The position numbers and the translations under genes are program-made. A stretch of DNA of 64,000 nt. It comes from Sapria himalayana. Lineage: Eukaryota > Streptophyta > Magnoliopsida > Malpighiales > Rafflesiaceae. The notes under the pieces are model-generated. The model did not search any database, was not told the DNA's origin, and worked only from the letters and a program-made list of their open reading frames with translations. Positions 1 through 64,000 of the stretch are shown in pieces. How positions within the stretch are numbered: position 1 is the stretch's first letter; the number at the start of each line of letters is the position of its first letter. The stretch spans positions 7,911,571 through 7,975,570 of the forward strand of contig JAREIK010000801.1 in assembly GCA_029783825.1 (NCBI GenBank), written 5' to 3'.

Positions 1-620
1 TGATTATACTCGAGTAAATGCCTTGGTAATATTTATTATCTCAAAAGTTATGGTGCTGAATACTTTCTAAGACTTTGCCATGAGTAGTTGCGGCTCTATA
101 ATTTTTTGTGGCTCTATAATTTTTTGTAGCTCAAAAGTCATGACTTAGTAAAAAACTCACTACTCTAACTTGAGACTACTAAATCTTATTAAAGATAAAG
201 TTGTAGAACTTAGACTTGACCACAACCTTGAGTACTTTTTGGGTACTTAGTTTTTGTAATGAAGGTTCAATATCATGTCCATTTAAATTTTTCAAGTGAA
301 ATATTGATATAGCTGCATGATAATATCATAAACACTAATAAATGTGTCTCATAATGGAAAGATTATGCTAACAAGTTGATATGGTTGTGGCATACAAGAA
401 TTTCTCCAACCAATTAGGTAGAATTTCAACTAAGAATAGATACCAAAATTATGAGACTCAATATTCTACCATCTTTGCAACACCTCCAAAAACATAAGGA
501 TTTAATGATTATTTATCAAATCTTGCTAAAATGTCTAACTCATGAAATCAACCCATATTATCTCATTTTCTATGTTTGTACATAATCATAAACCATCAAA
601 ATATATAAGAATATTAGGTA
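1..620 (+). repeat. R1 dispersed repeat, distal part (LTR-like), plus orientation
   Basis: This non-coding stretch matches the distal end of the longer R1 copy near 31.5-32.0 kb in the same orientation. The shared landmarks, in order, are 'ggctctata', 'agctcataagtcatagctt', 'gacttgagactat', 'gggcacttgg/gggtacttag', and a block around 'aattaggtagaatttca' followed by 'tcatcaaa'. No ORF of significance is present. Because R1 copies flank gypsy-type gag sequence elsewhere in the window, I infer that it is an old LTR fragment. The true element boundary lies outside the window. Confidence 0.5.
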
Positions 621-649
621 GTTTGAACACTGATTACTTATATCATAAA

Positions 650-2250
650 TTATAATTAGCTACGACATTAATTTTACATAGCATTAACCAAGTACCCCAC
701 CATTACTAAAAATCATGGACATGTACTATCATTATGATATTAGTGTCAAGTCAGAATCGTAACCTTCTTACAATGACACAACTTTTAAACTATAAAAAAT
801 TATAGAGAAACTACCCAAACCAAAACTATGGCAATTATTCACCACTGCAAGTTTTTGGACATGAAATTTTAGAGGCCATTACTCAAGTATGGTCATTCTT
901 CGAGGCTGTGACTTTTATCTTCAAAGGAAGAAAAATCTATGACTTTTATGTTCAGCTTAATTTTTTAGTGTCATAGCATCATTGCAGTGTTATGGTGATA
1001 TGATATATAAGAGAGATTAAAGCAAATACCATGGATACCATGGATAGTGGAGACACATGGAAGGGCCAATTTTTGTTTCTTGTCATTTCACAGCATAGTA
1101 TTTTAGTATTTAGTTTACCAAATATTCTTATATATTTAGGTGGTTAATAATGATGTGTACATGAGGAAATAAAGCTAATATATATTGATTTTGTAAATTT
1201 TGGTATTTTAGAGAGCTTTGATGAATAGTCATAAAATTAATGAGTTTGAGAGGTATTTTATAGAGGAGGTAGATTAGTATATCTTGCATAATTTTAACAT
1301 CTATTTTTGGCTAAATACTTACCTAATTGGTCGGGTGTAATTCTTGTATGTTGTGACCATACCAACTCGTTAGCACAACCTTTTCACTATGTAAAATATT
1401 CTCAATGGTTTTGATATTATCATGAAGATAGTCATATTGAGCTCAAAAATTTTTTAAAGCTACAATATTAATTTTCCATCATTAGAACCAAGTACCCCAC
1501 TATGCACAAGGTTGGGTCTAATTTCACAACACTGCAACTTTATTTTTAAATGACATAGTAGTATCAAGTCAAAGTCGCATAAGTATTTATAAATCTATAA
1601 CTTTTGAGCTGTAAAAAATTACAAAGTCATAACTACTAATTATAAAGTTGTGGCAATTATTCAAAATTATGAATTTTAAGACACTGAAAATTATTGATGA
1701 TATTACTCAAATATGTTTATTTTCAAGGTCACAACTCTTATCCTCAAAAGAAGACATAGCCACACATTATAAATGCAAGCTAAATGCCAAGGCTTCCTAA
1801 TAGTGTCGTGACAATGTGTTATGTAAGAGAAGAAAAAGCAAGTGTCATGGCCACTCACAATACCAAGAACAGTTAAAAGATATGAAGGGTTACTTTTGCA
1901 TCATAAGTCATAACTAGTTCCCAACATCACAGCCACAACCAATACAAGAAAGACAATATGTCAATGACACATCCTCCACATAGTATAGTAGCTATATAAC
2001 AAAATGAGAAGTCATATCTACTCTATAGCCACTTCATAGTGTTGCATCCCACTTCATAAATGGAAAAAGATATAAAGTCATGACTATTTCACAACTTTGT
2101 GACTTTGTGTTATAAAGAGATTAGGCCTTAAGTCATGGTAGTTTCCAGTATTACAACTTTGTATTATAGAAAGATCAAGATGTTTAACAGAGTCATAACT
2201 ATTTTCTAGAGTCACAACCTCAAGCCAAAGAGATGAAGGCCGAAGTTGTG
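650..2250 (-). repeat. R1 dispersed repeat, minus orientation, with an internal duplicated block
   Basis: This segment reads as the reverse complement of R1. Blocks at about 650-925 and 1440-1755 are diverged copies of each other in the same orientation. Both run from 'ttaattttacatagcattaaccaagtacccc' type sequence through 'gtcaagtcagaatcg/gtcaagtcaaagtcg' and 'tggcaattattca' to 'tcctcaaaagaag'. The stretch around 1840-1890 matches the reverse complement of 31.2-31.3 kb ('atggccactcaca', 'taaaagatatgaa'). Scattered 'gtcatgac'-type motifs run from 1900 to 2240. It is non-coding and probably LTR-derived. Confidence 0.5.
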
Positions 2251-2649
2251 GTTTTTTTATGAAATTAATACCTTCCTATTTAGAGTAATGCAACTAGTAT
2301 TTATTAAAAATAGTATATTTTTCCATCATATTCTTAGTTTCATATGTATCTAAAACTTTTATTTTGATACATATGAGACTTACTACTCATGATATTCTTC
2401 TTACTAATCATGATATCTTTTATAAATTTCATTTAGTTCACCATTTGAGCTAAAACTTTGGAAAATAATATATTTACTTCTAGTTTTCAAAAAATATTAA
2501 GAAATGTATATAACTATTCATCTAATTTTTTTCTTCCAAAAATATGGTGAAAATGGAAGATTCATTGAAAACATACATTTAGCTTCATTTTTATTCACCT
2601 ATTTCTCTCCAAAACCTCGAGTAAACTCTATTCACTCCACTATTTTTTT

Positions 2650-4150
2650 CACTTCCTTTATTCACAACTAGGAGTAAGAGTTGGGTTCATACTTCTATTA
2701 GAGCCACAGCTTCTGAAGGTACCATATTGTTGTAGTCTTCATCTATGGAAAAATTCATATTGGGAGCCGTAACTTTGAGAAATTCTTAGTGGGAGCTATG
2801 ACTTTTGGAAAAATCATGATGTTATTAGTTATAGAATTTTTAGGATCATCAAGCTTCATTCATTACCCACCTAGCTCTTTTCTACTTAAAAATAATATCA
2901 ATTATAGTTATTTAGGTTTATGTTAGCATCACTTGTCAATTAATCAACTTTTTTGTCTTTCATTGATAATATTAATTATTGAATTTGATTTATCATATTT
3001 CTCAATGTCAAACTCACATGATATAATCTAACTTCAATTTTTTTCATCCTATTATCTTGTTGATATTTTTTCCATCTTAGTTTTGTCATTATAGTGTTCA
3101 CATGTTCTTTTATCATCAACTTTACTTGTGTTTTTAAAGTTAATAATTTGAGCTTTATCCTCCTTGATTATTGTAGCTCACTGAATTATTTCTAAAGTTT
3201 ATTGGAGCTTTTCCAATATTCTATAGCCCATTTCCATAGCCTCCATATAAAATATTTTCATGGTTTCTTATGTTTGGATGATAATGTCTTCCACCATTTG
3301 ATAAATAGGATCTAAATTTACCATGTCATATGGTGGTAAAATGACAATTTCTTCCAATCCACTTCTTTTCTCCTCTTAGGTTACAAGTTTCCTTAGAAAA
3401 CTTTCAATTTCACTTCAATTATGATGAACCAATCCAATTCTAATACTCTATCATGTGTTCTCCCCCAAAGGAACAATATGTTAGAGTTTGATAATTATTC
3501 TTTATTAACTCCTCAAATATGTAATATGTCTTTTTTATTGATTTATTCATAATAGAACCACACACAATCATTTCAATTGTACACCTTTTAACATAATTCA
3601 GACTATTATAGAAAGTTTGAGCTTAAAACTATAACTCAAATTAGTATTATGATCATTTTACTAGAACTAGCTTATCTTGCTCCATAGTTGAGAAGATTTG
3701 ATGTGTGATATACTTAATGAAAAATATCCTTACAAGTTCATCCCAACTTTTTATTGAGAGAAGAGATAAATATTGTAATCAATTATATGCTTTATTTCTT
3801 AATGAGGATGGGAATAGACATAGTCACATAGCCTTATTGTATTGAGGCTAACTCCAATCATATTTTTTGTATCCCAAGACTCCAAAAAACAATGAAATAT
3901 TCATTAGGATCTTATGATATTGTTATGTTGTACTAGACTTATAAACCATGGCTATCAAACTTAGCTTCAACTCAAAATAATTCACTTGTACTAGTTTCAT
4001 CCAAATACTTGGACAACTATCAAATATTATTAGCCACCAATAATCTCTAAATGTGTGATGGTGGATGGGTTAGTGGATAGGCTGCCCATCGTCACCTTGG
4101 GGCTCTCTATTACTATCAAATCCATCCATAAGCTCTTTGTTTTAAAATAG
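2650..4150 (-). pseudogene. Ty3/gypsy (Athila/Tat-like) gag remnant
   Basis: Read on the minus strand, the segment gives broken gag-like sequence. Near 3600-3520 the translation reads approximately FYNSLNYVKRCTIEMIVCG, then SIMNKS. This matches the 'FYNGL...GG.LMNKS' block that closes the gag domain of plant Athila/Tat elements. The same layout recurs, also on the minus strand, at 33.9-35.5 kb, including the 'gggttagtggataggctgcccatc' landmark near 4070 and 35450. Many stops and indels mean that no protein can be made. The identification comes from conserved block order and is moderately secure. Confidence 0.5.
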
Positions 4151-4269
4151 CTCTTCTTATTCTCTAAATTTTAGGGTGTAGATGTTTTAGCACAATCCCA
4201 AAATTTCTACTCATAAAAATGGACTTAAACAGAAAAAAATTCACTAAGATAATAAATTATCTTTACTTG

Positions 4270-6480
4270 AGAGTCATTTATAAGTTCATATATTTTTAGT
4301 AACTCATAAACTTTCCTTGTTGATTGCTTTGTATATTTATTTTTATTTTTCAGCCTCATGTATCATAAATACTAGGAACATATGTAGTTTATTTAAGTAT
4401 TTGTACTTTTGACTTTATAAGTTTCATACTCATATAAATAATATATGTTTACCTCAAATCTCACTAAAGGGAACCATAAAAAGAAAATAACTCAAAAGGG
4501 TATCACCATCTTATAAGTCAATAACCATGCATGCATATATTATGGATTACCTATCACTGTCCTCCAAGATGATGATGTCACTCTCATACTAAAGATGAAA
4601 CTCTTAGGATAATTTTATGAAATATCCACATCAATTGAGAAATAGTTCTTTAAGACATATATAATGGAGTAGCATATAAAATCATTCTTGCTTTTGCTTT
4701 ATGGATATCATACTCATAATGATTAATATACCTCATTTTTAGGTTTAAATATATAGGTTTTTCTCATGTATCATGATCAGAAGGGTTGATAATTTCTTCC
4801 AATCATATGCACGAGTGAGACTCATGGTTTACCTATCATCATCTACCATGATAACACATACAAGTCTACAAATAGTTAAATTCTTAATTCTAGTTTTATT
4901 GAATTATCGTATCTATCAATTTCCATTCAACAACATAAATCAAACACATCAATTATTCACAAAACTATTCATATATCATATAAATCATAATCATGCAAAA
5001 CATAGAGCTCAATTTAGCTTAATATTGAGGAAATATTCAACTAGGTACAAGAGAAGAACTATCATGAATCTCATGTTATCAAAGTCAACCTTCATAATAA
5101 TCTAAGATACAAAACCCAATCTCATGCTATTTTATTTGATTTCCTAAATCTATCATTGAAAGGTGAGGATTGAGAGTTATGTCCCTCAACTCTAGGGTTT
5201 GCTTTATGTCTTGCATCTCTTTTTTTCTCTTGGATTCTATAGTAGTGTGAAAATATCTTCCGTGTGTTGTTGTTGCATTTTGATTTTGGTCTTGTGCATA
5301 GAGCCTCAGAAGAGAGTGTTTTTCTCTTCTTTTATACTCTATAATTCTAGTATTTATTTTAAGTAGAAAATCATAATTTGGGAATATACTATAAAATCTT
5401 GGTCTTTTGAACTCAAGGTTGTGACTCTGAGAAGTGGGTGAAGGCTTTGGAATGCATCATAATCTTTTTGTAACACAAAATTGTAGTACAATGAAATATT
5501 CAAGATTTGTTCCTTTTGTCCCTATAACATAAAGTCGTGATTCTGAAAATTGTTGTAGCTTTGGCATTAGTCTTTCTTTTGCATCAAATGGTCATGACAT
5601 TAGTAAAAGCCATGGCATTGGTCATGGTCTTTCTTCTATATAAAATGATCATGACACTTGAAATGACAACAACTTTGGCTTTGAACTTTCTCTTGCATCG
5701 AATAGCAACGGCACTGTGAATGGTCATAGCTTTGGTCTTATTCTTTCTCATGCATCAAATGACTATGGTGATGGGAATGGCCTCGAAATTAAAAATTAGC
5801 CTATACATCTTAGTTGTGGCTTTACCTTCTCTTGAGAGAAATAATCTTGGCCTTGAGAAGTGGTTATGCTCAAGTAATACATTTTATAATATTGTGAGCC
5901 CAAATGTCATAATGTTAGATAATTATTGTGACATTGGCCAGAGTGGTTTTGGCTATATAGCTTTCTATAGCTCAAAGGTCAATTTTGAAAAAAAAATTAT
6001 GACTCTGACTTGAGAATACAAAGCCTTTGTAATGATAAAATTGTGGCGCTAGAAATTAGTCATGACTTTTTGCACTAGTGGATAATTGGTTACTATGACC
6101 TAAAATTAATATTAGTCATTTAATTATTATGACATAAATATAGTTTTAACTCCAAAATAATATTATAGCCAAAAATAATATGTTGCATTATTTAAAGATT
6201 ATGTTAATGAGGTGGTATATTCATAATGTACAAAGATTATTATAACTAGATAAGTAAAGTTTTAGCAAATAATGAATGTCAAAACTACTCGATTAATTAC
6301 ATATTACAAACTACTAAGTCACCAATTTTCTCCAAAAAAATGCTAAATTCATGATTATTCATCTAAATTCAATAAAACTCTTGAGAAGATAACTCAATCC
6401 AATTATTACTTATTTCTATGCATATACATCATCTAATATCAGCTCTAATATACAAGAATATTTAGTATTTTACATATTAA
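4270..6480 (+). repeat. R1 dispersed repeat, near-full copy, plus orientation
   Basis: This stretch is collinear with 29.9-32.0 kb. The 'catgcatgcatat...gattacctatcac' block is at 4520, the 'tttctcatgtatcatgatcagaagggtt' block at 4750, the 'agggtttgctttatgtcttgcatctct' block at 5200, the CATGAC-rich tandem section at 5400-6070, and the distal 'gagtttt/aattttctcc' block at 6300. Open frames within it (for example 4773-5105, 5537-6013) are by-products of the repeat rather than genes. It sits directly beyond a minus-strand gag remnant, the place expected for that element's 5' LTR. Confidence 0.5.
5556..5785 (+). repeat. Tandem repeat of ~57 bp inside R1
   Basis: A unit containing 'ctttggcattagtctttct' then 'tgcatcaaatggtcatgac' recurs about four times. 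The 'tctttct' landmarks fall at about 5571, 5628, 5687 and 5743, so the period is 54-59 bp. Because the period is close to 57 bp (19 codons), the array stays open in one frame. It encodes a repetitive Leu/Met/Ala-rich peptide of the type ALVFLLHQMVMTL. I regard this as a shadow of the repeat rather than a gene. Diverged versions of the same motif occur at 2.0-2.2, 25.0-25.3, 30.9-31.3, 58.3-58.9 and 62.2-62.5 kb. Confidence 0.7.
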
Positions 6481-6489
6481 AGAATATTT

Positions 6490-7391
6490 ATTTTCTTCAA
6501 CTCTTTTAAGTGAATTTTTCCAAATGCATCTAGGGGTAATGCATCAGTTGATTCATCAGATATATCTTTGATTATATCTCATATATCATTCGCAAAAATA
6601 AAATCTTCAACTTTATCCTCCAAAAATCATAGTTTTCACCTTCAAGTAATAAAATTGAAGCATGGTGTGAAGGTTGGAGTTAGTGAACCTTGAACTTGTC
6701 ATTAATTTGGATTCCATATTTAATGATTCAACTTCTAAAACTAGGGATCTAAGTTATTGCTTGATCAATAATTATAATTTACATCTAATATGACTTCTTT
6801 GCTTCATATTTTGTGTGTATATGATGATTTCCTTCATGCCAAAGTCAAGCTTAGACTAGATATGGAGAACTTTAATAGTTGTATATTATGTATGTGTGAG
6901 ATGGTTCTCGTTAACTCTAAATATTATTTTGGAGAAGAAGAAAAGAGATGTAGAAGAATAAAAAATCATGTAGAGTACTGGTACTGGATGTGATTACAAA
7001 TGTTATGTTTTTTTTATTTTTCAATTTTTCAGAAAGCTAATCTACCGAGGCTAAGAGAGATAAAGAGAGAGAGAAAAAAAGAATGTGGAGAAAGATACAT
7101 GGAATTGTATTTTTGATAAATGATTATTCGAAGCAAAAATAATCTTTCATTTTATAGTCTAGCACAACTTTTGATTTAATAAAATATTTAAAAAATAAAT
7201 ACAGAAATAATATAAATGATATTTTATTGTTACATGTCACACGTGCACATGGACAAAGTATTAAATAAATTTTTAAAGAGAAACTCTCATATCGCATTAA
7301 TTAACAATTTCAATCTTTTAGATGAATATCCACTTCTTTAAAAGGCTATAGGAATTATAAAAAACAAAGAAAAAACATAACAACAATAGAA
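6490..7391. other. AT-rich stretch with no recognised feature
   Basis: There is a short open frame at 6790-6993 (67 codons) with no recognisable domain, a run of 'gagaga' purines near 7040-7075, and otherwise AT-rich sequence. I see no gene, RNA gene or complete repeat here. It may be decayed transposon sequence beyond recognition. Confidence 0.4.
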
Positions 7392-7400
7392 ATTTTCTCA

Positions 7401-8707
7401 TGAAATTTGCATTTTGGTATATCAAACATAAAATAATTTAAAAACATTTTAAAAATTTAAATAAAAATACACTAAAATAGAAAATTATTAATTTTTAGTA
7501 CACTTAAATGCTTAAAACCAATTTTTCCCATTCACTTTTAAAAAGATAAATCTAAAATAGCAATTTTTGAATTTGAAAACAACTTTTCTTATGGAAATCA
7601 GTTTGCAAAACAACCCTTCAGACACAGGTTTTGATTTTTAAAATTTTTTTTTTATTTTGAAAACCACTTTTTATATGGAAAGTAGTTTTTATTTGGAAGA
7701 ATTATGTTTTGGTATACTAACTATAAAATAATTGAGAAAAAAATAACTTAAATTTTAATATTTAAAAAATGGTGCATCAAACTCTAAACTAATTGATTTT
7801 TAGTGCACTCAATTCTAAATACCAAAATACTTTCGCCCCTCAGCTCGTCGCTCACCCCTTTCCCCTAGCCCCTCTACCCTTACTAGAATTCCATCGAGGT
7901 GCTTTAGGGAGCTCGTGGAGCTCCATCGAGGGGCTCCTCGAGCTCGTGCATGGAGATTGATTGAGCTCCGTGGACAAGCTCCAGCTTCCCAGGAGCTCCA
8001 TGGATAAGCTCCATGGAGTTCCACGAGCTCCCTGGAGTTCCTCGATGGAACTCATGAAACTTCATTGAGCTTGACGATGAAGCTCGTTGAGCTCCAGCAA
8101 GCTCAATGGAAAATCTCGATAGAGCTCCCAAGAGCTCGTGAATCTCCAGCAAGCTCCAAGATGAAGTTTGAGTTCGAGGAGCTCCAAGGAGGAGCTCAAA
8201 AGTGCTTCAAGGAGAAGCTTGATAGAGCACCAAGGAGGAGCTTGATAAAGCTCCAATAGGGGGCGAAGGGATAAAATATTTTGGTATTATAATAATTGAT
8301 TGTACCAAAAATTAATTAGTTAAGAGTTTGGTGCACTATTTTTTAAATAAAAAAAGTTAGATTCATTTTTTCCAATTATTTTACAAGTAGTACACCAAAA
8401 CATAATTCTCCCTTTTTATTTTGAATGGAAAGTAAATTTTATTTTTTTGGAAATGACTTTTAGAATCTAAAAGTGATTTCTATTTTTAAACAACTTTCTA
8501 ATCAAAAAATACTTTTCAAATTCCAAAAATAGTTTTTGAATTCAAAAACTATTGTTTTTGTTTATTAAATTTTTTTTTAAAAAAAAAGTGATGTGACAAA
8601 ATTAGTGTTATTCATTTGTATGCACCAAAAATTAATAATTTTCAATTTTTAAAAATTTTTAAATAAAAATTACTTTATATTTTGTAATCTAAAACACAAA
8701 TCCCCCT
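7401..8707. mobile_element. Outer foldback (Mutator-like) element, split by a second foldback element
   Basis: The terminal stretches are inverted copies of each other. The left end (7401 on) reads 'tgaaatttgcattttggtat' and further in 'gaaaattattaatttttagt'. The reverse complement of the right end (8707 back) reads 'aggggga tttgtgttttaga' and 'gaaaattattaatttttggt'. The 9-bp sequence ATTTTCTCA flanks both ends (7392-7400 and 8708-8716) as a target-site duplication. Long TIRs with a 9-bp duplication are the Mutator/MULE signature. No transposase is encoded, so it is non-autonomous. Without the inner element (7695-8412 plus one duplicated 9-mer) it would be about 580 bp. Confidence 0.75.
7695..8412. 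mobile_element. GAGCTC-core foldback element, copy 1 (Mutator-like, non-autonomous)
   Basis: This element has imperfect TIRs of about 150 bp. The left end begins 'ggaagaattatgttttggt' and the reverse complement of the right end begins 'gggagaattatgttttggt'. Inner TIR landmarks are 'gtgcaccaaactct' and 'aatttttggt'. The 9-bp target duplication TTTTTATTT is at 7686-7694 and 8413-8421. The core (about 7840-8270) is a degenerate array of GAGCTC separated by 6-12 bp spacers. All the overlapping small open frames on both strands in the core (7815-8259) are low-complexity E/L/H/S-rich readings of this array, not genes. Confidence 0.85.
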
Positions 8708-9239
8708 ATTTTCTCAAGTGACAACAACAAAAAATTGAACCACTTTAAGAGATTGTTAGGTTAGAAATAAATCAAGTACAAATTTTAGAAAAAAAAATGT
8801 GTGGGCATATTGAAAACATGTCATGTCATCAAATGCCAACGAACTAATTTTTTTGAAGATAAAAAAAAGGAATTTTATAATATAGTATTTTGTTTTGTTT
8901 GACCTACTTTTTATTTTGAATTGAGCAAGTGATATATCAATTGTACTTGCAACAATCTTATTACATGTGGTGTTGCCATATTCAGTGAAATTAATGTATC
9001 TAATCTATCTCAAGTAAATTTGGAAAATAGTATTCGAGTAGAAGCAATAGAAAGCATTAAAATATTTATTAACATCAAGAAGAATGAAAGACATCTAAAA
9101 TATGTTGCTAGTTCTTAGTATGAAGCAAAATATACTAATTATTTTTAAGAAGATATTTATTTATTTTATGATAATAAAAAGTTTCTAGTTGTTATATAAA
9201 GATGAAGAAAAAAAGTTTTCAACTTCAATTGAGATAAAA

Positions 9240-10130
9240 TAAAGATGAAACAATAAAGATAGAAGAGGATACCTCAAGGCTTTGCCATCAAATATTTGAG
9301 CATTTGTATTTTTAAGGCTTAATGTATCTCCATCATAAAAGTTTGATCAAAGATATACCAAAATACAAATGTGAAAGATTAAGGTAAGTGAATCATATCT
9401 ACTAGACAATTATTCATTTGTTTGAATTGGTACATACCAATATTTGTGGCCTGAAATCAAACTCTAATTACTATCAAAATAAATATTATATATTTCTCTA
9501 CAATGACTTGCAAATATTTTCTAAAATCAAAAAATACATGTTTATGCTATTTCCAAAAAAATCAAAAGTATATTGATAATCAAAATGGCTGGAATACCAA
9601 AATTCTAAGAAATGTTAATGGTATGAATTATAACTCTAAGTACTTCAAAACTTTTTGTGAATATGTTGGAATAGAAAAACAACTTGATGTTGGATATGCT
9701 CCTAAACAAAAATGGTATTTTAGAAAAAAGAAATAGAATTTTAGAATAGATTGTGAATAGTATGATAAAAGAAACTCCCAAAAAACACTTTTGGATGGAA
9801 GTGATTTATACTATAGTTTATTTATTGAATAGATGTCCAAAAAATGTTGTTTGAAATAAAAAACTATTTCAACATTGGAGTGAACCAAAACCAACAATAA
9901 ATTATTTTAAAATTATTGGTTGTGCATGTTATGCACAGAAAATTAAAGAGGAGAAACATGTATAAAGAGAAACAAAAAGATATTTTTGTGGGATATAGCC
10001 AAAATTGTTATGCACATAATCAAAATGTTATATATACATAAAGCTCCAATACACAAAGAGTCGAGAAGAGGATGAAAAACCCTAGTATTTTTGTAGAATA
10101 TAACTCACACAAAATATATTATCAATACTT
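9240..10130 (+). pseudogene. Decayed Ty1/copia integrase (Tnt1/Tork-like)
   Basis: Conceptual translation across frames gives GAG-pre-integrase-like sequence (F.H..LKALMYLHHKSLIKDIPKYKC) at about 9270-9380. It then gives an integrase core read from 9440 to 9740: '...KSKNTCLCYFQKNQKYIDNQNGW', 'KILRNVNGMNY', 'FKTFCEYVGIEKQLDVGYAP'. This matches the copia integrase block 'IKILRSDNGGEY...FC...GI.R.LT..Y.PQQNG', but the catalytic Asp of 'SDNG' is replaced (NVNG). Stops and frameshifts break it throughout. The only substantial open piece is 9503-9736. It is a remnant of a retrotransposon polyprotein. Confidence 0.75.
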
Positions 10131-10329
10131 AAGCGGTTGATGATGAAATTAAAACTCTTTGATATGAAAAAACCTCTCCATAAATGACACATAGAAACAT
10201 GGAATTATGCATCTACAAAGCTAGTTAATTTTGAAGCCCCTCCTAAACAAAAGATTCTAGATACAAGAAATGCAAGAACAGATTAATATGATTGATAAGA
10301 ACAAAACCTAAGAGAGGATTGATCATCTA

Positions 10330-11720
10330 GAAAATAAATAAATAATTAGAGTCACGTAGATTTATTAGAGTAAGATAAACTTTGATGGTTCAATTCAAAA
10401 ATATAAGGCTAGGTTTGCAGTGTGAGGCTATCACAATAATATGGAGTCGATTATGATGAAATATTTGCTTATGTTGCTTGATTGGATACTAACAAAATAT
10501 TAATAATTGCTTCTTATACAAAGGAAAAAAAATTGTAATTGGATGTGCAATCTTCTTTCTCAATGACTATCTTGAAGAGAAAACAAGTATAGATCAACCA
10601 CATAGGTTCAAATTTGAAGGTAGAGAAGATAAAATTGTAACTTAAAGAAGTCTCTTTATCGATTAAAGCAACAAATATCGATCATTATAGAACAATTGAC
10701 AATTACTTCACTAAATGTAATTTCTACAATAATAAATGTAAGCCAACTCTCTAATTTATAAATCAAGATAAGGATGTCCTCATACTTTCACTACACATAA
10801 ATGATCTTTTATATATAGAAAGTAAAAAAAGAATGATTAAATAATTCAAAAGGAATGATGAAAATAATTGAATGACACATTTGGGTTTGGTGCGCTATTT
10901 TTTGGAATGAACTTCTATCAAAATGTTGATGAAGTGTTTATGTGCCAAAAAAATTATGTTAATATCATTCTAGAGATGCTCAGAATAAATGATTGCAACA
11001 TCATTTGAACACCGCTCAAGACAAATAAAAAGTTAGGGGAGAAGTTGGATCTAATATGGTACTATCTTAGTTCATCAAACTATGATTAAAAATGTATTAC
11101 ATCTTGCCACCACCTAACCTGATATTATGTGAAAAAAGCATGCTATCAAGATTTATGGTATAACCAATATAAGTTCAGTTTGAAACTACTAAAGGAATAT
11201 CAGGTGCCTATTCAAATAACAGATTTTAAGAGTTGATTGAAATTCAAATAGTGATTGGGGTGGATCATCAGACTATAAGATGAACACCTATCATGCTCTC
11301 CTTTTCACTTATATCTGAAAATATTTTTTTGGAATCCAAATAAACAAAAAATGACCACTCAATCTTCAAGAAAAATAAAATATTTTAATACAACATGTAC
11401 AACAAGCTAGGCAATATGATGGAGAAAACATTAATAGATATGAAAGAAGTTCAATGTGCAACTTCTACTACTTTTTTTAGAGAAAGCTTGTATTTACTAT
11501 CATCAATAATTCATTATTTCATTATAGGACAAACCATATAGCTATTAAATATCATTTTCTACATGTTGTTGAATGTGATTAGGTGATAGTACTAAAATAT
11601 TGGTCAAATGAAGAACAACTAAGAGTTTTTTTTTTCAATGTGCTGCTTCATACAAAATTTGAGCTACTATCTAAGATGGTAGGGGTTTTAAAAATGACTT
11701 TCAAGGAAGGGTGTTGAAAA
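10330..11720 (+). pseudogene. Decayed Ty1/copia reverse transcriptase and RNase H
   Basis: Broken reading frames give RT-like blocks near 10440-10560 (YDEIFAYVA, then IASYTKEKKL..DVQSSFLNDYLEE) and the conserved 'FYQNVDEVFMCQKNYVNIILEMLRINDCN' block at about 10905-11005. A KFELL.KMVG / MTFKEG tail at about 11650-11710 resembles the end of Tnt1-like RNase H (IADIFTKALP...KFE.LR..LG). The sequence carries many stops. It continues directly from the integrase remnant, so 9.2-11.7 kb was one polyprotein. At 11712 'tgttgaaaagtg' resembles the start of a Tnt1-type 3' LTR. Confidence 0.7.
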
Positions 11721-11747
11721 GTGTTTTATAATGAACATAGAATGCTA

Positions 11748-12545
11748 CACAATTACTAATATCATTTTAGAAATGATAAAAAAATGTGACTGCAACTTCA
11801 TTGGAACTCCTTTTATGATAGATAAAATGTTAGATGGGAAGATGGATCGAATTTACTAGTATGTTAGTTTATCAAACCATTATCATAAGTCTATTATATC
11901 TCACCACTACCTAACATTATATTATGGAAAACAACTTTGCTATCAAGATTTATGTGATAATCAATAAATGTTCATAATGAAATTGATAAATTTTTTTTTA
12001 TATACCTACAAGTCATAAAATATTTTGGTATTTGGTTCCACTCTAAATAAGATTCAAAGTTGATCAAAGCATAGAAAATGTTAAGGGTGGATCATCAAAC
12101 TATATGATGAGCATTTCAAGCTCACCTTCTCACTTACATATTGAATATTTTTTTAGAATCAAATAAACAAAGAATCGCCACTCAATCTTAAAGGAAAATA
12201 CAATGTGTTGTAGCTTCGTATACAAGAAGCTAGACAATTTGACTGAGAAAAATATCAAAGACATGAAAGAAATTCAATATGAATCTGTGTTTTTTTTTTG
12301 ATAGCAAGCTTCAATTATTATTTTAAATAATTCTTGTTTCATAACAGGACAGCACATATAGATATTAAACATCATTTTCTTTGGGTTGTTAAAGATGATT
12401 ACATGTTAGTACTAAAATATTGAACAAATGAAGAACAACTACTAGATTTATTTTCCCAAGGTGCTACCTCATTCAAAATTTGAACAATTGTGTGAGATGG
12501 TTGATGTTTTTGATATGACTTTCAAGGAATAGTGTTAAAGAGTGA
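11748..12545 (+). repeat. Diverged second copy of the copia RNase H 3' section
   Basis: This block repeats the order of 10950-11720. 'aatatcattttagaaatgat...gactgcaacttcat' (11758) corresponds to 'aatatcattctagagatgct...gattgcaacatcat' (10960). 'caccactacctaac', 'ctatcaagatttatg' and 'ggtggatcatcaaactata' recur in order. 'ttcaaaatttgaac...tgacttt caagga' (12470-12520) corresponds to 'acaaaatttgagc...gactttcaagga' (11650-11705). The offset is about 790-820 bp. A tandem duplication of the element's 3' end, or nested or unequally recombined copies, would explain it. Both copies are dead. Confidence 0.7.
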
Positions 12546-12890
12546 GTTTAATAATATAAAAAATAAAAAATTTCTTAATGTTCTTCCATCATGAAGGATC
12601 AACATTATAACATCCAAACACATGAAAAGTGCAGAATTCATTATGCATTATACCTTTTTGTCAAGCCTTTCAAGATTATAAATTGCCATGCCACCTCAAT
12701 CCCCGCTATCTCACCTCAAAACTTAACCAATATTAAAACTCATATCTTTGTTTGTTCTTTGTAATTAGGACCAAGCTCAACTCTAATGAATAGGAGACAA
12801 GAGCTCCTCTTTTTTCATTGTATTATAAACTTGTGTTTAATGTATTTGTATGTTATTCAATAATTTTACATATCTATCCATATATCCATA
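12527..12890 (+). repeat. Probable copia LTR remnant
   Basis: This stretch begins 'tgttaaagagtgag' immediately after the RNase H tail, where the 3' LTR of a Tnt1-like element belongs. It ends before 'tggtattggtgg' (12890), whose first seven bases match the tRNA-iMet primer-binding core TGGTATC less one base. No second LTR copy was found nearby by eye, so the right end is uncertain. Confidence 0.4.
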
Positions 12891-14600
12891 TGGTATTGGT
12901 GGAGTACAGAAAAATTTTTTAAGGTTATCCTCAGAACGTGAAGAACACTCTCACAATAATACCCAATTATTTCATATAGAAGAACAACGAGAAGTTTATG
13001 AACATTTTCAAGACTAAAATTTGACAACTACATGTGCTATTAGTCCACGCATAGATACAAAAAAAAATACGTTTGAGAAAACAAATCAAATCATGTGGGT
13101 TTGTTAAAAAAATATTCCATTGAGGGAAGAATTTTTCTTATCCTTCATCACATGCAACTAATCACAATATGCTAGGAACACAATTGATGCATATATGGAT
13201 TTATCAACTTTTCTAGCATAATTTTTATATTTTTTTTTATGTGAATCTTTTATACTTGAATTTTTTCTGCTCTAGACCTTCATGTTTCATTAGTATTTGA
13301 CATTATTGTGCTTTGTTCTATAATGGTAAGTGTGCCCATCATACTTCAATCACAAATCTCAAAGAAATATCTTTAACCACAACATTTCTTTCCCAACGTT
13401 TTTAACAAGAATATATTCCGTTTTGTTGTGGATAAATCAACATTATTTAGCAATTTGGAGAACCACAATATAGCTCGCCCTACAAAAGTAAATAGGCGCC
13501 CAATTGTAGATTTTCTACAATATTTTGCACATGTATAGCCTTAAAAGATTAGTTTTCCACTTTTGAACTATAAACATAATTTAGATTTTCTCTTTAGATG
13601 TTTGAAAATCTATTTGACAATTTCTCAATGATTCATGCCTATATTTTCCAAGAAAATACTCAGGACACCAATTGCAAATGTAACATTTGGCCTCCTAATG
13701 CAAATCACATGTACATTAGACTTACAATGGATTGAAAGTAAGAAATAGCCAATATCTTCTATTCTTCCTCAAAAGAGGGGCATCATTTCTTGCAAATTTT
13801 GAATTGTGCTACTAGAAGCCATGCTAGTTTCTTAGTTCCTTTTAATGTTGAATCATTCAAGATTCTACTTAGCATATTTCTCTTATAATTATCATAATCT
13901 ATAGAATCTTCAATCTCAGAAAATATCCTTTCTTAGAATATATTTTGCTCGGTGCAAGTCTTTTGTAACAAAGACTCATATGTTACTTATCATGCTCTAA
14001 TGTTCCCTTTAAGACTCATTTGTCTTATAGCAATATTACTAAAAGTCACTCATCAATCCACATCATCGGGACTAATAATGAGTAATTGAAGAGTTTCAAA
14101 AAAGCTACTTCAATCATAATTTAGGAAAAAAATAGTGAAGGAATAATTAGAAGCTCTTAACAATAACATGAAATGGTCTATTGTTAAGTTAATCTAGATA
14201 GAAAAATATTTATCGTTGATGGATCTACAGAATAAAAAACAAAAGAAAAGAAGATGTTGGTTGTCATAAGAAGAGAGTCACTGCCAGAGGAATTACTTAT
14301 ACAAGTGGGATGACAATAAAAAAATATTTTTGATGATTGTGAAGATAAATACATTTCATAGTCCCATGTCAAAAAATGGATACGAAAATACTATACCAAG
14401 TCATCCTTAGAAATTAAAACATATAATTGTATGGAAGTCAAGTAAAGCTTTATACAATCTCAAGTAATCATCATGAACATGGTGTTTGAAGTTTAGTTTA
14501 GTTTAATTTTAATATTAAATAGGCCAGAAAGAAGTGCTTCTAGTTCATCATTGTTTATTAAAAGAAACATTTCAAGTATTATTAGTATTTTGATTTATAA
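12891..14600. other. Stretch with no recognised gene
   Basis: The sequence is AT-rich, with no conserved protein block that I recognise on either strand. It probably holds further decayed retrotransposon sequence, since it lies between two copia remnants, but nothing specific can be supported. Confidence 0.35.
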
Positions 14601-15029
14601 GGTTGATATCATTATCTCTAGCAAAAATATAGTTGGAATTCAGAATTGAAGCCTGTTTTGCACAAAAAATTGCTTTCCAATTATGGATTGTTGACATATT
14701 TTCTTGAAATATGAGTCGCTTGTTCAAAAAATGAGCATGTTAGTTAACCAAAAAAAATATGTATTTGTTGTAAAAGTTGCATTGATAATTGTGGATGACC
14801 ACACTTCTCAATTTCATTAATAATATAAATATTGCATAAAAAAGTTTGAATGATCAAACAAGTCCTCCAAAACATTAAAAACCATAATTATTACTACAGT
14901 TTTGAGAACCATATAGATATGGATATCTAATGAATGAAAATGTATTGAAAATAAGATGTATCTTCCCTTCATCTTCCTCTCTCTTCATTTCTCAATCTTT
15001 CTCTTTGTCTATTTATTTTTTTATCTATT

Positions 15030-16200
15030 TTACAACTTGTTATTAGGATGAGAGCTCTCTAAAAGACAACCCAGGAAACTCAAAAAGCAACCAAGATGTT
15101 TTACCTCATCTTACAAATTCATAAAGGAAGCTATAACTCACAAATTCAAAAAGAAAATGTTTGACATTATGATGCTTGAATTTGTTGCCCTTGTATTCTT
15201 CGAAGAAAAAGTATTTATCTTGGGTTTTGAATGTTGAAATATACTTGCTTGTTATTAATCTTGAAGATGCGATCAAAGAAGGAAATACTACATTCATAAT
15301 TTCATATATGATCATGTTAAGACTTTAATTTTCTATTGTCATCATATTGATGAAGACCTACAAATGAATATCATAAGGTCAAGCATCCATTAACCCTTTA
15401 GATTATTTTAGAAGAATGATATGAGCATAAAAAAAATGTGATAATTTTGAAATCCTACTATGGACATCATTTATGATTATAGTATTCCAAATCTAATAGT
15501 GACTATAATTCAGTCATGTATAAAATTAGCATTTGACTATAATCTTGTGGGAAAATGTCATTGATGAGGACATGCTTAAGAATATATATACTATTTTAAT
15601 ACCTCAAATATAATCTTGCAACACTAATACAAGGAGAATCAGTTTTCCATATATTTTAAATTAGTTTCACGTCTTCTTCTAGTTGAGAAAAATAATGAAT
15701 TATTATTGAAAATTTATTAATCTTATCTAGCTAGATTTGTGTCATTGCCTAAACCCAATGTTATATTAGTTTCCATTCATAAACATGGACGTGGACATGG
15801 ACATGGCTATGGACGAGGCTGAGGCTAAGTTCATGACTTTGGACAATATTTGCATACTTTATGCACTAGTGGTACTTATGGCCCACCTCACAAACAACTA
15901 GAAGTTGAATAGTTGAGAAATATTGCCTAGAAAAATAGCAAAGTCACATAAAAAACAAGCATATGAGAATGAATATTATGAATGTGGAATGAGGGGGTAC
16001 TAGTCATGTATATATCATATGGTTGAATATTTTTTTGACCTTTAATAGGCCTCTGTTAAAGGAAAAGAGAAACAAATTGAAACCAACTTTATTGATGATT
16101 AAGATACAATGGATTTTGATGCCAATTTTATTGATGGTGATAGTATATTACTTTTAACTCATCTTTATGTTTTTGACTTCGTTGAATATAAAAGTGATGA
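15030..16200 (+). pseudogene. Decayed Ty1/copia gag with zinc knuckle
   Basis: Near 15035 'ttattaggatgagagctc' resembles a degraded primer-binding site (TGGTATCAGAGC) after an LTR end. A gag-like N-terminus follows at about 15165-15290: 'LEFVAL', 'KKYLSWVLNVEIYL', 'LEDAIKEGN'. Near 15785-15830 there is a GHG-rich stretch (RGHGHGYG). A degraded CCHC knuckle is at about 15970-16020 (Y..CGM.G Y.SCIYHMVE), followed by KEKQIETNFIDD and 'MDFDANFIDGD...LTHL'. This layout is characteristic of plant copia gag immediately before protease. Stops throughout make it non-functional. Confidence 0.65.
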
Positions 16201-16204
16201 ATTT

Positions 16205-17040
16205 ACTATATGATTGGTAATGGAAATGTTTGCCATATATAACTAGAACCAACTATATTATGGTACTTTTCTCTTTGAACATATTACTTATCTTATGAAC
16301 ACTTAGATATTTATTTTCTAGATGCTATCTTTATTGTTTTGAAACTATATAGATTTGTCACAAGATGTTATCAATTATATGTCATTCATTGGAGATACAT
16401 TTCTTGTTGAATATGCTACAACCTATCAATATTAAATGAAATGAAAAGTTTTAAAAATTAACATTTGCTCAATTTAATGTTCATTTGATTTCAAATCTTG
16501 TTAATTCATTTAAGGCTCTAAAAGAGCTGCTATTATTTTGCAAAGTGGCTCGAAACCCCAAATTTCTAATGCATTTTATTCTAATAAATATAATTAACAT
16601 TTATTTAGTTTGAAGGACATTGTGTAATAGATATATCATTTAAACTTTGAATCATGATAGACTTGAATATCTACTCATTACCTCCATTATTTTTTGACAA
16701 AAATGAGTCTTCAACAACAAATTTCTTTATCATGTGAATTATATCAAATAACTATAGACATATTCAAACTCATATTTTTATGAACCAGAAGTTCATTGAC
16801 TCTAAAATATTTATTCTTTAGCATGAACTACAAGGACATTCAAGATTGTACGTGGTGTGTCATATAGTTTAAGGTTCTAAAGGTCATTCATTGAAATAAG
16901 AAAATATTTAGTACTTGGCTTGGACATTCAATAGACACTCGAGGTTCTAATGAACATTCAAGATTATTTGTGGTGTGTCATATCCAATATAAACATTATC
17001 ATATTCAAATAAAATATTTAGTATGGCATTTGATAATGTA
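16205..17040. other. No recognised coding feature
   Basis: This AT-rich stretch separates the copia gag from the hAT transposase. The short direct repeat 'gaacattcaaga...tggtgtgtcatat' occurs at about 16834-16866 and 16950-16982. The start of the hAT element probably lies here, but I could not find its left terminal repeat. Confidence 0.35.
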
Positions 17041-18280
17041 TCTAACAATGGAGTAGTTATTAATTAATTTTTTAGGACTATTAGAGATGGACTATTTGGT
17101 GAGATTTTTCATGTTAGATACATGTATCACATTATTAACCTGATGGTAAAAGTGGGGATGAAGGTTGCTTCCCCCACATTAGAAACAATAAGACCTCACT
17201 AAAATATCTTATGTTGCCTAGAAAACAACATGAGTTTGGTAGTCTCTACTTTTCTATGGGTCTAAAGAAGAAGAAATTCCAAAAAAATATGAGATACCAT
17301 TAGAATTATACTTACATTATGTTAATTAGAGTTATGTTTGGATACGAACACATGATTTATGATTATTCCAATAGTAAGGGTGATAAATTTATTTTTGATG
17401 ATACTGACTAAGCTACAGAAATTTCTTTTATGAAATTTCTGAAAATATTTTATGATATAATAAACATGTGTTTGTCTATGTACACTCTCACTATCTACAT
17501 TGCACATGGGTTGATATGTAATATTATTAGAATATCTAACATGTTTAGAGATGACCCTATATTAAGTACCATGTATGTTGAAATAGAAACCAAGTACTCA
17601 AAGTATTAATTAACTATTCTATCTCTTTATTGTCTAGCTATTTGCATGGATCCTATAGTTAAGGTAGAAGGGATATAGAATATGTTGACATACATATCCA
17701 TGTGCATAAACCAAGAACACCAACCTGAAGTATTCATTCATAAAAAATTAACTGACGTATTTATATGCTACTGACACTAGGTATGGCAGTAATTGTAGCT
17801 AAGCTCCGAGTATGAAATGAATATCTTATTCAGAGATGATAACTTCTTTATTTAGTTAGTGAGGGTAAAATGATGGGATGGTCGATCAAATTGGAGCAAG
17901 TTGTCTAGGTACTTAGATATTAATTACTACTTAATCCTATCACATAATGACAATAATAACCTAGATATTTTACTATGGTAGAAATCACATGAGTCCACCT
18001 ATCCCATGATATCTAAGATGACACGGGATCTACTAACTCCTTCGATATCAAGTATAGTATCAGATTCTACTTTTTCTGTTGTAGTCAATATCATTTAAGA
18101 TAGAAGATCAAGACTACATTCAAAAAATATCATTGAGGCATGTGCATGCATGAATAATTAGGAAGATTTGAGATTGGGTATCCAAGATAGAGTTGGATAG
18201 ATAGCACAAGAGTTTCTAGCAGATAATGACTCATGAGACTTGGAGGTTGTTGAGAGCACCGCTAGTGATACCATCTAATG
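17040..18280 (+). pseudogene. Dead hAT-superfamily transposase
   Basis: Frame-shifting translation gives a recognisable order of hAT blocks. 'GEIFHVRYMYHIINLMVK.GMK' (about 17100-17165) parallels 'HVRC.AHILNLIV..GLK'. 'EISFMKFLKIFYDI' and 'ISNMFRDDPILSTMYVEIETKYSKY' (17415-17610) parallel the catalytic-domain 'L.NPLL..MA..M..KY.KYW' block. 'STYPMISKMTRDLLTPSISSIVSDSTFSV' (about 17990-18085) is the C-terminal hAT dimerisation motif, normally 'YP.LS..ARD.L.IP.S.V.SE.AFS'. Stops and indels interrupt every block. The nearest match in general form is the RICESLEEPER/DAYSLEEPER-type plant hAT. It belongs with the TIR end at 18893. Confidence 0.8.
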
Positions 18281-18639
18281 TTTACATGATAATGATGATG
18301 ATGATGATTTGCATATAGACACCAATTGGTATTGGGTTTGACAATTTTTTTTTTTGGTTTTGTATTTATTAATAATTGTTATGTTATCTATTATTATTTA
18401 TTTTTAATTCATATGATACGATTGCATTGTGATTTATGTTTGTATTTTTTTTTCATATTTTTATTATTTTTATTTATCATTTTTTTATTTGGATGATAGA
18501 TCTTTGTTTGAATTTTGAAATAAAATATTTATTTCAATTTTAATTTCACTCCAGTGCACTTACAAATTATAAACATAAAATAAAATATTTATTTAATTCA
18601 TTATTGCGGTAGTTTTAGTAATGGCTAGTGGTAGTGGAT

Positions 18640-18893
18640 GGTGCCTATGGTTTGGTGTAGCTTCCTACAAAAATGGCACAACCTAATAGGATTCGAAATG
18701 ACCAAGAATGAAAGGTACAATTTTGTTTAGACTCATGCTAGTCATGTCATGTCAGGCCAAATAGACTACAAGTTGTACCTACTAGGCACGTCATGACTTC
18801 CTTATTGGGTCATGCCCAACATTACATAGTAGCCCAGCTAGGCCACATAAAAATAGGTCATGATGGCATGGCATAGCCTGTTTGACACCTCTA
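18640..18893 (+). mobile_element. hAT element right end (TIR TAGAGGTGTCAAA type)
   Basis: The stretch ends '...ggcatggcatagcctgtttg acacctcta'. Its reverse complement starts TAGAGGTGTCAAACAGG, the same terminus as the two hAT MITEs at 20620-21075 and 40862-41307. The last ~35 bp also match the end of the 20620 MITE ('ggcatggcatggcctatttgac'). It therefore looks like the 3' end of the dead hAT transposon and the likely parent family of the MITEs. Right after it comes R1-type sequence, so it inserted into R1. The matching left end was not located. Confidence 0.65.
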
Positions 18894-19245
18894 CCATTAG
18901 GGGAAGGAGTCAATGCATAACACCCCAACAATCATTTTTTCTCCAATATAATATAAATAAATCAACTTAAAAATCATCATATAAATTAAATTAATAAACT
19001 ATGAACCTAAGCTTATCTAACAATTTTAATATTGATTTTACTAAAAATATGTTATCTCATTGTTGAATAACCAAACTACTAATATAATCTATATGGGATT
19101 TATATTTGGATGAAAGTCAATTTTACTATTTATATGACTCATACACTTGTGAATCTCTTTTGATGAGATATTCTCATTAATGAGCTTTTGGAACATTACC
19201 TAACCAATAAAATTAGGTATTATAACTAAGTCACAAGTTTTTAGC
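18894..19245 (-). repeat. R1 fragment, minus orientation
   Basis: This fragment is closely similar to 24440-24800 in the same orientation and to the reverse complements of 29410-29800 and 35940-36300. Shared blocks are 'taataaactat...cta', 'taacaat', 'ttattgaataaccaa', and 'gatgagatattctcattaatgagctttt'. The hAT end at 18893 cuts it inside the 'ccattaggg' landmark, which is continuous in the other copies. Confidence 0.7.
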
Positions 19246-19499
19246 ACTATTATCGGGTATTATTTAGTTTTCCTAGTTAATATGAGTTGACATAATTATT
19301 CTTATGAAAGGATAATTTTTTTAGCTGTTTAGATAATATCAAGTTTGATAAATATGTTCGGATCTAAAAACTAAATTTTATTAACTTGTTTGAATGTAGA
19401 TAGTTTCCTTTTAGATTTTTTTTGTATTTTTTTTCTTCTTTTCTTTGTTTTTAGCCATCAATCTACAGAATCAAAATATATAACTAATCTTTCCAAGAC

Positions 19500-20610
19500 T
19501 TTCTAATAAATTACCTTAAAGATCTACGAAAGAAGAATGAAGCATACAAATTTCAATTTGGGAAATGTGCAATATAAGTGAGCAAGAATGTCTGAAACTA
19601 TTATTACAATGAGACTTATCATGCTCAAATAAGTGACATTTATTATGAATCTTATGGAAACTAGTATCAACCCTATTATAATCTAGAAGATAATTATAGA
19701 GATTGGAGATATGGAAATCATGAAAAAAAAATATTTGATGAATCACAACCGTCTTCAGGATCATATTAAACAACTAAACTTGAAGAATTGTTGAAAGAAT
19801 TAAGAAGAGACAATATTAAAGAGGAAGAAATATCGAGACAGCGGAAAGAGAAAGATGAAGTTATAGATTGGGTTAAGTCTGAAGAAAGTAATACATCATA
19901 AATTTCTTTAGCTAAAAAAAATAATTATGGTTAAAAATCAAGAAGAGGAAATCAAAGATATAATATTAATTGTTCAAGAAAAAGAAGTTGAAACAAGTGA
20001 TGACATTTTTGTGACTAATACGAAGATAATTGTGGTAGAAAATCTCGAAGAGAAAAACAAAGATATTGTCTTGACTATTCAAGGAGAATAAAATGAAGTG
20101 GATGATGAAATATCTATGGCTAAATGAAGATAATTGTAGTAGAAAATCTTGAAGAGAAAATCAAAAATATGACATCAACTATTCAAGAAGAAAAAGATAA
20201 AATAGGCGATGAAATCTCTATGGTTAGTATGGAAATATTTATGGTGAAAAGTTTTGAATAGGAACACAAAGATATGATCTCAATTATTTAAGAAGAAGAA
20301 GTTGAAATGAACTATAAGGTTTTGGGGGTTTAATTAAAAAAATTATTGAGGTGTGTGAGCATAAAATTGAAAAAGCCAAAACTTTTAACAACGTCAAGGC
20401 TATGAATAAATTAAAGAAGAAGAGCCATATGCAAACTATATTCATGAAAGATGAAATCGAGATAGTTATTCTAACATCATCCACTATTGATGTTCAAAGT
20501 ACAAGAAATAAAAAAAAATAGTATACTAAAAAGCTAGCATGGACAACGAATATCTTTGATAGAAAGAAATAAGTTTTGAAAGTCTAGTTGTAGATGTTAA
20601 ATGTAACACA
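19500..20610 (+). pseudogene. Retrotransposon gag-region remnant with acidic repeats
   Basis: A broken frame on the plus strand begins with 'RKKNEAYKFQFG' and 'YYESYGN..QPYYNLEDNY.DWRYGNHEKKIFDESQPSS', then 'TKLEELLKELRRDNIKEEE'. Such a Gln/Tyr-rich linker followed by an acidic helix is seen after the gag domain of Athila-like elements. From about 19920 to 20330 a Glu/Lys-rich unit beginning 'gaagataattgtagtagaaaatc' recurs about three to four times with a period near 120 bp. A Lys-rich block around 20390-20500 includes 'KKSHMQTIFMKDEIEIVI'. The assignment rests on composition and context, so it is tentative. Confidence 0.4.
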
Positions 20611-20619
20611 ATTTGAGAG

Positions 20620-21075
20620 TAGAAGTGTCAAATGGGTCGGGCAGCCCGGACCCAACCTAGGGCCTGACCCGGTTCAACTATGTCTGGCCCAGCACAGCAT
20701 AGTCTAGAATCGTGCATCAAGATGGGCCATTTGGCATGGTTCATGACATGATAACCCATCACAAACCATGTCTTCATGCCCATTATATAAACTGGCTCGG
20801 GTGTTCGGATCATGCCCTCCTGCCCGTTATAGTGGTTTTTTTAAAGCTAGTTAAATCGAGTATGACCTATGACCTGAAAAGTCCAGACATGACTAGGCCT
20901 AAATCTACTCAAAGTCGGGATGGCGGGCCATGCTGGGCTTCCATTCTCAAGTCACATCGTGCCTTTCACAGCATGACTACTATATATTTGGCCATGCTCG
21001 ACATGGCACGGCGGCCCAATTGAGCCCCCAAAAAATGGGCCGTGCCGGCATGGCATGGCCTATTTGACAACTCTA
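20620..21075. mobile_element. hAT MITE, GC-rich, 456 bp
   Basis: The ends are inverted: left TAGAAGTGTCAAATGGG and, from the right, TAGAGTTGTCAAATAGG. The flanks TTTGAGAG (20612-20619) and CTTGGGAG (21076-21083) agree at 6 of 8 positions, consistent with the 8-bp target duplication of hAT elements. The interior is much richer in GC than its surroundings (gggccgtgcc, cggcatggc) and has no transposase. The overlapping open frames at 20628-20813 and 20712-21023 are shadows. It is an older copy of the element at 40862-41307. Confidence 0.8.
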
Positions 21076-21089
21076 CTTGGGAGGTAGCC

Positions 21090-21560
21090 CAAGAATATAT
21101 TTTTTTTCTCGCTTGCATGATGAAATATAACAATTGTGAAAATAAAAATTATAAGTACATATCTACGCTTAAACTCTCACATACAAAAGAATAGTAGATT
21201 AAACCCAACTACTATTCAGATTTTTTTGCTAAAGTTGTGATAGTTTTTCATAGCTGCGACTTTGGTGATATAAAAAAAAAGGTCATCAGAATATACATGA
21301 CAAAGTCATGGCATTTTTTCAAAGCCATGACTTTGGTATTATATAAGAAAAATATCATTGAAGCTATATGACAAGGTAATGGTAGTATTTTAGTGTCATA
21401 ATATTTGTACTATAAAAAGAAGATCATTATAGAAACTATAAAGAAAAGTTGTAGCATTGATAAATTATCACAATTTGAAAGATATTTCTTGCCATTATCC
21501 TATAATTTTTCATTTATAAAAGAAACACAAACCCATAGACTTGTGATCTATAATTAATCG
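21090..21560. repeat. R1-like CATGAC-type repeats
   Basis: The stretch has repeated phrases such as 'gtcatggcattttttcaaagccatgactttgg' and 'gctgcgactttggtgatata', the ~57-bp R1-type motif. There are no genes here. Confidence 0.45.
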
Positions 21561-21699
21561 CTCGTGACTATAAATATCTAACCTCGAATATCCTCAACAA
21601 AAATCCCAAATTTTTTATCGATGATATGACAATCCACCATAAATTTTGTCAATTTTAAGATTTGAAAAAAGAAGGAAGATCAAAGAAAAATATCATGAA

Positions 21700-23110
21700 A
21701 ATGAGCCATAAGAAGAAATGAAAGAAGCAAGAACCTAGCTCCACAAAAATGCCACCTAAAGTTGTGGCACACATGTTGACTTTCATTATAAAGACTAGGC
21801 AAAGATGGATGAATTTGACATTATTCATAAAGAAGGTTATTAGAGAGAAGGGATTCAACATATTTATTCGTCCCTTTGAAGATATTATTAAAAAGGTAAA
21901 TTAGTTGTCATTTTAAATGCATAGAGTATATAAAAATGCCTCAATTTTGAAGGAGTTCTATGTGAATTTAGAAGATAAGAAAAAAAACATACTATGTGAA
22001 GGGAATTAGGTTTTTATGGTATGGAAATTATTAACAAGCGACTAAATTTTCTAATCTCTCTATAGGCAAATAAATTTTCAACTATTGCAAAATTATTGAT
22101 GAATGGTAAGGGTAATGTAGAAGAGAAAATATAGATATTTAATGAATGGAAATTCATTGAGGTGAGTAATATATTATTGTATTTCATATGCTCATTTTAT
22201 ATTATCTATTATTCATATTTATATGATTATTCAAAAAAGAGTGATTCTATTATATGCAATCCTCGTTGGGTATCATTTTGACGTGAAAAATATTTTGGAC
22301 AAATTAATTCTTAAATTCCTTGAGAGTGAATTTTTTTGGCCAACTAATTCAATCTTCTATTATTACTTTGTTGTGTTTAGCCAAAGGAATGACTATAGAT
22401 AAACAAGTCAATACAATATGTCAAATAGTATCTCTCCTAATGTTTTTGGGCATAAAGAAGAAAATAGATGAAGATAAAAAAAGAAAAAATCCAATACTTG
22501 AAAGGAAACGAGCAGCCAAAATTTGGGAAGAATGTCCATTTTTCACCATGGATGACACACAAAAGACAAAAAATGGGAGGCATGCAAGAAGACGAGCTAA
22601 CCCACATTTAGCATTTTTTAGGCACATATTGTGGTATGTTTATAGATATTTTATATATTGTTGAAAAAATGCAGCATAGTGTAGAGTGAATCAAGGAAGA
22701 GTAGAAAAGAGAGATTCATTCCCTACACACAAAAGTAGCCAAATAGGTTGGAAATCATGATCCAATGTGGAAAAGCATATCTAACAAAAAAAGATGACTT
22801 TTATCATAATACAAGAAAAGCTTGAAAACCATATCTACTAACTCTTGGAGAAATGAATGAGATGCATGAATATTAGCTAGACGGAAAGTGCCAAATCATT
22901 TGAAAAGTGCAATGGAAAAAATAGACAAAGTGGTTAGGATTGAAATAACAAATAAAAAATGCCAATGGATTGAAGAAATAAAAAAATGTGGTGCAAATAA
23001 AAAAAATTATATTTTGAGATGAGATGTTTTGAATGTGAATTAAATTTGATTAAGCAAAAACTTAAGACTCTATTAAATTTTGGCGAAGATATTGTATTGA
23101 TTATCTACAT
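21700..23110 (+). pseudogene. Athila-like ORF1 (plant transposon protein) remnant
   Basis: Translated fragments give 'RQRWMNLTLFIKKVIREKGFNIF' at about 21790-21860 and 'LKEFYVNLEDKKKNILCEG' at about 21945-22005. 'RVILLYAILVGYHFDVKNIL' (22232-22292) and 'SSIITLLCLAKGMTID' (within the 114-codon frame 22320-22664) follow. These are, in order, the conserved blocks of the 'putative plant transposon protein' ORF carried by Athila-like gypsy elements (LKEFY.NL, LLYAI..G..ID, PSLIT.LC..AGV). Several stops and a frameshift intervene. The homologous remnant at 60.2-61.0 kb has the same block order, which supports the call. Confidence 0.6.
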
Positions 23111-23329
23111 AGAGATGAGATTTAGAAAAGTTATCTAACATTGAGTGCAAAACTCAATGTTAGATTTCATCTATAAAGAGTATGATCATAAGGAAAAATT
23201 ATACATGTCACCACCATCAATATCTTGATTTATATTTTTATTATTTATTCTCATATTGTGATTATATGCCCATTTTGCTAAACTAATTTGAAATGTTTGA
23301 TATTTTTTTATATTTTTAGGAAGTGAAAG

Positions 23330-24840
23330 TTATTACGTAGTGATTTGCAATTTTTGGTGTGAAAGTAACAAAGTCATTTTTAAGGTCATGACACTTATCC
23401 TCAAAGTGCCATGACAATATGGATATGATATTTCTTATTTTTCTCCTCCCTCAAAAAATAAGCAAAGTTTTGAAAACTATCAAACCCTAGGAGTGAATTT
23501 CAAACTTTTTAGATGTTTCACAAGTAAGCAAGGGGTGCAAGATTAATATTAATCCCTAAAGTTAGGAGTATGGATCTCAAACCCCTCTTATTTAAGATGA
23601 ATTTAAAAATTTGTACCAAACTAGCATGGGTCTAGAATTTGTGTAAATTAAGATCTATGATATAACTTTGATTTTTAATTATTAAATAAATATGTTTGAT
23701 TTTATTATATTTTAGATAATTATGGATGGTGATTAAAAAAAATTGAACTAAAGTTTTAACTATTAATATGTTTGTGTGAGATTGTCATTATATATAGTAA
23801 TAAGTAAACTACAAAGCTCACTCATGCATACGGTAGGAAGTGATAGCCCTTTTGACTATGATGAATGAGATAAACCTATACATTAGACCCTAAAATTTGG
23901 GTATGTTAATCATCACAAGTATGGAACTTATAAATCTGAACATGTGAATACTTTTGTACACTATTCTATTGTACACATCTTAAAATAACTAGTTCTTGAT
24001 TGTGATAGATGATATGTAAAATATTTTATCAAATGGTTAACATTTAGCATGGGAGTTGGATCATCATAGAGATAGAAGGTGATAGGTAATCCTCGTGACA
24101 TGTATGTATATGTTTTATCTTGCAAGGTGGTGATAGTCTTTGTGAATTTCTTTTACTTATATGGTTCCTACCAATGAAACTTTAGGGAAGCATATCTTGA
24201 TTATGCATGTATGGCACTTAAAAGCTAAAAGTATAAATACTTTTAAATCATGTCAATCTTTAGTATTTATGATGTTTTAGGCTGGATAATAAGAATGTGT
24301 ATATGAAGTAACCATCAATTACTATTGGCGAAGTTGCTTAAAAGGTATGAGATTGTGAATGACTATAAAGCAGAGATAGATTATTAAATTTGTGGTGATA
24401 TAATGAGGGGACAGTTATAAGGGAACCACCATTAGGGACTAGCTTAATGATGACAATCACCATGTATGCTATTAGGACAAGAAGTCATTGAACAACACTC
24501 CAACCTTTATTCTATGTCCAATATAATACAAGTCAAGCAACTTAAATATCATCACATAGATTAAATAAATAAACTATAGATCTATGATTGTTTAACAATC
24601 TAAATATTCATTTTATTAAAAATGAGTCATCTCATTATTGAATAACCAAGCTACTGATATAATTTTTATAGGATTAATATCTGGACAAAAGCCTATTTTA
24701 CTACTTATATAACACATGCACTCGTGGATCTCTCTTGATGAGATATTTTCATTAACAAGCTTGTTTGGACATCACTTGACCGATAAAATTAGGCAATGTA
24801 TCAAAGTCACAACATTATGAAATTAACATGAAGTTATAGC
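23330..24840 (-). repeat. R1 copy, minus orientation
   Basis: Reading left to right, this copy runs through the R1 blocks in reverse. A CATGAC-type stretch (23340-23440) comes first, then the block equivalent to 30.1-30.5 kb (23820-24250, with 'catgcatac', 'agtgatagccctttt', 'atgaatgagataaacctata'). The block equivalent to 29.4-29.9 kb follows (24270-24800, with 'aaccaccattaggg', 'gtttaacaatct', 'catctcattattgaataacc', 'gatgagatattttcatt'). Confidence 0.6.
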
Positions 24841-24849
24841 CACATAATC

Positions 24850-26570
24850 TCTAAATTATGTAATGGTCACGGTATTATTTTCACATCGTGTCAACTAAGT
24901 ATCTCACTAGTATAAGTTGTCATGGAAGATTCCAGCACTGAGACTTAGTCATTACAAAGCAAAAACACTATGTAATTAGAATATTGGTATTATTTTCCAC
25001 ATGGTGATTAATTATAGAGAGTGTTTTCTCTAGTCATAGCCTTTTTCAACATCATGATCTTATGCTTCAAAAAGAAATCACTAAAGTTGAGGTTATATTT
25101 AGTTTCGTGACTTTGAATTATAGAGAGTAAATATATCAGTCATAATAATTCCTAGTACCATGTTATTTTATTACATAAAAATATATCAATCATGACCATT
25201 CCTAACACTATGATATTTTTTTTATATAGAGAAGCTATCTTAATCATGGTCCTTCCTAGTGTTGCAACATTGTGTTTTAAAGAGGAATTAGCTAAGTCAT
25301 GGCTTCATTGATGTCGTGATTTTGAAACTCCAAAGAAGATCTGATGAGACATGAGAGTCACAACCTCTAATCATTATGATGACATCCAACTCAAAGTATC
25401 ACATAAATTCTTTTAGTATCTAAGTAATACTTAGAAAAAATATAAAAAAAAAATGAGAGGAAATGGATTTAGACCCAAGATGAACTACAAACCATATGCA
25501 TCATGACTCAAACCCCCAATTAGGGAAAAATTCAAGCTGAGTTTGGGAAACACTTGATTGAGTTTAGGTTTTGATGAAAGATTCATGTTTGAGTTTGCAT
25601 TAGGATTCTTCAATTCACACAAGATGCCTTTCAACATATCTTGTATAAAATTTTCTTCAATGTTAGGCTAAATTTATATCTAAGGTTGAATTATATACTT
25701 GTGTGTGATGAATATGTTACTTTTATATTATTGATATTTATGCTAATGTTGTATTATGGATTAATGATTGATATCGATATGTCATAGAATTGAGATTTAA
25801 GATTTTCACTATATCATATTTTTATGCATGTTGAACATAATAGATGGTGACATGTATGACATGAGATACACTCTTGTAGTATGATAAGAATAAATTAACA
25901 ACTATTTTAATCTTAATGCATGAGAAAATCTATATAAAAACTAGAGATTGAGGTAAGTTTAATTATTACAAGTATGATACTTATTAAATTGAAAGTATAA
26001 ACATACTTATTACCAATCCACTGTGCATATTCTAAAATAATTAACTATAATTAATATGAGAGTCAAATAGAATATTAATCTAAGAATTTCACCATAATGT
26101 ATAAGTAATGTGTCGGCCAAAGTGATTGATGATAGGTAAGACATGGTAAACATTACAAAAAAGGTGACCCATATGGTGGTGAAAGGCTTGAGTCAGTTTC
26201 GATTATATGATATTCATATATGAGATTCATAGGAAGATATATGTTATTTAAAGTGAATATAGTAGTTATGAAGCCAAAAGTACAAATATATTTATTACTA
26301 TATAATCTTGTGTCCTTAAGACATTAGAGGTCAGAAAAATATGAGTACATATTTGAATCAATCATTAAGTGTAATTGAAAATTTACCAAAAAAAAGTAGA
26401 TATGTGAATGATGCATGAATAGAATAATGTATTGCTTCGGTGATAAAATATCTAGGAGATAACTATGAAGGCATCTTCTTTGGTAGTGTTAATTCAAGGG
26501 TGATAGCCACTTTTTATGCCAAGAGGACACTTGGGAATTTCAACACTAATTTTCACTTAGTTCAATAATC
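24850..26570 (-). repeat. Second R1 copy, minus orientation, in tandem with the previous
   Basis: The CATGAC/CATGGT tandem section occupies 24850-25400. A diverged middle section follows. The block equivalent to 30.1-30.5 kb is at 25880-26330 ('gtgattgatgataggtaagacatgg', 'tgaggtaagtttaattattacaagtatgatact'). Remains of the 29.4-29.9 kb block extend to about 26570. It has no coding capacity. Confidence 0.5.
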
Positions 26571-26849
26571 AAACATAACATTAACCAAATACTAGAAAAA
26601 TATATTCACATGCATGGAAGTGAACCAATCTTATAGTCTAGGTATCTTGCTTAAAACTTAAGTTATTGACTCAACTCGACCAGTAGTTGATCCACTATTA
26701 ATTACTCAAACTACCAACTCAATCAATATGTGATCAATATCTAGATGCATGTCCTTTTTAATATTTGTATTAAGCATTTTCTTGCAGGACTATATTGGAT
26801 AAGAGATAATCACCTAATAATTTTTTGGGATCATGTCAATCCATAATAA

Positions 26850-28330
26850 GATTTCACGCCCTCTCAAAGTCACAAATTTTTGTAACCATTATTGGAGAGC
26901 TATAAGATAGATATGAGAAAATCTCATTAATTTCAAAAAGATATGTGATGTAAATGACTTTCATATATGAATGAATTCTTATCTCGGTGATGATGTAAAG
27001 AGGGGACCACAATTCATAATGATTAGTTCCAATAAAATATTCATAATGGAGTGGCATATGAAAGTATTCATATTTTTTGCTTCGTAAGTATCATACTCAA
27101 TGATTAAACATATATTAATTTTTGGGTTTTGGCATATTGGTTTATCTCATACATCATGGTCAGAAGGGTTGTCACTTTGTGTGAGTATGTTTCATGGCTT
27201 TTGTGTCATCGTCCACCACTCAAATCATGCACAAACCTACCAACAGTCAAAGCCCTTGTCTCAATTATATGTAATTAATAAATCATCCATAACCAAATAA
27301 TATCATAATAAAATGTAACATTAAATTATCAAATAAAATATTCATCATAATAAACATATTATATCATCCATAGATTCTCATATTAGGCTCAAATCATTAA
27401 AAAAACATACAAGACAAGTGAACAATTATTATGTATGAATCTGGGTACCCCATTTAAGCCCTCGGAAGAATCTAGGCTTCAAAACATAAATCACTTAGAT
27501 CTATGGTTTATGCTTGTGCATTCACCGTTAATACTCATTTATTGCCTAGAAAATAAAATTGTGGAGTCCATTAGTCATCTTCCTCATACCTCTCATGGAT
27601 TTCTCTTGACTTCCACTAAGAATGGTTGCACTCATAATTTTTTCTATTACCTTAAGTCTCCATATTGATAATTGTTGTATATTTGGCCTTTTCTCTAGTG
27701 CAAAACATCATGGCTCTATAAAATATTATGACTCAAATAAATGCTCTTTTTAACTCTATATAGTCGAAATTTATGGCACTAGAAAGTCATAATGGTTTTT
27801 GCTTTGGTATTTATGGCTCTAGAAATAAAATGTCATGGCAATAGAGAATATCATTGTTTTTATCACCAATGGGTACCTGGCTAGCATTACATAAAATTAA
27901 TATTGAAACTAATAAAGTGTTATCAAGCTAGTGCCGCTATGACTTCAAGAAAGTTTCAAAGCCGAAAAGAATATATTATATAGTGAAATAGTTGTGTCAA
28001 TGAGGTTGTTGAGATATAACATACGAAGATTTTCATTACAAAATATGTAGAGTTTTTGCCAAGAATTGATCTTAAAACTTTTTATACGCTCTTAAAGGTA
28101 CAACTAAGTCATAACATAAGAAATAATATGGCTATACATAACTTTTTACTTCTCTCCTTTTCAACAATTCTACCAAGTATTATATTTCGCACAAAACTAT
28201 CTAATTTCACTATTATTCATCATAATTTGTCCAACCTACAATTTCATGAAATCATTTTGTTTAAAATTTTTTTCATGCAAACACATCAAGAATAATCACC
28301 AAAATAACTAATAATATTTGGTATTTGGCA
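26850..28330 (+). repeat. R1 copy, plus orientation
   Basis: The block at 26990-27260 ('ttcataatggagtggcatatgaaagtattcatatttttgcttcgtaag', 'tttatctcatacatcatggtcagaagggttgtcac') matches 30.2-30.45 kb and 36.75-37.0 kb. The 27690-27900 CATGGC-rich part and the 28030-28330 end match 31.0-32.0 kb. Open frames 27100-27300, 27435-27668 and 28056-28295 are repeat by-products. With the two minus copies on its left it forms a large imperfect inverted arrangement. Confidence 0.55.
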
Positions 28331-28379
28331 TACCGAATAGTTAGCTCATATATAATATGATTATGTCTCTTCACATTTT

Positions 28380-29370
28380 CTTTAAAAGGTAAAGCCTGGA
28401 GTTAGTTTCAGAATTTATCTAAGGGTTTGATTGAGAGTTGGTAAGAACTTGTATAAGTTTTTCTCACTAAGTCCTTTCCACCTCAAATCACCTGACAACT
28501 ATGGGGAGCGATAAGTTAATTTTGAAAAGAGAAGCAGTTAATGATTCTTGAGATCACTTTAAAGAGCTTTTGAGGAGATGCCTATAATATTTATTTAAAT
28601 TATGGTTTCAAGATCAAATCATTATAATGAGCTAAACTATATGATGAGTTTCAACATTGATGCGGCCTCAGATGGTTCTATGATGAATAAGTAACTTAAA
28701 AAAGACCATTATCTATTTTGACCCATTATATCATGTGGAGGATGTTAATATTGTAGAACAAGGGGTATATATTCTAACAATAATAATATCTCGGCACACT
28801 ACCAGTTGAATGTAAAAATTCATGAAATCCTAGCATATACGAGTTATGGGAATGAGCTGTTGAACGTGGGTCAATTTTAAAAGAATTTTGGAAACAACTC
28901 AAAGGATCATCACTTTAAAAGAGCTTTGCTCAAATTTTAACCACCTGAAGGGAGTAGAAAATATTCACTAGAAGAGAAGATATTTTTCTTACTCATGGAG
29001 GCAAAGAAAAGAAATGATATTCAGAAAAAAAAACTAGATGGAATAGATTGAAACAAGGATAGAACACTCAAACATTACACTCAAAAGAGCATGAATGGAC
29101 AACCAAGTGATAGTGAGGTAAATTTCAAGAAGTATATCTTCATTACACTCATAAGTAGTAGATAATTAAAGAAGCAGGTATATTTGTAAGTAAAAAGGGG
29201 AGTTGAAATATAAAAGGAAGCTATGACTAAAGAACTTATTATTTCTCAAAAGTTGTGACACAACCTATAGCCATGAACTTGGAAGCCATTAAATTTTCTA
29301 AAGTAATGGCACCGATAAAACCCATTTCCCAGCTCACTTTCCTATCTGTGACAAATAAAGAAGTGAAAAA
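28380..29370 (+). pseudogene. Ty3/gypsy gag remnant
   Basis: On the plus strand, fragments read 'GLIESW.ELV.VFLTKSFPPQIT', then 'ISFEKREAVND...DHFKELLRRC' (28420-28580), and 'ELNYMMSFNIDAASDGSMMNK' (28630-28690). These correspond to the retrotransposon gag blocks 'S.W.EL...FL..FFPP..T..LR..I..F.Q...E.L.E.W.RFK.LLR.CP' and 'FY..L.......DAA..G..MNK'. The downstream part (28900-29350) is Lys/Glu-rich. There are stops throughout. Its orientation is opposite to the gag remnants at 2.7-4.2 and 33.9-35.5 kb. Confidence 0.6.
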
Positions 29371-29399
29371 GAAGGAAAAAAATATAGACAATATATTGT

Positions 29400-32000
29400 A
29401 ACTTTGTTAGTCTACACAATTTAATTGGTTAGGCAACTTCCCAAAAGCTTATTAATGAGAGTGTCTCATCAACTAAAGTCTGCAATTTCATGGGCGGTAC
29501 AAGTTGTAAAATTAACTTTTGTCCAAGTATTGATTCCATAGAGATTGTATCTATAATTCCATTTTTCAATATTAAGACAACTCATTTTAATAAAATAGAC
29601 ACTCAAATTTTTAAACAATCTTAGGTCCAAGGTTCATTCATTTAATCTATGTGATGCCATTAAATTTATCGACATATACAATATTGAACATAGAGCAAAG
29701 GTTGGGATATTATGTAATGATCTCTTACCCTAATGGTATACAAGGTGGTTGTCACCATTGAGCCCTTTTCAATGGTAGCCCTCTCATAACTTTTCCTTTG
29801 GTATGTCACCACAGAGATAACAATTTATATATGCTTGAGAGTCATTCACAATTACATACCTTTTAATAAACTTTATTAACTACCCTTGATGGTTTCTTCA
29901 TATATACACTTATATTCTTCATCTTCCATTATCATTAAAATTAATGATTAGTATGGTTTGTAAGCATTTACACTTTCATCTTCATAAATGTCAAACTAGC
30001 ATAATTAACATATGCTTTCATCGAGTTTCACTAATAGTAATAATATGCGTAAAGTTAGCTCACAAGGGTTGTCAGCACCTTGTGAGTCACAATATACTTG
30101 TATATATCTTAAGGATTACCTATCACAATCCTTCTTAATAATTATGAAACTCTCACACTAAAGGTAAATCATTTGGGAAAATACTTTATATAATATCCAT
30201 CCCAGCCAAAAACTAGTTTATTTAAGATGTGTATAAAAGATTAGCTTATAAAAGTATTTATCGTTTTGGCTTTATAAGTATCATACTCGTAATAATTAAT
30301 ATATTCAAATTTTAGGATTCAACATATAGGTTTATCTCATGCATTGGAATAGAAAGGGCTATCACTTCCTTCCTGTCATATGTATGAATGAGACTCATAG
30401 TTTTCATGTTACCATCCATCATGGTAATCTCTCATAAACTCACCAATAGTTGAACTCTAATTCAAGTTTTATTTTGTCACTATCAATCAATATCCATAAC
30501 ATAAAATAAATCAAACTATTAATTCATTTAAAATCAAAAATAATTACATCATATGATTCAAATACACAAACCATGGACTATACTACTTTAGTACAAATTC
30601 CCAAATATATCCTTAGAGAAGAGGGGTTTTAGAGTCATGCCACTAGCACTAATGATTTTCATAAGTTGTCCATCTCTTGCTTGCTTGTGGAACTTCTAAT
30701 GAGTGCAAAGTTTTCCCCTAGTGTTTGTAGTTGCTATGCCTTTACTTGTTGCATGGTGGAGAAGGAGAAGAAATGAAAGTTTTATTTGAAAATTCTGTAT
30801 ATTCCACTTTTATACTTAGTCAGCCATATATTATTCTAAGTAGGAAGTTATGACTTTTAGAAGAAAGATGTGACTTCAACATTGATCTCTTTAGCTTAAG
30901 GTCATAACTTTAGAAAATAGCCATGAATTTGTTCAACAACTTGATATTTTTATAACATAAAGTGGCAGTACTAGCAAAGACCACGATTTAGACCTAATTT
31001 CTCTATAACACAAAGTTATGATGTTGTGAAATAGTCATGACTTTATGCATTCATCTTTTTGTTGTCCAAAAAGGGTTGTGGTGGTGTAGAATGGCTTCAA
31101 AGTAGGGATAACTTCTCATTTTGTGATATATTGGTGAAAATATATGGAGACCATGGCATTGTCAAGTGGTCTTTGGTATATTAGATGTGGCAATGACATT
31201 GGGAATTAGCAATAAAACAAAAAAAAACTTTTCATATCTTTTAATTGTCATGGGGATGTGAGTGGCCATGGCACTACCCTTTTTTTCTCTTATATAACAC
31301 TTTGTCGTGGTGTTATTAAATTGTTTTGATATTGGTATGTAGCTTGTGTATACAAATTGTGAATATGTCTTCATTTGAAGACAAGAGTCATGGCTTTGAA
31401 AATGATTGTACTCATGTAATGCCCTTTGTAACATCCAGTTTCTCAAAGTCATAGCTTTTGATAATTTTCATGGTTTTAGCATGAATACTTGTGGCTCTAT
31501 AAGTTTCTATAGCTCATAAGTCATAGCTTTGTAAAATTATTAAGGCTCTGACTTGAGACTATCAAGTCAGAGCCATGAAATTAAACACTTGAACACTAGT
31601 AGGGCACTTGGTTGATATGACAACAAATTAAACACTTTAACACTATCAAGCCAATTAAATTTTTTAAGCTAAGTATAGTCATGACTATATGATAATATTA
31701 CAATAATTGTGAGTATATCACATAGTGGAAAGATTATACTAACAAGTTTATAAGGTCATGTCATACAAGAAATTCCCTTGATCATTTAGGTAGGGTTTTA
31801 GCCAAGAATTAATCCAAAAACTATGTATGACTTTTTGACCTACCTCATCTACTAAACACCTTCAAAACCTCTTTGATTTTATGATTATTCATCAAAGATC
31901 TTCAAAGAACCAAAAAATACACATATTATAGACCAAATTATCAACCACAAAATACACAATAATGTTTGGTAATTTGAATAGAAAACAAATTTATAGACCA
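29400..32000 (+). repeat. R1 reference copy, plus orientation (probable 2.6-kb LTR)
   Basis: This is the longest R1 copy. In order it has a 29410-29900 block shared with 35940-36440, a 30060-30480 block shared with 36600-37030, a 30600-30830 block shared with 37140-37400 and 58150-58320, a 30850-31450 section of ~57-bp CATGAC-type repeats, and a 31480-32000 end shared with positions 1-620 and 59050-59500. It and the copy at 35.9-37.4 kb lie in the same orientation on either side of minus-strand gag sequence, which is what an LTR-gag-LTR element would look like. Exact LTR ends were not determined. Confidence 0.55.
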
Positions 32001-32389
32001 AAACAATTTTTCATCCCCAAACAATAAATTCCCATTACAAAAAATTCATCATGACAATGAATTATTACAACTAGTTTTGATTTTCATAGAATCTAAAAAT
32101 AGTGGAGCAACTTCAAGTAAACATATTGATAGTTATGGCCAAGTTTTAGTTTCACAGTTATACTTGTAGGTAGTTGGATGTGTGCAATTATTTATGTGGT
32201 AGATATAGATATTTATTACTTTACACATGTATAAAAAAAAGATTTTGTGTTGCATCCCAAGTAACAATATGTTTAACATTCATAATTAGACTATCAAAAC
32301 CTTTTTAACTCTATTGAAGAACTTAGATGTCCACATAATCTTTTAAGTAAACTACTTCACCTCCTTCTTATTGGTTTCTCTATTCAATC

Positions 32390-33000
32390 TTTCTTTAGTT
32401 ATACATGTATCTAGGGTTGTTTCCTTATTTGATGCTACAACTTTAGTAAATATCATGGCTCATTCATTTCCAATCCAATGTTTCTTTTCATTCTAGACCT
32501 CCAAAGTCATAGAACTGAGTATTGTTGCATCTTTTCCTTTAAGCCTTTCTTTTCCTTTTTCTTCGTGTATCTCTGAAGTTGTGGCTATTATTATTGATGT
32601 CACAGCTTAGTCTTGTACCTTTTCTTTGTCCTTTTCTTTTTGTAACTCCAATATCATGTCACTATACATAGTTATGACTTTGTATTTAAGCTTCTGATTG
32701 ACTAATTCATTATGTATCACCAAATTCACAATGCTAGGTACAATCACAGCATTTTCTTCTATCTTTTCTTCCCCATTTTCATTTTGGAACACCAAAGTCA
32801 TGGAGCTTGGCACATCCACATCTTTGCCTTTGATTTTCTCTTCCATGATTTCTATCTCAGCCTTATCTTTTGTTTTAGGTACCTTATCTTCCTTAGAGTT
32901 GTCATCATAAGACTCCTTATATGTCATGACTTTGTATAATGTCATGACCTTATAGTAGTTATCTTTCTTTATTTCCTCACTTTTACAACTCAAATATAAT
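32390..33000 (-). pseudogene. Acidic/basic repeat-containing ORF fragment of a gypsy element (128 codons at 32607-32993)
   Basis: The open frame is Lys/Glu-rich and internally repetitive. Phrases of the form 'VPSSMTLVFQNENGEEK' and 'VPSIVNLVIHNELVNQK' repeat about every 30 residues, reflecting a DNA repeat 'ccaaagtcatgga' on the plus strand. No catalytic motif is present. It lies downstream of a gag remnant on the same strand, so I read it as the variable region after gag in a non-autonomous element. A host protein is unlikely, because the flanking frames close at once and the sequence is repeat-derived. Confidence 0.4.
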
Positions 33001-33849
33001 TCTTCATATTCTTTATTTTTATTGCTATCACAACTCCAAATTTTTTCTTTCAGTTCATATAATTTATCTTCATCTGGCCAATAATCTTCTACAAAGTATT
33101 TCTATCTAAAATCTACTTTTTATTGTAATGCAGTAAAGAGTAAATTGTCTATCCTCCAATACCTCATTTCATAGTTGTCTAGACCTCATAAATTATTGTA
33201 GAGATTAAACTTTACTAATTAATTACTAACACATGGAGAGAATTCACCTTTCTTGACATTTATGAGAACTTATCCCATAGCCAAAAATAGTAATCCTAAA
33301 ATTCAATACACATATTGATATTCCTTCATATCTAAACTTCAAAATTTGCTGGAACAATAAAAATAGTAATCTTCACCAATATATCTTAGATGATTCCATC
33401 TGGTCACTTGATAGTTCAGTCCACTATTTGAAGTAAAATAAATATTGTAGTAATTTTACTGAGATTCAATCTTAAGTGCAATAGACAAGAGCACCAAGTT
33501 GATACTTGACTCTAAGTTACACAATGTTTTCTAAAATATGTGGCCTCTAATAGTATAAAGCTTCTGGGCTCATTCATTTTGCTTTAGAAGTTTGCTATAA
33601 ATAATGGCACTACACTTCTTGTCATATTCATAGTTCTATATTTCTCTAACTTTCTATTACTACTCATTGTATAATTCATAAATTTAACATAATTAGATAT
33701 TTAGACTAGAACTTCAATAAATAATATATTCACTTCAAACTTCCAGAATATATTAAGATATTTTTCAAAATATTCACATACTTTTCCCTTCCTAAATATT
33801 TTGGAAATAAAAGATTCATTAAAAACTTATCTTTGGTTTCATTCTGATT

Positions 33850-35560
33850 TATTTCTTTCTCCATGGCATCAGATAAGCTCCATTAGCTCATTTGTGTCCC
33901 TATTGCGCTTTTTCTCAACTTTTGGTGAAACTTGATTTTTCACTTCTTTTTTAGTTGTTGCATTGTTACGTGCCATGGCTTCAAAGTTAGCATTATCCAT
34001 GTTCTCATTAGTTGGGATCATGGCTTCTTAGAGAACATTAGGTCGATACATGGCTTTTGAAAAATTTATAACTTTTTTATCTCCAAAAACTCTAGAATCT
34101 TCTTGTTTAAAATAATCTTATAGCTCCAAAATCATGGCTCTTGAAAGAGTCATAATATTTTCATCCTAAAAATGTCAAGAATAATTTTATTCAGAGTTCC
34201 TCTGTAGTTCCTTCTTAATTCTATGTAATATTAAAGAATAATTCTTTGAATTTACTTCAATATCACTTAATAATTTATTTATTCGTATTCCCTTCATTAA
34301 TAATTTCAGCAGACCAATGTGATGTTTTATCTTCCACATTACCAAATTAATTTCAGTCATACTCACTTCAAATGCCTTCATGCATTTATCTTGGTCATTA
34401 TTATTTTTCTAAAGTTATACTCTAATAACTTGCATCCTAATATCCATAATTGGCTTTTCTTCCCTTTATAATAGTTCACCACATTATTCTCTATGTTTCT
34501 AAAGGATTTTCCAATATGTTATAGCTAACTCATAGTTTTCATATGAAATATTTTGATGATTTCTCGCTTTCAAATGATAATACATTGGGACATTGTTATT
34601 TGGTCAAAATATATACCCTTTGCTCTACATATAATTTGTCTTATCCATAGGATAAATGTTATCCGAGTTAATTAATTCATATAGATGAAAAGCATGAATC
34701 TTAACTGAATTTTTTTTTGGGCATCAAACTTTATCAATAAAGCTTTCATCTTTGCTTCTTTGGTGGTGAACTTGAAGAACTCCAACACTTCAACTTTTCT
34801 TGGGTCAAAATGAGTGATTCATTAGAGTTTGGTAGTTATTTTTTACTATTCCTCAAAAAATAATATGTCTCCTTCGATGATTTGTTCATAATAAATTCTC
34901 CGGAAGCCACATCAACCATACACCTCATATAATTCAACTCATTATAAATGGTTTGGGCTTGTAACTAGAACTCAAATCTATATTGAGGGCATCTCCTCAA
35001 CAACTCCATAAAAAGGTCTTAAACATCATATAAGTTCTTATGCTCCTCTTGTTAGAAGTGACTTATCTTGCTCTAAAGTTGATAAGTAATTTGAGATGAG
35101 AAGAATTTAGTGAGAAGTACCCTTACCAATTCATTGAAACTCTCAATGGAGCTTTAATGGTAAATATTGGAACTAACTTCATGCCTTACCACTTAATATA
35201 AATAGAAATAATCAAACTTTATTATGTCCAAGCCAACTCTATTCATTTTCACATTATCGCATAACTCCAAACATAATGTGACATGTCCTTTAAGGTTCTT
35301 CAATGCTTTTCTGCAATATTGGTGCTTCAATATCATAGTTATTAGACTCAGTTTCAACTCAAAAAAATTAGCTTCAATTGGTTGCAAATGAATCACAAAA
35401 TAAATATCCATCAATATGGGCTTCCAATAATTTCCCAAAGTATAGCAGTGGGTGGGCTACTAAACAGCTTGCCCATCAGCTTTTTAGGTCTCTCTGCAAC
35501 TTCTGTTGCCCTCCATAATATCCTTGTCAACTCTTTTTTTTGGCAAGAGTCCTTCTAGTT
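33850..35560 (-). pseudogene. Ty3/gypsy (Athila/Tat-like) gag remnant
   Basis: Minus-strand translation gives 'FLFILSGKA.S.FQYLP' near 35200-35150, then '...STLEQDKSLL' near 35080 and 'ELYEVYG' near 34925. These parallel 'LFPFSLKDKAK.WLNSLPPGS', the downstream 'LRRCP' region and 'FYNGL' of plant gag. The frame 35193-35438 (81 codons) is its upstream part. The 'gggtgggctactaaacagcttgcccatcag' landmark at 35450 is shared with the remnant at 4070. Stops and frameshifts mean it is not expressed as protein. Confidence 0.5.
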
Positions 35561-35584
35561 GTTTCAATTTCTAGGTCAAGAAGG

Positions 35585-35691
35585 ATTAGCTCAACTCTAG
35601 AGCTTTAGTTCATCCCTAGATCTTTAGCTCATCCCTAGAGCTTTAGCTCATCCCTAGAGCTTTAGCTCATCCCTAGAGCTTTAGCTCATCA
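35585..35691. repeat. 19-bp minisatellite
   Basis: The unit agctttagctcatccctag is repeated about 5.5 times without gaps. Positions 35639-35657 and 35658-35676 are exact. The neighbouring units (35601-35619, 35620-35638) differ by one base each, and partial units flank both sides. Near-identity of the units contrasts with the decayed surroundings and implies recent expansion or homogenisation. Confidence 0.95.
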
Positions 35692-35899
35692 AAGGATGCT
35701 ATAAAAAGAAAAAAGAAAAATTATATAAGAACACAAACAAAACCAAATACAACCATCCATGTTCAAATAAGTAATAATGACTTAGTTTTTAGACCTAAGA
35801 ATATTTATCAAACATAATGCTATCTGAATTACTAAAAAGTAATTATCATTTTAAAAGAGTAACGACATCATCTCATGTTGACTAACCAATTTAAACAAA

Positions 35900-37425
35900 T
35901 GTATAGGTCTAGATGTTGATTAGGGGATATCCCAAAAGTTTGTTGTGACTTTATTACTCTATCTAATTTAATTGGTTAGTGAACATCCTAAAAGCTCATT
36001 ATTGAGTTTATCTCATCAACTGAGATTCAAAAGTGTATATGTCATATAAATACTATATATAATAGATTTTTGTCTAAATGTTGATCTTATAGAAATTGTA
36101 TCAGTAGTTTGGTTATTCAATAATGAGATACCATATTTTCAGTAAAATAGAAACTCGGATTGTTAAACAATCTTACATCTAGGGTTCATTTTTTTAATTT
36201 ATGTGATGCCATTAAATTGCTAAACTTATATTATGTTGGACATAAAATAAAGGTTGGGGTATTGTGTAATGACCCCTTGCTCTAATGGTATACAAGGTGA
36301 TTATCACCATTGAGTCCTTCCTAATAGTTGTCCCCTTATAATTGTTTGTGTGGTACATCACCACCAAGATAATAATTTATTCCTGCATGAGAGTCATTCA
36401 TAAACTAACTTTTAGGCAACTTCATCAATTTCTCTTAATAGTTACTTTATATGCATATCTTTATTCTTTGGCCTCCATTTTCATAAAGGCCAATGATTTT
36501 CGTGGTTTAAAAGTTTTACCAGTTTCAGCATCATAACCATCGTACTTGTACAATTAATATATACTTCTATCGGGTTTCATATATGGGAATCATATGATTA
36601 AAGGTAGCTCACATGGATTGTTACTATCTTGTAAGTCACAACATACTTGTGCATGTCCCAGTGATTGTCTTCACCATCATCTTTGGTAAAGATATGACTT
36701 ACACACTAAAGATTAACTCTTTGAAAGATTATTTTATATAGCATTCATCCTAATCGAGAAAAAATTTCTTTAAGATGTGTATAATGGATTGGTGTGTAAG
36801 AGTATTCGTACTTTCAACTTCATAAGCATCATACTCTTGATGATTAATATATCCAAATTTTAGGGTTCAACATATAGATTTATCTCATATATTATAATCA
36901 TAAGAAATATCACTTTCTTTCTATCATATGCATGAATGATCCTTGTGGTTTACTTGTCTCCTTCCAATATGATATTCTCACACAAACCCACAATAGTCAA
37001 AATCCTAATTTAAGTTATATTTTGTCACCATCCATTAATATCCATAACATAAAATAAATCAAAATATTAATGCACTTATAATCAAAACTAATTATATTAC
37101 ATAATTCAAATTATAGAAATGATAGACCATGCTAATTTGGTATAAATTATTGAATCTATCTCTAGAAGAGAGGGCTTTAAAAATCATGCCCCCAACTTTA
37201 GGGATTTGTATAGTTCATTCATGCATCTCTTGCATGCTTGTGAAACCTCTATGAAGTGCAAAATTCGACCTTAGGGTTTGTAGTTTCTAATTCCATGGCT
37301 TTTCTTTTTATATGAGGGATAATGAGAATAAATGATAGTTTCTTATGAAAAATCTATATCTTCCACTTTTATACTCGAACAGCCATATTCTAGTGCAGCA
37401 AATGTAAGTTTCATTAAGATAAAAA
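35900..37425 (+). repeat. R1 copy, plus orientation, interrupted on the right
   Basis: This copy is collinear with 29400-30830: 'taatttaattggttag' at 35957, 'ccttgctctaatggtatacaaggtg' at 36268, 'cttgtaagtcacaacatacttgtgcatg' at 36630, and 'cttccacttttatactc' at 37355. Similarity stops near 37400, where CACTA-type sequence begins. The open frame 36342-36536 is a repeat by-product. Confidence 0.65.
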
Positions 37426-37429
37426 TAAC

Positions 37430-38400
37430 TTCTCTCTTTTTTTTGAAGATAAATTAAAATACTTATTTTTACTCATTTTTATCTGTATGTGGACACGGTG
37501 TGGTCGGTTTGAAATGTTGGGATAGGTTGTCATGTTATTGGGACATTTTGTATTTTGGTAGAGCTCCCCGTACAAAGAAGATTGCCCGATTTTTGTTAAA
37601 TCCCGAGTCTTGGAGAAAGGGACTCAATGAAGTGGTGTTGGGTTACCCGACATCCATGAATATTCGACGAGTTGATAGGTTGTCAACGGACCCCCGAGGA
37701 AAATGTAATAAAATATAATCCAATGTTTTGGTTTATACTTCTCTCTTTTTTTTTTGAAGATTAATTAAAATATTTATTTTAAATGTTTGTTAGGTGAGAT
37801 ATGAGGAAATGTTAGATGTTGTGACTCAAGCATATTCCCACTCTACTTCAAGTTCATTTGATGATACAATAGGTAGTTCTCATTCATCAACTCCACCGGT
37901 TAATATGAATCAGAGTTGGTATGAGGCTATTGATGGCAAGGAGAAGATGCCCATCTATGGCGTTGGTTCATCAACATTATCATTCTACTCGCATAGACAA
38001 CGAGATTATGAAGCTCCATCTTCGGGATCATTTTCAATTTTGTTCTCAACGATGGAGGACTTTCAGGATGCGATATGATATACAATACAGTATCAGTTGG
38101 CCGATACCGAGCGACGCATGATCAACTATGAGGATAATAGGGATGGGTTGCGTCTGCATTTTGATTGGCTTACAAAGAAGTGTTAGGAAGGTGGACTGTA
38201 GTTCAACCCTGATGATCTACCTTGGATTGTTTGGCGTAATGCTCCAACTAAAACATCTACTCCAACACCTACAGCAGCACCTACAACAACCGAATCAGAA
38301 TTAGCTGCAACAGACAACTCTATCCCAGTACTTGACATCTCACCATACAGACCAGATACATCTCAGTATCATAATGATACCACTAGGTTTGATGATTGAG
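37430..38400 (+). pseudogene. CACTA-type transposon protein fragment (TNP1-like, tentative)
   Basis: Exon-like open pieces lie at 37500-37718 and 37794-38078, with continuation to the stop at 38400. The second piece has 'RYEEMLDVVTQAYSHSTSSSFDDTIGSSHSSTPP' split across a short AT-rich gap that starts with GT-like and ends with AG-like sequence. It ends in a Pro/Thr-rich tail (TPTPTAAPTTTES). In-frame stops occur near 38077 and 38187. A ~45-bp direct repeat ('acttctctctttttttt...gaagat.aattaaaata') flanks the first piece at 37429 and 37738. The call rests mainly on the adjoining 'ttaccgac' subterminal repeats. I do not firmly recognise the protein. Confidence 0.4.
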
Positions 38401-38629
38401 TGTATTACATATTTTTTTTTTATGTCTTATACTTGGATTTGGGAATTAATGTTTTATTTTCTCTTGACTTTTTTTACTATATATATGCAGTATATATATT
38501 AGTTTGCTTGTTTTAAATTATTTTTTACTCTCTTTATATAAAATGCATGCACTATTGTACTTTTTTTTTGTTTTGTAATATATATATATATAAGCAAGAT
38601 ATCAAACTCAAAAAGGAAAAAAAATATTT

Positions 38630-38990
38630 AAAAATTAATTTACCGACTAATTGAAGACCATATACCGACCTATTATATTATAAATATTTAGTTGGTTTTT
38701 GGTCGCAATTTGGTCGTTATTTACCGACTAGTTGAAGACTATTTACTGACAAATATTTTTGATTGTTAAAGAGTTGGAAAATAGTCAAAAATTGTTTGTC
38801 GTTAAATGTTCGGTAAATAGTTAGTAATTTACCGACCAAATGAATTTTTGTCGATAAAATAATTACCGGCCGGGAAAATTACAACTAAATATTTATGTTA
38901 GTAAATGGTCGGTAAATAGTTTTATCGACCATATAATACTATTTACCGACCAAAAAATTGATCGCTAATTAAGTTATTTTTAGTAGGGAC
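38630..38990. mobile_element. CACTA-like subterminal repeat region
   Basis: The motif ttaccgac, with variants gtcggtaa, tcggtaaa and tttatcgacc, occurs more than ten times in both orientations within about 320 bp. It closes with '...ttatttttagtaggg', a possible degenerate TAGTG terminus. Arrays of short subterminal repeats binding the TNPA-type protein are a hallmark of En/Spm (CACTA) elements, and 'TTTACCGAC' repeats are common in plant members. The opposite end was not found. Confidence 0.6.
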
Positions 38991-39099
38991 TTCCACTGAA
39001 ACTACTTGCTCTCAAACCCTATCCACCTCGGCAAGACACAATCTTAGTTAAGGCCCCAACCTAGGCCTTGGTCTTGTCTGTGCTTGTTGTCATGCTAGC

Positions 39100-39474
39100 A
39101 AAAGCAGGGGTTCAAGTGGGACATGTCCCTTTTATAAACATTAGAAACAAAAAATAACATTTCTAAATCCATTTCTAATTTAGAAATGGATCTTGTGTTT
39201 CTATTTTATTCTGTTGCTTATTTAGAAATGTATATTGCATTTTTATTTTTTTTTTGTCGCTAAATCCAATATCCTATTTTAGTTGCTAATATTAACAATG
39301 AAAAATATCTGTCACTCTTTTTAGAAACACCTTAGCATTATCCAATTCCAAAATTTTGAAAGAATCACTTTAAAAATAGATTATTTTCATATTTCATTAC
39401 TTGTTATTTAAACATTACTACAGAATTAGAAACAAAATAATAGGATCTTTCTGATTCGATCTTTGCTTGTAGTG
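39100..39474 (+). mobile_element. Second CACTA-like terminus
   Basis: This stretch ends 'gatctttgcttgtagtg', whose reverse complement starts CACTACAAGCAAAG, the usual plant CACTA terminus. Inside it are repeated 'ttagaaac', 'catttctaa' and 'ttagaaatg' motifs in both orientations, including a perfect 25-bp palindrome at 39167-39191 (arms of 12 bp). No coding sequence accompanies it, so it is a fragment or a small derivative. Confidence 0.5.
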
Positions 39475-39576
39475 CATCATATCATTATTTTACTTAAATT
39501 CATTCTTTCTTTGAACAAGTAAAAATTAATCAGAATTGCCTGGCCCCATTTAAACACATACACACACACACACAAG

Positions 39577-39906
39577 TGTTGGTAATGGGCCAGTATTTAG
39601 TACGCTGGGGCTCACAATGAAAGGTTGAATTACAAGCTTACCCTTCTGATTTATCATTAAATGAGCATGTCTGATATACTGTAATTATTTAAGCCACTTT
39701 TGACTATTACTATTTTTCGATATGTGATATATAAACTATATTTTCTTTTCATTATTTAATTGAATGTCATTTTTTGATATTTGTGTTTAATGTGCTTGGA
39801 TCTCTCATCTTTGGTGATTTCTTCTTCTTCTTTGTGATTTCTTCATTTTCTTCTCCAGTGTTCTGTAATCCTTGTTGTAACGAGGAATCATAACCAAAAT
39901 ACAACA
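39577..39906 (+). repeat. 5' LTR of the copia element
   Basis: This LTR starts TGTTGGTAATGG and ends ATACAACA. It shares almost its whole length with 43380-43755, for example 'ggttgaattacaag', 'tctgatttatcattaaatga', 'gatatataaact' and 'gaatgtcattttttgatattt'. 'gatatataaact' near 39730 is a plausible TATA region. A (CA)n run lies immediately to the left. Confidence 0.9.
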
Positions 39907-39908
39907 TC

Positions 39909-39920
39909 TGGTATCAGAGC
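39909..39920 (+). other. Primer-binding site (tRNA-iMet)
   Basis: TGGTATCAGAGC lies 2 bp after the LTR end. It is the standard complement to the 3' end of plant initiator methionine tRNA used by Ty1/copia elements. Confidence 0.95.
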
Positions 39921-40259
39921 GAATTTTAATCTGAGGTTGAAGATTATTTTAAAACAATTATTCAAGATAACTTCTCCAGATCAATTGTTCTTGAGATCTT
40001 ATTCAGACCTAAACAGAAAATGCACAGATCTTTTAGATCTTGTGTAGATCTACTTAAGATCTAGAAATTTTGTGTTATATAAACACCAATCTCACAAGAT
40101 CCCTAACCTCTGCTCAAATTTTTTTAAGATTTTTGAACAATATCATTTTGACAACCACACATCTGAGTTTCTCAAGCTTGGGGTCTATCCATATACCTCT
40201 TTTTTATGAAAAAAAACTTTGATTACTAGTTTGTTAAAATGAAAATACTATTTATTTCG

Positions 40260-40860
40260 CAAGATATATGAGAACTTGTAGATACTAGTTACACAGAACA
40301 CTAAGACCTCTCTTCTCTAGAAGAAAAAGAGGTGTTTTTGGAACGTGAGCTTAGAAAAGCTAATGCAGAGCATTACTCTTCATCCAACATTATGTTAGTA
40401 ATGCCATTTCCCCCAATTGTTAGGTTGTACATAAGCTAAACAAACTTGGGACCTTATGTTAGTAATTGAGGTGCTCTTCTTCATTCATTAAAAAAAGATT
40501 TTGAAAATTTGAGGATGAGTAACTCAGATTCTCTCACTGAGTTCTCCACTCAGTTTTTGGGGGTGGTTAACCAGTTGAAAATCTATGGTGAAACTATTAC
40601 AGAAACTCTATTAGTTGAAAAATTACTTATATGTATGCATGACAAATTCGACCCTAAATTTGCAATGATTGAGGAAACAAAGGAGTTGTCAGAATTAAAT
40701 AACATCAAGTCCTCGGCTCTCTAAAATCCTATGAAAGATGATTACTCAAGAGAGTAAAGTCCACTATCGAATCGGCCATGCAATCCATATTGGAGACACC
40801 AAGTACAAAAGTAAAAAGTAAAGTAATAGAAACTCAAAGCAAAAAAAGGATGGTCGGGTA
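40260..40860 (+). pseudogene. copia gag fragment, left of the MITE
   Basis: The open frame 40509-40724 encodes 'SDSLTEFSTQFLGVVNQLKIYGE', then 'LLVEKLLICMHDKFDPKFAMIEETKELSEL'. This is the UBN2-type gag of copia elements (typically 'FSR...VNQL...GE...D..VVEKIL.SL...F......IEE.KDL'). The N-terminal third is degraded and lacks a start. The gene is then cut by the MITE at 40862. Gag resumes after 41316 and runs to a zinc knuckle. Confidence 0.8.
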
Positions 40861-40861
40861 T

Positions 40862-41307
40862 TAGAGGTGTCAACCGGGCCGGGCCGGCCCGGCACGAGGC
40901 ACGGCACTGTTGGGCCGTGCCTGGGCCAGCGCGACATGGAAATTTTTCGTGCCCGGGCTTGTGCCGAGGCCAACCGGGCCTCATGTCGTGCCTGGCACGG
41001 TACCGTTCCCAAATCAAATTTTTTTTTAAAATTAGGGTTACGGCAGCGCTGAAACCCTAATTTTTTTTAAATTAGGGTTTCGGGTGCGCTGAAATCCTAT
41101 TTTTTTTAAATTAGGGTTTTGGGTGCGCAAAAACCCTAATTTTTTTTAATTTAGGGTTCGGCCCAATCGGGCGAACACGGTAGATCATGTTGCGGGCCCG
41201 TGTTAGGCTGAACCCCACTAAAACTATGTCTGGCCCAGCACGAAAGCACTATCGAGCCTGAAAAAAATGTGCCGGGCCGACCCGGCACGTCCCGTTTGAC
41301 ACCTCTA
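40862..41307. mobile_element. hAT MITE, 446 bp, inserted in copia gag
   Basis: The 12-bp terminal inverted repeats TAGAGGTGTCAA are perfect, and the subterminal CGGGCCGGGC-type sequence is very GC-rich. The 8-bp target duplication is TCGGGTAT (40854-40861) versus CCGGGTAT (41308-41315), one mismatch. Inside, the block 'aaaccctaattttttttaaattagggtt' is repeated three times (about 41030-41155), itself an inverted motif. It has no transposase; open frames on both strands are shadows. Its ends match the dead hAT element at 17.0-18.9 kb, which suggests that family mobilised it. Confidence 0.9.
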
Positions 41308-41315
41308 CCGGGTAT

Positions 41316-41585
41316 GTCAATTTAAATAAGTAAAGAGGTAAAACCGTAAAAGCATTAATAATGCATAATCTGTATCTTCAAATACACCTCAACCGAGGGG
41401 TTCACACATCCCTTACAATATATGTAAGAGAACTAACCACATTGAGAATGAGTGTTAGTTTAGAACAAAGAATCAATGTCTAAACTGTAAAAAGTTTGGG
41501 CATCTATCTAAAGATTGTAGGGAAAAGCACATTCAATATGTTAATTGTGTAGAGAAAACATTCTCTATAGAGCACATATTCTATG
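41316..41585 (+). pseudogene. copia gag C-terminus with zinc knuckle
   Basis: The blocks continue gag after the MITE. A CCHC knuckle 'CLNCKKFGHLSKDCR' is read at about 41478-41523 with all four zinc ligands (C-X2-C-X4-H-X4-C) intact. It is followed by 'EKHIQYVNCVEK', the usual lead-in to protease. In-frame stops upstream show the element is dead. Confidence 0.85.
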
Positions 41586-42850
41586 TGGCAGAAACCAAAT
41601 ATAATCCCTCTTCAAATATATGGTTTGTGGATAATGATTGCTCAAATCACATGTGTAGAAATCATGATATATTTGTAAATTTACAACCTTTAGTAGATTC
41701 ACAAGTCAAGTTAGGAAATGGTGAACTTGTCCAAGCAAAAGCAAAGGGAAAAGTCACTGTCTCCACCCCCACATGAGATAAAATCATAAAAGATGTACTT
41801 CTAGTTCCAGCATTGGACCAGAATCTCTTTAGTGTGGGACAATTAATGGAGAGTGGATATGATTTGGTGTTCAAAGATAATTTATGTAGCATATACAAAC
41901 AAGAGTTAAAACCCCCTCTTTGGATAGTAAAGATGTCTAGTGGAAGGAGTTTCCCTCTGACCCTTGATCAGAAATAGAATATAGCTTTAAGGATGAATGT
42001 TGAACATGAGGTAATTCTGTGGCATAGAAGATTAGGCCACCTAAATTACACAAATCTAAAATTACTTTCACAGAACCAACTTATGAGTGGCCTACCATCT
42101 AATCTAAGCATTCCCTCATCGGTATGTGAGGAATGTGTCATGGTTAAGCAATCCAAGCAGAGCTTTCCCAAAAATACTGCCTGGAGAGCATCCCAACCTT
42201 TTGAACTAGTCATGCTAATATATGTGGACCTATGACAATTCAGTCTCTAGTAAACAAAAGATATTTATTGTTGTTTGTTGTTGATTGCATTCGGATGATG
42301 TGGATTTACTTCTAGACATGCACGGCTGATGCCTTTGAATATTTCAAGAAGTTTGTATACCTAACTAAAAGAAAATTTGGTCTAAGTATAAAAACACTCA
42401 TAACAGATAGAGGTGGTGAGTTTCTCTCATAGAAATTTAACAACTTCTGTGATCAAAGAGGAATTCAGAGATACCTTACTACCTCATACTCTCCACAACT
42501 GGTTCGTATTATAGAGAGGAGAAATAGAAGTGTAGTTAAAATGGCCCGAACACTACTAAGTGAGAAACATATGTTTAAACACTATTGGGCAGAAACTGTT
42601 AACACAGCAGTCTATTTACTCACTAGATACTCAACTAGAGTATTAAAAGATCTCAATCCATTACAGGCCTGGAGTGGGAGAAACCCGAATGAACAACACT
42701 TAAAAATATTTGGGAGTGTATGTTACTCTTCAATACCAAAACCTACTAGATCTAAGTTAGACTCCAAGAATCTAAAATATATTCTAGTTGGATACAATGT
42801 GCAATTCAAGGGTTATAAACTATATTCACCAAAAAAAAAACATTTTTGGT
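41585..42850 (+). pseudogene. copia protease-integrase remnant
   Basis: The protease region is read at 41585-41776: 'WFVDNDCSNHM' in place of the normal 'W..DSGCSNHM', so the active-site Asp-Ser-Gly is lost. The integrase zinc domain is at 41993-42235 ('WHRRLGHLN', 'CEECVMVKQSKQSF', HHCC ligands present). A catalytic core follows with 'TDRGGEFLS' and 'GIQRYLTTSYSPQ'. The frame 42541-42852 ('MARTLLSEKHMFKHYWAETVNTAVYLLTR', 'IFGSVCY', 'KYILVGY') is the end of integrase. Frameshifts or stops fall at about 41775, 42233, 42430 and 42850. Confidence 0.9.
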
Positions 42851-42934
42851 GAGCAGAGATGTAATCATTGATGAGAATGCTAAATGAGAAAGTAATATGC
42901 AAAATTCTAATGTGCAAAATATCAGTATAAAAGG

Positions 42935-43378
42935 ATGGAATCTAGATTTTGTTAGCGGATGATAATATTGAAAGCAAGCTATATCTTGGTCATCCAAGAA
43001 ATAATCTATAGTTGTACTTTCTAATACTGAAGCAGAATATGTTTCAGCTTCAGTAGCAACAACACATGCATTATGGATGCAAAAGTTACTGAATGATTTG
43101 GATGAACCTATAAAAGAATTGACTAGTTTATTATGTGACAATTAGTCTACCATATACATAGTTAATGATGGTGTGATGCATAGCAGGATAAAACACATAG
43201 GGCTTAAATATCGTTTTATTAGAGATGCAATTGAAACTAATGAAATCAAGTTGTTTTTTTTTTTTTGCAAATCAGAAGAGCAATTAGCTGATATTTTCAC
43301 CAAATCACTACCAAAAGAAAAATTAATATACCTTAAAGAAAAGCTAGGACTCGTGCCGAGTATATCAAATGGGGGAGA
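42935..43378 (+). pseudogene. copia RNase H C-terminal part; reverse transcriptase deleted
   Basis: Translation jumps from the post-integrase linker (ends near 42920) directly to RNase H: 'SWSSKK.SIVVLSNTEAEYVSASVATTHALWMQKLL'. 'LLCDN.STIYIVNDGVMHSRIKHIGLKYRFIRDAIETNEIKLFF' and 'EEQLADIFTKSLPKEKL' follow. The catalytic E (TEAEY) and D (CDN) are readable, but a stop follows CDN. The whole RT with its YVDD box is absent, so about 1 kb or more was removed near 42920-42940. Confidence 0.9.
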
Positions 43379-43379
43379 T
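43371..43379 (+). other. Polypurine tract
   Basis: GGGGGAGAT directly precedes the 3' LTR start (TGTTGG at 43380), as expected for plus-strand DNA priming of a copia element. Confidence 0.9.
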
Positions 43380-43755
43380 TGTTGGTAATGGACATGTATT
43401 TTGCTGCACTTGGCCTCACAATAATAGGTTGAATTACAAGTTTACCTTTCTGATTTATCATTAAATGAACATGTCTGATATGCGGTATTTATTAAAGACA
43501 CTTTTGACTATTACCATTTTTTGATATATGATATATAAACTCTGTTTTCTTTTCATTCTTTAATTGAATGTCATTTTTTGATATTTGCGGTTACTATGCT
43601 AGGATCTCTCATCTTTGGCAATTTCTTTTTCTTCTTTGTGATTTCTTCATTTTCTTCTTTGTGATTTCTTCATTTTCTTCTTCGCGATTTCTTATCTTCT
43701 TTTCTAGTATTTTGTAATCCTTATTTTATCAAGGAATCTTAACCAAAATGCAACA
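43380..43755 (+). repeat. 3' LTR of the copia element
   Basis: This LTR is homologous to 39577-39906 but about 46 bp longer. The motif 'ttctttgtgatttcttcatttt' is present in an extra tandem copy (about 43625-43690). The LTRs also differ by numerous substitutions, so the insertion is not recent. Confidence 0.9.
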
Positions 43756-43908
43756 AGTACAAATTAATTTCTAAATTAATCTTTTCTTTTATATATATAT
43801 ATATATATAAACACAAGCACTTCCACACACAGATAGTTATAGTTATAGATATGATTACATTTACTTAATTATGTGTGTGCTCAATTTATCTATTTACTTT
43901 TATCTTAT
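43756..43908. other. Spacer with (TA)n tract
   Basis: This short AT-rich stretch contains (TA)8-9 near 43793-43808 and 'tatagttatagttatagatat'. No gene is seen. Confidence 0.6.
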
Positions 43909-43918
43909 TTAATTTAAG

Positions 43919-44627
43919 TGAAATTATATTTTAGTACACTCCTCAAAAAATATTTGATTAAAAGTAACTAAAATTTTTATATTTATAAAAAATTACACTA
44001 AACTCTTAATAAATTAAAATTTGACACGCTCATTTATATTAATCCTAATTAACGATTAACAATTAAAACTCACCTCGCCCGATGCCCCCTTATCTCACCC
44101 TCTCTATCGAGCTCATGGAGCACGTCGTCAAGCACCACAAGCTCCTGGAGCTAATCATCGAGCTCCAGGAGCTACTGAAGCTTGACCATGATCTCGTGGT
44201 ACAGCACTACGAGCTCCATAAGTTACCGAAGCTTGACCATGAGCTCGTCGTCCAGCATTATAGGCTCCAAAACCTTCTAGAGCTTGTCGTCCATCACCAC
44301 GAGCTCTTGGGGCTCGATGGAAAGGATGAGGCGAGAGGGCGAGTGGCTTCAGGCATCGGGCGAGGAGTGAGGGGCGTCGGGAGAGGAGTGAGGGGCGTCG
44401 GGCGAGGGGCATTGGGTGAGGGGCGTCAGGCTAGGTGCGTTCGGCGAGGTTCGTCCGGCGAGGTGCGTCCGGCGAGGGGCGAGGAGAGGATAGTTTTTGA
44501 AGTATAGTGATTGAGTGCATAAAATTTAATTTTATTAAGAGTTTGGTGTAATTTTTTATAAATATCACAACTTGGGTTATATTTTTTTCAAATATTTTTT
44601 GGGGAGTACATCAAACAAAATTCATCC
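43919..44627. mobile_element. GAGCTC-core foldback element, copy 2, 3' of the response regulator gene
   Basis: TIRs of about 110 bp pair 'gtgaaattatattttagtac...acaccaaactcttaata' with the reverse complement of the right end ('ggatgaattttgtttgatgt...caccaaactcttaata'). The 10-bp target duplication TTTAATTTAA is at 43909-43918 and 44628-44637. The core is a GAGCTC array (44105-44320) followed by repeats of 'ggcgaggggcgtcgg' type (44330-44480). The 141-codon frame 44082-44507 starts with a Leu-rich helix-like repeat (ELHKL..LDHELVVQHY) and ends with a Gly/Arg-rich repeat (GRGVRGVGRGVRG). It is open because the repeats avoid stops; I see no evidence that it is a gene. Confidence 0.85.
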
Positions 44628-44688
44628 TTTAATTTAACCCATGACAATCCGATCATTAATTATCTAGCCCCATTGAAGACTCATACGG

Positions 44689-44741
44689 CACACGTGCACA
44701 TGCGCCCGCGCGCACACGGACACACATGCGCGCACACACAA
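44689..44741. repeat. Alternating purine-pyrimidine CA/CG tract
   Basis: The stretch 'cacacgtgcacatgcgcccg...cgcgcacacaca' is nearly continuous purine-pyrimidine alternation, including CGCGCG cores. Such tracts can adopt Z-DNA under negative supercoiling. It lies about 215 bp beyond the stop codon of the response regulator gene, and may have expanded from a simple (CA)n. Confidence 0.7.
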
Positions 44742-44931
44742 ATGGTTATATTAGTTATAGTTAAGGTTACAGTTATTTAGCGAATACGAATCCACAAAAG
44801 TTAAATGTCAAATCATGAGATCATGATAATTTAACAATAACAGTAGATATAAGAGCATATGCAGTTCGATCAAACTTAAGAGCAAGCAATTATAAAATAT
44901 CAAATATCCAGCTCTAATTAATAAGGTAAAC

Positions 44932-44937
44932 TTTATT
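44932..44937 (-). promoter_or_regulatory. Poly(A) signal of the response regulator gene
   Basis: On the minus strand this reads AATAAA, about 20 nt after the TAA stop codon. That is a conventional near-upstream element for polyadenylation in plants. Confidence 0.6.
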
Positions 44938-44955
44938 CTAGTGGTTTAAACTTCA

Positions 44956-45406
44956 TTATACTCGTGGGAAGAACATGGAGATGTTATTAACGTCAAGTGG
45001 CTTTGAAACACAATGATCAAGACCTGCTCCCGAGAATTCAATGGACTGTAAATTCCATGAAGTGACACCTATGATGGTGCTCTTGATGCCCATTTCTCGC
45101 AGTTCAAGCGCCACCTATAATCCAACTCACAACGAATCAATACCCAATGACAGTCACAACACACAGACACACAAATGTACATGCAGTCATGGACTGATAC
45201 ACAATCACCTGAACTCCGTTCATGTCTAACATTTCGATCTCTAGAAGAATAAGATCAAAAGAAGCCCCTCGGCGATGAAGGTAGATCGCTTCTTTTCCAT
45301 TATCTACTACGTGTACTTCAAATCCATGTTTGCTCATCAAATCTCTTTGAGATAATCTCGTCGAATCGGTGTCGGCCACTATAAGCACTGAGAATGGTTT
45401 CTCCAT
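44956..45406 (-). CDS. Type-C-like two-component response regulator (receiver-only, two exons, 118 aa)
   Basis: Exon 1 is 45209-45406 (66 codons); a 94-bp intron (GT at 45208-45207, AG at 45116-45115) separates it from exon 2, 44956-45114 (52 codons plus TAA), phase 0. The product is a bare receiver domain: 'PFSVLIVADTDS' (strand 1 and acidic pocket), 'SKHGFEVHVVDNGKEAI', 'FDLILLEIEMLDMNGVQ', 'IIGVTS' and 'HCVSKPL'. The closest family I know is the plant receiver-only regulators such as ARR22/ARR24, which take phosphate from phosphotransfer proteins in cytokinin-type phosphorelays. The conserved Lys (SKP) and Thr/Ser are kept. The phospho-acceptor Asp of 'LILMD' is Glu here (LILLE), and the first acidic residue of 'VDDD' is Ala. 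The frame is intact over both exons, with TATA and AATAAA at sensible distances. It is a likely real, possibly phosphorylation-independent regulator, or a very recent pseudogene. Confidence 0.85.
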
Positions 45407-45465
45407 GTTTCATGTGATTCCTTATTCAAAATGCATCGTTCTTTATTCAAGCTCGGAAGTTTGCA

Positions 45466-45472
45466 TTTTATA
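45466..45472 (-). promoter_or_regulatory. TATA box of the response regulator gene
   Basis: On the minus strand GGTTATAAAATGC places TATAAAA about 60 bp upstream of the ATG at 45406. This predicts transcription start about 30 bp upstream of the ATG. Foldback-element DNA begins only about 330 bp further upstream (45800), so the unique promoter region is under 400 bp. Confidence 0.6.
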
Positions 45473-46350
45473 ACCAGTTTCTAGCACAGTCAGACGTTGG
45501 CAGACACTCGCACACACTGTAAGCAGGGTCGCAGTATTGTTTTCCACACGGGAACAGGGGTAGCAAGGCGTCAATTTTTAGATCAACCCTTGTTATCCAC
45601 TGAAGTGGCATTTGTATTGCTTCTAGCAAATAATTAAATCATTCGGGCATTAAATTTGATACTTGAAGTTAAACCAATACACAAAATTATGTTTGTCGTT
45701 ATCTGTGAAAATATTTTAATGGTAAATTATATTTTGGTACACTTTAAATCATATAATTTAGTTTTTAAATAAAAATCGAGTTTTTTTTTAAATAAAAAAG
45801 GGGGAATTATGGTTTGGGGTGCTCCACCAAAAATATTTAAGAATATGAAACTAGTATTTTAAAGTTTCCAAAAAAGTCATCAAAATCAAAAATAATTAAA
45901 ATTTAGGACACACTATTACGTTTATACTAAAATGAAATGTACTTCATTAAATCACAAAAACCTTCCCCCTCTTTCATCGGCCCTCATCTCGCCCTAACCT
46001 CGCCCTCTCCCAATCTGACCTCTCCTCGCGCTCTCCCATCGGCCCCCCCACCGGCTCACCCTCTCTCTTCTCTTGGAGCTCAAAGACGAGCTACTGGAGC
46101 TCGAAGACGAGCTACTGGAGCTCGTCGTCGAGCTCCAAGAGCTCATCATCAAGCTCGATGGAGCTCGTCATCGAGCTCCAGGATCTCTTCGTCAAGCTCG
46201 ATGGAGCTAGTCATCAAGCTCCATGAGCTCTTCGTCGAGCTCAATGGAGCTCGACGGACGAGTCTTCAAGCTCCATCGAGCTCGACGACATGTTCCTAGA
46301 GCTCAAAACGAGCAATTCAAGCTCCTTCGAGCTCGTCGTCAAGCTCCAAG

Positions 46351-46512
46351 AATTAGAAAAAATGGAAGTATAACAAAAACAAGCAAGTTTATTCTTTTTG
46401 CATAATAATGAATTTATAGGAAGCTAGCTTTGACAATGTAAAAATTAAAATCAAAAAAGTCTTGATCCAGCTGGGATATACAGCTATTACGGTTGGAAAA
46501 TATTTCTTAATA
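46351..46512 (-). repeat. 3' LTR of the nested copia element
   Basis: On the minus strand this LTR runs from 'TATTAAGAAATATTTTCC' to '...TTCTAATT'. The usual TG...CA ends appear as TA...(T/A)A. It is very similar to 51612-51771, with about ten substitutions and small indels. Confidence 0.9.
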
Positions 46513-46528
46513 CTCCCCCTCAAGTTGG
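46513..46528 (-). other. Polypurine tract of the nested copia element
   Basis: On the minus strand this reads CCAACTTGAGGGGGAG, immediately before the 3' LTR. Confidence 0.85.
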
Positions 46529-46567
46529 AAAGTGAATGTCATGGAGTCCCAACTTGCTGCATAAACT

Positions 46568-47271
46568 CTAAAAGTGATTTTTTTCTAAGTCCTTTGTAAA
46601 TATATAAGCCAACTGTGAGTTTGAAGGAACAAAGGAATGATCAATCATTCCTGTTTGTATTTTTTCTCGTACTATATGACAGTCTATTTTAATGTGCTTC
46701 GTACGTTCATGAAAGACAAGATTCGCCGTAATATGTAAAGCTGCTTGATTATCGCAAAATAATAGTATTGGAGTTGTTTGAGAGACCTTTAAATCATGTA
46801 GTATATAGCGTAACCATGTTAGCTCTAAACATGTATTAGTCATGGCTCGATACTCGACTTTAGCTGATGATCTAGAGACATTGGTTGTTTCTTGGACTTA
46901 CATGATATGAGAGAATTTCCAAGAAAGATGCAATATCTTGTAACTGATCTTCTTGTAGTGCGACAACCTCCACAATCCAAATCACAAAAAGATTTCAAAT
47001 TTAAACTGTTATTAGAAGGAATTAATAATCCCTGACCTGGGGTACCTTTGATGTATTTTAGGATTCGAATGGCAGAATTCCAATGTGGTATTCTAGGTTC
47101 TTGCATGAATCGGCTCAATGTGTGAATTGAGTAGACTATGTCGGGCCTTGTCACTGTCAGATAAATCAACCTTCCAATTAATCTTCTATACTTTATTGGA
47201 TCATTTAGCAATGCTCCATTAGTGGAAGTGAACTTCAAATTTTGCTCCATTGGTAAATTATTGGGATGCAT
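46568..47271 (-). pseudogene. copia RNase H region (nested element)
   Basis: The frame 46840-47271 carries 'KYRRLIGRLIYLTVTRPDIVYSIHTLSRFMQEP', 'AIRILKYIKGTPGQGLL', 'DLDCGGCRTTRRSVTRYCIFLG' and 'SCKSKKQ'. Frame 46568-46843 adds 'CLELTWLRYILHDLKVSQTTPILLFCDNQAALHI', 'ERTKHIKIDCHIVREKI' and 'QLAYIFTK'. This is standard copia RNase H. The join at about 46845 is a frameshift, and 'SAEAEYRA' is disturbed there. Asp of CDNQ is kept. Confidence 0.95.
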
Positions 47272-48135
47272 TCCTAAGAGTCATGTATCTTGTAAAATAT
47301 CCAACGCATACTTTCTTTGTGACATAAAAATTCCCTTTTTTGAACGAGAAAATTCAATACCTAGAAAGTACTTCAAGTCTCCAAGATCTTTAATATGGAA
47401 GTGTTTAAGAAGGAATTCTTTGAGGTGTTCCATTTCATGTAGATTATTTCTTGTGAGGAGTATGTCATCAACATATATGAGAATTACTGTAAAAGAATTA
47501 CCTTGAGCCTTGGTGAAAAGTGAATAATCAGTCTTTGATTGTTAATAACCAGCCTTTTGAATAATATCTGAGAATGTGGAAAACCAGTTTCTTGATGCTT
47601 ATTTAAGTCCATAAAAAGACTTGTTGAGCCGACATACAATGTTCTCCCCATGTTGGTGAAGACCATGTGGAGGTTCCATTTATACAACATCATGTAAATC
47701 ACCATGGAGGAAGGCATTTTGAGCATCCAATTGGTGGATGTACCAATGGCGTGTAGAAGCAATAGTAAGAGGACATCGAAGTGTTGTAAGTTTAGCTGTT
47801 GGTGAAAATGTTTCATGATACTAAATGGCTACAATTTGATTGTATTTCTTAGCAATGAGGCGAGCCTTGTGGCACTCAATGGTGCCATCAGATCAATATT
47901 TTATTTTGTAAACCCATTTACAATCGATCGGTTTATGGCCGATAGTCAGAGGGACTAGGCTATATGTGTTGTTGAATTGTAATGATGTTAATTCTATATG
48001 CATAGCTTGTCACCAATGTGGATCAAGGATAGCTTGAGAATAAGTTTTGGGCTCGATGTGTTTTGTGATGGTAGCTAAAAATATAGAATGAGAGGAATAT
48101 AAATGTGAGTAGGAAAGAAAATGTGAGAGTGGATA
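47272..48135 (-). pseudogene. copia reverse transcriptase (nested element)
   Basis: The catalytic 'IYVDDILLT' box is intact, encoded at 47464-47475 for YVDD. 'LKEFLLKHFHIKDLGDLKYFLGIEFSRSKKGIFMSQRKYALDIL' follows. The upstream RT fingers are broken across several frames (the frame 47484-47816 is off the RT frame and is a partial shadow). A stop (CTT GGG region near 47285) separates RT from RNase H. RT copies element RNA into DNA, but this copy cannot be translated. Confidence 0.9.
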
Positions 48136-49302
48136 TCAAGTACTTGTTTCAGAATTTGATGTTGAGGTAGATTGATTAGCTTGAGAGGATATCAGAAAGT
48201 CTTTATGCCATGTTGGAGGTCGCTTGGGTCGTGTTGACTGTCTTGGAGGGGGAATAGGTTCAGAAGGAATATCTAACGTGTCTGAAAGTGTTGGTGTAGT
48301 TTGCATATGTGTGGGAGATATCAGTTCATGTGTATTTGTTATTTCTATTTGCTCATATTGGTGAGAATGAGTGCTAGAAGGAACTGGTGGTATGATAGAC
48401 TGAGGTGGATGAAAAAGAAAAAATGGTTTCATGGAACTTGACATCACAGCTGATAAAAAATTTCTTAGTTTCCATGTCGTATAGTTTGTAACTTTGTATC
48501 CTTTTTGCCTAGTTGGATATCCAATAAAGATACATTTTTTGACACGTGATTCGAATTTATGAATTGGGTGTATAATGGTGGCGTAGCATAGACAACCAAA
48601 AACTTTTAAGTGATCAAGAGGGGGTGGATAATGATATAAAATTTCAAAAGGTGTTTTGTTTGAAAGCAATGGAGATTGTAACCGGTTAATGAGATAAATA
48701 GTAGTTAAAACACACTCTTCCCAAAAACGCAAAGATAAATGGGATTGAAAAAATAGTGATCGTGCTATAGTGAGAATGTGACGATGCTTCCTTTCGACAA
48801 CTCCATTTTGTTGTAGAGTATAAACACATGTGTGTTGATAAAAATATTTTTCATAGACATGAATTCAAGATTATTGTCTACTCTGACTGCTTTGACATAG
48901 ACATGAAATTGAGTATAAACAAAATCAATGAAAGATTTCAAAATATTTTGATCTCAGAATTGTGTTGCATAAGAAATATCCACGTGCATCTTGTAAAGTC
49001 ATCTACGATGGTAGGAAAGAATCGTTTCCCTGAGTGTGTGGGGACTTTGTGAGGACCCCAGATATCACAATATAATAAATCAAATAGAGCATGAGTTGAT
49101 ATGGAACTTAGTGGGAAAGAAAGTCATGGTTGTTTTGCCATAGGACAAATAGTACATTTATTGTCATAAAAATATTGTTTGAAGATAACAATGAAGAAGC
49201 TAATTTAAGACAAAATGATGATGGATGTCCATGACGCAAATGCCATAGATTGGAAGGGTGTGAAACTTGATGACAGATTGATGTTTTTTGCAATGGAGGC
49301 AT
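48136..49302 (-). pseudogene. copia integrase (nested element)
   Basis: The zinc-domain piece is at 49108-49302 ('LWHLRHGHPS...', 'CQ/FVLWQNNH'). The core near 48865 includes 'VRVDNNLEF', the counterpart of 'IRSDNG.EF'. The C-terminal frame 48136-48732 (198 codons) has 'FWEECVLTTIYLINRLQSPLLSNKTPFEILY', 'HLKVFGCLCYA', 'KCIFIGYPTRQKGYK' and a Pro-rich linker 'SEPIPPPRQSTRPKRPPTW' leading to RT. Stops and shifts divide it. The last 198 codons remain a clean open frame. Confidence 0.95.
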
Positions 49303-49536
49303 CTAATAGAGACCACTATGTTGTTTAATCGAGCCAATCATCTTCCCCGTAGCCAAGTCCTGTAGGACACAAAAGGTGGGAAAAAAATGACACAACATTT
49401 TAAAGCAGGTGGTAATTTTACTTACAGAAATTAGATTTAAACGAAAACTAGGAACACATAGAACATCATCTAAGGTGATATCAGAATTGAGAGATACGGT
49501 GCCAGTTGAAGTGATTGGGGTTGTAAATCCAGTTGG

Positions 49537-49761
49537 TTAATTAAAGATAGGTATTAATGAATTAGAAGTGATATGATTGGTGGCACCACTATCCAAAATC
49601 CAAGGCTTAGTGAATACAGAGTTAATTGAAGTATTTGAAAAAAGAGACAGACCTGTTGCATTTGCATAGGAGTTTAAATTATGGTTTGTACTTGTTAATG
49701 ATAGGGCATGAGAAAGTTGTTGAAGTTGATCTGTGGAGAATCCTTGCAAGATATTGACCAT
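49537..49761 (-). pseudogene. copia protease (nested element)
   Basis: The open frame ends with 'FTKPWILDSGATNHITSNS', the aspartic protease active-site block with D-S-G intact. The Asn/Ser-rich lead-in is the usual gag-protease linker. A stop or shift follows near 49537, before integrase. Confidence 0.95.
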
Positions 49762-49924
49762 GTCAAAAGTTTGGCTTGTTTGGTTATGTGTGAATTGAGT
49801 GGATTCTGTTGAATTAGCAGTAGGGAAAGAATTTCTTCGAAATCCTCATTGTGATTGACCTTGTCGGTTGCTTGTGATATTGGGTGTCCATGTGTTATTT
49901 TTGTATTTGCATCTATCATCAGTA

Positions 49925-50733
49925 TGTCCTTATTTATCACAGTATTTGCAATGAAACTTTAGAGTACGATAATTTTCAATGGTGTGACCTTATCTTTTAC
50001 AATGTTCACAAAGCTTGCCTTTTGATTTTGAGTAGTTTGAATTATTCTGAATTGTAGTAGCAATAGGAAAATTTTCAGTTGTTTTAGATGTCACTTATCA
50101 TTGCATTTCTTCTTGAATGATGAGGGAATAAGCTTGACGAACATTAGGCAATTGAGTTATCATGAGAATGTTTCTACGAACAATATTATAAGTATCATTA
50201 AGGCCCATGAGAAATTGCATCATCTGATCTTCTTCTCTTTGTTCGATGTGTACCTTCATTTGGTTGCAGGCGGGAATAGGTCGATATGTATCTAACTCAT
50301 CCCAAATATTTTTGAGTTTTATGAAATAGGCTGAGATTGTCATCGTGCTTTGTGAGAGAGAGGCTAGTAATTTTTGAATTTAATAAATTGCTGGTGCATT
50401 TTTTTGTGAAAATTGATCTTTGAAATCATCGCATACTTGGCGTGTCATTTTGGCATAAATAACCCCTTTGGCTAGATCAAGTTCCACTGAGTGGGTAAAC
50501 CATGATAAAATAATACTGTTGTATTGATTCCAAATGGCATATTCTATTGGATGCTCTATTTCAGAAGGTGGTTTAATTGACCCATCAATAAAGCCAATTT
50601 TGTTTTTGACTGTAAGGGCATGAATCATTGATTTACTCCATGATTGATAATTGGAGCCATTTAGTTTCGTTGGAACGAGTAAGTGATTGGGTTGATCTGA
50701 ATGATAGATGAAAAATAGATTGGAAGAATCCAT
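49925..50733 (-). pseudogene. copia gag with two zinc knuckles (nested element)
   Basis: Gag starts at 50733 with 'HSDQPNHLLVPTKLNGSNYQSWSKSM' and 'AKNKIGFIDG'-type sequence, open to 50380. After a stop and shift it continues in 50098-50343 ('LKNIWDELDTYRPIPAC', 'EEDQMMQFLMGLNDTYN'). Around 49925-50015 there are two CCHC knuckles, 'CEHCKR.GHTIENY' (last Cys lost) and 'CKYCDK.GHTDDRC' (intact), each with an internal stop. This is the nucleocapsid region of the retrotransposon. Confidence 0.95.
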
Positions 50734-51599
50734 AGTTGAAGAAGCTTTGATGGAGATTGGTATTATTGATATTTGTTGTGGGTTTTTTTTAACTGAAGTT
50801 CGACCGGATCATGCCCTAGGTTTTTTATTTTTTTTGCACAAGCCTCCTCATTTGTGAGCAGAGGCGTGAAATTTCTTCATGGCGCTTCAAAATTTCCTAC
50901 AGATGCGAGACTAGGCGTGAAGAACCGAGAAGAGACAAGATGAGCTTTTGTCGATATCAACGTGCGATCACCTGCAGATGTTGTCTAATATGCAAGAGTT
51001 GTTGGATTCACAGCAAGCTCATCTCGAGGATTGTTTCTGTATGAACTGCTTCGGTTGATGCGTCTGGTTGCGTCGTATGGATGGATCTTGAGGAAAGCCT
51101 TTCGGTTTCTTATACTTCGTGATCTCCTACTTCAAATTTATGGATTGTTTCTGCAGATGTAAGAATTTCTATATTATTCCTAGCAGTGTGAAATCAACCC
51201 ACTTTGTCAGTGAAGGATGTTGTTGATGGCTTTGGCCAACTTGGTGGCCCCTTCTGAGTTCCAGCAATTTCACAACTCCTTTAAGGACTCCAAAATGAGG
51301 ATCAATTATTTGGAGCTGGATCGCTGATATCCCGTGATGATTATAGAGATGTCGTGATAGAGCATTCTTGTAGTTTTGAAAAATTTTGAGATCTTGGATT
51401 TGGCTTGGCAACTTGAAGATTATGTAGAAAAAAGAAGGTAAGAGCAAAGAGTTGTATAAAAAAAATCAGTAGTTCCCTCAATACTTGAAAATCACAAAGA
51501 AGGAAGCAAGCCAAACAAAATGGCATTATTTAAATATACAAACTTCATTAGCAGCATCATTAATAGTTGTGAGTATAACACCTCAAAAAAAACAATCTT
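50734..51599 (-). other. Long leader of the nested copia element
   Basis: About 0.87 kb lies between the primer site and the gag start, unusually long for a small-LTR copia element. It is less AT-rich than its surroundings and contains an open frame at 51169-51447 (92 codons, 'LPSQIQDLKIFQNYKNALSRHLYNHHG...') with no recognised domain. It may be an untranslated leader or a captured piece of unrelated DNA. Confidence 0.55.
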
Positions 51600-51611
51600 C
51601 TTCTAATACCA
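51600..51611 (-). other. Primer-binding site of the nested copia element
   Basis: On the minus strand TGGTATTAGAAG follows the 5' LTR directly, a diverged match to the tRNA-iMet complement TGGTATCAGAGC. Confidence 0.85.
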
Positions 51612-51771
51612 TATTAGAAAAAATGGAAGTATAACAAAAGCAAGCAAGTTTATTCCTTTGCGTAACAATGAATTATAGGAAGCTAACTTTGACAATGTAG
51701 AAATCAAAATCAAAAAAGTCTTGATCCAGCTGGGATATACAACTATTACAGTTGGAAAATATTTCTTAATA
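51612..51771 (-). repeat. 5' LTR of the nested copia element
   Basis: This LTR is the partner of 46351-46512. On the minus strand it begins TATTAAGAAATATTTTCC and ends TTTTTTCTAATA. Confidence 0.9.
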
Positions 51772-52501
51772 CCAAAATCTCTTCGTCGAGCTAGATGGAG
51801 CTCATCATCGAGCTTCAGGAGTTCAAAGACGAGCCCTTCAGAGCTCCATCGAGCTCGTTTTAGAGCTCCAAGAGCTCTTCTTCGAGCTCGATGGAGCTCG
51901 ACAAAGAGCTCCCGGAGCTCATCAACGAGCTAAAGGAGTTTGACGGGGAAGATTTCGAGCTCCATCGATCTCGAAGACAAACTCCTGGAGCTCGACGATG
52001 AGCTCCATTGAGCTTTAGGAGATGGGAGCTGGCCGAGGGCGAGGCGAGGACCAATGGGAGAGAGCATAGGGCATGGCGAGGGCCAAAAGGAGAGGGCCGA
52101 TGTTAGAGGACGAGGCGAGGGCCGATGGGAGAGGGCAAATGTTAGAGGGCGAGGTGAGGGCCGATAGAATAGTGGGAAGGTTTTATTTAAAATTAATTAG
52201 TTGGACTAAATGTTAGTTTATTGATTTAATGAAGGATATTTTAGTATAAACGTAACAGAGCACCTCAAATTCCAATTTTTTTTGATTTTGATAATTTTTT
52301 TTCAAAATTTAAAATATTATTTTCAAATTCTTAAATATTTCTAAAGAATCACCCCAAAACATAATTCCCCCAAATAAAAAACTAAACTTTACCTGTAAAC
52401 AACATGTCGGCAGTTTTTAAATTTACACACTAACACAAACATATAATAATTAAAAAAATTGATTTTTTTAATAAAAAAATGAATTTTTTAATAAAATAAA
52501 T

Positions 52502-53160
52502 GATTTTTTTAAAAAACATGCTTGGTACACTCCACACAAAATAATTTAAAAAAAACTTATCTATTAATATTTGAAAAAAATACACCAAATTATTAACAAA
52601 TTAAACTTTTGTACATTCAAACATATAAATCATAATATACCCGTAATTAATTTTTACACCCTCCTCTCCACTCGCACCTCTCCTGTAAAACTCACCCCTC
52701 ACCCTCTCCTCTTGCCCTTTCCCCTCACTCTCTCTCCTTGCTCTCTCCATCGAGGTGGAGGAACTCATGGAGCTCCTTGATAGAGCTCCATGGAACTCCT
52801 CAGTTGAGTTAGATGGGGCTTAGTGGAGCTCCACGATCTTTTTGGAGCTCGTGGAGCTCCACAAAGAAGGTTAAGGAGCTCCAGCAAGCTCCTTCCCCTC
52901 AATGGAGAGGGTAAGAAGAAAGGATGAGGGGGGATTGGGCGAGGCGCAAGTTAAAGGGAGAATGTGAGGAGTGTGTTTTATAGGAGAGGGACAAGTGGAG
53001 AGGATAAAGTAAAAATCAATTAAGGGTATATTAGGATTTATATATTTTAGCGCATCAAATTTTAATTTGTTAATAATTTAGTATACTATTTTTCAAATAT
53101 TAATAGATGAGTTCATTTTTTAATTATTTTGTGAAGAGTGCATCAAAACTTGATTCCACC
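52502..53160. mobile_element. GAGCTC-core foldback element, copy 4 (boundaries approximate)
   Basis: TIRs of about 150 bp pair 'tggtacactccacacaaaataattta...ctattaatatttgaaaaa' on the left with the reverse complement of the right ('gatgcactcttcacaaaataatta...ctattaatatttgaaaaa'). Both continue to 'taatataccc.taattaatttttac'. The core (52650-52960) has the CACCCTCTCC arm, GAGCTC units and a GGAGAGGGTAAG arm. Candidate duplicated flanks are TAAAATAAAT (52492-52501) and TAAAATAATT (53161-53170). The extreme left end has drifted, so the start is uncertain by about 15 bp. It lies only about 120 bp beyond copy 3. Confidence 0.75.
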
Positions 53161-53179
53161 TAAAATAATTATATTTTTG

Positions 53180-56100
53180 TGTGCTAAAAGTAAGAAACAC
53201 AATTTTACACCAAAGTAACATGTTGACATTTAAAAAAATAGTAAAAAGTATATAAGTCACATCAACTTGTAATGGTGAACATTGAGATTCAAACTCATAT
53301 CATATATAATATAAAACATCCATCTACATCCAACAAATTAAAAACTAACAAATACATTATATATATAGTATTTGTATATATTTAAAATTTAAATAAATAG
53401 GAATATATAAACATAACATATATAATAATATAAACATAAATATATATAAATATATAAGCATAAACATATATAAATATATATAAATATATAAACAAAGACA
53501 TATATAAATATATTTTTGTTTTTCAAAAAATATTTTTATGTTTCATTTAAAAATTAAATTTCAATTGTAATTAAATTTTAATTTTTCAATCTTGATAAAT
53601 TTTTTATGTTTAGTTTTGCTAGAATTAAGTTTAAATTGTATTTAAATTTTTCGATGAACAAGTAGTTATCATAGCTAGTTCTAGTTGGTGCAGAACTATG
53701 TGATCCTGTTCATACAATTTTTAAAAAAAATTGGATGGTACTTTTTAAGTTTTCAATTTTGTAGTATACCCAAACTTAATTATTTTATGTTCTAATGTAT
53801 ATTTTAATTATTAATTTTTTTGGTCTTTTTTTAATATTATATATTTAAATTACTAAAACATATTTGATGCTTAAAATTTTCTATTTTTTGTTTTATTTTT
53901 GCTTTCTTTCCCCAATCATCATGCCGCCATGCATGTCTCAAGCACACCTTAAAAAGCAAGTCTGTTTTATTTCAAGAAAGATTTACATTTTGATATATCA
54001 AACACAAAATAATTAAAAAATATCTGCATTTTCATTAAAAAAAATTTAAAAATATATGCTTTGGTGCACTATAATTTGGAATCTTATGTTTTTGTAGATA
54101 TTTAAGCAAAAATAATAATTAATTTATAAACATAAACACTTATAAATAAATAAACATAAACATACATAAATATACAAGTATAAACATATATAGATATATA
54201 CACAGACATATGCAAATATATAAACATAAATATCTATATAAATATATAAACATAAACACATATAAATAAATAAATATTAAATATATATAAATATATCATC
54301 ATAGACATATAAAAATGATATGTTTTGACATTATTATTCATGGTTCAAATTCTAACTTGAACACTGACCTATTAGTTAGGGGGGCAAAGTCGGGTTTCTA
54401 GTCGGGTGCTTACATTATTCATGTGCACAAAAATATATTTATTTTACGTTTTGTTGTAAATTTTTGATTTTTGTAATATTTTTTAAAAAATATATATTTT
54501 TAAAATATTTTGTGTTTGACGTATCAGAATGCAAATATCTCTTATTTCAATACACACTAATTTTTTGTAATTTCTTTTTTTAAGTTTCATATGCACTCTA
54601 CAACCCACTTTTTTCAAAAACAAAAACATTTTGTTTTTTAAAAAATTATTATAATGTAAGCACCCAGTGGCCTACACTTTACATATAAAAATAATTAATT
54701 TTGACATAGTTATTTTTGACACGGTTAATAAAAAATATTATAATGTAAACACCCAATGGTCTACATAGTTAATAAAATAAAAAAGTATTACACCACATAC
54801 TAATTATTATATTTAAACAACAAAAAATTAAACCAGATTAAATTATTTTCTCGAGATAATTTAATTCTTCCTGTATATCCTACTCAGGTATACCTAACAA
54901 ATTATACATATAAACATTTATATGTTGATTTAGATATCATATATGCATTTATATATTTTTATATAAATATTTATAAACATAAATAATATTTTAAAAAACA
55001 ACAATAGTTTATATATGATTTATATATGTTTATTACACTAGATTATATAGGCAGTTTATAAACATTTTATATAAATTTATATACAATGTATATTAAGTTT
55101 ATATAAGTAGATTATATATAATTTATAAACATATATAAATGTATATATAGTTTATATATGTTATCAGCATTTATTAAACTCATATGGTTAAACATATAAA
55201 CATATATATGTATATATATATGTTTAAACTTATAACCTTATATATATGTTTATACATTTATATAAATGTCGTATGTGTATGCGATTTATTTTTGTTTTAT
55301 AATTTTAGAATTTGATGAATTTAGTTCACAAAAACTTAATTAGTTTAAAATTTCATGTATTTTTCTTGATTATGAAAAGTTTAGTTCAAACAAATAAAAT
55401 ATTTTATGTTTGGTGCACCTAACATCAAATCTTTCAATTATTTATATTCTAGTATATTCAAAAAGGAAAACTTAATAGTAATTTTACCCAACTAATTGAA
55501 ATATAAAAAAAAAATTAAAACAATAGATGAAAATAATATTATTGCATTATATATATAACATATACATATTTAAATATTTACAATCATTTAAATAAACACA
55601 TATGCATTTATATATAAACATATACATATTTATATATAATGTTATACAAATTTTATATAAATATTATAAATGTTTAACATTATATATATAACATATAAAA
55701 TATTTTATATATATAAAACTTGCGTATATTATTTTAGAAAAGAGTATCCTTTTATGTGTATATTGTTTTCAAAAATTAAATTGTCATTTTTTTTATGTTC
55801 TTTTATTCTAATATATGTATACAACTATTTTTTCGGTTTCCCTTTTTAATTTTAATTGTGCTAAAACATAAATATTTTTTTATGTATTTACTTATAAATA
55901 TGAAAAAAAAAAGTTTTTTTTTTAAAATAATTTCATTTCAATTAAGATTCACTTGGGTTTTACTTTTTTTTTTCCTCCTCATGTATTTATTAAAATAACT
56001 ACTTTTCTTAGCTGTTTTCCTAAAAAATGCATCTCCACCCTATTGGTATATGAAATTTCGTCAGCGAGTATCATTTTCATTTTTCAACTTAAAAGAAAAA

Positions 56101-57945
56101 AGAATCCTATGACCAAAAAAAAAAAGCATAAAGTATGTTATAATATTCGATCAAAAATAAAATGTTTATAAAAAAAATTAAAATATTTAATAATTATCAA
56201 AAAATGCACTCAAACTCTTAAACACGATTATGCCCCCTCGAGTCCATGATACATATGTAAAAAATAAAAATAAAAATAAAACTTAATTTCCAAGTTCAAA
56301 AACATTTTTTTTTTGAATTTATTTCACAAATTTAATGTCTGTGTGTTGATAAATATAAATAAATATATTTATAAATATATTTAAACCAGTTTATATGTTA
56401 TGAATATATATATAAACTAATATGTGTGTGTGTGTGTTTATTAACTAATATATATATATAAACTAATATATACATTTATAAATAAATATAAATGTATATT
56501 TATAAATAAATATACATTTAAACCAGTATTAAGTTTTCGAAAATATTTATACATATTAAATATTTATACATATTAAGTATTTATTTATTAATTATATATA
56601 ATAAATAAATATATTTATATATATTAAGTTTTCGAAAGAAATTTAGAAACAATATGATTTAGAATTTGAGAACTAAGATTTTATTTAAAAAAAAATATTT
56701 GATGTGTCACTGGCATTAAATTCAGTTTCTGATTTTAAATGAATTAAAAGATAAATATTTATTGTATATTATATTTTTGTATAATTATTAAATATTTAAG
56801 TATTTTAGGTTTTGAATATTTTATTTTTGAGATATAAAAACATAGTACTCGAAAAGAAAAACACATTAAAATTTAAAATACATCACCTAATATTACGGCT
56901 ATGCCCACCTGGCAATGGCAGTAGATAAGTAGGGTTAACGCATAAATTGACATCTTGCTTGCCTCTGCAATGTTGAAATTAAAGATGATATGACTGGTTT
57001 AGTTGTTGACTTGTTGGATGTTGGGTCACCATCCTTTTTCGGGTCCAACTCAGAATGTTTTTACGCCTATAACCTGAAATCGACGTATTTGTCATTGCCT
57101 TTATTTAGAAAAATAAAAAATAAATTAAATATTTTTCTAAAAAAGAAAATCCCTTAAAAACAATAAGAAAAAAATACAAAAACTAAAAATATTTAAGATT
57201 TGGTACAATTCTATGCGATAATACGAAAATAAACTCAATTATTTAAAAAAAATTAATTTTCTAAAAATATGTTTTCCAAAACATGATAACAATGTTTTCT
57301 AAAACACCATTCACATAAAAATAAATATTATTTTTCAATTGTATTTATAATAAATATATCTAATGTGTGTTTGGGGATAGATATGTATCTATAAATTTCA
57401 TTATATAACATATATATAATGATATATAAAATATTTTAAAAATGTTGAAAATTATATATCATTATATAGTTATATAGTTATGTAAGTATCTATATAGATA
57501 TAGATATAGATATAGATATAGATAGATATATATATATAATGATATATAGTTATATAGATATAACTATAAAATGATATCTATACATATAATGTTATAATAA
57601 ATATAAATGCTATTATATATAATGAAATATAGATACACTATATAGTTATATAGTTATATATCTGTATGTGTGTGTGTGTGTGTGTGTATCCAAATCTATA
57701 TATAGTTATATGCATATCTTATATAGTTACAGAGATATAATGATATAATGATATAATGATAATGATACATGGTTATATAAGTTTATAACTATTTTTACAT
57801 GAATATAGATATTATTATATAACTATATAATATATCTATAGTTTTTGACTTATGAAAAAGTTATACATACATATATATATCATTATATATATGTTATATA
57901 ATGAAATATATATCTATATATTTACTATTTATAATTTATCGGCTC
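53180..57945. repeat. AT-rich low-complexity region (TATA/TAAACA-type repeats)
   Basis: Long stretches consist of variations on 'catatataaatatataaacataaa' (53330-53520, 54120-54310, 54900-55280, 55540-55730, 56340-56630) and 'gatatagatata' (57400-57920). (TG)n lies at about 57663-57688 and (GATATA)n at 57491-57538. Small open frames at 55795-56171 are poly-Phe/Lys by-products. Apart from the foldback element at 53976-54541, I see no gene. The less AT-rich bit at 56890-57080 is unrecognised. Confidence 0.75.
53976..54541. mobile_element. Foldback element, 566 bp, AT-rich interior (Mutator-like)
   Basis: The left end 'gaaagatttacattttgatatatcaaacacaaaat' pairs with the reverse complement of the right end 'gagatatttgcattctgatacgtcaaacacaaaat'. 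The perfect 9-bp target duplication TTATTTCAA is at 53967-53975 and 54542-54550. The ends resemble those of the outer element at 7401-8707 ('atttgcattttggtatatcaaacataaaat'), so the two are one family, which shares no GAGCTC core. No coding sequence is present. Confidence 0.8.
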
Positions 57946-58139
57946 TCTTCAAGCTAATTGTATTTATCTAATCACCAAGATAACATTCCCTAATCACCCT
58001 GATCTCACCCTAATCACCCTGATATCTTTACCTAAAATACTAAAACTAAATTAATGAAAAATATTTCTCAAAATAAATGCACAATCAACTTTTATTTTAA
58101 TAATGTAATCACAATAATATATTAATCAACTTTTATTCA

Positions 58140-59530
58140 AAGCTATAATTATATCCCTTGCTTACTTGTGTAACTTCTAGAGAGTATGAAATTCGACCAT
58201 AATATTTAGTAATTACTATGACTTTGCTTGTTGTATGGAGAAAGATGAAGAAGAATGAGAAAATTTCCAAATTTCTGCATCTTCCACTTTTTATAATTGA
58301 ATAATTTACATTACTCTAAGTAGGAAGTTATAGCTTTCAGAAGAAAGTCATAATTTTGACTTTGATCTTTTGAGTTTGAGATCACTACTATAGTAAATGG
58401 CCATAACTCTATAATATATCTCAATCTTTCTATAACACAATATCATTGTGCTGGAAAACACCACGACTCAGGCCTAATGTTTATAACATAAAGTCATTAT
58501 ATTGTGAAATGGTCATAGCTTCGTGTATATGTCTTATTGTTCTTCATAAGGGATTGTAGTGATAGGAAAGGTCGTGACATAATGAAGGGTATTTAATATT
58601 ATTATATGATTGCAATATTGTGAAATAGCAATGACATTGACATTGGTCTTTTTTGAATATTATATTATCATAACACTAAGAAATAGCCACAATACTTTGA
58701 AGGTCTCTCTTATATATCCTTGGTCATGACATTGGAAATGGCTGATGCACATAATTTTCCCTTCATATGTCTCAAGAATACATGATGCTGTGAGTGGTAT
58801 TGACAGTAGCCTTTAATTCTTTTATATATCATATCATCATAATAGAGTAAGGATGCTACATTAAACAATTATCCCACATGTAAAAGTTATGACTTTTCCT
58901 TCCTTTGAGGATAAGAGTCATGGTCTCATGGAATGATAATACTTGATTAATATCATATATAATATTTAGTGTCTCAAAAGTCATGAAGCTAAATAATTAT
59001 CACAGCTTTCCGTAGCTCAAAACTATTGACTTTGTAAAAAGGTTATGATTTTAACTTGAAACTATTGAGCCGTTTTAAAGATAAAATCATAATGTTTGGA
59101 CTTGATCATGACCACAAGCACAAGTTGGGTACTTAGTTACTATGATATATAATTGATATCATAGCCAATTAAATTTTATGAGTTGAGTATAATCATAACT
59201 TCATATTACTATCATAGCCATAAAGAATTTATCACAAATTAGAGCCATTATGCTAACAACTGGTAGGTTCGTGGTATACAAATAATATAATGACCAATTA
59301 GGTAGAGTTTCAGTCAATAATAAATCCTAAAACTATACAATATTCTATATAAACTTCCTCAACTAAATATTTACAAAACCTACCGATTTCAAAAAATATT
59401 CACCAAAACTCACCAAAACTCTAAAGTAATGAAATCAATCCATAATTTCTTTCTTTTCATTCATATATATTATCATAAACTGATAAAATATATAAGAAAA
59501 TTTGATAGTTTGAATATCAAATAAACTACT
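58140..59530 (+). repeat. R1 copy, plus orientation
   Basis: This copy is collinear with 30650-32000. It has 'cttgcttacttgtgtaacttcta', 'cttccactttttata', 'actctaagtaggaagttat', then CATGAC-type repeats (58330-58990), 'ggtacttagttactatgat' and 'ccaattaggtagagtttcagtca' (59300). It has no coding capacity. Confidence 0.6.
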
Positions 59531-59999
59531 AAGGTTATCAATGGGGATATAGACTAAAAAATTAGTTTAGCTAAAGATGTTAAATATAACACTTCTTAGA
59601 CGGCAACTCAAGGCTTTATTTTTTTCTTATGTCCTTGTATTTTATTTTTATATATAGATATAGTCCATGAATTAAAACACTTATAGATATACCAAATGAA
59701 GAAGTGATATTCTCATAATATTTTCTATGATTTCTCATTCACCAAAAGAAGTTACAACACTCAGACTCAATCATGATATTTTCCATGATAAAAGAAGTCA
59801 TGCTACTCAAACTTAGTCATGATATTTTTTAAGAAGTTATGACACTTAACCTAAGTCACGAAAATTTTATTTATAATGTAACTTCCATCTAAGCTCTATA
59901 TAAAAAATTCACATATCCTAATTTTATTAACAAACTATTCTTCTCCCAAAATTGACCAAAGCCATTATGAAAACTAAATCATGTGATGCAATACCATGT

Positions 60000-61660
60000 C
60001 AGATGAAGAAACCCTAGTTTTGAGGCTTATAGAGAGATGAGAAGAAGGAAAACTAGTCAGAAGAAAAATGGAAAGTGATCCAAGGCACACCTTGTCAAGA
60101 CTTTTTTGCCCACATCTCATCCCTTGATCCAATGTATTTCACAAAGAAGGGGAGGAGATGGATGAAATATATCCTAGCTAAGAAGAGTTTTTGGGTGAAT
60201 GAGATTTTGGAGTAATTATTCCACCATTTCACCTGATGATCAAGAAGAGAAATTAGAAGAATTTTAACCAACATATGGAAAAGGGTCATGCAACTATCAT
60301 GAAAGAATTTTACTCTAATCTAGAATACATAAATGAAAAGAAATGCTAGATAATAGGAATATAGGTGCATTTTTGATGAAGAATTCATTAATGAAATTTT
60401 GGAATTGAAGGGATCTTTGGATAATGAAGCCTTCAAAACCATAAAAATGCAATCCAAGTATAAATATATCACCAAAACTTTGATAGATGGTGAGAGAAAA
60501 ATAGAAAAAAATTAACCATAAACCCCTATGAACATATAATAAGGGGTGAGCCAACTAAAGAGAGTAAGGATTAATTTTATTTTTTATGTTTAGTTGTATA
60601 GTCTACTCTCTACCTCTCTATCATCAACTAAGATAGAGCATCAATCTAGTTAATTTTTATGGTGAGAGGTTAAAAAATAAATGTAGGAAACATTTTGGAG
60701 AAATCTATTTATGATTTTAACGGAATGGAATTTTTAGGTCATATAGTTCATCCCTCACTCATCACTATGTTATGTCATGATGTAGGAGTCCTGATATTTA
60801 AGGATTGAGATAAGTTGTGCCAACAAATATCCTTCTGATATTAAATGGTGTGAAAAGAGGATTTGAAGGAGATAAAAATATAAAATTATTTTTGAAGGGG
60901 AAGAATCAATCAATATAGGGCAAGAAGTACCAGCCTTTGCTAAATTTGAAATGGAAGATATAAAAGATATGAAGAATTTAGAGGAAGAATCATCCTTAAA
61001 ATATGAGCATCAAAAGGGTAAAAAGGAATGAATTGAAACTTTGAAGAAATTACCACCCTACTGAATAACATGAAGTTAGAGACTAATCAAAGGAAAATCC
61101 AACAAAAGGAGTAGTTGATGAGAATATATAATTCATTAGTAGTGGAAATGGAAAGTAGAGAGAATTAGCAAGAAGATTATGTGATCAAAATGGAATAGGA
61201 AGATAATGTGAGAGTAAATCAACATGATGAAAATGAATGTATCTTAACACAAATGGATATCTTATTTTTGTCCCTCTAAGAAAATTTTAAAGAGAGTTTA
61301 TTAGAATATTTGAGGACATCATGAAAGATTGAACACCAAAGATAAGAGAAGTGCTAAAGCCTTCATAACACTATACCAATCGGTCTCCAATGAATGATAA
61401 TGAATGTTGAAAAGCATAAACAAAAAGATTGGAACTAGTATAAATTTTAGAGAAAAAAAATGTGGATCAATGATTTGGATATGTGCAACACAAACTAGAA
61501 AACTAAATATTTTGCATAGGATCTTTAAGGATGCCATCAACTCAATTGAGAAGAGATAAGATATGTTATATAACATGATTTCAAGGATGATAAAGTGAGA
61601 AATGGGCAACAAAAAAGATATAAGAAAATCATCCACATCCATTCAATGATTTGAACTATC
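60000..61660 (+). pseudogene. Athila-like ORF1 remnant
   Basis: Plus-strand fragments read 'HATIMKEFYSNLEYINEKK' (60275-60345) and 'IFDEEFINEILELKGSLDNEAFKTIKMQSKYKYITKTLIDG' (60370-60495). Then come 'YSLLSTSLSSTKIEHQSS' and 'SLITMLCHDVGVLIFKD' (60745-60810), followed by a Glu/Lys-rich coiled tail to about 61640. The block order (KEFY.NL, F....IN..L, PSLIT.LC...GV) matches the Athila-type plant transposon protein and the remnant at 21.7-22.7 kb. The minus-strand open frames here are shadows. Stops and frameshifts throughout show that it is dead. Confidence 0.55.
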
Positions 61661-61999
61661 TAAAACTCAATTTCTACTTTAGAAGTACAATATAAAGGAC
61701 CGACCAAATTACTAATCTTTTTCTCCTTTTTAATGCATTGTGTTGTTTTTATTGATATATTTATTCTTCAAACTCTAGACATAACCACTATGAGAGATAA
61801 ATTCTTTACTTAAGTTTGAGAACATCATTAAGTTATGAATTTGTTAGGAACTCAAATTACTTAATTTTGTGGATATTTTTTGCCTTTTTCATGATGTGTT
61901 TGAACAAACAATATTATTTAAAAGAAAGAATTTATGAAATTATTTTTCTGCTATATTTTGATGAATAATAATTGAATCAACTGTGAATTGAGTATAATT

Positions 62000-62640
62000 G
62001 ATATACTTGGTGGAAAACATATATGAAGGGCATATTAGCAAGAAAAACATCATAACATTTCTAATGTCATGATATTTAAATATCAATACATACTTAATGA
62101 GAAGTTATGGTGATCTTACATGGTCATAACTTTATATAATTCATGATGTTCATTTCATGTCATGCCTCCACCACCTAGTTGTCACTTTTTTTTCATTGTG
62201 CAACATATTCTGCAAGGTAATGATATTATTTTAAAGTTGTGGTTGTATTTATTTAAACATAAAATCAAAATCATACCATAAAAAGTGATATTTGTCATGA
62301 TATTCTTCATCATTTTGAACTATACTCTAAAGAGGAATTTCCTAAGTCATGATATTTTTTAGAATCACGACCTTATTTTTGTGTATCCGTATGATATCAA
62401 GATATTGTTCACGACATCTCATGACATTGTGCTTTAATGAAGAATTTCTTGCATCATAACATTTTTCAGCATCGCGACCTTATTCATACACATCCATGCT
62501 GTGTTGTGACATTGCTCGTGACATCTTATGAAATGATGATCAAGACAAGATTTAAAGTTTATTCAATATTATGACTTCATTACAATGTTATCATATTGAA
62601 TTCATTAAACTGGTGAGACCTAAAGATATAAAAAGTGAAC
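62000..62640. repeat. R1-like CATGAC-type repeats
   Basis: Repeated 'gtcatgatattttt...catgatattgttcacgacatct' phrases with spacing of 60-120 bp resemble the R1 tandem section. No gene is present. Confidence 0.4.
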
Positions 62641-62889
62641 TAAAAATATTATAGAAATAAAACCAAGCAAGGAGTGAAAAACATGATGCAATCAAATGCT
62701 ACACCAAGATGCACCACCTTCCTCAATTAGGAAAATAATTACAAGTCAAATGCGAAGAAAACTAGTTTGTAAATAAGATCTAAAAACTAGATTCTATGCT
62801 AGCTATCATTTGGAATGCCCAATTCAATGAGATGATTCTCCAATATAATGCTAATTAGTATCTATGGATGATTTATGTAATTAAGTATG

Positions 62890-63330
62890 ATGAATATGAT
62901 TTTATTAATCAATAATTGAAGTATTACTATGCTTTGACTATTAATAGATATGAGTATTTATTAGAATATAAATTTCACCATAAAATAGATGTTTGCATGT
63001 TAGCTATGGTGGACAATGAGAAGCAAGCTAAGAAATACATTCTTGAGGCTAGTGTCATTGGGAATGATAATCCTTTGATTTGTTCTTTGTGTGATAGATC
63101 TACGTGTGAAACCCCTAGATTCATATAAGTTTAATTGATATGAGTATGATGCTTATGAAACTAAATACATGAATATTGTTGTGATTTGTCCATTATGTAT
63201 CTTATAAAAAGAACGACCCTCAAATAATGTGGAGATTATTTAGAATGTCTAACTAAAGGTTTCACTAATTCTTAGGAGTCATGTATTAACTATATAAGAT
63301 GGTGAGAGGTAAGTTATATGATACATGTAA
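62890..63330 (+). pseudogene. Possible retrotransposon RNase H-end remnant (uncertain)
   Basis: The open frame 62916-63128 (70 codons) is unrecognised. After it a broken frame gives 'CGDYLECLTKGFTNS' at about 63228-63275, which resembles the copia RNase H ending 'ADPLTKGL...'. That similarity is short, so the assignment is weak. If correct, the direct repeats just downstream would be its LTR region. Confidence 0.25.
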
Positions 63331-63365
63331 GAATATATATTTTATAAGATAGTGATGTGCCTATG

Positions 63366-63605
63366 ATTATTTTTCTCTTGTGTGAATTCCATGTGTGGAA
63401 TTGCTAGAGAGACATATATTAAATAACAATGATCAATTAATATACAATTTAATTGATCGTCAACACAATATATTAATTGTGATATATTTTGCTATTTATA
63501 TTTGAAGACATATATATGTGGTGATAGTTATATAATCATTTTTCTCTTATATAACTTCAATAAGTGAAATTGCTTGGGAGACATATATTAATTGATCATA
63601 AAATT
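63366..63605. repeat. Direct repeat pair
   Basis: Two copies of about 75 bp ('tttttctcttgtgtgaattccatgtgtggaattgct...gagacatatatta' at 63368-63420, and 'tttttctcttatataacttcaataagtgaaattgct...gagacatatatta' at 63539-63590) are offset by about 170 bp. They are followed by 'attgatc' palindromic sequence. They are probably repeats within a degraded LTR. Confidence 0.6.
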
Positions 63606-63613
63606 AATCATTA

Positions 63614-64000
63614 CACTACAACAAAACAGGAAATTAATGATTCTTTATATCTTGACGCTTTCAGAAAATGTCATTATTCTATTTGTAATTAGACATTTAA
63701 TGACATTTTTCTAAAAGCGTCATTATTTGGAAAATATATTAAGTTTTTATGGAACTTACTAGAAGTGTCATTGTTACTACAACAAAACTTAAAATTAATG
63801 ACGTTTTATATCTTGACGCTTTTATAAAATATCATTATTATATTTGTAAGTAGACATTTAATGACACTTACTAGATGTGTCATTGTTAATACTAATAGGT
63901 TAGGAAAATTGCTTAACTCCTTAAAAATTTCCAAGGTAAAAGGGGCTGAAAATTATAAACATTGTCACTTTTATTAGTGTCATGTATGTGAAAAAATTAA
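63614..64000 (+). mobile_element. CACTA element left end (continues past the window)
   Basis: CACTACAACAAAA at 63614 is a canonical CACTA terminus. It is followed by subterminal repeats of 'aatgac(a)t', 'gcgtcatta' and 'agtgtcat' in both orientations. The first ~165 bp are repeated in tandem from about 63776 ('tactacaacaaaacttaaaattaatgacg'), so the terminus itself is duplicated. The three bases before the element (TTA, 63611-63613) would be one half of a 3-bp target duplication. The rest lies outside the window. Confidence 0.75.

Follow-up and report, generated by a model that had tools for sequence, protein, structure and literature searches.

GAGCTC-array foldback elements in Sapria himalayana: a non-autonomous family most likely moved by a MULE transposase

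Four inverted-repeat foldback elements (E1-E4), with centres filled by copies of the palindrome GAGCTC, lie in a 64,000-nt stretch of Sapria himalayana DNA, here called the window. To which transposons do they belong, and how can such a core arise? The answer that we prefer, with a probability of roughly 75%, is that all four are old members of a single non-autonomous foldback family that has diverged into subfamilies, most likely mobilised in trans by a MULE transposase, and that the core is a minisatellite grown inside the element. The evidence for a family comes from these four copies, all in one 64-kb window, where no empty insertion site was seen. Coordinates are given in Table 1.

Table 1. 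Elements, arms, cores and nested features in the window.
Feature	Position	Strand	Details
E1	7695..8412		718 bp; target duplication TTTTTATTT flanking both ends, 9 bp
E1 left terminal arm	7695..7834	+	inner border approximate; TTTGGTGCACT-like motifs at +14, -77, +105
E1 core	7881..8262		borders by eye; 25 GAGCTC-like motifs, 11 exact
E1 right terminal arm	8263..8412	-	inner border approximate
E2	43917..44627		target duplication TTTAATTTA (9 bp, start 43917) or TTTAATTTAA (10 bp, start 43918)
E2 core ORF	44082-44507		141 aa; no Pfam match
E2 core	44101..44325		12 motifs, 5 exact, all in one reading frame
E2 G-rich right arm	44326..44490		14/21/28-bp tandem units; counterpart a short C-rich left stretch, 44070-44112
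E3	45800..52371		contains nested copia element; exact target duplication AAATAAAAAA, 10 bp
E3 left C-rich second arm	45961..46066		partner about 52020-52170
E3 core, left part	46067..46351		23 motifs, 13 exact; spacings mostly 12/9/12/10
Copia-type retrotransposon in E3	46352..51772	-	LTRs 46352-46513 and 51613-51772
E3 core, right part	51773..52022		19 motifs, 12 exact; direct register with left part
E4	52508..53160		5' end worn, start approximate; no clear target duplication
E4 core	52743..52905		9 motifs, 6 exact

Inverted repeats were recovered at the four positions given by the initial annotation, with the start of E2 corrected from 43919 to 43917 or 43918. It had also credited three members with target duplications of 9-10 bp, and these are indeed exact in E1 (9 bp), E2 (9-10 bp) and E3 (10 bp). 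Among 3000 random pairs of places with fixed ends, an exact abutting repeat of at least 9 occurred in none and one of 8 in a single pair. For E4 no convincing duplication was found: the best is 8 bp long with one mismatch and shifted ends.

The 6.5-kb size of E3 is due to its nested copia element; otherwise it would be about 1.15 kb (1152 bp as cut for folding). The gag and pol frames of the insert lie on the minus strand and are broken (Retrotran_gag_3, RVT_2, SH3_retrovirus), and apart from the insert no recognisable protein domain was seen in frames of at least 80 aa in the elements. The window has 53 stop-to-stop frames of this length. Ten match anything in Pfam, nine of them copia-type (two only below Pfam's cut-off) and one a response regulator; a transposase was found in none of the 53.

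The elements have long AT-rich inverted arms with termini in common, and one profile of 192 positions spans all eight arms. It recovers each of them at E 6e-31 or better, which is circular, the profile being built from the same arms; in five block-shuffled windows the best match has E 1.1. Arm identity is 73-83% inside an element against 64-75% between elements. The two arms of E2 are 73% identical, and some arms of other elements are equally near, up to 75%. When the 26-base end is searched for with at most eight mismatches, seven sites appear in the window: six of the eight element ends and one stray at 45720, the missed ends being the 3' end of E2 and the 5' end of E4. The terminal pattern has no match in viral contigs or genome contigs, collections without plants as such. 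A possible likeness of the ends to a common legume repeat found no match in a literature search and plays no part in our reading.

Further, the arms carry a subterminal motif, TTTGGTGCACT, which may be a binding site of the transposase. With up to three mismatches allowed, the eight arms hold 21 matches, where letter shuffles give 1.7 and at most 8. For E1, E2 and E4 the places expected in their six arms (+13/14, -72 to -77, +100 to +105) number 18, and 17 of them are occupied. Three of the four elements thus carry three copies of alternating orientation at fixed positions in their ends. E3 keeps the motif poorly, with three weak matches.

Inside the arms, the initial annotation had described a second inverted pair. 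Such GC-rich arms stand out clearly in E3 and E4 (the score is reached by 0 of 500 letter shuffles in each case) and are weaker in E2 (3 of 500), but beside the core of E1 nothing rises above the shuffles (242 of 500). E2-E4, but not E1, may be composite inverted repeats with internal tandem repeats, but the main array of E3 is direct and lies outside the inverted arms. In the RNA fold predictions E4 folds almost entirely into a single hairpin. The fold energies of whole elements, compared with 10 block shuffles each, are -333 against -174 for E1, -290 against -202 for E2, -600 against -334 for E3 and -319 against -161 for E4. The elements are predicted to pair for the most part as one hairpin, as expected of a foldback element, with pairs across the midpoint making up 158 of 245 in E2, 313 of 439 in E3 without the copia element and 230 of 253 in E4, but only half (135 of 265) in E1.

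GAGCTC occurs 52 times in the window, compared with 4.44 ± 2.02 in 100 shuffles (largest 11), and 47 of the 52 lie inside the four cores. The array proposed earlier is real, but its spacers differ from the 6-12 bp first given. In 62 of 83 steps the motif starts are 9, 10, 12 or 13 bp apart, and never 11, which corresponds to spacers of 3-4 or 6-7 bp; the other 21 steps measure 17-39 bp from start to start. Short and long spacings alternate: there are 39 adjacent short-long pairs, four short-short and no long-long. That the core reads alike on both strands is true not only of the motif but also of the spacers, which are found in both orientations. A reverse complement is present in the set for 28 of the 37 short spacers (shuffled mean 10.5, largest 22 in 1000). 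Among the 25 long spacers 11 fit NTCNTC and nine fit GANGAN (1.7 and 2.4 when shuffled). Since NTCNTC and TTTGGTGCACT were picked with the data in view and the copies of a tandem array depend on one another, these counts overstate the significance.

The two parts of the E3 core belong to one direct tandem array. Their direct alignment scores 190 (permuted mean 135.9, reached by 0 of 500), while the inverted alignment scores 145 (mean 135.3, reached by 124 of 500), and we reject a reading of this core as inverted arms. The cores of E1, E2 and E4 give no support to an inverted-arm core either: of 500 permutations 481, 48 and 101 attain the inverted score, and 451, 175 and 369 the direct one. Arrays of period 21 and 43 were also detected. 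The unit order common to the cores of different elements is at most weak, with a best z of 2.4 in 18 comparisons. Four of the 18 are reached by at most 7 of 200 permutations (E1 with E3 left, 4; E2 with E4, 4; E3 left with inverted E4, 7; E3 right with E4, 3), so some shared order may survive.

Such a core is most readily explained as a minisatellite that expanded inside the element, through slippage or through repair synthesis, starting from a unit of about 21-23 bp with two GAGCTC. Strand switching at the motif would flip the spacer between two motifs and leave the motif itself unchanged, because GAGCTC is its own reverse complement. This would explain the constant motif, the spacers in both orientations and a unit order that is at most weakly shared. 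The GAGCTC cores could then be a readable record of array growth, as the strand-switching model makes a prediction about which segments become inverted and which are left as they were.

Alternatively, the core may be functional as DNA, with palindromic sites on one helix face at a pitch of about 10.5 bp, selected in all subfamilies because a nucleosome or a dimeric protein, either transposase or a host factor, binds there. The best period of the motif positions is near this value in E1 (10.55 bp), the left and right parts of E3 (10.6 and 10.55) and E4 (10.45); in E2 it is 10.1. Motif and pitch are also common to the elements in spite of their differing unit order, and Muta1, an active MULE, likewise has short fixed spacers in its TIR repeats, according to the accessible part of PMC5225508. 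However, when compared with permuted spacings, E3 alone shows strong phasing (p 0.0095 and 0.0035, for two parts of one array), the other values being 0.08 in E1, 0.10 in E2 and 0.29 in E4. Further, a 21-bp unit holding two motifs yields 10.5 on its own. Against spacings jittered by at most 2 bp the values are 0.06 in E1, 0.01 in E2, 0.0015 and 0/2000 in E3 and 0.16 in E4. We regard a functional core as rather unlikely. Its fuller form is an unlikely one as well: a bidirectional core of helically phased palindromes kept by selection, whose dimer sites about one DNA turn apart would bind a transposase or host protein, while strand switching promoted by the motif would enlarge the array, reversing spacers but leaving motif and pitch fixed. 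A selected pitch, if true, would suggest that some protein recognises the array.

For the family as a whole, arm length and target length are what MULE membership rests on, and from these a MULE transposase is the most likely type. Terminal inverted repeats of MULEs are commonly longer than 100 bp, as is the 192-position profile of the eight arms, and their target duplications are 8-10, mostly 9, bp, as seen in three of the four elements, E4 being unreadable. Target duplications near 8-10 bp are also made by hAT, P and Merlin, and the elements could belong to such another superfamily instead. The lack of a transposase among the window's frames of at least 80 aa agrees with this, and foldback structures arise in several superfamilies (PMC4079207, in part). 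However, 9-10 bp targets together with arms above 100 bp are the usual MULE pattern: in mosquitoes, by the portion of PMC5225508 at hand, 14 of 14 MULE families have 8-9 bp duplications and 12 of 14 have TIRs above 100 bp. An origin outside Mutator is in our view improbable.

A decayed coding sequence is the least probable source of the core. GAG CTC encodes Glu-Leu; with motifs 9 and 12 bp apart, a leucine would come every 3-4 residues, like in a coiled coil. All 12 E2 motifs share one frame, and the 141-aa ORF shows an ELxxELx pattern. The core pattern is absent from viral contigs, the E3 core has no plasmid match, and genome contigs hold the pattern at five loci, all in bacterial records (collections without plants as such); at two of the five the longest stop-free frame of the spaced four-motif pattern is Glu-Leu, but long frames are cheap in GC-rich bacteria. 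In E1, E3 and E4 the frame is lost wherever the spacing is 10 or 13, each of the six core frames has at least one stop, and the spacers occur in both orientations. With an open frame in E2 only, lacking a Pfam match and any homologue at E<=0.001 among 248 candidates, and broken in the other elements, we reject a coding origin as very improbable.

How does the preferred reading, a minisatellite core in a non-autonomous foldback MULE, compare with known systems? The sources are cited here for their accessible parts. Muta1 of Aedes aegypti, a MULE and type 2 Foldback (PMC5225508), resembles E1-E4 in its long TIRs (145 bp in Muta1), 8-9 bp target duplications, an array of a 12-bp motif with 3-4 bp spacers and many non-autonomous derivatives. 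However, its repeat is longer and located in the TIR, while in E1-E4 a 6-bp palindrome fills the core and no transposase was found. Tm1 of root-knot nematodes, a Mutator/Foldback element (PMC3169594), is alike in having MITE-like members, target duplications of mostly 9 bp and composite TIRs that contain tandem units of 13-15 bp, but it has asymmetric end motifs and another repeat, with the array inside the TIR.

Among plants, MuTAnT of Medicago truncatula (PMC4486113) is a foldback MULE with modular TIRs; it differs in targeting TA repeats and in size (90% are 200-300 bp), and the text available mentions no GC-rich core array. FARE of Arabidopsis, classed as a MULE in PMC4486113, and Tnr8 of rice are plant foldback elements too, cited in PMC3169594 and PMC4486113. 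Tetris of Drosophila virilis (PMC4079207) is similar in its foldback structure, internal tandem repeats, 8-10 bp target duplications and lack of a known autonomous partner, but its TIR holds 220-bp repeats. SIRC of Arabidopsis (PMC10342631) have short repeats, some palindromic, with diverse spacers and a suggested origin in MITE interiors. Their repeats are instead 10-29 bp long in 2-8 copies, and their TIRs are suggested to be lost.

The initial claim of an undescribed design was thus too strong, as foldback MULEs built of short motifs are published, Muta1 with 3-4 bp spacers (PMC5225508) and Tm1 (PMC3169594) among them. What stands is that the GAGCTC motif, the alternating 9/10-12/13 pitch and the flipped spacers have no counterpart in the literature searched, as far as its accessible text goes; it names no GAGCTC-array transposon and left out most subscription papers and plant repeat libraries. 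Foldback MULEs with short repeats are known, while the cores described here consist of a single palindrome repeated at a near-helical pitch, between spacers of either orientation.

All four foldback elements of the initial annotation, in which inverted terminal arms (TIRs) surround an array of GAGCTC, are present in the window (E1-E4, see the table). E3 stands as an element, not as a 6.5-kb relative, since its length is due to a nested retrotransposon that splits the core into a left and a right part. For E4 we looked for a convincing target duplication and found none. As a control for the target duplications, 0/3000 random place pairs gave an exact abutting repeat of at least 9 bp.

Features of the window (positions in nt)
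Feature	Positions	Strand	Remarks
E1	7695-8412		target duplication exact, 9 bp
E2	43917-44627		target duplication 9 bp (10 bp if end moved by one)
E3	45800-52371		target duplication 10 bp
E4	about 52508-53160		5' terminus worn
Retrotransposon nested in E3	46352-51772	minus	copia-type, frames broken; Retrotran_gag_3, RVT_2, SH3_retrovirus
LTRs of this retrotransposon, in E3 middle	46352-46513 and 51613-51772		
Response_reg domain	45137-45409		frame match
Inverted-repeat pair	112-181/738-807		
Inverted-repeat pair	545-631/1105-1191		
Inverted-repeat pair	53951-54032/54485-54566		

The window is AT-rich, with a GC content of 28.6% once 7690-8420 and 43900-53170 are set aside, and looks like plant nuclear DNA, with copia elements and a response-regulator domain. 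The LTR pair in E3 differs by 9 mismatches and two one-base gaps over about 162 columns; as aligned, these LTRs run ATTAG...TTAATAC, without the usual TG...CA ends. A second copia-type region with broken frames (40470-43388, plus strand) holds gag, Pol_BBD, gag_pre-integrs and SH3 domains, and within it lies a 40-bp tandem repeat with AAACCCTAA-like units (41021-41158). Elsewhere, at 35586-35690, there are 5.5 copies of a 19-bp tandem repeat, whose unit TTAGCTCATCCCTAGAGCT contains AGCT twice. The inverted-repeat pairs at 112-1191 and 53951-54566 are candidates for other small transposons. In the whole window, 53 stop-to-stop frames reach at least 80 aa; none matches a transposase at E 0.01, and there is therefore no autonomous copy among E1-E4. 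Ten frames have any match: nine are copia-type, two of them falling short of the curated cut-off, and the tenth is Response_reg.

The eight terminal arms are alignable across about 150 bp. A profile of them recovers 8/8 arms at E 6e-31 or better, which is circular as it was built from the same arms; in five block-shuffled windows the top match has E 1.1. Arm identity within an element is 83% in E1, 73% in E2 and 81% in both E3 and E4, and between elements 64-75%, so the arms of E2 are no closer to each other than some between-element pairs. E1-E4 are old copies belonging to separate subfamilies. Two worn arm-like pieces, 55425-55302 on the minus strand (profile E 6e-9) and 7411-7521 on the plus strand (E 6e-4), both with strong AT bias and a large composition-bias correction, are possibly solo remains of further copies. 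Just outside E3, a lone terminus-like sequence (45720-45745) has 7 mismatches to the 26-base end, and no partner of it was found.

A short subterminal motif, TTTGGTGCACT, was matched with up to three mismatches. The six arms of E1, E2 and E4 offer 18 expected places for it, and 17 of these carry a copy. The order of the copies per arm is forward at 13-14, reversed at 72-77 and forward at 100-105; the left arm of E2 lacks the third copy at the threshold used, and in the arms of E3 the copies are poorly kept. Matches total 21, where letter shuffles give 1.7 and never more than 8, for a motif picked post hoc. According to PMC4079207, repeats within the ends of the foldback-like Galileo carry additional binding sites for its transposase, and by analogy the TTTGGTGCACT-like copies are putative sites of this kind.

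The window contains 52 copies of GAGCTC, against 4.4 expected, and 47 of these fall within the cores, which add up to 1306 bp; every other six-base palindrome is present there at most 3 times. If one mismatch is tolerated, the cores hold 88 motifs (E1 25, E2 12, E3 left 23, E3 right 19, E4 9). From start to start, 62 of 83 steps between neighbouring motifs are 9, 10, 12 or 13 bp, none is 11, and the remaining 21 lie between 17 and 39. Short steps alternate with long ones: neighbours are short-long 39 times, short-short 4 times and never long-long. The top period lies at 10.45-10.6 bp in E1, in the two E3 parts and in E4; in E2 it is 10.1 bp. Compared with permuted spacings, it reaches significance in E3 alone (p 0.0095 and 0.0035); E1 (0.08), E2 (0.10) and E4 (0.29) do not. 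A unit of about 21 bp holding two motifs would yield this period without selection.

Both orientations occur among the spacers. For 28 of 37 short spacers the set also contains the reverse complement (10.5 on average after shuffling, at most 22). The 25 long spacers include 11 that fit NTCNTC and 9 that fit the reverse complement of this pattern, where shuffling gives 1.7 and 2.4; the core units behind both counts are not independent, and NTCNTC was picked post hoc. At large scale the array of E3 is direct: its parts align head-to-tail above unit permutations (score reached by 0/500), and inverted they do no better than permuted units (124/500). Strand switching at palindromes could produce local flips inside a tandem array, each masked by the palindromic motif and visible in the spacer, and the flips would fit such switching. 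Unit order is at most weakly common to the elements: 18 comparisons gave a best z of 2.4, and four of them were reached by at most 7/200 permutations. The arrays therefore seem to have turned over largely independently.

That the core is coding sequence was also tested. In E2 all 12 motifs share one frame, and a 141-aa ORF has leucines at coiled-coil spacing. However, this ORF has no Pfam match and no homologue at E<=0.001 among 248 candidates, and the reading frame is interrupted in the cores of E1, E3 and E4.

E1-E4 have inner GC-rich stretches, C-rich on the left side and G-rich on the right. These are inverted arms in E3 and E4 (score reached by 0/500 shuffles each) and weaker ones in E2 (3/500); in E1 they are not above shuffles (242/500). 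Predicted fold energies of all four, with E3 cut to the 1152 bp outside its retrotransposon, are far under those of 10 block shuffles each. In E4 the predicted hairpin includes the core, and 230 of the 253 predicted pairs span the midpoint, compared with only about half in E1. Folds of E1 and E2 are predicted to place a large share of the core in local hairpins, which the palindromic motif, as the initial annotation pointed out, lets form in many registers. Any transcript of an element would fold into a long hairpin, from which small RNAs would be likely to arise.

The literature listings searched, with most subscription papers and plant repeat libraries outside their scope, name no GAGCTC-array element. 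Relatives in design are Muta1 (PMC5225508), Tm1 (PMC3169594), MuTAnT (PMC4486113) and Tetris (PMC4079207). Muta1 is an active MULE, termed a type 2 Foldback element; its TIRs measure 145 bp, and its 12-bp repeat has spacers of 3-4 bp. Also related by design are SIRC arrays, for which an origin in MITE interiors is suggested (PMC10342631), and MULEs whose TIRs are duplicated; slippage is proposed for the latter, the authors' trees not deciding (PMC3310237). The GAGCTC-core family differs from these relatives in its palindromic unit, core position, alternating pitch and flipped spacers.
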